DNA from: an uncultured Lachnospiraceae bacterium
Lineage (GTDB): Bacteria > Bacillota > Clostridia > Lachnospirales > Lachnospiraceae
Assembly: GCA_948444865.1 (NCBI GenBank)
Contig: CAOJVE010000010.1
Coordinates: 1 to 33,531, forward strand
Direction of reading: 5' to 3'
Length of the DNA stretch: 33,531 nucleotides
The notes beneath the pieces were generated by a model, which did not search any database, had not been told where the DNA came from, and saw only the letters and a program-made list of their open reading frames with translations. This document shows, piece after piece, positions 1 through 33,531 of the stretch (position 1 is its first letter; the number at the start of each line of letters is the position of its first letter). Both the position numbers and the translations under genes were made by a program.

Positions 1-177
1 GGGTCCCGCCGCCGGGCCGAAAGGCGTCTCAATCTTTTCCCCGAAAATGGAAAGCGTTTTCCCCGCATCCGCCCGGTATTGTTTGCACACCCCGAATACG
101 CTGCCTCTTTTTCTCTTTTCCTCTAAAATCCATTCCATCAGATTCCCGAAGGGAATCGGCGTCATTTTATCTCCCAT
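1..177 (-). CDS. ygfK: YgfK-family selenium/purine-linked oxidoreductase subunit, N-terminal part only
   Basis: This short minus-strand frame is not in the ORF track because it runs off the left window edge. It reads MGDKMTPIPFGNLMEWILEE at the N-terminus and continues through a GSVFGVCKQY stretch to FGEKIETPFGPAAGP. That matches the start of the YgfK family (putative selenate reductase subunit; Fe-S/flavin oxidoreductase) as I recall it, including the PIPF and TP.GPAAGP segments. The ATG at 175-177 follows a good ribosome binding site (AGGAG, about 6 nt upstream). It lies downstream of ssnA on the same strand, the usual partner in the purine/uric-acid cluster, with a palindromic repeat between them. 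About 59 codons are visible out of roughly 1000 expected, so intactness cannot be judged. Confidence 0.85.
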   Translation of the reverse strand, partial: MGDKMTPIPFGNLMEWILEEKRKRGSVFGVCKQYRADAGKTLSIFGEKIETPFGPAAGP

Positions 178-229
178 GCCTTCTCCTCTCTGCCCAATTC
201 CATTTATTTATCAGGCAACTGAACCGGCG

Positions 230-307
230 ATTGCAAAACGCCTTCCTTGTCAGCCAAAGTTTGTTTATTTTGGCCAGGCTCGTGACATATGAATGCCGTT
301 TCGCAAT
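230..307 (+). repeat. Palindromic dispersed element, copy A
   Basis: This element lies between ygfK and ssnA. It opens with ATTGCAAAACGCC and closes with CCGTTTCGCAAT, so its ends are imperfect inverted repeats. An inner GCCAAA/TTTGGC stem surrounds an AT-rich loop. Its last 27 bases (CTCGTGAC...TTCGCAAT) match the reverse complement of the start of copy C at about 22 positions. It is a probable non-autonomous short interspersed repeat. Confidence 0.6.
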
Positions 308-322
308 GGCCTGTTGAAATTT

Positions 323-1660
323 TTATCCGTTGATGCTTTTCGCCAGCTGCGCGGCGGCCTGGCGGCAGTCCGCCATCTCTTTGGCCTCGTCGGCGACCAG
401 AAGCTCCCGGTCTTTCATCAGAACTTTCCCGTTGCAGACAGTGGTCTGCACCATGGCCCCGTTTACCCCAAACAGCAGATGTCCGTTGACGTTATCCGCC
501 GTCATAGGCGTCAGCGGGTCGTAGTCTGCCACAATCACGTCGGCGGCCGCCCCTTCCTTTAAAACCCCCAGCGGCGCGTCGAAATAGCGGTTGGCCATCC
601 TGGGATTTCCCTCAAAGAGCATAGCCGGCGCTTCGCTCCAGGCCGCGTTGGCGTCGCAGAGGGAATGCTTGTGGAGCACGTTGGCCACCTTGTAGGATTC
701 AAACAGATCGTGGGTGTAGCCGTCTGTGCCCAGCCCCGTGAGGATGCCTTTTTTCATGATTTCCATGGTGGGCGGGCAGCCGCAGGCGTTGCCCATGTTG
801 GACTCTGGATTGTGCGCCACCATCGTGTCCGTCTCCTTTAACAGCTCCATCTCCTGCTCATTGACGTAAATGCAGTGGGCGGTAATGGTCTTCGGCCCCA
901 GAAGATCGTGGTCCATCAGCCGGTTTACGATGCGCTTGCCGTAATTTTTCAGGCAGTGATGGAGATCCTCAATCCCCTCCGCCACGTGGATATGGGCGCC
1001 CACGCCCTCTGGCATATGCTCCCGGCACAACGCACAGGTTTCATCGGACATGGTAAACTGGGCGTGCATGCCCATCATTCCTTTTACCATATCGTCTTTT
1101 TGCGCCTGGGCGTAGCGGATGAAGTCCGCGTTTTCTTTCACGGCGGCCCGCGCCTTCTCCCTGCCGTCCCGGTCGGAAACCTCGTAGCAGAGGCATGTGC
1201 GCACGCCAAGCTTTTCGGCGACTTTCGCAATCTCAAATAAGCTGCCCTCAATGGCGCCGTAGCTGGCGTGGTGGTCGAAGACGGTGGTCACGCCGTTTTT
1301 GATGCAGTCTATATAGGTAGCCATGGCGCTGTGCCGCGTCTGCTCCAGGGTCAGATGACGGTCGATGGTCCACCACATCCCGTCTAAAATATCCAGAAAA
1401 CCCTTCGGGTCGTATCCTTCTATAGAAAGGCCCCGCGCCATGGCGCTGTAAATATGTTCATGGACGTTGACCAGCGCCGGCATAATCACCCGGCCTTTGG
1501 CGTCCACCACATCCGCCTGGGGATTTTCCTTTCTAAGCCGCTCGTAATCCCCTGCCTGGCGGACGACATTCCCGTCCAGCAGCACGCCCCCGTCCTGAAT
1601 CAGCGGATTTTGCGGATCTCTTGTGATGACGGTTCCTTTTCCTATAAGAATCATTTGCAC
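323..1660 (-). CDS. ssnA: Putative aminohydrolase SsnA
   Basis: This is a 445-residue amidohydrolase-superfamily protein of the SsnA type, found in selenium- and purine-linked gene clusters next to ygfK and xdh. It carries the metal-binding HEH motif (NVHEHIYSAMARG, about residues 67-69), a FDHHASYG segment, the AHIHVAEG histidine pair, TAHCIYVNE, and the late GTDGYTHDLFES motif containing the metal-ligand aspartate. Length fits the family. The start is ATG at 1660, preceded by GGAG-like sequence. The gene reads as intact, unlike xdh, ygeW and arcC nearby. A sigma-A promoter (TTGACT, 18 bp, TATAAT) lies upstream and overlaps a 19-bp sequence shared with the ygeY leader. The exact substrate is not certain; a role in purine ring breakdown is inferred from context. 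Confidence 0.92.
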   Translation of the reverse strand: MQMILIGKGTVITRDPQNPLIQDGGVLLDGNVVRQAGDYERLRKENPQADVVDAKGRVIMPALVNVHEHIYSAMARGLSIEGYDPKGFLDILDGMWWTIDRHLTLEQTRHSAMATYIDCIKNGVTTVFDHHASYGAIEGSLFEIAKVAEKLGVRTCLCYEVSDRDGREKARAAVKENADFIRYAQAQKDDMVKGMMGMHAQFTMSDETCALCREHMPEGVGAHIHVAEGIEDLHHCLKNYGKRIVNRLMDHDLLGPKTITAHCIYVNEQEMELLKETDTMVAHNPESNMGNACGCPPTMEIMKKGILTGLGTDGYTHDLFESYKVANVLHKHSLCDANAAWSEAPAMLFEGNPRMANRYFDAPLGVLKEGAAADVIVADYDPLTPMTADNVNGHLLFGVNGAMVQTTVCNGKVLMKDRELLVADEAKEMADCRQAAAQLAKSING

Positions 1661-1704
1661 CCTCTCCCTTCTTTTTTTGTTTTTGCGTTGCCCCGTAATA
1701 TTTA

Positions 1705-1723
1705 TTGATTATTCAATCTAATA
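1705..1723 (-). promoter_or_regulatory. Candidate operator, copy 1 of shared 19-mer
   Basis: Read on the minus strand this is TATTAGATTGAATAATCAA. It is identical over 19 bases to 3949-3967 on the plus strand in front of ygeY. It contains the dyad TTGA-ATAA-TCAA and lies just downstream of the ssnA -10 box, where a bound protein would block transcription. The neighbouring DauR-type regulator is the obvious candidate binder, but this is inference. Confidence 0.55.
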
Positions 1724-1726
1724 TTG

Positions 1727-1756
1727 ATTATAGTCTATTGTTTTTTTCAAAGTCAA
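1727..1756 (-). promoter_or_regulatory. ssnA sigma-A promoter
   Basis: On the minus strand, TTGACT (1751-1756), an 18-bp AT-rich spacer and TATAAT (1727-1732) form a good housekeeping promoter about 70 bp upstream of the ssnA start. Confidence 0.65.
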
Positions 1757-1809
1757 CCATAAAAACAAAAAATATTTTTTATAACCTAAAAATTTTTTAG
1801 ATTTTTCTA

Positions 1810-1837
1810 TTGACATCTGGATTTTTTCTGGTATGAT
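1810..1837 (+). promoter_or_regulatory. Promoter of the DauR-like regulator
   Basis: TTGACA (1810-1815), a 16-bp spacer and TATGAT (1832-1837) lie about 50 bp upstream of the regulator start. The promoter is divergent from that of ssnA. Confidence 0.65.
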
Positions 1838-1885
1838 GAAATCATGACACGAAGATAAGGAACAAAACCATAAAGACGCAGGTGC

Positions 1886-2539
1886 ATGTACAAGATGAAA
1901 CTATCCTTTTTAAAACAAATGGCAAAAGCTCTTTCCGTGCAGTTCGGAAAAGACTGTGAGATTGTCATCCATGACCTGACCCGCAAAAGCCTGGGAAAAT
2001 CCATTGTGCATGTGGAAAACGGCCATGTGACCAACCGGAAAATCGGGGACGGACCCTCACAAATTGTATTGGAAGCTTTGAAAAAAGACCCGGCAAAGAT
2101 CCAGGATCGGCTGGGTTATCTGACCCGCACCGCAGACGGCAGGACCTTAAAGTCCTCCACCGTTTTCGTCCGGGACGACGCCGGGGAAAAAATCCCGTAC
2201 ATCTTTTCCATTAATTACGATATTACCAGCCTCCTTTATCTGCAGGACGCCATCCACGCCTTAATAAACGAGGAGCCTAAGGAGGAAAGCCCCGGCCGCC
2301 AGACGGCCCAGCCGGGAAAGATTCACACCAACGTGGCCGACATTCTGGACGACCTGATCGCCCAGTCCGTGGCCCTGGTGGGAAAGCCGGCCTCCCTGAT
2401 GACGAAAGATGAGAAAGTGGAAGCCATACAGTTTCTGAACAACTCCGGCGCTTTCCTTATCACGAAATCCGGCGATAAAGTATCCCAGTATTTCGGGATA
2501 TCCAAGTACACACTGTACAGCTACATCAAATCTGAGTAA
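1886..2539 (+). CDS. DauR/YheO-family transcriptional regulator
   Basis: This 217-residue protein has the layout of the DauR/YheO group. Residues 1 to about 115 form a PAS-like YheO domain (FGKDCEIVIHDLT, GRTLKSSTVFVRD, IPYIFSINYDIT). The C-terminal 60 residues form a helix-turn-helix ending in VSQYFGISKYTLYSYIKSE. Regulators of this type sit beside catabolic clusters for amino-acid and purine derivatives. It is transcribed divergently from ssnA and just upstream of dpaL. A 19-bp dyad-containing sequence occurs both in the ssnA promoter and before ygeY and may be its operator. The start could be ATG 1886 or ATG 1895; neither has a strong ribosome binding site. The effector is unknown. Confidence 0.85.
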   Translation: MYKMKLSFLKQMAKALSVQFGKDCEIVIHDLTRKSLGKSIVHVENGHVTNRKIGDGPSQIVLEALKKDPAKIQDRLGYLTRTADGRTLKSSTVFVRDDAGEKIPYIFSINYDITSLLYLQDAIHALINEEPKEESPGRQTAQPGKIHTNVADILDDLIAQSVALVGKPASLMTKDEKVEAIQFLNNSGAFLITKSGDKVSQYFGISKYTLYSYIKSE

Positions 2540-2550
2540 CCCGCGTTTGG

Positions 2551-2632
2551 CAACTGCGAAACGCCCGCTTCGACTGCCAGAGTTTGGATAAATTTAAACA
2601 AACCCGCGCTATGCGGCAATCGTCTCGCAACT
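2551..2632 (+). repeat. Palindromic dispersed element, copy B
   Basis: This fills the regulator-dpaL gap. It opens with CAACTGCGAAACGCC and closes with CGTCTCGCAACTG, giving imperfect terminal inverted repeats. The interior GAGTTTGGATAAATTTAAAC resembles the loop side of copy C. It is more diverged than copies A and C. Confidence 0.5.
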
Positions 2633-2666
2633 GCCCAAATTTTCTAAGTAAACGAAAGGAGAGCAA

Positions 2667-3872
2667 ATGAAACCGATTCAATGGGTCAAAAACACCATGC
2701 CGAAGACAGACGACGCCAATTTAAGCATCATGTCCCTGGACCAGATGGAAAAGGCGAGGGCTTTTCACCGGACCATCCCCGGCTACGCGCCCACGCCGCT
2801 GGCGCATTTAACGCATATGGCCAGCCATCTGGGACTGAAAGACGTCTGTGTAAAGGACGAATCCTACCGGTTTGGCTTAAACTCCTTCAAGGTGCTGGGC
2901 GGCTCTTTCGCCATGGCGAAATACATCGCCAAACAGACCGGACGTGACATCGCAGAGCTTGACTTTTCCACCTTAACCTCCGATCAGCTCCGCGAAGAAT
3001 TTGGCCAGGCCACCTTCTTTACCGCCACCGACGGAAATCACGGGCGCGGCGTCGCCTGGGCCGCTAACCGGCTGCGCCAAAAAGCCGTTGTGTTCATGCC
3101 GAAAGGCTCCACTCAGAACCGCTTAAACCACATCCTGGCGGAGAACGCCACGGCCACCATTGAGGAAGTCAACTACGACGAATGCGTCCGCATGGCCGCC
3201 GCCGAAGCTGCCAAGACGAAAAACGGCGTGGTGGTGCAGGACACAGCCTGGAAAGGCTACGAGGAAATTCCCTCCTGGATCATGCAGGGCTACGGCAGCA
3301 TGGCCATGGAGGCCGACGAACAGCTCCACGAGCTTGGCATCGAGCGGCCCACCCACGTATTTGTCCAGGCCGGCGTAGGCTCTCTGGCTGGAGGCGTGCA
3401 GGGATTTTTCGCCAACCGCTATCCCGAAAATCCGCCCATCGTATGCGTGGTAGAGGCGGACACAGCCGCCTGCCTCTATAAAGGAGCCGCCGGTGACGGA
3501 GCGGAATACAATGTAACAGGCGACATGCCCACCATCATGGCCGGGCTGGCCTGCGGGGAGCCCAACACAACCTCCTGGGATATCTTAAAAAACCATGTTT
3601 CCGTGTTCGCCGCCGCGCCCGACTGGGTGGCCGCCAAAGCCATGCGGATGCTGGCCGCGCCCATCAAAGGCGATCCCCAGGTGATTTCCGGCGAATCCGG
3701 CGCCGTCACGTTCGGAACGCTCTGCGAAATCATGACCAACCCGGACTACATAGAATTAAAGGAGGCCTTAAAGCTGAACGAAAATTCCCGGGTATTGCTC
3801 TTTTCCACAGAAGGAGACACCGATCCGGAGCGTTACAAAGAAATCGTCTGGGACGGCCGGGACTACAAATAA
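2667..3872 (+). CDS. dpaL: 2,3-diaminopropionate ammonia-lyase
   Basis: This is a 401-residue fold-type II PLP enzyme of the YgeX/DpaL family, which converts 2,3-diaminopropionate to pyruvate and two ammonia. The PLP lysine lies in LNSFKVLGGS (Lys75). The substrate/PLP loop TATDGNHGRGVAWAA and the glycine-rich phosphate loop VQAGVGSLAGGVQGFF are present, and length matches the family. The start ATG at 2667 follows AAAGGAGAGCAA, a strong ribosome binding site. In the anaerobic uric-acid pathway this enzyme supplies the pyruvate-forming step. It reads as intact and is followed by ygeY, the usual neighbour. The gap to ygeY contains the second copy of the shared 19-mer, so ygeY may have separate control. 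Confidence 0.95.
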   Translation: MKPIQWVKNTMPKTDDANLSIMSLDQMEKARAFHRTIPGYAPTPLAHLTHMASHLGLKDVCVKDESYRFGLNSFKVLGGSFAMAKYIAKQTGRDIAELDFSTLTSDQLREEFGQATFFTATDGNHGRGVAWAANRLRQKAVVFMPKGSTQNRLNHILAENATATIEEVNYDECVRMAAAEAAKTKNGVVVQDTAWKGYEEIPSWIMQGYGSMAMEADEQLHELGIERPTHVFVQAGVGSLAGGVQGFFANRYPENPPIVCVVEADTAACLYKGAAGDGAEYNVTGDMPTIMAGLACGEPNTTSWDILKNHVSVFAAAPDWVAAKAMRMLAAPIKGDPQVISGESGAVTFGTLCEIMTNPDYIELKEALKLNENSRVLLFSTEGDTDPERYKEIVWDGRDYK

Positions 3873-3948
3873 AAAACAGCCCATGGGCATGAAACGCCAT
3901 GTCCATCCGACTTACGGTCGCAGCCAGCGCATATTATTTTTTTGAACC

Positions 3949-3967
3949 TATTAGATTGAATAATCAA
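3949..3967 (+). promoter_or_regulatory. Candidate operator, copy 2 of shared 19-mer
   Basis: TATTAGATTGAATAATCAA is identical to the reverse complement of 1705-1723 at the ssnA promoter. It lies 30 bp before the ygeY start. No convincing sigma-A promoter was found directly upstream. It could be an operator acting as a roadblock or part of a weak promoter. Confidence 0.5.
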
Positions 3968-3996
3968 ACAAATAGATGGATAAAGGAGAATTTCTT

Positions 3997-5307
3997 ATGG
4001 ATTACAATAAAATCAAAACAGCCGCTGAAAACTACAAAGCAGACATGACCCGTTTCCTGCGGGAAATCGTAAAAAACCCCGGCGAAAGCTGCGACGAGAA
4101 AGCCCACATCACACGCATCGCCCAGGAAATGAAAGCTTTAGAATTTGACAAAGTGGAAATCGACCCCATGGGCAACATTCTGGGCTTTATGGGAACCGGC
4201 GAAACCTTAATCGCCTTCGACGCCCACATCGACACCGTGGGCGTCGGCAACCGGGACAACTGGAGCTTTGACCCCTACGAAGGCTACGAAAACGCGGAAG
4301 AAATCGGCGGTCGCGGCGTATCCGACCAATGCGGCGGCCTGTTGTCCGCCGTCTACGGCGCCAGAATCATGAAAGACTTAGGACTGTTGAGCGACAAATA
4401 CACCGTCCTGGTCACAGGCACCGTCCAGGAAGAGGACTGTGACGGACTGTGCTGGCAGTACATCATCAAAGAAGACAACATCCGCCCGGAATTTGTGGTT
4501 TCCACCGAACCCACCGACGGCGGCATCTACCGGGGCCAGAGGGGCCGCATGGAAATCCGCGTGGATGTAAAAGGCGTCTCCTGCCACGGCTCCGCGCCGG
4601 AAAGAGGCGACAACGCCATCTACAAAATGGCCGACATTCTCCAGGACATCCGCGCCTTAAACGAAAACGACGCGACGGACCAGACCGAAGTCAAGGGCCT
4701 CGTAAAAATGCTGGATGAAAAATACAATCCACAATGGAAAGAAGCCCGTTTCTTAGGGCGGGGCACAGTCACCGCGTCCGAGATTTTCTTCACCTCCCCC
4801 AGCCGCTACGCCGTGGCCGACTCATGCGCCGTTTCCCTGGACCGCCGCATGACCGCCGGAGAAACCTGGGAGAGCTGCCTGGATGAGATCCGCGCCCTGC
4901 CCGCCGTGAAAAAATACGGCGACGACGTGACCGTATCCATGTACAACTACGAACGCGCCTCCTACACGAACCTGGTTTACCCCATCGAGCGCTACTTCCC
5001 CACCTGGGTAATCCCGGAAGACCACAAAGTGACCAAATCTCTGGAAGAGGCCTACAAAAATATGTTCGGCAGCGAGCGCATCGGCAACGCCGAGACAGAA
5101 GCCATGCGGAAAGCCCGCCCGCTCACCGACAAGTGGACCTTCTCCACCAACGGCGTGACCATCATGGGACGAAACGGTATCCCCTGTATCGGTTTTGGTC
5201 CGGGCGCCGAGGCGCAGGCCCACGCCCCCAACGAAAAAACCTGGAAGCAGGATCTGGTGACCTGCGCAGCCGTCTACGCGGCCCTGCCCACTGTTTACTG
5301 TAAATAA
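3997..5307 (+). CDS. ygeY: YgeY-family M20 metallohydrolase
   Basis: This 436-residue M20 family metallopeptidase-like hydrolase belongs to the selenium-metabolism-linked YgeY group. Metal-site motifs are visible: [30 protein letters not shown] and the late [16 protein letters not shown] histidine. The track starts at 3976, but the ribosome binding site AAAGGAG at 3982-3988 lies inside that extension and is well spaced for ATG 3997 ([13 protein letters not shown]), so the later start is chosen. It follows dpaL and precedes the damaged ygeW. It probably hydrolyses an amide or carbamoyl intermediate that feeds dpaL and the carbamoyltransferase, as inferred from cluster context. No lesion was seen. 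Confidence 0.92.
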
Positions 5308-5316
5308 GAAACAGGC

Positions 5317-5418
5317 ATTGCGAAGCTGTATTCCAACGTCACGAGTTTGGGCAGAACAGATAAATTTGTTTCGCCCAAACTCTGACTATCAGAAAAGAGA
5401 CAAAGGACGTTTCGCAAT
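5317..5418 (-). repeat. Palindromic dispersed element, copy C (longest)
   Basis: A 102-bp element lies between ygeY and ygeW. It is bounded by ATTGCGAAGC and GCTT/CGTTTCGCAAT-type ends. Its centre is a perfect 10-bp stem, GAGTTTGGGC / GCCCAAACTC, around a 20-nt loop. Its reverse complement aligns with copy A across both ends. It has no coding capacity and is probably a MITE- or REP-like element. Confidence 0.65.
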
Positions 5419-5511
5419 CACTTTTCAGAATAAAAAGGAATCCTGCCAGACGGGACTCTCTTCCCGCGGCGGGTTGCTTTTGGAAACGGAATTTCCTAAT
5501 AAAATAAAACC

Positions 5512-5531
5512 GCGGGGAGGCCCATCCCCGC
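5512..5531. other. GC hairpin upstream of ygeW
   Basis: GCGGGGA / TCCCCGC forms a perfect 7-bp stem with a 6-nt loop. It ends 9 nt before the ygeW ribosome binding site. On the minus strand it is followed by a T-rich tract and looks like an intrinsic terminator, yet no minus-strand gene lies just upstream. On the plus strand it could affect ygeW translation. Confidence 0.4.
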
Positions 5532-5553
5532 AAAAATGAAAAAGGAGAAAAAT

Positions 5554-6607
5554 ATGAAAAAATTACAGGATTTCCACAAAGGTATTTGAAAGCGGCCTGG
5601 GCATCTCCCTGTTCCGGGACAACTCCACCCGCACCCGTTTCTCCTTCGCTTCCGCCTGCAACCTGTTGGGCCTGGAAGTGCAGGACTTAGACGAGGGCAA
5701 ATCCCAGGTGGCCCATGGCGAGACGGTCCGCGAGACGGCCAACATGATTTCCTTCATGGCGGACATTATCGGCATCCGCGACGACATGTACATCGGCAAA
5801 GGAAACGCCTACATGCATGAAGTCTCCGACGCTGTAAAACAGGGAAACGCCGACGGCATCCTGGAGCAGCGCCCCACCCTGGTAAACCTCCAGTGCGACA
5901 TCGACCATCCCACCCAGGCCATGGCCGACGCGCTGCATCTGATCCACGAATTTGGCGGCATTGAGAATTTAAAAGGCAAGAAAGTGGCCATGACCTGGGC
6001 CTACTCTCCTTCCTACGGCAAACCCCTGTCTGTTCCCCAGGGAATCATCGGCCTGCTGACCCGTTTCGGCATGGACGTGACGCTGGCCCACCCGGACGGC
6101 TACGAAGTCATGCCCGAAGTAGAAGAAGTGGCCCGCAAAAACGCCCAAAAATCCGGCGGCTCCTTCACCCGCGCCAACAGCATGGAAGAAGCCTTTAAAG
6201 ACGCGGACATCGTTTATCCCAAGAGCTGGGCGCCCTTCGCCGCCATGGAAAAACGCACCCAGTTATACGGCGACGGCGACGCGGCAGGCATCGACGCCCT
6301 GGAAAAAGAACTTCTGGCCCAGAACGCCAATCACAAAGACTGGACCTGCACCGAGGAGCTGATGAAAACAACCAAGGACGGCAAAGCCCTGTACCTGCAC
6401 TGCCTGCCCGCCGACATCAGCGGCGTAAGCTGCGCCGACGGCGAAGTGGATGCCTCGGTCTTCGACCGCTACCGCACGCCGCTTTACAAAGAAGCCAGCT
6501 ACAAGCCCTACGTCATCGCCGCCATGATTTTCCTGAGCAAATTTAAAAACCCCCAGGAAATCCTAAAGAAATTAGAGGCACGCGCTGCAAAACGGATCTT
6601 TGAATAG
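5554..6607 (+). pseudogene. ygeW: Knotted carbamoyltransferase YgeW, N-terminally deleted
   Basis: From 5570 the frame encodes ISTKVFESGLGISLFRDNST and then 325 further residues of YgeW, an aspartate/ornithine-carbamoyltransferase-like protein with NSTRTRFSF (carbamoyl-phosphate loop), NLQCDIDHPTQ and HCLPADI motifs. The only well-placed start, ATG 5554 after AAAGGAG, reads MKKLQDFHKGI and stops at 5587 in another frame. About 50 N-terminal residues that the family normally has before STKVF are therefore deleted and the frame is lost. The tracked ORF (TTG 5666) would omit the essential STRT loop. The C-terminal 345 residues match family length and show no other lesion. It is probably a recent pseudogene; an assembly deletion is the alternative. 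Confidence 0.85.
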
Positions 6608-6616
6608 AAGTGAATT

Positions 6617-7554
6617 ATGAGCAAAAAACGCATTGTCATCGCCCTGGGCGGCAATGCCCTTGGGAAAAACCTTCCTGAACAGTATCTGGCTGTTCAGGAG
6701 ACTTCCCGGGCCATCGCCGACTTGGCAGAAGACGGAAACGAGGTAATCATCTCCCACGGAAACGGCCCCCAGGTGGGCATGATCCACAACGCCATGGCCG
6801 CCTATTCCCGGACGGACCCGTCCCATCCCGCCCTCACGCCGCTGTCCGTCTGCGTGGCCATGAGCCAGGCCTACATCGGCTACGACCTGCAAAACGCCCT
6901 CAAAGAGGAACTTTTAAACCGGGGCACGAAAAAAAGCGTGGCCACCGTCATCACCCAGGTCCGCGTGGATGAAAACGACCCCGCGTTCCAGAATCCCACC
7001 AAGCCCATCGGCCACTTTATGACAAAAAAAGAAGCCGCCGAAGCCGAAAAAAACGGCCTGAAAGTCGTGTAAGATTCCGGCCGGGGCTACCACCGGGTCG
7101 TGGCCTCGCCAAAGCCCGCCGAGATCGTGGAACTGGACACGGTGAAAGACTTACTAAACGCCGGTGAAATCGTCATCGCCAGCGGAGGCGGCGGCATCCC
7201 GGTCATCCGACAGGGAAACCACTTAAAAGGCGTGGGGCCGTCATCGACAAAAACTTCGCCAGCTGCCTTTTGGCCCAGGAATTAAACGCCGACTTCCTGA
7301 TTATCCTCACCGCCGTGGAAAAAGCAGCCCTCCATTTCGGCACACCCCAGGAAACCTGGCTGGATGAACTCACCGCCGCCCAGGCGGAAAAATACGCGGT
7401 CGAAGGCCATTTCGCCCCCGGCTCCATGCTGCCGAAAATCCAGGCGGGCATCGCCTTCGCATCTTCCGCGCCGGAACGCACCGCTTTGATTACCCTGCTT
7501 GAAAAAGCAAAAGACGGCGTAAATGGGAAAACCGGGACGCGGATTGTGGGATAG
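6617..7554 (+). pseudogene. arcC: Carbamate kinase, broken by a nonsense codon and a frameshift
   Basis: The reading starts MSKKRIVIALGGNALG and covers carbamate kinase, which makes ATP and carbamate from carbamoyl phosphate plus ADP. HGNGPQVG and IASGGGGIPV motifs are present. An in-frame TAA at 7070-7072 interrupts KVV-stop-DSGRGYHRVV, where a Glu codon (GAA) would restore the family sequence. A second lesion at 7234-7237 (a GGGG run, one G short) shifts the frame after NHLKGVG. The frame then resumes as VIDKNFASCLLAQELNADFL and runs to TRIVG-stop at 7554. With the lost base restored the length is about 312 residues, normal for the family. Together with ygeW this was the carbamoyl-phosphate ATP-yielding end of the pathway. 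Confidence 0.88.
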
Positions 7555-7594
7555 CCGCCTCCCACACCGCACAAATGAGCCGCCCGATATACAA

Positions 7595-7629
7595 ATAGCC
7601 TGATGTGGATATACATCCGATCAGGCTAT
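7595..7629 (-). terminator. Hairpin at the 3' end of the Rpn remnant
   Basis: ATAGCCTGAT / ATCAGGCTAT is a perfect 10-bp inverted repeat with a 15-nt loop. It overlaps the stop codon of the Rpn remnant. On the plus strand it is followed by CTGGCATTTTTTA, on the minus strand by only a short T tract. It could terminate transcription in either direction or mark the element end. Confidence 0.45.
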
Positions 7630-8090
7630 CTGGCATTTTTTATAGCTGTCACTTCTTCAATCGAAATTCCCGTAGCTTGAGCTATCACTTCCAGATCAGA
7701 AATTCCCATCCCTAACATACGGTGAATGGTATCTGCCTTTTCCTGTTCGATGCCTTGCAGTTTAGCTTCTTCCTGCTTCACTTCTATATCCTCTTCATAG
7801 CTATATTCAGCAACTAACATATTCCTCACCTCGCTGCCCTTACGTTTTAGATACTCTGCCAAGATTCCTTTTTCTATGCACGCATCTATCGCCTTTTTGA
7901 TAGGATTTTCTTCATCGGCATAAGCCCTCACTGCACAGATAAATTGGCTGTATTCTTTCAATATATCACACTTATCCAATATCTCATGTGATTTATCAGC
8001 ATTGATATTGATGACTGTCACTTTCAATTCCATGGAGTTGCTCCTGGGCGCAACCATAAACGCATCTGATAATGAAAGTTCCTTCTGTAC
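7626..8090 (-). pseudogene. Rpn-family (PD-(D/E)XK) nuclease/transposase, 3' remnant
   Basis: The frame encodes the C-terminal half of an Rpn/YhgA-like recombination-promoting nuclease: LSLSDAFMVAP, then ELKVTVININ, CDILKEYSQF, a Glu/Lys-rich linker and the final GISIEEVTAIKNAR. The N-terminal catalytic nuclease domain is missing. On its 5' side the sequence switches directly into xdh on the same strand, so the listed ATG at 8057 is not a true start. The base composition is more AT-rich than the flanking cluster genes, consistent with a mobile gene. It is a remnant without expected nuclease activity. Confidence 0.75.
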
Positions 8091-10017
8091 AGGATAATCT
8101 TGCTTTCCATCCGCTTCAGGTCGGTGTTTTCCACGGTCATCTGCACCAGAACTGTGCCCAGTCCCTGGCCGATGCAGGAGGCGCCGGAGCGGATGTGCAG
8201 CTTTCCATTCTCCACCGCCAGAATCGCCCGGCCGTAATCGGGGATGCCTACGCCCACGCCGGCGTTTTTCATGGCGCAGGCGATGCCCGCGCGGGGATGG
8301 TTTTCAAAGGTTTCTTTTACCGCTTCCAGAGTCTCGGCCAGTCCCGTGGACGCGTCCACAATCTGTCCGTTTGGCAGCTCCTGACCGGGGCGGATGGCGT
8401 TTCGCCAGCGGATTTCCCAGGGGCTGATTCCCACCTGCCCAGCCAGCTTGGTCAGCGTCATTTCCATGGCAAAACAGGTCTGGGTCACGCCGAAGCCGCG
8501 GAAAGCCCCCGCCGGCGGATTGTTGGTGTAATAGGCTTTGCCGTCAATCTCGAAGTTCTGGTAATTGTACGGCCCCGCCGCGTGGGTGCAGGCCCTCTCC
8601 AGCACCGGACCGCCAAGGGACGCGTAGGCGCCCGTGTCCGCGATCACCGTGGCTTTCACGCCCTGGATGATTCCGTTTTCGTCGCATCCCACGGTGAACT
8701 CCATGTCCATGGGATGGCGTTTGGGATGGATGAGAATACTCTCCTTGCGGGTCAGCTTCACCTTCACCGGCCGCCCGGACAGCCAGGCCGCCAGCGCCGC
8801 GTGGCGCTGCACCGTCATGTCCTCTTTGCCGCCAAATCCGCCGCCCACCAGCTTGTTGACCACCCGCACCTTTTCATTGGGAAGCCCCAGCATTTCGGCG
8901 CATTCGTGCTGGGTCGCGTAGGTTCCCTGTCTGTGGAGTAAATCAAAACGCCGTCCTCATAGGGCATGGCGATGGCGCACTCCAGCTCCAAAAAGGCGTG
9001 CTCCGTGTAGGGCGTGTGAAATTTCTCCGTGCAGACGTATTTTGCGTTGGCAATGGCTTTCTCGGCGTTCCCGCGGGACACATGCTTGTGGGCCAGAAGA
9101 TTTCCGCCGGGATGAAGCTTGGGCGCGTCTTCTTTCATAGACTCGTAAGGGCTGCTGACAAAGGGCATCTCTTCGTAGGAAACCTTCACCAGCTTCTTGG
9201 CCTTTTCCAGAATCTCCGGCGTTTCCGCCGCCACCAGCGCCACCGCGTCCCCCAGGTAGCGGGTGCATTCTCCCGCCGGAATCATCGTGTCCCAGTCCTG
9301 CACCAGATGGCCCACCTTCACATCCCCCGGAATGTCCGCCGCCGTGTAGACACCCACAACGCCGGGCAGCGCTTCGGCCTTCGTCCCGTCGATGGACAGA
9401 ACTTTGGCCCTGGGATATTTTGCGCGGATGGCGCTGGCGTAAATCATCCCTTCGATCTCCATGTCGTCCACATATTCGCCGTATCCTAACGTCTTTTCCC
9501 GGGCGTCAATCCGGTGCGCCCGCTCGCCCAGCTTCCAGCCGGATTCCTCCCGGGGAATCCCGTTTCCCTCCCGCTTCAGTTTCGCTGCCAGCTCCACCGC
9601 GTCCAGAATCTTCTTGTACCCGGTGCACCGGCAGATATTGTTCCGCAGCGCATAGGCAATCTCCTTTCGGGTGGGATTTTCGTTCTCGTCCAAAAGCCCT
9701 TTGGCGCAAATCACCATCCCCGGAATACAGAAACCGCACTGCACCGCGCCCGCATGGGCGAACGCATAGGCGTACAGCTCCTTCTCCTCCTGGGAAAATC
9801 CCTCCACCGTCAAAATATGCCGGCCATCCATGTCGGACAGCGTTGGGATACAGGCCTTCACGGCTTTCCCGTCCACTAACACATGGCACGCGCCGCAGGC
9901 GCCCTCGCTGCACCCGTCTTTTACCGACTTACACTTACAGACATCCCGCAGAAAAGGCAGCAGCTTTCCGTCTCCCTCGATCTGATAAAGCTGATGGTTC
10001 ACGCGCATCTCAATCAT
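8090..10017 (-). pseudogene. xdh: Xanthine dehydrogenase-type molybdenum hydroxylase, frameshifted and 3'-truncated
   Basis: This was a fused molybdenum hydroxylase of the selenium-dependent xanthine dehydrogenase group. Residues 1-150 carry two [2Fe-2S] sites (GCSEGACGACHV; CGFCIPGM with NICRCTGYKK). The molybdopterin domain follows (GGGFGGKED, AGAFRGFGVTQ). Two lesions are visible. Near 8928 one C is missing (GAC-AGG where GAC-CAG-GGA is expected), splitting the gene into two overlapping ORFs. At about 8090 the sequence stops matching after ENTDLKR and joins an Rpn remnant, losing roughly the last 200 residues of an expected 850. The start ATG at 10017 follows AGGGGGTG. It is almost certainly inactive. 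The fragment lies on the same strand as ssnA and ygfK. Confidence 0.88.
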
Positions 10018-10119
10018 AGAAACACCCCCTGAAATACTTGGAACCTTCTTGCACTCTTCTTTTAGACGTTCATACGCATCGCTGACTCCGCTGATTCAGT
10101 TTTCCCATTAGAATAAAAA

Positions 10120-10169
10120 TCTCCTCTTTGATATAAATTGATGTATAATAATTTCTATCAAAAAGGAGA
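10120..10169. repeat. Long AT-rich inverted repeat
   Basis: TCTCCTCTTTGATATAAATT and its near-complement (18 of 20 positions) face each other across a 10-nt loop. The structure stands about 100 bp upstream of xdh. On the plus strand a TAGTTTTTTAATT tract follows, so it may terminate plus-strand transcription; on the minus strand it would lie in the xdh leader. The rest of the 10018-10214 gap shows only short frames. Confidence 0.5.
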
Positions 10170-10214
10170 CATTTATAGTTTTTTAATTACTTAAGAGAAA
10201 ACTTTACGCCATTT

Positions 10215-10727
10215 CTACTTTGTTTTTTGATATTTTACCGCAGAAAATTTTCCATTATAGGTTTTTTTGCCAATTTTTTTATAAGCGCGAACCCTCACCG
10301 CGTAGGTTTGCTTTGCATCCAGTTTTTGAATGACTGCCTTTGGCGTATTTGAATACACGGACTTATATGCCGCTTTCGAGCCTTTGCGTTTATACTGAAT
10401 CTGATACGCCACGCCGCCGGACTGTTTCTTGATTTGCACTGTCACGCTATTCTTGCCGGCATTTAATTTGTGAAGCGCCGCTTTGCCGGGCACGATCTTA
10501 AATTTTTTTGAGACGCTTTCGGTGTAATCGCCCTTGCCTTTGACGGTTACGGTCGCCGTTCCGATTTTAACATTGTTTTTATAGGTAAGCGTGTAATTTT
10601 TTGCCGCCAGCTTCCTGCCATTGTGCGTTACTGTCAAACCTGGTTTAACCGCTTTGCCTGTATACGCCTCGTCCGGGATGGATGAAATCTTTGCTTTGGA
10701 AAGATTTTTCGCTGAACCGCCATCCAA
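10215..10727 (-). pseudogene. Ig-like/Fn3 surface-protein fragment
   Basis: This 170-residue frame holds one Lachnospiraceae-type Ig-like repeat (IPDEAYTGKAVKPGLTVTHN to GKGDYTESVSKKFKI). A fibronectin type III-like segment follows (AYQIQYKRKGS, YAVRVRAYKK), ending in FSAVKYQKTK. Proteins with these repeats are usually large and secreted, but no signal peptide or anchor is present here. The only start is a TTG immediately after the lipoprotein stop codon, with no ribosome binding site, and the frame is open upstream into the lipoprotein gene. It is best read as the 3' end of a larger surface-protein gene left behind by a deletion. Expression by coupling to the lipoprotein cannot be excluded. 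Confidence 0.6.
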
Positions 10728-10728
10728 T

Positions 10729-11235
10729 CTACACCTGCGCCGGCATGGTATCCCTGGCCAGCTCTTCCACTAATGATTTCATCACATTTCCATCCGCCGA
10801 ATCTCTGGCAATCAGTCCATAGGAAATCTCCCCCCATCTCCAGACGGCCACGTAACTGTTTCCGGCAATCTGTATAGGAATCTCACGGCTGCCCACCACC
10901 GCCCGGGCATCCTCTAGTTCCTGCGTCTCTGTCCGCATGCCGGTCACGTTTTCTTCTGTCCGCGCCGCCCGGTAACTGTACTGGACTCCATTCTGCATAA
11001 ACTGTATCTCCGCAATCCGCTCCGCGATGATATAATACCTGGCGTCCTCCGCCCCCGCAGGCGCCTCGATGTCCGCGCCCACTTTGGCAAAAGCCTGCGC
11101 CCCTTCCACCTCCGTCATGGGGTCGGGAACTTCCTCTTTCGTCGCTTCCGGCCTCATGGGCCCTTTTTGATTTTCCTGTTTTGCGCACCCCAGCAGCAAA
11201 ACAGCCACTCCCAGCAGCAACCAGATTTTTTTCAT
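10729..11235 (-). CDS. Small secreted lipoprotein of unknown function
   Basis: The mature gene encodes 168 residues from ATG 11235 (MKKIWLLLGVAVLLLGCAKQ), a clear lipoprotein signal with lipobox LLGC and Cys17. The longer tracked start at 11325 is rejected because AAGGAG stands 8 nt before ATG 11235. The folded part (about residues 60-168) contains IAEIQFMQNGVQYSYRAART and IQIAGNSYVAVWRWGEISYG. These resemble small Clostridia lipoproteins of unknown function; I cannot name the family with certainty. It should be anchored to the outer face of the membrane. It is followed without a gap by an Ig/Fn3 fragment. Confidence 0.75.
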   Translation of the reverse strand: MKKIWLLLGVAVLLLGCAKQENQKGPMRPEATKEEVPDPMTEVEGAQAFAKVGADIEAPAGAEDARYYIIAERIAEIQFMQNGVQYSYRAARTEENVTGMRTETQELEDARAVVGSREIPIQIAGNSYVAVWRWGEISYGLIARDSADGNVMKSLVEELARDTMPAQV

Positions 11236-11273
11236 ATCTCTTGGCTCCTTTTCATCTTTATATTTTCTAGGTA

Positions 11274-11292
11274 ATTGCGAAACGCCCCTTTC
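11274..11292 (-). repeat. Possible end fragment of the palindromic element, copy D
   Basis: AATTGCGAAACGCCCCTTT matches the conserved end of copies A-C. Only one end is visible, followed by unrelated sequence, so it is either a truncated copy or chance. Confidence 0.3.
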
Positions 11293-11339
11293 GTTTGCCG
11301 GCGTCTGTTCAAAACCGTCTTTCATTCGCTCTTTATTGA

Positions 11340-11371
11340 TAAGAGAAAAAGACGCCCTTCTTCAGGCGCCT
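11340..11371 (-). terminator. Intrinsic terminator after the Cys-rich gene
   Basis: On the minus strand AGGCGCC-TGAAGAA-GGGCGTCT folds into a 7-8 bp stem, followed by TTTTTCTCTT. It lies about 40 nt beyond the cysteine-rich gene and before the lipoprotein. A second hairpin (ATGCACC / GGTGCAT) precedes it at about 11386-11410. Confidence 0.7.
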
Positions 11372-11409
11372 TCTCGTGCTTCTTTATGCACCTTCCCGTC
11401 GGTGCATCT

Positions 11410-11688
11410 TTATAACTTCGTAATTTTCTGTATCTCTTTAAATTTGTCCATTATGTATCCAAAATTTTTCCGGATATGGGGAAGGCTGCACTGACTGCAA
11501 TCCTTGACTCCTTTCTCCGTATAATGGAAATTGCCTCCGCATTTATCCTTCAGGGCATACAAAGGGCAATAGCAGAATAAGCAGTTAAAATCCTCTGGAT
11601 GCTCCGTCTTATGACATGGGAAATGTTCACATTTTGTATGGGAGAAAAAAGAATATTCTTTATCTTTCCAGGAATCTTTATCAAACAT
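11410..11688 (-). CDS. Cysteine-rich small domain protein (cobalamin-associated)
   Basis: This 92-residue protein has a dense cysteine pattern (CEHFPCH, CLFCYCPLYAL, KCGGNFHYTEKGVKDCSQCSLPH). It fits the cysteine-rich small domain family, probably a metal-binding module and often found with corrinoid genes. There is no signal peptide. ATG 11688 follows AAGGAG. The closest upstream feature on its strand is a cobalamin riboswitch about 400 nt away, which supports a B12-linked role, although an intrinsic terminator-like hairpin lies between. The direct function is unknown. Confidence 0.8.
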   Translation of the reverse strand: MFDKDSWKDKEYSFFSHTKCEHFPCHKTEHPEDFNCLFCYCPLYALKDKCGGNFHYTEKGVKDCSQCSLPHIRKNFGYIMDKFKEIQKITKL

Positions 11689-11700
11689 TTTTACTCCTTT

Positions 11701-11793
11701 CGGTGATAAGAGGAAACCTCAGCACAGGAGGTAACAATGGTTCCTAAAGCGAGCGTAAAGAACCAAAATTCTTGCTGAAGCCCACTTATCGCC
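11701..11793. repeat. Nested inverted-repeat segment upstream of the Cys-rich gene
   Basis: The ends GGTGATAAG and CTTATCGCC are inverted copies with one mismatch. Between them lie two further small hairpins, ACCTC-7-GAGGT and GGTTC...GAACC. The segment could be a structured leader or a small palindromic insertion. No coding frame is evident. Confidence 0.4.
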
Positions 11794-11837
11794 TGCCGTT
11801 TAATCACGCATAATTCACACGCACAGGTTCATTCCAT

Positions 11838-11871
11838 AAAAAGAAATATTCGCTTCCCCGGTCAGGGGAAG
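11838..11871 (-). terminator. Terminator-like hairpin in the cobalamin leader
   Basis: On the minus strand CTTCCCC-TGA-CCGGGGAAG forms a GC-rich stem followed by CGAATATTTCTTTTT. It lies about 220 nt after the riboswitch core. It may be the expression platform or the end of a lost gene. Confidence 0.6.
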
Positions 11872-12090
11872 ACAGACGATGCATTTTACTTAATGAAAGT
11901 CTCCGTCCGGCGGCTGCAAAAACGCGCCCGCGCAGACGCTCTGACCCGTATAAACAAACAGGCCCATTTGGCCGGGCTGTAAATATGGGCGGCAGCCGAC
12001 TTTCCTGAATGACAATGCCTGCCTCGGCAGACACATTGGTTCGTTTTGTAAATGCTTAGATGTACACTTTTACACGGAAGCTTCACCTTA
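11872..12090 (-). other. Unassigned stretch between riboswitch and terminator
   Basis: This 219-nt stretch has a 48-codon frame (ATG 12036 to TAA 11890, [14 protein letters not shown]...) without a ribosome binding site, and two other open frames I do not recognise. It also contains small hairpins such as CTGCCGAGGCAG. It could be a decayed B12-regulated gene or a structured leader. No function is assigned. Confidence 0.35.
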
Positions 12091-12263
12091 CATACAAAGC
12101 AGGTTTCCTGACTCATGGATCCTGGCCCCGTCTGTCCTTCTCATATGCCTGGCATACAATGGATTTTGCAGACGACGCTCCCCAAATACAGTGACCGGAA
12201 CCGCTTAGGACTCTCACCTAATTCCCTCTTCATCCGCCCTGCTGCGCGGATGCACTTCGTATG
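12091..12263 (-). promoter_or_regulatory. Cobalamin (B12) riboswitch
   Basis: Read on the minus strand, the aptamer hallmarks are in order: GGGAATTAGGTGAGAGTCCT, then GCGGTTCCGGTCACTGT, and the 3' B12-box sequence GAGTCAGGAAACCTGC. Outer strands CATACGAA and TTTGTATG pair as P1. Adenosylcobalamin-type aptamers normally shut off corrinoid transport or synthesis genes. Its own consensus promoter lies just upstream. The nearest coding gene downstream is the cysteine-rich small domain protein. Confidence 0.93.
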
Positions 12264-12286
12264 TTCTCTGGAATTATACGCTACAT

Positions 12287-12315
12287 ATTATAACACATTC
12301 CCATAAATATGTCAA
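12287..12315 (-). promoter_or_regulatory. Promoter of the cobalamin riboswitch transcript
   Basis: TTGACA (12310-12315), a 17-bp spacer and TATAAT (12287-12292) on the minus strand form a perfect consensus sigma-A promoter. It would start transcription about 15-20 nt before the P1 stem. Confidence 0.85.
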
Positions 12316-12359
12316 ATAAAGATAAAATACAATGCCGTAAGTAGAAGTTCTCTAAAAAT

Positions 12360-12809
12360 TCAGGCAAAAAAGCCGGTCAGCGCGTCCAGGGTTTTTAAGA
12401 GCACGGCAAGCTCCCCCTCATCCAGCCGATCCAGAATGGCCTGCACCATCTGCCGATGATATTCCTCGTGATGCAGATAGGCTTTTCTGCCTTTTTCCGT
12501 CAGTCTGACAAATACCACCCGCCGGTCCTCTTTGCTTCTGCGCCGTTCCACATACTGCTTTTTCACCAGACTGTTCATGGCTGTGGTTAGGGAACCCACG
12601 GTTATTTTCAGTTCCCTGGCAATGGAAGACATATTTTTCCCTTCCCCCAGGCCCACCGCTTCTATTACGTGCATGTCGTTGTTGGTCAGGTCTTTGAATT
12701 CTTCCGTTATGATGGCCTTTCCTTCCTGGTCCCAGATTTCATGGATCAGGTTCACCAAAGCATGATTAATCTTTTTATATGCCTCTTCCACTGCTCTTTG
12801 CCCTTTCAT
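12360..12809 (-). CDS. fabT: MarR-family regulator of fatty-acid synthesis, FabT-like
   Basis: This 149-residue MarR protein has a winged helix with LTNNDMHVIEAVG, the recognition region ITVGSLTTAMNSLVKKQYVERRRS and the wing DRRVVFVRLTEKG. The sequence and its place at the end of a fab operon fit FabT, which with acyl-ACP represses fab genes in streptococci and relatives. The tracked start (12989) runs into the upstream gene in another frame; ATG 12809, 11 nt after the upstream stop, gives the normal family length. Being last, it would be made in proportion to the operon, and palindromes at the fabH promoter resemble the FabT box. No terminator is visible after it. Confidence 0.85.
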   Translation of the reverse strand: MKGQRAVEEAYKKINHALVNLIHEIWDQEGKAIITEEFKDLTNNDMHVIEAVGLGEGKNMSSIARELKITVGSLTTAMNSLVKKQYVERRRSKEDRRVVFVRLTEKGRKAYLHHEEYHRQMVQAILDRLDEGELAVLLKTLDALTGFFA

Positions 12810-12820
12810 TCCTGGTTCCC

Positions 12821-13888
12821 TTATGGCATAAAGGAGTTTATCACTTCTCGTACTGTTTCCATATGATCCGCCTCGCAGGCGTATGCGCCGCAGAATAAAA
12901 GCCCGTCCTCCACTTCGCCCCTGGCGGCATGAATCAGCGCCTCTGTGATGCAGTAAGGCGTCTGGGCGGGATTGCACGTCTCCAGGCATTTATGGCAGGG
13001 GCCGTGGGGAATTTTCTCCCCGGACATTACTTTTTCCATAAAAGGATTCATAATGGCCCTTCCCGGCATGCCCACCGGGCTTTTTACGATGGAAACCTGC
13101 TTTTGCGACGCATGCAGATACGCCTGTTTGTAACGGATATCCGCGTCGCATTCTTCTGTGGTCACAAACCTGGAGGCCACCTGAATCGCGTCCACCCCCA
13201 GGGAAAATGCGTGCGCCGCCTGCTCCCGGTTTTTGATTCCGCCGGCCAGCGCGGTGGGAATCCGGCATTGGCATGCGTCCTCATACTGGCGCACAACCGC
13301 CAGAATCTCCCCCACCTCCCGGTCGTAGTTCCCGGTCTGGACGGGCAGATATGCTTCCAGCTGTTCCCGGGTAAAGCCCAAGTGCCCGCCGGCCAGCGGC
13401 CCTTCGATGACCAGAAGGTCCGGCATCCGCTTATATTTTCTGTCCCAATATTTTAAAATCACTTTGGCCGACTTGGCGGTGGACACGATGGGGGCCAGTT
13501 TCGTCTTCGACCCCTCTGCGATTCTGGGAAGCCCTGTGGGAAGCCCCGCCCCGGAAATAATGATGTCCGCCCCGGTTTTCAGCGCGGCCTGCACATAGTC
13601 TTCGTAGTCCCGCGTGGCCACCATGATGTTGAATCCGATGATTCCCTCCGGCGCCAGGGCGCGGGCTTTGTCGTATTCTTTCTGAATCGCGCGAAGATTG
13701 GCCTCTTTTGTATTTCGGTCAAAATCCGGTTCCCGATAACCAATCTGGGCGGCAGAGATGATTCCTATGCCGCCTTCTTTCGCAACAGCCCCCGCAAGGC
13801 GGCCCAGGCTGATTCCTACGCCCATGCCGCCCTGTATAATCGGAAGCTTCACTTCTATATTCCCCATTTTCAATGGTTTTATCTGCAT
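12821..13888 (-). CDS. Nitronate monooxygenase / FabK-like FMN oxidoreductase with C-terminal cysteines
   Basis: This 355-residue TIM-barrel flavoprotein is of the 2-nitropropane dioxygenase/FabK family. It opens PIIQGGMGVGISLGRLAGAV and has FNIMVATRDYEDYV, VIEGPLAGGHLG and TALAGGIKNREQA, as expected for FMN binding. A C-terminal cysteine cluster (CHKCLETCNPAQTPYC, then FCGAYAC) is absent from the FabK upstream. ATG 13888 follows TAGGAGAAAAAT and lies 9 nt from accDA. It could be a second enoyl-ACP reductase, a nitronate oxidase, or an unrelated NAD(P)H:flavin oxidoreductase. Operon membership favours a lipid role but does not prove it. Confidence 0.8.
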   Translation of the reverse strand: MQIKPLKMGNIEVKLPIIQGGMGVGISLGRLAGAVAKEGGIGIISAAQIGYREPDFDRNTKEANLRAIQKEYDKARALAPEGIIGFNIMVATRDYEDYVQAALKTGADIIISGAGLPTGLPRIAEGSKTKLAPIVSTAKSAKVILKYWDRKYKRMPDLLVIEGPLAGGHLGFTREQLEAYLPVQTGNYDREVGEILAVVRQYEDACQCRIPTALAGGIKNREQAAHAFSLGVDAIQVASRFVTTEECDADIRYKQAYLHASQKQVSIVKSPVGMPGRAIMNPFMEKVMSGEKIPHGPCHKCLETCNPAQTPYCITEALIHAARGEVEDGLLFCGAYACEADHMETVREVINSFMP

Positions 13889-13897
13889 ATTTTTCTC

Positions 13898-15604
13898 CTA
13901 CATTTTCCGGAAACGCTGGTATCTGCGCCGGGCCAGCTCTTCCCCGTCCAACCCTGCGTACTGCTCCAGAAATTCTTCGATCCAGTTTCCCAGCGGCTCT
14001 GTCACCGCCCGGATGTTCTGCGCTGTAAATTCTTCCGGCTCAGCCAGCACCCGCTCCACCACGCCCATGGCATAGAGATCCCCAGCCGTAAGCTTCATCA
14101 CTTCCGCCGCCTCCTTGGCCTTCGCGCTGTCTTTCCACAGGATGCTGGCGAATCCTTCCGGCGACAGAATGGAGTAAATGGAGTTTTCCAGCATCCAAAC
14201 CTCGTCCGCCGTGGCCATGGCAAGGGCGCCGCCGCTGCCCCCTTCCCCGATTACGATGGAAAGTATGGGCGTTTTCAGGGCCGACATTTCGTAAAGGTTC
14301 CTGGCGATGGCCTCTCCCTGCCCCCGCTCTTCCGCCTCCACGCCGCAGAACGCTCCCGGCGTGTCCACCAGGCAGATCACCGGCCGGTGAAATTTCTCCG
14401 CCTGCTTCATCAGGCGCAGGGCCTTTCGGTATCCGTCCGGGGATGGCATCCCGAAATTGCAGCGGATGTTTTCCTTGGTGTCCCGGCCTTTTTCCTGGGC
14501 GATGACCGTCACCGGCATTCCCCGGAAGCTGGCAATGCCTCCGACGATGGCCTGGTCGTCGCCAAAATACCGGTCCCCATGAAGCTCTGTGAAATCTGTA
14601 AAAAGCGCCTGAATGTAATCCTTCCCCACCGGACGGTCCTTTTTCCTGGAGGCCTGCACCCGATCCCAGGCTTTGGCCTTATCCATCCCCGCGGGAATCT
14701 TCAGGCACGGCCGGGATTTCTCCTCATCCCCGAAGCCTGCCGGCGTTTTGGCGTTGTGAAGCCTTAAAAGACGGCCGAGCGTTTCCTTCATCTGCGGCCG
14801 CTCCACAATGCCGTCGATGAAACCGTGTTCCAGGAGAAATTCAGACCGCTGAAAGCCTTTGGGCAGTTTTTGCCCGATGGTCTGCCCGATGACTCTCGGC
14901 CCGGCAAATCCAATCAGCGCTTTCGGCTCCGCCAGGATAACGTCCCCCAGCATGGCAAAGCTGGCCGTGACGCCCCCGGTGGTGGGGTCGGTCAGCACGG
15001 TGATATAGAAAAGTCCGGCGTCGCTGTGCCTTTTTAACGCCGCGGCGGTCTTCGCCATCTGCATCAGAGAAACGATTCCTTCCTGCATCCGGGCGCCGCC
15101 GGAACAGGTGAAAATGATAAGGGGCAGTCCCTCCTCGGTGGCCCGCTCCACAGCCCGGGTGATTTTCTCCCCCACCGCTTCTCCCATGCTGGCCATGAGA
15201 AAACGCCCGTCACAGACCGCCAAAACGGCTTCCGTCCCTTCAATGCGCGCTTTTCCTGTGGTTACTGCCTCGTCAAGCCCTGTCTTTTCCTGAAGGGCGG
15301 CCAGCTTTTCTTCGTATCCCTTGAACTGAAGGGGATTCCTTGTGGAAAGCCCCCGGTCCCATTCCTCAAATGTGCCTTCATCCGCCACCGACTCTATGCG
15401 CCGGTACGCATGCATCCGGAAATAGCCGCCGCATTTGGGACAGATATAATTTCCTTTTTTTGCGTCCTCCGCAATGATGGCCGCTTTGCACATGTTGCAT
15501 TTGCGCAAAAGGCCTTCTGGCACTTCCGGACGGGCAGCGTCCGCGGCCCCCGGATTTTTTCTCTTTGGCAGTCTGGTTTTCTTAAACACATTGTCTAGCT
15601 TCAT
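13898..15604 (-). CDS. accDA: Fused acetyl-CoA carboxylase carboxyltransferase (beta-alpha)
   Basis: This 568-residue single chain joins AccD and AccA, which transfer the carboxyl group from biotin to acetyl-CoA to give malonyl-CoA. Residues 36-58 hold the four-cysteine zinc ribbon (CNMC...CPKC) of the beta subunit. The beta crotonase core follows ([21 protein letters not shown]). From about residue 300 the alpha part begins ([51 protein letters not shown]). Normally these are two genes of about 290 and 320 residues. The N-terminal helical region of a free AccA appears short. The start overlaps the accC stop by ATGA, so translation is coupled. Confidence 0.95.
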
Positions 15605-16950
15605 ACCATATCACCCTGCATTTTCTCGATAAATTCAATGTCAATGTTGCCGGACAGGTAGTCCGGGTGATTCAAGATCTCGTATTGATAGTCCACATTG
15701 GTGTCAATCCCCTCGATGATGACTTCGCCCAGCGCGCTCTGCATCTTATGGATGGCCTCACTGCGGTTCTTGGCCCACACGATCAGCTTCGCCACCATGG
15801 AGTCGTAGTAAGGCGGGATGGAATAGCCGCTGTAGATGGCGGAATCAATGCGGATGCCTTTGCCGCCCGGCAGATACATATCCGTTATCGTTCCGGGGGA
15901 CGGCCGGAAGTTCTGGCTTGGATTCTCAGCGTTGATGCGGCACTCGATGGCGTGGCCGGTCAGGCGCACATCCTTTTGGCTGTAGGAAAGCTTTTTGCCG
16001 GAGGCGATGCGGATCTGCTCTTTTACCAGGTCGATGCCCGTCACCCACTCCGTGACCGGATGCTCCACCTGGATACGGGTGTTCATTTCCATGAAATAAT
16101 ATTTCCCCGAAGGCTCCAGGAGGAACTCGATGGTTCCCGCGTTGACGTATCCCGCCGCGCGCGCCGCCCGGACCGCCGCCTGCCCCATCTCTTCCCGCAG
16201 CTTGGCTGTCAGCGCAAGGGACGGGGATTCTTCTATCATCTTCTGATGGTTTCTCTGGATGGAACAGTCCCGCTCTCCCAGGTGAATCACGTTGCCGAAG
16301 CCGTCCGCCAGAATCTGAAATTCAATGTGCCGGGGATGCTGGACGAAATGCTCGATGTACATAGTTCCGTCCCCGAAGGCTTTTTGGGCCTCTTTTTGGG
16401 CCGTCTGGAAGCTCTGCTCAAATTCCTCTTCGGCATAGGCTGTGCGCATCCCTTTTCCGCCGCCGCCCAGCGCCGCTTTTACGATCACAGGATAGCCGAT
16501 CTCTCTGGCCGCCTTTAAGCCCGTCTGCGCGTCGTAAATGGCCTCCTTTGTGCCCGGAATCACCGGAACGCCCGCCGCCGCCATGGTATTTCTGGCTTCC
16601 TGCTTGTTTCCCAGCCGGGCGATGACCTCCGCGTCCGGCCCGATAAACGTAATGTTGCACTGCTGGCAAAGCTCTGCAAAGCGGCTGTTTTCCGACAGAA
16701 ATCCAAACCCCGGATGGATGGCGTCCGCCCCTGTGACCACCGTAGCGCTGATGATGCTTTCCATGTTCAGGTAACTGTCCTGTGAAGGCGCAGGCCCGAT
16801 GCAGATCGCCTCGTCCGCCAGCTTCGCGTGAAGCGCCTCTTTGTCCGCCTGGGAATAGACCGCCACCGTCTCGATTCCCATTTCCCTGCACGCGCGGATA
16901 ATCCGCACCGCAATCTCTCCCCTGTTGGCTATCAATACTTTCTTGATCAT
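15601..16950 (-). CDS. accC: Biotin carboxylase subunit of acetyl-CoA carboxylase
   Basis: This 449-residue ATP-grasp enzyme carboxylates the biotin on AccB using ATP and bicarbonate. It starts with [20 protein letters not shown] and has the ATP loop [12 protein letters not shown], the HPRHIEFQI segment and the catalytic [15 protein letters not shown] motif. Length is typical. ATG 16950 follows AAGGTGG. It sits between fabZ (30 nt gap) and accDA (4-nt overlap), keeping all carboxylase subunits in one transcript. Confidence 0.97.
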
Positions 16951-16980
16951 CTTACCACCTTATCCAATCCATACCGTCGC

Positions 16981-17409
16981 TTAGCCCACCATAAATGTCA
17001 GTTCCGCGCTGACGATGACTTTTCCGTCCACGCTGGCCGTGGCCTCGCCCACGCCCACAGGGCCTTTTTGCTTAATGATTTTCGTCTCCAGGCGCAGTTT
17101 GTCTCCGGGGACCGCTTTTCCCCTGAATTTGCATTTGTTGATGCCGCCGAAATAGGCCACTTTTCCTTTGTTTTCCTCCTGGCTTAAGATGGCCACCGCT
17201 CCGGCCTGCGCCAGCGCCTCCACGGTCAGCACGCCCGGCATCACCGGCTCCTGGGGAAAATGCCCCGCGAAGAAATCCTCCCGGTAGGTCAGGCATTTAT
17301 AGCCCACCGCATACTGTCCCGGCTCATAATCCTCAATGTAGTCCAGCAAAAGAAACGGATGCCGGTGGGGAATGATTTCTTTAATCTGGTTAATGTCTAA
17401 ATGTTTCAT
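16981..17409 (-). CDS. fabZ: 3-hydroxyacyl-ACP dehydratase FabZ
   Basis: This 142-residue hot-dog protein dehydrates beta-hydroxyacyl-ACP in the elongation cycle. The catalytic histidine lies in IPHRHPFLLLD (His17) and the glutamate in PGVLTVEALAQAG (Glu64); the GHFPQEPVMPG loop is present. ATG 17409 follows TAGGAGGCAGT. The gene lies between accB (8 nt gap) and accC. No FabN/FabA-type isomerase is seen in this operon, so how unsaturated chains are made is not shown. Confidence 0.96.
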   Translation of the reverse strand: MKHLDINQIKEIIPHRHPFLLLDYIEDYEPGQYAVGYKCLTYREDFFAGHFPQEPVMPGVLTVEALAQAGAVAILSQEENKGKVAYFGGINKCKFRGKAVPGDKLRLETKIIKQKGPVGVGEATASVDGKVIVSAELTFMVG

Positions 17410-17417
17410 ACTGCCTC

Positions 17418-17855
17418 CTACTCAATCCTGAACAGTTCCTGCCCGTACTCCACGGCCTGCCCGTTGGAAACATAGATTTCCGCCACGGTCCCGTCGTAAT
17501 CGCTCTCAATTTCGTTCATCAGCTTCATGGCCTCCACAATGGCCAGGGTCTGGCCCTTGGTCACTTTATCCCCCACAGACACAAAGGGCTCTGCGTCCTC
17601 CGCCGGGGCCGCGTAAAAGGTTCCCACCAGCGGGGATTCCACAATCTTTCCGCCTGGAGCGGGGGCAGGCGCCGCCGTCTGCGCCTCGGATGTCTTCGCG
17701 GGCGCCGTTTCCGCCATCTCTGTCACCGGCGCCGCCTTCGTCTGCCCCTGTTTTTTGGTCAGATGCAGCTTTACGCCGCCCTCTTCGTATTTCAGCCCGG
17801 TCAGTTCGGACCTAGACACCGCTTCAATCAACCGAATCAGATTTTCAAATTCCAT
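17418..17855 (-). CDS. accB: Biotin carboxyl carrier protein
   Basis: This 145-residue carrier holds the biotin of acetyl-CoA carboxylase. Residues 1-35 form the N-terminal segment, 36-70 an Ala/Pro/Thr-rich flexible linker, and 72-145 the biotinyl domain with the target lysine in VEAMKLMNEI (Lys111). Length and layout match the family. The start ATG 17855 follows AGAGGGTG. It lies 14 nt downstream of fabF. Confidence 0.96.
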   Translation of the reverse strand: MEFENLIRLIEAVSRSELTGLKYEEGGVKLHLTKKQGQTKAAPVTEMAETAPAKTSEAQTAAPAPAPGGKIVESPLVGTFYAAPAEDAEPFVSVGDKVTKGQTLAIVEAMKLMNEIESDYDGTVAEIYVSNGQAVEYGQELFRIE

Positions 17856-17869
17856 ATGACAAACACCCT

Positions 17870-19120
17870 CTAGTCTATATATTTTTTCAAAAGCAAGGTT
17901 GCGTTGTGACCGCCGAAGCCAAGAGAATTGGTCAGCGCGCAGCGGATTTCTTTTTCAATAGGCGCGCCCACGGCATAATTCAGGTCGCATTCTTCGTCCA
18001 CGTTTTGGGTTCCCATGGTCTGATGGACGAAGCCGTCCTGGATGGCTTTCACGCAGGCGATAAATTCCACGCCTCCGGCGGCGCCCAGAAGGTGGCCAAT
18101 CATGGATTTGGTGGAGTTCACCGCCGTTTTATGCGCCGCGTCGCCCAACGCCAGCTTAATGGCTTTTGTCTCGAAGAGATCGTTGTGGTGGGTTCCGGTG
18201 CCGTGGGCGTTCACATAGTCCACTTGCTCCGGGGAAATCCCGCCTTCCTTCATGGCAAGCTCCATGGCTTTCGCGGCGCCGCTGCCGTCTTCCGCTGGGG
18301 AAGTGATATGATAGGCGTCTCCGGTGGCCCCGTAGCCCGCCAGCTCCGCGTAAATTTTCGCGCCCCGCGCCCGGGCGTGCTCCAGCTCTTCCAGCACGAC
18401 GACTCCGGCGCCCTCGCCCAGCACAAATCCGTCTCGGTCTTTGTCAAAGGGGATGGAGGCCCGCAGAGGGTCTGAAGCGGTGGAAAGGGCGGTCAGGCTG
18501 GTGAACCCCGCCACGCCCAGCGGACAGATGCAGCTTTCCGCCCCTCCGGCGAACATCACGTCCGCGTCCCCGTACTGGATGGCGCGAAACGCGTCGCCGA
18601 TGGAATGGGTCCCGGAGGCGCAGGCCGTCACCACATTGGTGCATTTTCCTTTTAAGCCCAGCTGAATGGAAATATTCCCCGCCGCCATGTTGGAAATCAT
18701 CAGCGGCACCATCAGAGGATTTACCCGGGCCGGGCCTTTGGTCTGAATCCGCTCGTATTCCCGCTCCGTCTCCCGCAGGCTTCCGATGCCGGAGCCCACA
18801 ATCACGCCGGCGCGGTAGGGATCTTCCTTTGAAATGTCAAGGGCAGCATCCTCGCAGGCTTCTTTGGCCGCCGCCACCGCAAACTGGGCGAAAGGCTCCA
18901 TCCTTTTTGCCGCCTTAAAGTCCATCCTCTCTTTTGCCGAAAAGCCTTTCACTTCCGCGGCCAGCTTCACTTTGTAATCCGCCGTGTCAAACTGGGTGAT
19001 TTCCCCGATTCCCACTTTTCCGGCTTTTATGCTGTCCCAGAATTCCGGCACGGTATTGCCGATGGGCGTGATGGCGCCCATTCCGGTGATTACTACTCTT
19101 TTCTTTCTTACATTGTCCAT
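17870..19120 (-). CDS. fabF: 3-oxoacyl-ACP synthase II FabF
   Basis: This 416-residue condensing enzyme extends acyl-ACP with malonyl-ACP. The thiolase-fold triad is visible: Cys167 in TACASGTHS, His306 in NAHGTGTHHND and His343 in MIGHLLGAAGG, with Lys338 nearby. The tracked start at 19156 is rejected because the AGGAGG site lies within that extension. ATG 19120 (MDNVRKKRVVITGMG) gives the family N-terminus, though the 13-nt spacing is long. The 66-nt gap to fabG contains a small GC hairpin (CCGCG/CGCGG at about 19161-19177), which might tune the level of downstream genes. Confidence 0.96.
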   Translation of the reverse strand: MDNVRKKRVVITGMGAITPIGNTVPEFWDSIKAGKVGIGEITQFDTADYKVKLAAEVKGFSAKERMDFKAAKRMEPFAQFAVAAAKEACEDAALDISKEDPYRAGVIVGSGIGSLRETEREYERIQTKGPARVNPLMVPLMISNMAAGNISIQLGLKGKCTNVVTACASGTHSIGDAFRAIQYGDADVMFAGGAESCICPLGVAGFTSLTALSTASDPLRASIPFDKDRDGFVLGEGAGVVVLEELEHARARGAKIYAELAGYGATGDAYHITSPAEDGSGAAKAMELAMKEGGISPEQVDYVNAHGTGTHHNDLFETKAIKLALGDAAHKTAVNSTKSMIGHLLGAAGGVEFIACVKAIQDGFVHQTMGTQNVDEECDLNYAVGAPIEKEIRCALTNSLGFGGHNATLLLKKYID

Positions 19121-19186
19121 CTTTCTTTTTCTTCCTCCTATATCAGACCAACGCACATTCCCGCGCCCCGTGCGCGGTTCTGCCGT

Positions 19187-19927
19187 TTACATCACCATTC
19201 CGCCGTCAACGTGAAGCGTCTGTCCGGTGATGTATGCGGCTTCTTCGGATGCAAGAAACGCTGCCGCCGCCGCCACATGCTCTGTTTTCCCGAATCTGCC
19301 CAGCGGAATCTGGGCTGTGGCCGCCTCTTTGACTTTTTCCGGCAGCGCGTCGGTCATGTCTGTCTCAATAAAGCCCGGCGCGATGGCGTTGACGGTGATT
19401 CCCCGGGAGGCCAGCTCTCTTGCCGCCGCTTTGGTCAGGCCGATGAGGCCCGCCTTGGATGCCGCGTAGTTGGCCTGGCCCGCATTTCCCGCCACGCCGG
19501 ACACCGAGGACATGTTGATGATGCGCCCGCTTCTCTGCTTTAACATTTGGCGGGACGCGAAGCGGATGGTATTAAAAGCGCCTTTCAGGTTTACGTCCAT
19601 CACACGGTCAAAATCTTCTTCCGACATTTTCATCAGCAGGCCGTCCCGGGTGATTCCGGCGTTGTTGACCAGAATGTCCAGATGGCCGTGCTCTTTGATT
19701 ACGTCCTGTATAAATTTTTCGCACTGTCCGTAATCGGCCACGTCGCACGGATAGACCGACGCGGCGCCGCCCGCTTCCTGGATTTCCTTTTGCGCCTGAC
19801 GGGCTTTTTCCTCGGAGCCGTTGTAGTTGATGACCACGAACGCTCCCTGTGCGGCCAATTTTTTTGCGATGGCTCTGCCGATTCCCCGGGAGGCGCCTGT
19901 TACGATGGCTGTTTTTCCTTCTAACAT
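19187..19927 (-). CDS. fabG: 3-oxoacyl-ACP reductase FabG
   Basis: This 246-residue short-chain dehydrogenase reduces beta-ketoacyl-ACP with NADPH. The nucleotide motif TGASRGIG (10-17), NNAG, and the catalytic Ser141, Tyr154 and Lys158 (YAASK) are in place. It ends in DGGMVM, as in the family. The track begins at 19990 inside fabD. ATG 19927 is preferred because AAGGAG lies 7 nt upstream and the protein then starts [13 protein letters not shown]. It begins 2 nt after the fabD stop, so translation is probably coupled. Confidence 0.96.
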
Positions 19928-19929
19928 TT

Positions 19930-20862
19930 TCATTCTCCTTTCAGGACGGCGACCGCCTTTTCGATGTCTTCCCATACGGAAATGTTGCACACTTTATATT
20001 TTGGATTGATTTTCTTCATGAACCCGGCCAGCGTCTTTCCCGGCCCGATTTCCACAAACTGCTCCACGCCGTCGGCGATCATCGCTTCCATGCTCTGCAT
20101 CCAGCGCACCGGAGCGCTTACCTGCCGCACCAGAAGGTCTTTTGTTTCGGCGATGTCCTCCACTTTCCGCGCCGTCACATTGGTGACGTAAGGAATGGAC
20201 AGCGGGTGAAGCTTTGTATGTTCCAGCTCTTTTGCCAGCTCTTCTCCGGCGGGCTTAAGCATGGGCGAATGGAATGGGCCGCTGACGTTGAGCATCAGGG
20301 TGCGCCTGGCCCCGGCTACTTTTAACTTTGCCGCGGCGGCTTCCACGCCGGATTTCCCGCCGGTGATGACAATCTGCCCGGGGCAGTTGTAATTGGCGAT
20401 GGTCACGTCCTCAAAATCCTCCAAGACCTCTTCGATTTTGGACGCGTCCATGGCCATCACCGCGCACATGGCCCCTTCCCCGGCGGGAACGGTATTCTGC
20501 ATGAGGATGCCCCTTTTGCGCACCAGGCGGATGGCGTCCATATCGTCCATGCCGCCGGCTGCGGCGATGGCCGCGTACTCGCCCAGACTCAGTCCGGCCG
20601 TTACGTCCGGCGTAAGGCCCGCCTCTGAAGCGGCTTTTGTCATGGCAAGACAGGCGGTGACCATGGCCGCCTGGGTGTATTCCGTCAAATCCAGCCGATC
20701 GTTTTTTTCAAAGCAAAGGGCTTTCATATCCAGCTGCAAGGTTTCGCCGGCCCTGTCAAATATTTCCCGGGCGGAGGCGTTTTTTTCGTAAAAATCCGCA
20801 CCCATCCCCGCTTTCTGCGCTCCCTGGCCCGGGTAAATAAATGCCGTTTTTATTTTACACAT
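19930..20862 (-). CDS. fabD: Malonyl-CoA:ACP transacylase FabD
   Basis: This 310-residue protein moves malonyl from CoA to ACP. It has the N-terminal [11 protein letters not shown] motif, the nucleophile serine in [10 protein letters not shown] (about Ser92), and the catalytic histidine in VSGPFHSPM. The tracked GTG at 20871 is only 2 nt from the ribosome binding site. ATG 20862 ([12 protein letters not shown]), overlapping the fabK stop by 8 nt, is more likely. ACP itself is not encoded in this operon, so the substrate carrier must come from another locus. Confidence 0.95.
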
Positions 20863-21793
20863 ACAGCCCACATCCTTTCATCAGAGCGTCGGTTTCCCGC
20901 ACCAGCTTTTCAATCAAATCTTTGCAGGACATCCGCTCTTTGACCATGCCGGCGATCTGGCCCGCCATGACGCTGCCGTTTTTCACGTCGCCGTCCACCA
21001 CGGCGTTTCTCAAGCCTCCCAGCGTCAGGTATTCCAGTTCCTCAAAGCTTGCGCCCTGCTCTTCCATGGCGATGTACTTCTTGGTCATCTCGTTTCTGAG
21101 CGCACGAATGGGGTGCCCGGCTTTTCGGCCGGTGACCCGGGTGTCTATGTCTTTGGCCTTTAAAATCCGCTCTTTGTAGTTGTCATGTACCTGGGCCTCG
21201 TTGGTGACCACAAAGCAGGTGCCCATCTGCACGCCTTTTGCGCCCAGCATGAACGCGGCGGCAATGCCTCTTCCGTCGGCGATGCCTCCGGCGGCGATCA
21301 CCGGGATTTTCACCGCGTCCACCACCTGGGGAACCAGCGTCATGGTCGTGCTCTCGCCGATATGCCCGCCGGACTCGCAGCCTTCCGCCACCACCGCGTC
21401 GGCGCCGCTGCGCTCCATGCGCTTGGCCAGGGCTACGGACGCCACCACCGGAATCACCTTCATGTCTTTGCTTTTCCACAGATCCATGTATTTTTCCGGG
21501 TTCCCGGCGCCGGTGGTTACGACTTTTACGCCCTCTTCGGCCACTACGCTGGCCACCTCATCCGCATGGGGGCTCATCAGCATAATATTTACGCCGAAGG
21601 GCTTATCGGTTAATTTCTTCGCCTCCCGGATCTGCTCCCGCACCCAGTCCGCCGGGGCGTTGGCCGCGCCGATCAGGCCCAGTCCGCCCGCTTCCGATAC
21701 GGCCGCCGCCAGATGATGCTCCGCCACCCATGCCATGCCGCCTTGAATAATGGGATATTCGATCCCCAATAATCTGCTCATTTCTGTCTGCAT
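20855..21793 (-). CDS. fabK: Enoyl-ACP reductase II FabK
   Basis: This 312-residue FMN-dependent TIM-barrel enzyme reduces enoyl-ACP in the last step of the cycle; it replaces FabI in many Firmicutes. Motifs are YPIIQGGMAWVAEHHLAAAVS, PFGVNIMLMSP, VVAEGCESGGHIGE and VIAAGGIADGRG. Length is as expected. It lies 23 nt after fabH, the slot where acpP usually separates the two genes in relatives. A second family member is found at the other end of the operon. This one has the closer match to known FabK and is taken as the main reductase. Confidence 0.93.
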   Translation of the reverse strand: MQTEMSRLLGIEYPIIQGGMAWVAEHHLAAAVSEAGGLGLIGAANAPADWVREQIREAKKLTDKPFGVNIMLMSPHADEVASVVAEEGVKVVTTGAGNPEKYMDLWKSKDMKVIPVVASVALAKRMERSGADAVVAEGCESGGHIGESTTMTLVPQVVDAVKIPVIAAGGIADGRGIAAAFMLGAKGVQMGTCFVVTNEAQVHDNYKERILKAKDIDTRVTGRKAGHPIRALRNEMTKKYIAMEEQGASFEELEYLTLGGLRNAVVDGDVKNGSVMAGQIAGMVKERMSCKDLIEKLVRETDALMKGCGLYV

Positions 21794-21816
21794 TTTTTTA
21801 CCCTGCCTTTATTTTC

Positions 21817-22800
21817 TCAAATCCACTCGTACAGAGACGCTCCCCAGGTCAGCCCTGCGCCGAACCCGGCCATAATCAGCTTCTGCCCTTTTTTCAGCAT
21901 CCCCTTTTGGTTCATCTCGTCTAACAGAATCGGTATGCTGGCCGACGATGTATTGCCGTATTCCTGGATGTTCACCGGGAATTTCTCCATGGGCTCTCCC
22001 AGACGCTTCGCCACCGACTCCACAATTCTTCTGTTGGCCTGGTGAAGCAAAAACCAGTCAATCTCTTCCTGCCCCACATTATTTCGCTTCAGCGTTTCCC
22101 GGATTACCTCCGGCACTTTTTTCACCGCGAATTGGAAAACGGCCTTGCCGTCCATCTGCATGAAATACTCGCCGCCGTCGTAATGACCCGGCCCCTCCGG
22201 CTCGCGCAGCACATTCCAGTCATGCCTGCTTTTTAAAGAAAGGGCAGAGCCCTTTTGGCCTTCTGAATGAGTCACCGGCAGGTACATTCTCCGGCCGTCC
22301 GCCTTCAGCACAGCCGCTCCGGCCCCGTCCCCAAACAAAATACAGGTGCCCCGGTCCCGCCAGTTGGTCAGATTGGAAAGGCTCTCGCTGCCGATGACCA
22401 GCGCGGTCCGGTAAATCCCGCCCGCCAGATAGGCCGCCGCCGTATTGTAGGCCAGGACAAATCCTGTACAGGCGGCGCTTAAGTCAAAACAGGTGGCGTT
22501 TGACGCTTTCAGCTCCTTTTGCACTTCACAGGCCGCACAGGGAAGAATCACATTGGAAGATATGGTGGACACCAAAATCAGGTCTACTTCCTCCGGAGCC
22601 ACCCCGGCGCGCTGCAATGCCCGGCGGCCTGCCTCGCTGGCCATGGAAACCGTCGTCTCCCCGTCGATGATATGCCGCCGCTCAACCCCGGTCCGCTCCC
22701 GTATCCACTGATCGCTGGTGTCCACCAGCTTCGCAATGCCATTATTATCCATTACATGGGATGGGGTGTAGGAACCCGTCCCGCATATATTCACAGCCAT
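21817..22800 (-). CDS. fabH: 3-oxoacyl-ACP synthase III FabH
   Basis: This 327-residue initiating condensing enzyme joins acyl-CoA to malonyl-ACP. Cys111 lies in DLSAACTGFV, the histidine in LLHQANRRIVE, and the asparagine in YGNTSSASIP, completing the Cys-His-Asn triad. The tracked start at 22899 would place the -10 and operator inside the gene. ATG 22800 (MAVNICGTGSYTP) follows AGAGGGAG and is chosen. It is the first gene of the fab operon, 50 nt downstream of a consensus promoter with FabT-like palindromes. Confidence 0.96.
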   Translation of the reverse strand: MAVNICGTGSYTPSHVMDNNGIAKLVDTSDQWIRERTGVERRHIIDGETTVSMASEAGRRALQRAGVAPEEVDLILVSTISSNVILPCAACEVQKELKASNATCFDLSAACTGFVLAYNTAAAYLAGGIYRTALVIGSESLSNLTNWRDRGTCILFGDGAGAAVLKADGRRMYLPVTHSEGQKGSALSLKSRHDWNVLREPEGPGHYDGGEYFMQMDGKAVFQFAVKKVPEVIRETLKRNNVGQEEIDWFLLHQANRRIVESVAKRLGEPMEKFPVNIQEYGNTSSASIPILLDEMNQKGMLKKGQKLIMAGFGAGLTWGASLYEWI

Positions 22801-22820
22801 ATTTCTCCCTCTGCATTTGC

Positions 22821-22849
22821 TTTGATTGTAAATTATTTTGGTTTTCAAA
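22821..22849 (-). promoter_or_regulatory. FabT-box-like operators at the fab promoter
   Basis: TTTGGTTTTCAAA (22837-22849) reads TTTGAAAACCAAA on the minus strand. It differs at one position from a TTTGAnnnTCAAA dyad, which is the FabT operator type as I recall it. TTTGATTGTAAA (22821-22832) is a weaker second match. Both overlap or follow the -10 box, a position for repression. Confidence 0.6.
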
Positions 22850-22877
22850 GTATATACCCGCCGCCTCCGTTTGTCAA
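22849..22877 (-). promoter_or_regulatory. fab operon sigma-A promoter
   Basis: On the minus strand TTGACA (22872-22877), 17 bp, and TATACT (22849-22854) form a near-consensus promoter about 50 bp before fabH. Confidence 0.85.
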
Positions 22878-22908
22878 GGGCTTTATGCAGATAAATCAAA
22901 TTTTCCCA

Positions 22909-22938
22909 TTGATTCCCACCGCCCCTTTCGGTTATAGT
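22909..22938 (+). promoter_or_regulatory. Promoter of the HAD hydrolase gene
   Basis: TTGATT (22909-22914), 18 bp, and TATAGT (22933-22938) lie 33 bp upstream of the HAD gene, divergent from the fab promoter. The -35 overlaps one arm of an ATCAA/TTGAT dyad. Confidence 0.5.
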
Positions 22939-22971
22939 TATCTTAAATTATTTATGAAGAGGGTGAATAGA

Positions 22972-23688
22972 ATGAACATAAGAGCGATTTTATTTGACTT
23001 GGACGGAACGCTGCTGCCCATGGACCAGGAACGCTTCACGAAGGGCTACTTTCAGCTGCTGGCCGCGAACATGGCCAAAAGCGGCTACGAACCTAAAAAA
23101 CTGATCGACGCCATATGGGCCGGGACCGCCGCCATGGTCAAAAACGACGGAAAAAGAACCAACGAAAAAGTCTTCTGGGAGAAAATGGCCGAGAGCTACG
23201 GCCCTGGCGTCTACGACGACATTCCTCTGTTCGACGCATTTTACAGAGGTGATTTCCAAAAAGCCAAAAGCTTCTGCGGCTTCAATTCGGACGCGGCCAG
23301 AACCGTCCGCCAGGCGCGGGAAATGGGCTATCAAACGGCGCTGGCCACCAATCCCGTCTTCCCCATGGTCGCCCAGGAAAGCCGCCTAGGCTGGGCGGGC
23401 CTTGCCCTTTCCGATTTCGAGCTTTGCACATCGTATGAAAACGCCGGCTACTGCAAGCCCAATCCCCTTTACTACGCGGACATCGCCCGCCGCTTAAATC
23501 TCGATCCTAAAGAGTGCTGCATGGTGGGCAACGACACGACCGAGGATCTGGCGGCGGCCGAAATCGGAATGCAGACCTTTTTGCTCACCGACTGCCTAAT
23601 CCACAAAAAACAGACGGACATATCCGCCTGCCCCCAGGGGGATTTCGCCGCGCTGCTGAATTTCATCGGGAAAATGCAAAAAGCATAG
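22972..23688 (+). CDS. HAD-superfamily hydrolase
   Basis: This 238-residue haloacid-dehalogenase-like phosphatase has motif I AILFDLDGTLLPMD near the N-terminus, an alpha-helical cap, motif II in ALATNP, and motifs III/IV in CKPNPLYY and MVGNDTTEDLAAA. The track starts at 22519 within the fabH antisense. ATG 22972 after AGAGGGTG fits the family start. The substrate is unknown. It is divergent from fabH and shares the regulatory gap with it, but there is no strong functional link. The next gene has its own promoter. Confidence 0.88.
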   Translation: MNIRAILFDLDGTLLPMDQERFTKGYFQLLAANMAKSGYEPKKLIDAIWAGTAAMVKNDGKRTNEKVFWEKMAESYGPGVYDDIPLFDAFYRGDFQKAKSFCGFNSDAARTVRQAREMGYQTALATNPVFPMVAQESRLGWAGLALSDFELCTSYENAGYCKPNPLYYADIARRLNLDPKECCMVGNDTTEDLAAAEIGMQTFLLTDCLIHKKQTDISACPQGDFAALLNFIGKMQKA

Positions 23689-23697
23689 AGAAAGTTA

Positions 23698-23725
23698 TTG
23701 ACATATGTCATAAACATGTTATAAT
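23698..23725 (+). promoter_or_regulatory. Promoter with palindromic operator before the DUF134-NifX gene
   Basis: TTGACA (23698-23703), 16 bp, and TATAAT (23720-23725) are perfect sigma-A hexamers. A perfect 12-bp palindrome, TGACATATGTCA (23699-23710), overlaps the -35, and a further ACATGT precedes the -10. A regulator bound here would block RNA polymerase. The DUF134 HTH domain encoded just downstream is a candidate. Confidence 0.75.
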
Positions 23726-23755
23726 GAATTTCATTAAAAAAGCGGAGGAAAACCC

Positions 23756-24496
23756 ATGCCAAGACCGTGCAAAAAGAGACGCATCTGCGCCAGGCCTTCC
23801 TGCCTGCAGTTTGGACCGCTGGGGGGCGGCAGTCCCACAGAGCCGGCTGTGTTCATGACGCTGGATGAATATGAATGCATCCGCCTGATGGATTACGAAG
23901 GCCTGACCCAGCAGCAGTGCGCCGCGCAGATGGACGTAGCGCGGACGACGATCCAGGGCATTTACAGCAGCGCCCGGCAGAAGATCGCCTTCTGTCTGGT
24001 GAACGGATGCCCTTTGCGCCTGGAGGGCGGCAATGTGATCCTCTGTGAAAAAAAAGCGCACTGCCGCAAACACTGCTGCGGCAATCAAAAAAAGAAAAGT
24101 GAGGATATTCAGATGAAAATTGGCGTTACCTATGAAAATGGACAGATTTACCAGCACTTCGGACACACACAGTTTTTTAAAGTTTATGATATCCAGGATA
24201 ACAAAATCGTGCAGTCTGCCGTTGTGGACACCAACGGACAGGGACACGGCGCGCTGGCCGGATTTTTGCAGGAATATCAGGTGGACACGCTGATCTGCGG
24301 CGGCATCGGCGGCGGCGCCCAGAATGCGCTGAACGCGGCAGGCATCCGTCTGTTCTGCGGCGTATCCGGCGACGCTGACAGCGCCGTGGAAGCGCTGCTG
24401 CGCGGTGAGCTGGAATATTCCACGGAGGCCAACTGCAGCCATCACGAACACCACGGCCACGATCACGCCTGCGGTGACCACGGTTGCCATCACTAA
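23756..24496 (+). CDS. DUF134 HTH - NifX/NifB-like (FeMo-co binding domain) fusion protein
   Basis: This 246-residue fusion starts MPRPCKKRRICARP. Residues 1 to about 105 form a DUF134 domain with a sigma-70-like HTH (LTQQQCAAQMDVARTTIQGIYSSAR) and several cysteines. Residues 120-220 form a dinitrogenase iron-molybdenum cofactor-binding domain (MKIGVTYENGQIYQHFGHTQFF, ICGGIGGGAQNALNAAGI). The last 20 residues are His/Cys-rich (HHEHHGHDHACGDHGCHH), a likely metal site. The start follows CGGAGG. An internal in-frame ATG at 24113, preceded by GTGAGG, could also yield the second domain alone. It probably senses or handles Fe-S/metal clusters; the exact role is unknown. Confidence 0.88.
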   Translation: MPRPCKKRRICARPSCLQFGPLGGGSPTEPAVFMTLDEYECIRLMDYEGLTQQQCAAQMDVARTTIQGIYSSARQKIAFCLVNGCPLRLEGGNVILCEKKAHCRKHCCGNQKKKSEDIQMKIGVTYENGQIYQHFGHTQFFKVYDIQDNKIVQSAVVDTNGQGHGALAGFLQEYQVDTLICGGIGGGAQNALNAAGIRLFCGVSGDADSAVEALLRGELEYSTEANCSHHEHHGHDHACGDHGCHH

Positions 24497-24511
24497 AAAG
24501 AGGGCTTGGCC

Positions 24512-25120
24512 ATGGAGCGACCCAACAGAGCTTTTCAGGAAATGCTGCTTCCGGCAAGAGAACGGCTGTATGGCCGGGACCCGGCGGACATCGCCCAGAA
24601 GTCCGGCGCCTTCTATGACTCGGCTTCAGGCCTGCTGACGGTTCCCAGCCTGCATCAGACCATTGCCGTGTCGTTCCCCGCGCTTTCCTGCGAACCCGCG
24701 CTGGAGAACTGGCATCACCTGCTGCTTTTCCATTATCTGGATATGGCGGATGGCTTTCCAGTCACGGAGCAGCTCATTCCTTTCGGCAATTTAAAAGACG
24801 GATTGATCCGCGGAACCAAGTTTGACCGCACTGTTGAGGCGGAGCTGGGCAAATTCCTGGCGGACAAAGAGCCTGCCAGGCTTAAGGATATCTGCGCGTC
24901 GCTGGGGGCGAAAATCGTGGATTCCAAGGCGGACTTTACCGCTGTGTTCCCGTTTTTCCCCCGCTATCCGATGACGCTGAACGTCTGGTTCGCGGACGAG
25001 GAGTTTGCTGCGGCCGGGAAGCTGCTGCTCTCCAAAAGCGCCGACCATTACCTGACCGTGGAGGACGCCGTGACTGCGGGGGACGTTTTGCTGAAGCTGC
25101 TCAACGCCCAAAGCTATTAA
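24512..25120 (+). CDS. DUF3786 family protein
   Basis: This 202-residue protein resembles the DUF3786 family found in anaerobes, often with corrinoid or metal-cluster genes. It has a central LLLFHYLDMADG segment, IPFGNLKDGLIRGTKFD, and the C-terminal FFPRYPMTLNVWFADEEFAAAGKLLLSKSADHYLTVEDAV. ATG 24512 is preferred over the tracked TTG 24506 because AGAGGG stands 7 nt before it. It lies 15 nt after the DUF134-NifX gene, so the two form an operon ending at the terminator. There is no known catalytic motif. Confidence 0.8.
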   Translation: MERPNRAFQEMLLPARERLYGRDPADIAQKSGAFYDSASGLLTVPSLHQTIAVSFPALSCEPALENWHHLLLFHYLDMADGFPVTEQLIPFGNLKDGLIRGTKFDRTVEAELGKFLADKEPARLKDICASLGAKIVDSKADFTAVFPFFPRYPMTLNVWFADEEFAAAGKLLLSKSADHYLTVEDAVTAGDVLLKLLNAQSY

Positions 25121-25127
25121 AAAATAC

Positions 25128-25168
25128 AAAAAAGACAGCCGGGTTTTCATTCCCTGGCTGTCTTTTTT
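25128..25168. terminator. Bidirectional intrinsic terminator
   Basis: AAAAAAGACAGCC and GGCTGTCTTTTTT form a 13-bp perfect stem with a 15-nt loop. The A and T tracts serve both strands. It closes the DUF3786 operon from the left and the mfd operon from the right. Confidence 0.93.
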
Positions 25169-25181
25169 ACTATCGCAATCA

Positions 25182-26366
25182 TCAGGAATCGGACTCTTCT
25201 AATTCCTCGTTCCCTTCAATCAGCAAATAAACATCTGTGCGGTACATTCCCTTTGAACAGGCTTCTTCGTGGTCGGCCACATAGATATCGATGCAGTTCT
25301 TCTTAATCCCGGAACCGCAGTCCTCCGCCACGTACACCTGGCCGTTGATGACCACTTTCGTGCCATAGGGAATCTGCTTGGGATACACGGCGATCGTGTG
25401 GTTCGTCACCGGAACGGCCCCGCTGGCCGTGGAGTTCATGCCGGAATAAGGCCCGCAGCAGATGCTGCACGCGCAGTAATGGGTAATCCGAAACTCTCCC
25501 AGCCTCTCTAATTTCGCCGTGGCGGACACGTTGACCGCTTCGCCCTCGTTTACAATAATCGCGTTGGCCGCTTCCGTGGAGTCCTGGAGGTTCTCCGTGA
25601 CTGCTTTGGCCCAGATGCTGTCGTCTCCTTCCGACGACGGGCCGATCACAGCTTCGCCTTCAAGCAGCGCGTCCGGCTCCTCAAGCTCCTGTTCGTTTTC
25701 CGATTCTGTGGCGGTTTCCTCGGGCTTTTCGGTTCCTTTTTCCCCGTCCTTCGGCTCCTCTTTGATCTCGGATAAAACCGAATTCTGCACAAAACCGGTC
25801 ACTTTTTTCCCGGAGTCGTTGGTATAGGAGATCTGGCTCCAGTTGTCGCTGCACATGCCCGTGCAGTCAACGCGGTCGCCCTCGGAGACTTCCCCCACGC
25901 TCAATCCGTCCCGAATGCCGGGAAAATTCAAAACCTCGGAGTCTTCCCGCACGGCCAGTTTCTCATTCATTTTTTTGATCAGCGGGTCCGTGGATAAATA
26001 ATAGGATTCCGCATAGCCGTATGCCTTTTTGCCGTCTTCTTCGATGACCAGTTTGCTCCAGCCGTTGTCACACAGACCCACCCGTTTCACCAGGGCCCCG
26101 AAGGGGACGCTTTTGATAGAGGTTGCGTCTATATTGGGATGTTCACGGATCTTCAGGGAAGCGCTGGAACTGTATGCCTCCCCGGTGAGAGCGACCATTT
26201 TGCCTTTGTTTCCTTTTCCGTCCTCAAAATACTGGATCACGGCCGGCGTGCCTTTGGCCTCTATTTTATTGATGGCGGCCTTATAATCCAGCGTGGCGGC
26301 TTTCACCCCCGCCGGACATACGATCGCAAGAGAAACGGTCAGCATAACCGCTAAAATTTTCTTCAC
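25182..26366 (-). CDS. Secreted SH3 - 3D domain protein (cell-wall associated)
   Basis: This 394-residue protein begins, from GTG 26366, VKKILAVMLTVSLAIVCPAG, a signal peptide with likely cleavage near VKAATLDYKAA. Residues about 55-125 and 135-200 resemble two bacterial SH3 repeats (LKIREHPNIDATSI; YGYAESYYL). An acidic linker with EEPK/ESENEQ-like runs spans about 205-285. The C-terminal 3D domain (FRITHYCACSICCG, IPYGTKVVING, AEDCGSGIKKNCIDIYV) is the double-psi barrel of Rpf/MltA-like muralytic proteins with its conserved aspartates. The GTG start is chosen because AAAGGAG lies 6 nt before it; the tracked TTG lies ahead of that site. It probably acts on peptidoglycan outside the cell. Confidence 0.88.
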   Translation of the reverse strand: MKKILAVMLTVSLAIVCPAGVKAATLDYKAAINKIEAKGTPAVIQYFEDGKGNKGKMVALTGEAYSSSASLKIREHPNIDATSIKSVPFGALVKRVGLCDNGWSKLVIEEDGKKAYGYAESYYLSTDPLIKKMNEKLAVREDSEVLNFPGIRDGLSVGEVSEGDRVDCTGMCSDNWSQISYTNDSGKKVTGFVQNSVLSEIKEEPKDGEKGTEKPEETATESENEQELEEPDALLEGEAVIGPSSEGDDSIWAKAVTENLQDSTEAANAIIVNEGEAVNVSATAKLERLGEFRITHYCACSICCGPYSGMNSTASGAVPVTNHTIAVYPKQIPYGTKVVINGQVYVAEDCGSGIKKNCIDIYVADHEEACSKGMYRTDVYLLIEGNEELEESDS

Positions 26367-26402
26367 CCTGCACTCCTTTCTTCCCAACTGTATTGTCTGT
26401 CT

Positions 26403-27671
26403 CTATTTCTCAGCGTCTTCCTCTGCAGCTTCTGATTCCTCTTCGGCGTCATCCGGGCTTTCTTCTGCATCGGGCGCTTCCTCTTCCCCGGCTGACTCTT
26501 CCTGCGCTTCGCCGTCTTCCTCATTTTGCGAAACCGCGTCCTCTTCGGCCGCCTCTTCTGTCTCTTCCTCCTTTGGCTCTTCCTGTTTTAGGCTAAACTT
26601 CCGGTTGGCCGTCACTTTCAGCGTCTTGATGACTTTCTTGTCCACCTGGATGTCCGCCTCTTCTTTCCAGTCTTCTATGATGCCGTCGTACATGTCCTGT
26701 TTGCGCTCTTCGATGATGGAGTCCTTTTCTTCTTCGGTGGCTTCCTCGTCAAAGGCTTTCTCCAGCCGAACCACATAGTAGGCGCCGTCTTCTTCCACCA
26801 GCTCGCCGGCAACCTCGCCGTCCGCCAGGTCTTTTACAACGTCCTGCACCGCCTGGGGAACGCCGCCGATGTTGTTGTCTTCGTCCTCGTCATCCTTTTT
26901 CTCAGGAGGGTTGGCCGTGAAATGCGTCTCTGTGGCGGATAAAGACTCGTCCACGTCTTTTGCAATGGCGTCCATGTCCGCGTCTGCCGTGGCCAATACT
27001 TCATCCAGGATCTGCTGGGCTTTCTCCTTGGGATCGACTTTCTTCTGCTCATCTTCGCTGACGATCTCTTCTGCCTGCTCTTCGTCTTCCGATTCCCCTT
27101 CCACGCGCACATAGGTGACCGTGGTCTGCTGCGCCTCGTCGTCGCTGACCTTATCGTCCACGTCCGCTACCATGGGGTCGAACATCTTCTTCTCATAGGT
27201 CTGCAGCTCCAGCACGGTCTCGATATCCGCCTGGGACGCCGCCAGCCGCTCCAGCGTCTCCGCGGAATTGGCCTCTATAAACTGTTTGGCGGCTTCTGTA
27301 ATCTTTTTCTGTTCTTTTTTCGTAATCTTTACGTCGTAGTCCTTGGCCTTCTCTCTGAGCAGGTACATCGTCTCGATCTGCTCCAGCACGTCGTCCCGGG
27401 CGGATTCCCCGTAAGTCTCCCCGGTCTTCTCGTCGGCCACCTGGTCCCACAGGCCGTCGTTGGCGCCGCCGAAATACATATCGTACATGGCCTGGGTCTG
27501 GGCCTGCTGGTAGCGGGTCATGAAGCTGACCACGCCGAGAGGCGCCTTCTCCCCGTTGATGGTGACCGCCACGCTGGCGCCGTCCATCTTATCGGAACAG
27601 CCGGTCAGCCCTGTGGCCGCCAGTGCGCCCGCCAGACATCCCAGCGCAATTTTCTTCTTTATATATTTCAT
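26403..27671 (-). CDS. PrsA/SurA-like lipoprotein foldase
   Basis: This 422-residue extracytoplasmic lipoprotein has the signal MKYIKKKIALGCLAGALAA and lipobox LTGC. Residues about 35-160 form a SurA-like helical N-domain. Residues about 160-340 hold a PPIase-like region (VTYVRVEGES, GGVPQAVQDVVKDLADGEVAG, ENGAYYVVRLEK-type end) interrupted by an acidic/lysine-rich insert. The last 50 residues are almost all Glu/Asp/Ala. ATG 27671 follows GGGAGG; the tracked earlier start lies ahead of that site. Genes of this type commonly follow mfd in Clostridia. It would help fold secreted proteins at the membrane surface. Whether the parvulin active site is functional is unclear. Confidence 0.85.
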   Translation of the reverse strand: MKYIKKKIALGCLAGALAATGLTGCSDKMDGASVAVTINGEKAPLGVVSFMTRYQQAQTQAMYDMYFGGANDGLWDQVADEKTGETYGESARDDVLEQIETMYLLREKAKDYDVKITKKEQKKITEAAKQFIEANSAETLERLAASQADIETVLELQTYEKKMFDPMVADVDDKVSDDEAQQTTVTYVRVEGESEDEEQAEEIVSEDEQKKVDPKEKAQQILDEVLATADADMDAIAKDVDESLSATETHFTANPPEKKDDEDEDNNIGGVPQAVQDVVKDLADGEVAGELVEEDGAYYVVRLEKAFDEEATEEEKDSIIEERKQDMYDGIIEDWKEEADIQVDKKVIKTLKVTANRKFSLKQEEPKEEETEEAAEEDAVSQNEEDGEAQEESAGEEEAPDAEESPDDAEEESEAAEEDAEK

Positions 27672-27706
27672 AAAATAATTTCCTCCCGTGTCATATGATA
27701 TATATG

Positions 27707-27735
27707 AGTATATACTTTTTTTCTTCACGAAGCAA
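27707..27735 (-). promoter_or_regulatory. Weak candidate promoter before the foldase gene
   Basis: TTGCTT (27730-27735), 17 bp, and TATACT (27707-27712) on the minus strand lie partly in the mfd-foldase gap. The -35 is poor, so it may only supplement readthrough from mfd. Confidence 0.3.
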
Positions 27736-27741
27736 GAAGAT

Positions 27742-30700
27742 TTACGGAAATATGAAATTTTTCAAATCTGCCAAAAACTGTTCCACCTCGTCCGCCGCCT
27801 TTTTCTCGATCTTCAGAATCGTACACGGCTTTTTGCCACCGGGAAACTTAAGCTTCCTGCCGTATTTTTCCTTTAGCTTAACAATTCCCTGGGCCTCCAT
27901 CGGCACGGAGTCAACCACGGTGAACTTCACTTCTTTTCCCATCTGCTTGATCTCCGTCACATACACGCTATGGCCCAATGCCTTCAGATAGGCCAGGGAA
28001 AGGAGATTCAGCACCGTCCGGGGCGGCTCGCCGAACCGGTCCATCAGCTCTTCCAACATGTCGTCCTGCTCTTCCTTGCTGGAAATCCCCGCAATCCGTT
28101 TGTAGAAATTCAGTTTGTGCAGCTCGTTTGAAATATACGTATCCGGGATAAAGGCATCCATATTCAGGTCGATAGCCGTCTCGAAGCTCTCCACCGTATG
28201 TATGCCTTTGGCCTCTTTTACCGCTTCGCTTAGCATTTTGCAATACAGGTCATAGCCCACCGTCAGCATGTGCCCGTGCTGGTCCGCGCCCAAAAGATTT
28301 CCCGCGCCGCGCAGCTCCAGGTCGCGCATGGCAATCTTGAATCCGCTGCCCAGATCCGTGTATTCCTGGATGGCGGACAGCCTCTTTTCCGCCGTCTCCT
28401 TCAGCATGTGATTTCTCCGGTACATCAGGAAGGCATAGGCCGTCCGGTTGGACCGCCCGATGCGCCCGCGAAGCTGGTAGAGCTGGGATAAGCCGTACCG
28501 GTCGGAATCGTGGATAATCATGGTGTTCACGTTGGAAATGTCCAGCCCCGTCTCAATGATGGTGGTGGACACCAACACGTCCACGTCCCCGTTTATGAAT
28601 CCGTACATGATTTTCTCCAGCTGCCGCTCGCTCATCTGGCCGTGGGCGTAGGCCACCTGGGCGTCCGGCGCCAGATGAGCCACCCGGCCCGCCATGTCCG
28701 CGATGTCGGTGACCCGGTTGTACACGTAATATACCTGGCCGCCCCGGTTCAGCTCCCGCTGGATGGCTTCCCGCACCGTCTCCTCGTCAAATTCCATCAC
28801 GTAGGTCTGGATGGGCATCCGGTCCATGGGCGGCTCCTCCAGCACCGACATGTCCCGGATGCCGATGAGGCTCATGTGGAGGGTCCTGGGAATGGGCGTG
28901 GCGGTTAAGGTCAGCACATCCACGTTTTTCTTCAGCTGCTTAATCTTCTCTTTGTGGCGCACGCCGAACCGCTGCTCCTCGTCGATGACCAGAAGCCCTA
29001 AGTCTTTAAATTCCACGTCCTTGGACAAAAGCCTATGGGTGCCGATCACCACGTCCACCATGCCTTTTTTCAGCTCTTCCACCGTTTTTTTCTGGCGGCC
29101 GGCCGTGCGGAAGCGGCAGAGAAGGTCTATATTCACCGGAAAGTCCTTCATCCGCTGCACAAAGGTATTGTAATGCTGCTGGGCCAGAATGGTTGTGGGC
29201 ACCAGATAGGCCACCTGCTTTCCCTCCTGAATGGCTTTGAAAGCGGCCCGCAGGGCAATCTCCGTCTTCCCGTAGCCCACGTCCCCGCAGATCAGCCGGT
29301 CCATGACCTTGTGGCTTTCCATATCGCGCTTGGTGTCCTCGATAGCCTGTAGCTGGCCGTCGGTCTCCTCATAGGGAAACATTTCTTCAAATTCCCTCTG
29401 CCATACCGTATCCGGCCCGTAGGCGTAGCCATCCGTCTCCTGGCGGACGGCGTACAGCTCCACCAGCTCTTTGGCGATGTTCTGCACCGCGCCGCGGACT
29501 TTTGACTTGGTGCGGCTCCATTCGGGATGACCCAGCTTATTGAGCTTCACTTTCCCAACGTCGGCCCCGGCGTATTTCTGCAGCATATCCAGCTGGGTGG
29601 CCAGTATATACAGATTGCTGCCGCCCTGGTATTCCAGCTTGATGTAATCCTTGGAAACCCGGTCCACTTCCACTTTCTCGATTCCCCGGTAGATGCCCAG
29701 CCCATGATTTTCATGAACCACGTAATCCCCGATGGAGAGCTCGGCGAAATCCTGTATCCGCTGGCCGCTGTATTCCTTTTTCTTTTTCCGCTTCTTCTGC
29801 TTTCGGCCGAAAATATCCGTCTCGGCGATAACCGCAAACTGAATCAGCGGATACTCAAATCCCCGGCGCGCATGGCCGTAAGCCGCCATAATCTGCCCAG
29901 GCTCCAGGATTCGGTTCTCATCCTCGGAATAGAAGCTGCTAAGCCCTTGCTCCTGCAAATCCACAGCCAGCCTTTTGGCGCGGGTCCGGGAGCCGGACAG
30001 CAGCAACACCCGGTAGCCCTGTTTCTTCCATTCCTTTAAATCCTTCACCAGAAACTCAAAACTGTTGTTATAGGAGCTGATGGAGCGCACCGTAAGCGCG
30101 TATTTCCCCGTAATATTCCAGTCCCCCGGCTGGGGCTCGATGGCGGACAGGGCCAAGCAGCAGCGGCGGTTGAAGCCTTTGCAGACCTGGGAAAAACCGC
30201 ACAGCAGCTCTTCCCGAAGATTTTCGTAACCCTTCTCTTCCCGGTTGCGCATGCTGTTTTCAAATTCTTCCTCCAGGGACTGCCCCTTCTCCCGAATCCG
30301 GTTGGGTTCGTCCAGCACGAAAAGCGTCCGGTCCGCCGGAAAATAGTCCATGAACGTGACCATGTTCTCCCTGCGGTACCTCTCCGCCGCCGGGTAAATG
30401 ACGATTTCTTCCAGATTTTCCAGGGAACGCTGGCTCTGGACGTCGAAACTGCGGATGGAATCCACCTCGTCCCCCCACAGCTCAATCCGCCAGGGATTTT
30501 CCTCCGTCAGTGAGAAAACGTCCACAATGCCGCCCCGCACGGAGAACTGGCCGGAAATCTCCACCTGGCCCACCCGCTCGTAGCCAAGATAAGTCAAATC
30601 CTTCAGAAACTGCTCCAGATTCAGAGAACTGTCGTTTTGCAGATGAAGACGGCTGGCGGCAATTTCCTCCAGAGGCGTTAGGCGTTCCATGCAGCCTTCT

Positions 30701-31056
30701 ACGCTGGCAATCACCGTCACTTTCTTTTTCTCCAGAATGCCGCGGATTACCCGCATGCGCTGCTTGGTCAGCAAATTTCCCTGGATATCCGCATAGTAAA
30801 ATAACAAATCCTTAGCCGGATACAAAAAAGCGTCCGGCTGGTAAAAGCGGTAATCCTCGTAAAATTCTTTTGCTTTCTGATCATCCTCCGCCACCACCAG
30901 GCGGCAGTCATGCAAATCCGAAAGCCCGTATAACCAATGGGATTTCTGGGACTCCAGACATCCGGTCACCTGCAAAACCCCCTGATTGTTTTTCAAACTC
31001 TGACGAATTTGTTCATACTCGGCCAACCCCTCCAAAGGCTTCACAAACGCCTCCAT
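27742..31056 (-). CDS. mfd: Transcription-repair coupling factor
   Basis: This 1104-residue Mfd removes stalled RNA polymerase and recruits UvrA. Residues 1 to about 350 are the UvrB-like module (GGIVDVFSLTEENPWRIELWG). The RNAP-interacting CarD-like domain is near residue 440 (SIGDYVVHENHGLGIYRG). The RecG-type translocase follows, with Walker A GDVGYGKTEIALRA (about 590), DEEQRFGV (about 690), TATPIPRTLHMS and the Q-rich LYQLRGRIGRS. The TRCF C-terminal domain ends the protein. It is slightly short for the family (usually 1150-1180) but all modules are present. It lies 23 nt downstream of pth, a pairing frequent in Firmicutes. Confidence 0.97.
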   Translation of the reverse strand: MEAFVKPLEGLAEYEQIRQSLKNNQGVLQVTGCLESQKSHWLYGLSDLHDCRLVVAEDDQKAKEFYEDYRFYQPDAFLYPAKDLLFYYADIQGNLLTKQRMRVIRGILEKKKVTVIASVEGCMERLTPLEEIAASRLHLQNDSSLNLEQFLKDLTYLGYERVGQVEISGQFSVRGGIVDVFSLTEENPWRIELWGDEVDSIRSFDVQSQRSLENLEEIVIYPAAERYRRENMVTFMDYFPADRTLFVLDEPNRIREKGQSLEEEFENSMRNREEKGYENLREELLCGFSQVCKGFNRRCCLALSAIEPQPGDWNITGKYALTVRSISSYNNSFEFLVKDLKEWKKQGYRVLLLSGSRTRAKRLAVDLQEQGLSSFYSEDENRILEPGQIMAAYGHARRGFEYPLIQFAVIAETDIFGRKQKKRKKKKEYSGQRIQDFAELSIGDYVVHENHGLGIYRGIEKVEVDRVSKDYIKLEYQGGSNLYILATQLDMLQKYAGADVGKVKLNKLGHPEWSRTKSKVRGAVQNIAKELVELYAVRQETDGYAYGPDTVWQREFEEMFPYEETDGQLQAIEDTKRDMESHKVMDRLICGDVGYGKTEIALRAAFKAIQEGKQVAYLVPTTILAQQHYNTFVQRMKDFPVNIDLLCRFRTAGRQKKTVEELKKGMVDVVIGTHRLLSKDVEFKDLGLLVIDEEQRFGVRHKEKIKQLKKNVDVLTLTATPIPRTLHMSLIGIRDMSVLEEPPMDRMPIQTYVMEFDEETVREAIQRELNRGGQVYYVYNRVTDIADMAGRVAHLAPDAQVAYAHGQMSERQLEKIMYGFINGDVDVLVSTTIIETGLDISNVNTMIIHDSDRYGLSQLYQLRGRIGRSNRTAYAFLMYRRNHMLKETAEKRLSAIQEYTDLGSGFKIAMRDLELRGAGNLLGADQHGHMLTVGYDLYCKMLSEAVKEAKGIHTVESFETAIDLNMDAFIPDTYISNELHKLNFYKRIAGISSKEEQDDMLEELMDRFGEPPRTVLNLLSLAYLKALGHSVYVTEIKQMGKEVKFTVVDSVPMEAQGIVKLKEKYGRKLKFPGGKKPCTILKIEKKAADEVEQFLADLKNFIFP

Positions 31057-31079
31057 AATATTCCTACCGCCCCTCCCTT

Positions 31080-31649
31080 CTATGATTTACGGTTATACTG
31101 ATTCATGGCGGCGTCCGCTCCATCTTTCAGAATAAGCTCCACCGCGTCCGCCGCCCGCTGGATGGCCTCATCCACGTTCTCTCTTTCTTCCGCTGAAAAA
31201 CGGCTGAGCACATAATCCGCCAGATCCCAGCCGCTGGGCTTTTCGCCCACGCCGATTTTCACCCGCGTGAAGTTCTGGCCTCCCAGATGCCGGATAATAT
31301 CCTTCATGCCGTTGTGGCCTCCCGCGCTGCCCTTCTTGCGGATGCGTATCTGTCCCGGACTTAAGTCAATGTCGTCGTACAGCACAATCAGCTCTTTTTC
31401 CGGGTCGATTTTATAATAATCGCACATGGCCCGGATGGGCGCGCCGCTCAGATTCATATATAAAAGAGGCTTGAGCAGAACCACGCGCTCTGCGCCGATT
31501 CTGCCCTTGCCATACATCGCATCAAATTTCACCCCACAACCCGGGATTTGATGTCGGTCGATTAATGCATCCACCGCGTCAAATCCCATGTTGTGCCGGG
31601 TCGCTTCATATTTCCTGCCGGGATTCCCCAGCCCCGCTATCAAATACAT
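31080..31649 (-). CDS. pth: Peptidyl-tRNA hydrolase
   Basis: This 189-residue enzyme recycles peptidyl-tRNA. It starts MYLIAGLGNPGRKYEATRHN with the catalytic His19/Asn20. It also has YMNLSG, VLYDDIDLSPGQIRIRKKGSAGGHNGMKDI and FTRVKIGVGEKP. Length is normal. It lies 18 nt after the second GTPase gene and just before mfd, so it shares their transcript. Confidence 0.97.
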   Translation of the reverse strand: MYLIAGLGNPGRKYEATRHNMGFDAVDALIDRHQIPGCGVKFDAMYGKGRIGAERVVLLKPLLYMNLSGAPIRAMCDYYKIDPEKELIVLYDDIDLSPGQIRIRKKGSAGGHNGMKDIIRHLGGQNFTRVKIGVGEKPSGWDLADYVLSRFSAEERENVDEAIQRAADAVELILKDGADAAMNQYNRKS

Positions 31650-31667
31650 CTCGTCCGCTCAATTCCT

Positions 31668-32621
31668 CTAATTGAAATACACCATCTCTTCTTCCAACGG
31701 TTCACATAGCTTTGCCTGATGGGCGTAAAGCACCGGGCCTTCCCCATAATAGGCCGGCCTGTGTTCCACCGCCATTTTCGCCTGCACGTCCACCCAGGCG
31801 CCTTCTTCAAGCGCGGAGGCGTTGTCGCTCTTGCAGATGAAGCCGATAAACGTGGTGTCGTCGGCGCAGCAGGTCATGGCCATACGCCCCGGCACAAATT
31901 CCCCCTCGGGGAAATCCCCCGGCTTCAGCACTCTCGCCTTAAAATGCACCTCTTTGTCCTGGTACTTCATGGGATGCTCCATGGCATCCACATACCAAAG
32001 CCCGTAATCCTCCGGTGCGATTTCCACCACCGGTGCGTCCAGGTCAAAGGGCATCTCGCCCTCGAAAATATCGTCCAATTCCCCTTCTTCGTCCTCGAAA
32101 ATAATCTCCGCCCGCTGGTTCACCACTTTGATGCCTCTGCGGTAGGTGGCCAGCGGCTGTTCCAGGGAACTCCTGTTAAATAAAACCATGTCCGCGTGGC
32201 GCACCATTTCCATAAACAGGGACTTCATATTGTTCAGGTATGCGTCGAAGGTACTGCCGTCCACGATTGTGATGTGCTGCACGATACCCCAGCCTTTGGG
32301 CATCTGCATCTTTTCCAGATCGCTGACCAGCCACATGCCGTTGTACTCAATCAGCACACGGCCCGGATTGTGGCAGATTTCAAGAGCCGCCAGCCGCTCT
32401 GGCGTTAAATCCTCCAGCGACTCAATCACTTCCAGAACCGCGTTGGCGCCTTTTAAAAGCTCCGGCTCATATTCCTCTTCGCCTTCTTCGCAGAGAATCA
32501 CCAGGGTTTTCTCCGGCGACGCGAAATAATCCTGCTGCAGGGTGAATTTCAGAAAAGAACTCTTGCCGCTTTCCAGAAAGCCTGTAATCAAATATATAGG
32601 GACCCGGATTTCTTCTTCCAT
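31668..32621 (-). CDS. G3E (CobW-like) GTPase with C-terminal TIGR03943/DUF1980-like domain
   Basis: This 317-residue protein has a P-loop at the N-terminus (ITGFLESGKSSF, residues 13-21) and a G3E core to about residue 190. A C-terminal domain follows (VHFKARVLKPGDFPEG, GRMAMTCCADDTTFIGFICK) that resembles the TIGR03943/DUF1980 domain found with YcgR/YcgQ-type membrane partners. The CxCC metal motif of typical COG0523 proteins is not seen. The start ATG 32621 follows GGAGGCGTAAGCG and lies 14 nt after the His-rich partner. It probably acts in zinc or other transition-metal allocation; partner and metal are inferred. Confidence 0.8.
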   Translation of the reverse strand: MEEEIRVPIYLITGFLESGKSSFLKFTLQQDYFASPEKTLVILCEEGEEEYEPELLKGANAVLEVIESLEDLTPERLAALEICHNPGRVLIEYNGMWLVSDLEKMQMPKGWGIVQHITIVDGSTFDAYLNNMKSLFMEMVRHADMVLFNRSSLEQPLATYRRGIKVVNQRAEIIFEDEEGELDDIFEGEMPFDLDAPVVEIAPEDYGLWYVDAMEHPMKYQDKEVHFKARVLKPGDFPEGEFVPGRMAMTCCADDTTFIGFICKSDNASALEEGAWVDVQAKMAVEHRPAYYGEGPVLYAHQAKLCEPLEEEMVYFN

Positions 32622-32635
32622 CGCTTACGCCTCCC

Positions 32636-33531
32636 TTAAACGCCGAACAGCTTGGCCAGCTTATCTTCTTCCAGCTTGGAACCAATCACGCACAGCCTTC
32701 CCGTGTAATCCGGCTCGCCTTCCCGAATCTCCGCCTCTTCCGGAACCATGTCGAAATACATCCACTTGCCGTCTCCATCCGGCACCATTCCCTTGGCCCG
32801 AAGCACGATGCCATACTCCCCTTCCTTGGAAAGCTCATCCAGGATATGCTCCAGTTCCGCTCTCTCATAAGTGCGGGCCGTCTCCTGGCCCCAGCTTGTG
32901 AACACTTCATCCGCATGATGATGGTGATGGCCCTCATGATCGTGATGATGGTGGTCGTGGTCATGGCCGCAGCAGTCGTGGTCATGATGGTGATGGCCCT
33001 CCTCATGGTCATGGTGGTGATGGTGATGATGGCCTTCCTCGTGGTCATGGTCGTGATGGTGATGATGGCCCTCTTCGTGGTCATGGTCGTGATGGTGATG
33101 TTCTTCCTTCAGAACTTCCTCTTCCAGGGATACCGGACGCTCCATGGCCTCCAGCAGTTTCTCGCCGCTTAATTGGGCGATGGGCGTGGTAACCAGCGTG
33201 GCGCCGTCCTTCATTTTCCCGGTTAGAAGCTGCACAGCCTCCTTCACTTTCTCCGGTTTCGCCACATCCGTCCGGCTTAAAATCACCGTCTCGGCATGTT
33301 CCACCTGATTTTCAAAAAATTCGCCGAAGTTGCGCAGATACATCTTGCACTTATTGGCGTCCACCACCGTCGTGCTGCTGTTCATCACAACCTGCGCGTC
33401 CTTGGCCACCTTCAGCACAGCCCCTTTTACGTCGGACAGCTTGCCCACGCCGGAAGGCTCAATCACAATCCGGTCTGGATGGTATTTCTCAATCACTTCT
33501 TTCATGGCTTCCCCGAAGTCGCCCACCAGGG
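32636..33531 (-). CDS. G3E (CobW-like) GTPase with histidine-rich repeats, 5' end outside window
   Basis: The gene runs off the right edge; the tracked GTG start is internal because the frame stays open to base 33531. The visible part has RIVIEPSGVGKLSDVKG, the G3E region with SRTDVAKPEKV, and then a 60-residue His/Asp/Glu tract of HHHHDHDHEEGH-like repeats with one CCGHDHD. A C-terminal CobW domain follows (RAKGMVPDGDGKWMYFDMVPEE). It is a probable metallochaperone GTPase for Zn, Ni or Co. The second GTPase gene follows after 14 nt. The P-loop lies outside the window, so activity cannot be judged. Confidence 0.85.
   Translation of the reverse strand, partial: LVGDFGEAMKEVIEKYHPDRIVIEPSGVGKLSDVKGAVLKVAKDAQVVMNSSTTVVDANKCKMYLRNFGEFFENQVEHAETVILSRTDVAKPEKVKEAVQLLTGKMKDGATLVTTPIAQLSGEKLLEAMERPVSLEEEVLKEEHHHHDHDHEEGHHHHHDHDHEEGHHHHHHHDHEEGHHHHDHDCCGHDHDHHHHDHEGHHHHHADEVFTSWGQETARTYERAELEHILDELSKEGEYGIVLRAKGMVPDGDGKWMYFDMVPEEAEIREGEPDYTGRLCVIGSKLEEDKLAKLFGV
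32917..33100 (-). repeat. 36-bp tandem repeats encoding the His-rich tract
   Basis: The DNA encoding the His-rich region repeats with a 36-bp period (for example 33039-33074 and again from 33075, near-identical over 26 bases). Older copies to the left are more diverged. The unit encodes 12 residues, so copy-number changes keep the frame. Confidence 0.7.

Follow-up and report, generated by a model that had tools for sequence, protein, structure and literature searches.

Riboswitches that control non-coding RNAs (ncRNAs) are rare; known examples are EutX of Enterococcus faecalis and Rli55 of Listeria, where an AdoCbl riboswitch controls an ncRNA that sequesters EutV. Switching off with B12 is the usual direction for the cobalamin riboswitch class, and small RNAs with C-rich loops are known in Firmicutes. 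In Blautia, an AdoCbl/T box Val tandem has been reported whose spacer is long and in which no promoter was seen (PMC9481103). In this study we analysed a stretch of 33,531 nucleotides from an uncultured Lachnospiraceae bacterium (contig CAOJVE010000010.1 of assembly GCA_948444865.1; hereafter the window), in which a cobalamin aptamer precedes a conserved structured RNA and a gene for a cysteine-rich small domain (PF04071) protein. EutX and Rli55 are the closest to this locus in logic, as a cobalamin aptamer acts through termination on a downstream ncRNA and not on a protein gene, which is what we propose here. However, the conserved RNA has a different structure, with a predicted 5'-end pseudoknot, and in two genera it also forms the leader of PF04071. 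The aptamer belongs to Rfam family RF00174 as an ordinary member of full length, whereas the sequence after the first terminator lies outside the family.

The elements of the locus follow each other on the minus strand in the order promoter, aptamer, long leader, terminator-like hairpin, nested inverted repeats, Shine-Dalgarno (SD) sequence and PF04071 gene (Table 1). The preliminary description of this DNA had recognised a full B12 aptamer under a perfect sigma-A promoter, followed by a leader with a terminator hairpin, nested inverted repeats and the cysteine-rich gene, and all of these were recovered. The aptamer core is full-length and its score lies far above the RF00174 gathering score of 31.5 bits, which predicts a corrinoid sensor; it is the sole Rfam match within the window. 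The hairpin directly following it, CUUCCGUGUAAAAG, we take to be P13 from established knowledge of the riboswitch class. About 390 nt separate the aptamer from the PF04071 gene, approximately 210 nt of which lie ahead of the terminator-like hairpin. The genome contains three further cobalamin aptamers, and neither the conserved RNA element nor the 5' motif described below was found with these other three riboswitches. A phage record from human faeces (MT835545.1, 19744-19876) showed 72% identity to 22% of the query 11700-12300, and the matching query positions 71-203 fall inside the aptamer. The region directly upstream of the aptamer (12360..19156 of the minus strand) encodes a MarR/FabT-like regulator and a series of fatty-acid synthesis proteins (FabK-like, AccA/AccD fusion, AccC, FabZ, BCCP and FabF). 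Elsewhere on the same strand (8024..10017), one xanthine-dehydrogenase-like protein is spread over two overlapping ORFs, the first with [2Fe-2S], Ald_Xan_dh_C and the beginning of MoCoBD_1 (7-84) and the second with MoCoBD_1 78-244; the splitting of this domain suggests a frameshift near 8815-8893.

Table 1. Positions of the predicted features of the locus in the window, in the order of transcription.
Feature	Position	Strand	Basis or remark
Sigma-A promoter TTGACA-17-TATAAT, extended -10 (TG)	12315..12287	-	12/12 consensus match
Predicted transcript 5' end GUAUAAUUCC	12279..12270	-	Complementary to loop 11808-11816 and AUGGAAU 11831-11837
Cobalamin riboswitch aptamer	12274..12081	-	RF00174, 97.6 bits, E 2e-23, full model 1-189
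P13-like hairpin CUUCCGUGUAAAAG 3' of the aptamer	12080..12067	-	Kept in congeners
Insertion of ~160 nt private to this genome	12049..11887	-	Alignment with congeners
Terminator 1, hairpin and U-rich tail	11871..11838	-	Position homologous to terminator 1 in relatives
Conserved RNA core (AUGGAAU + P1' hairpin CCUG/CAGG with loop GAAUUAUGC + GAUUAAACGG)	11837..11792	-	Models R1/R2
P2/P3 arm (nested inverted repeats)	11790..11705	-	Fold and covariation of homologous helices
SD sequence AAAGGAG, directly 3' of P2	11694-11700	-	Serves the PF04071 gene
PF04071 (cysteine-rich small domain) protein, 92 aa	11688..11410	-	Pfam zf-like, 101 bits, above cut-off

The unusual length of the leader is explained in part by the private insertion, and the rest contains a conserved structured RNA. 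The insertion occupies the loop of a GCAUUU..AAAUGC hairpin that is short in the congeners; it folds on itself into nested hairpins (z -3.0) and holds two additional terminator-like sites. A repeated mobile element was ruled out, as the insertion is present in a single copy in the genome. The hairpin of terminator 1 reads CTTCCCC-TGA-CCGGGGAAG (11871..11853), with the U-rich tail ending at 11838. Because of a gap of 5-10 nt before the U run, this terminator seems weaker than those of the relatives, most of which have a complete terminator 1 already 5' of the conserved RNA.

In the alignment with the congeners, all sequence 3' of terminator 1 is conserved. Its core has the consensus AUGGAAU..CCUG..GAAUUAURC..GAUUAAAYGGCAGG, from which the models R1 and R2 were built; the core of the window scored 75.8 and 58.4 bits, respectively, and searches with these models, whose E-values are rough, found it in the congeners, in a Blautia-like genus (locus L062 is from Blautia wexlerae) and in further genera. 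The RNA matched no family of Rfam 15 in the window at E up to 5, that of two relatives gave chance matches only, and the loci of relatives scanned at Rfam gathering scores yielded Cobalamin and one T-box and nothing else, which ruled out a leader of a known Rfam family. A conserved leader peptide (MIKWQA..) was likewise ruled out, since the start codon, the frame length and the loop length all vary. The unpaired bases are conserved as in aptamers, GAUUAAAYGG is strongly conserved, and in some loci an extra hairpin is inserted within the P1' loop with the flanking bases unchanged.

Downstream of the core, the nested repeats of the window (GATAAG..CTTATC around GGTTC..GAACC, 11790..11705) fold only modestly better than shuffled sequences when taken alone (z -1.8). 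The compensatory changes in the homologous stems of relatives nevertheless place the P2/P3 arm above chance: among 22 Blautia-like and related sequences, nine pairs had changed on both sides and 96.7% of cells were paired, while none of 500 shuffles was as good and slid partners paired in 25-47% of cells. The arm usually exposes a strongly conserved C-rich loop, CCUCCGC. In the window the P3 loop is degenerate, with UUUACGCUCGC in place of CUCCGC, and the terminator that follows the RNA in some relatives (terminator 2) is missing. Taken together, an undescribed RNA family, supported by covariance and absent from Rfam 15, is well supported by these comparisons.

The P1' loop GAAUUAURC is complementary to the 5' end of the transcript, GUAUAAUUC, and so is the AUGGAAU after the terminator. 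Across about 75 loci GTATAATTCC is almost invariant 5' of the aptamer, and the deviations of the P1' loop mostly retain G-U pairs. In two genera a one-nucleotide insertion has been gained jointly on both strands of the pairing, giving the long-type pairs GTATAAATTCC/GAATTTATGC and GTATGAATTCC/GAATTTATAC as against the short-type GTATAATTCC/GAATTATAC. In genus g137 (L196, L204) the 5' end is GUAUAAAUUCC and the P1' loop GAAUUUAUGC; in L201 of genus g273 they are GUAUGAAUUCC and GAAUUUAUAC. The cognate long-type duplexes have predicted energies of -11 to -17 kcal/mol, whereas swaps with the short type mostly reach -6 to -10. The parallel gain of one nucleotide on either strand, together with the advantage of the cognates over the swaps, argues for a long-range pairing of the 5' end, although both long types may descend from a single ancestor. 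In seven loci of genus g29 a decoy, GAATTTATA, lies 5' of the genuine GAATTATGC. A search with just the 5'-end pattern recovered the same genomes and two chance matches; the search beyond the family used this one narrow pattern within the order, and it is too specific to judge the wider distribution.

The family search covered 397 genomes of the family under strict filters, and the distribution of the RNA is therefore a lower bound. Of the 64 Blautia-like genomes 47 had the core, as did 14 of the 20 genomes of genus g29 (15 loci); many of the six g29 and 17 Blautia-like genomes without a detectable copy are incomplete, and many genomes in the comparison are metagenome assemblies. All strong copies examined with enough upstream sequence stand behind a cobalamin aptamer. 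PF04071 follows the RNA in 44 of the 47 Blautia-like loci, but within the locus in none of the 15 of g29, where PF04071 is encoded at another site in 19 of the 20 genomes and has no B12 box close to it; in the single-contig g29 genomes G501 and G504, RNA and gene lie 0.8-1.3 Mb apart. In this genus a strict terminator 2 ends the RNA in at least seven of the 15 loci (shuffle expectation ~0). In L158-L162 and L165, the first downstream ORF with 80 aa or more in the mechanical ORF list, which is not an annotation, runs in the opposite direction. At least 14 of the 47 Blautia-like loci also have terminator 2, and none of those in the window's genus does. An aptamer 5' of a putative ncRNA that has no protein gene of its own was seen in g29, g137 and g140, while the RNA of the window is followed by a protein gene. 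In g137 a terminator comes after the RNA, and the ORF beyond it has a promoter-like site of its own; in g273 (L201) the RNA is separated from valS, a gene named from its sequence in the comparison loci, by terminator 2 and a distinct promoter-like site. The order in L194 of genus g168 (1018-1850) is cobalamin aptamer, conserved RNA, separate promoter (11/12), T-box and valS. A reduced copy in genus g27 (L213) is placed immediately 5' of an ORF that looks like cbiD, in the manner of an ordinary leader. Behind the free-standing RNA of L157, a stretch resembles a second, shortened cobalamin aptamer, with a score below the Rfam gathering cut-off.

The PF04071 gene of the window is the only one in its genome. 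In the congeners L035, L036 and L037 the protein is 83-90% identical, the aptamer lies upstream in all three and the distance from the B12 box to the PF04071 start is 200-271 nt; no PF04071 match was found in the fourth genome of the genus, which is 61% complete. Ten positions (C20, C25, H26, C36, C39, C41, C50, C64, C67 and H71) are invariant in 36 sequences. The structure was predicted with middling confidence (pLDDT 76) and comparison of the model with the PDB found no relative, so no function could be derived from the fold; a limited literature search on PF04071/COG2158 found no papers on the family. In other genomes PF04071 is fused to DBI_PRT (CobT-type) or TP_methylase domains, and CbiC, CobS, CobQ/CbiA-type GATase_3, TP_methylase and CbiM recur among 63 ORFs adjoining or overlapping it in about 35 loci, which bears out the tie between this protein family and corrinoids that had been raised earlier as one of two possibilities. 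In L020 PF04071 is joined to a fumarase-type domain, which has no part in corrinoid metabolism, and the PF04071 matches of L034 and L027 each contain one in-frame stop (TGA in G041 and TAA in G073).

The reading that we favour, with a probability of roughly 0.6, is a B12-repressed structured ncRNA that in this genome doubles as the leader of PF04071. A single transcript would start at the cobalamin aptamer. When corrinoid is plentiful, the aptamer would favour termination at terminator 1, a direction that we assume here because it is usual for the class; when corrinoid is scarce, the polymerase would read through and the conserved RNA would be made. The P1' hairpin would then present GAAUUAURC to the first nucleotides of the transcript, tying up the 5' end in a pseudoknot, and the P2/P3 branched arm would in most copies expose its CCUCCGC loop. 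In several genera of Lachnospiraceae the RNA would stand alone as a B12-repressed ncRNA, whereas in the window's genus it would run into the ribosome-binding site of PF04071 and be both RNA and leader. As far as comparison of sequences reaches, the aptamer, the conserved structure, the 5'-end complementarity, the linkage to the aptamer and the existence of copies with no shared cis gene are all shown by it, and the structure of the RNA and its B12 linkage are well supported. The conserved RNA is presumably stable, and the copies that have no cis gene suggest an action in trans. Like the loops of the C-rich-loop small RNAs of Firmicutes, the CCUCCGC loop is exposed and complementary to SD sequences, on which it perhaps acts in trans; this is a resemblance only and a candidate contact. 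A role in trans is least certain in the window's genome, as its P3 loop is degenerate and terminator 2 is absent. An extension in which a trans-acting B12-repressed RNA of gut Lachnospiraceae, with its 5'-end pseudoknot, has the PF04071 protein as partner (e.g., in an RNA-protein complex adjusting corrinoid metabolism) is speculative and, in our judgement, rather improbable.

The conserved element could also sense a second input, as an orphan aptamer or a site bound by a protein, forming a tandem with the cobalamin riboswitch and controlling PF04071 through terminator 2 or the ribosome-binding site, with the free-standing copies being derived. We consider such a two-input arrangement unlikely but worth serious attention, and it is the main rival because terminator 2 can sit immediately before the gene: in the Blautia-like locus L173 the PF04071 start codon lies about 30 nt behind it, so that terminator 2 may be read through or regulated there, which fits the two-input arrangement equally well. 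The presence of PF04071 downstream in 44/47 Blautia-like loci and 4/4 of the window's genus, the abutment of P2 on the SD sequence in the window and the aptamer-like conservation of unpaired bases point the same way. However, the core is retained in g29, g137, g273 and g168 although these genera have no downstream gene in common, terminator 2 does not by eye overlap P2, leaving no obvious antiterminator, and no second validated aptamer class was found for a tandem riboswitch, the element being without an Rfam match.

The preliminary description offered two simpler alternatives, an unusually long expression platform through which PF04071 is regulated by B12 or the deletion of the original target. 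The latter, in which PF04071 would be a chance neighbour of a relic, has hardly any probability left: nothing was found in its favour, and the same aptamer-PF04071 order in three congeners and across 44/47 Blautia-like loci, together with the corrinoid genes fused to or beside PF04071, excludes a deleted target. The comparison with relatives having the same aptamer, which had been proposed as a check, thus revealed a retained gene order in both groups. As for the platform, PF04071 is indeed the conserved neighbour of the aptamer (3/3 congeners, 44/47 Blautia-like loci) and its family is linked to corrinoids, but the leader is more than a platform, about 160 nt being a private insertion and the remainder containing an RNA found in other genera with no PF04071 downstream. 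In addition, most relatives have a complete terminator 1 already before the element, and we therefore give little credence to an ordinary riboswitch with nothing but a long platform. It is equally doubtful that the element is a stability module with no target in trans, in which pairing of the 5' terminus shields the read-through transcript from 5'-end decay. The conserved 5'-end pairing with its coordinated change would suit this function, but the strongly conserved CCUCCGC loop and GAUUAAAYGG, as well as the copies behind which there is no gene to be protected, would be left unexplained.

Returning to the B12-repressed structured ncRNA, it would belong to a known kind, riboswitch-controlled ncRNAs, built here on an undescribed RNA family. 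ANTAR dual hairpins are defined by hexaloops with A1 and G4 (PMC3369931), and such pairs turned up in two of the 47 Blautia-like loci, against a chance expectation of 1.9, and in none of the 15 of g29, no group exceeding its shuffles. The RNA thus does not have the ANTAR hairpins of the EutX/Rli55 type. L194 resembles the AdoCbl/T box Val tandem (PMC9481103) in having a cobalamin aptamer, a long spacer, a T-box and valS, but the conserved RNA makes up its spacer and the T-box has a separate promoter (11/12) in front of it, on account of which the aptamer with its RNA and the T-box are probably independent units. Matched by arrangement, L194 suggests that the published tandem loci also hold the conserved RNA and an independent T-box unit. 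If our reading is true, it would add another riboswitch-controlled ncRNA, structurally unrelated to EutX and Rli55, in Blautia and related gut bacteria, where corrinoid supply matters; it would connect PF04071, an uncharacterised family, with corrinoid biology and offer a testable explanation for the published AdoCbl/T-box-Val tandem.
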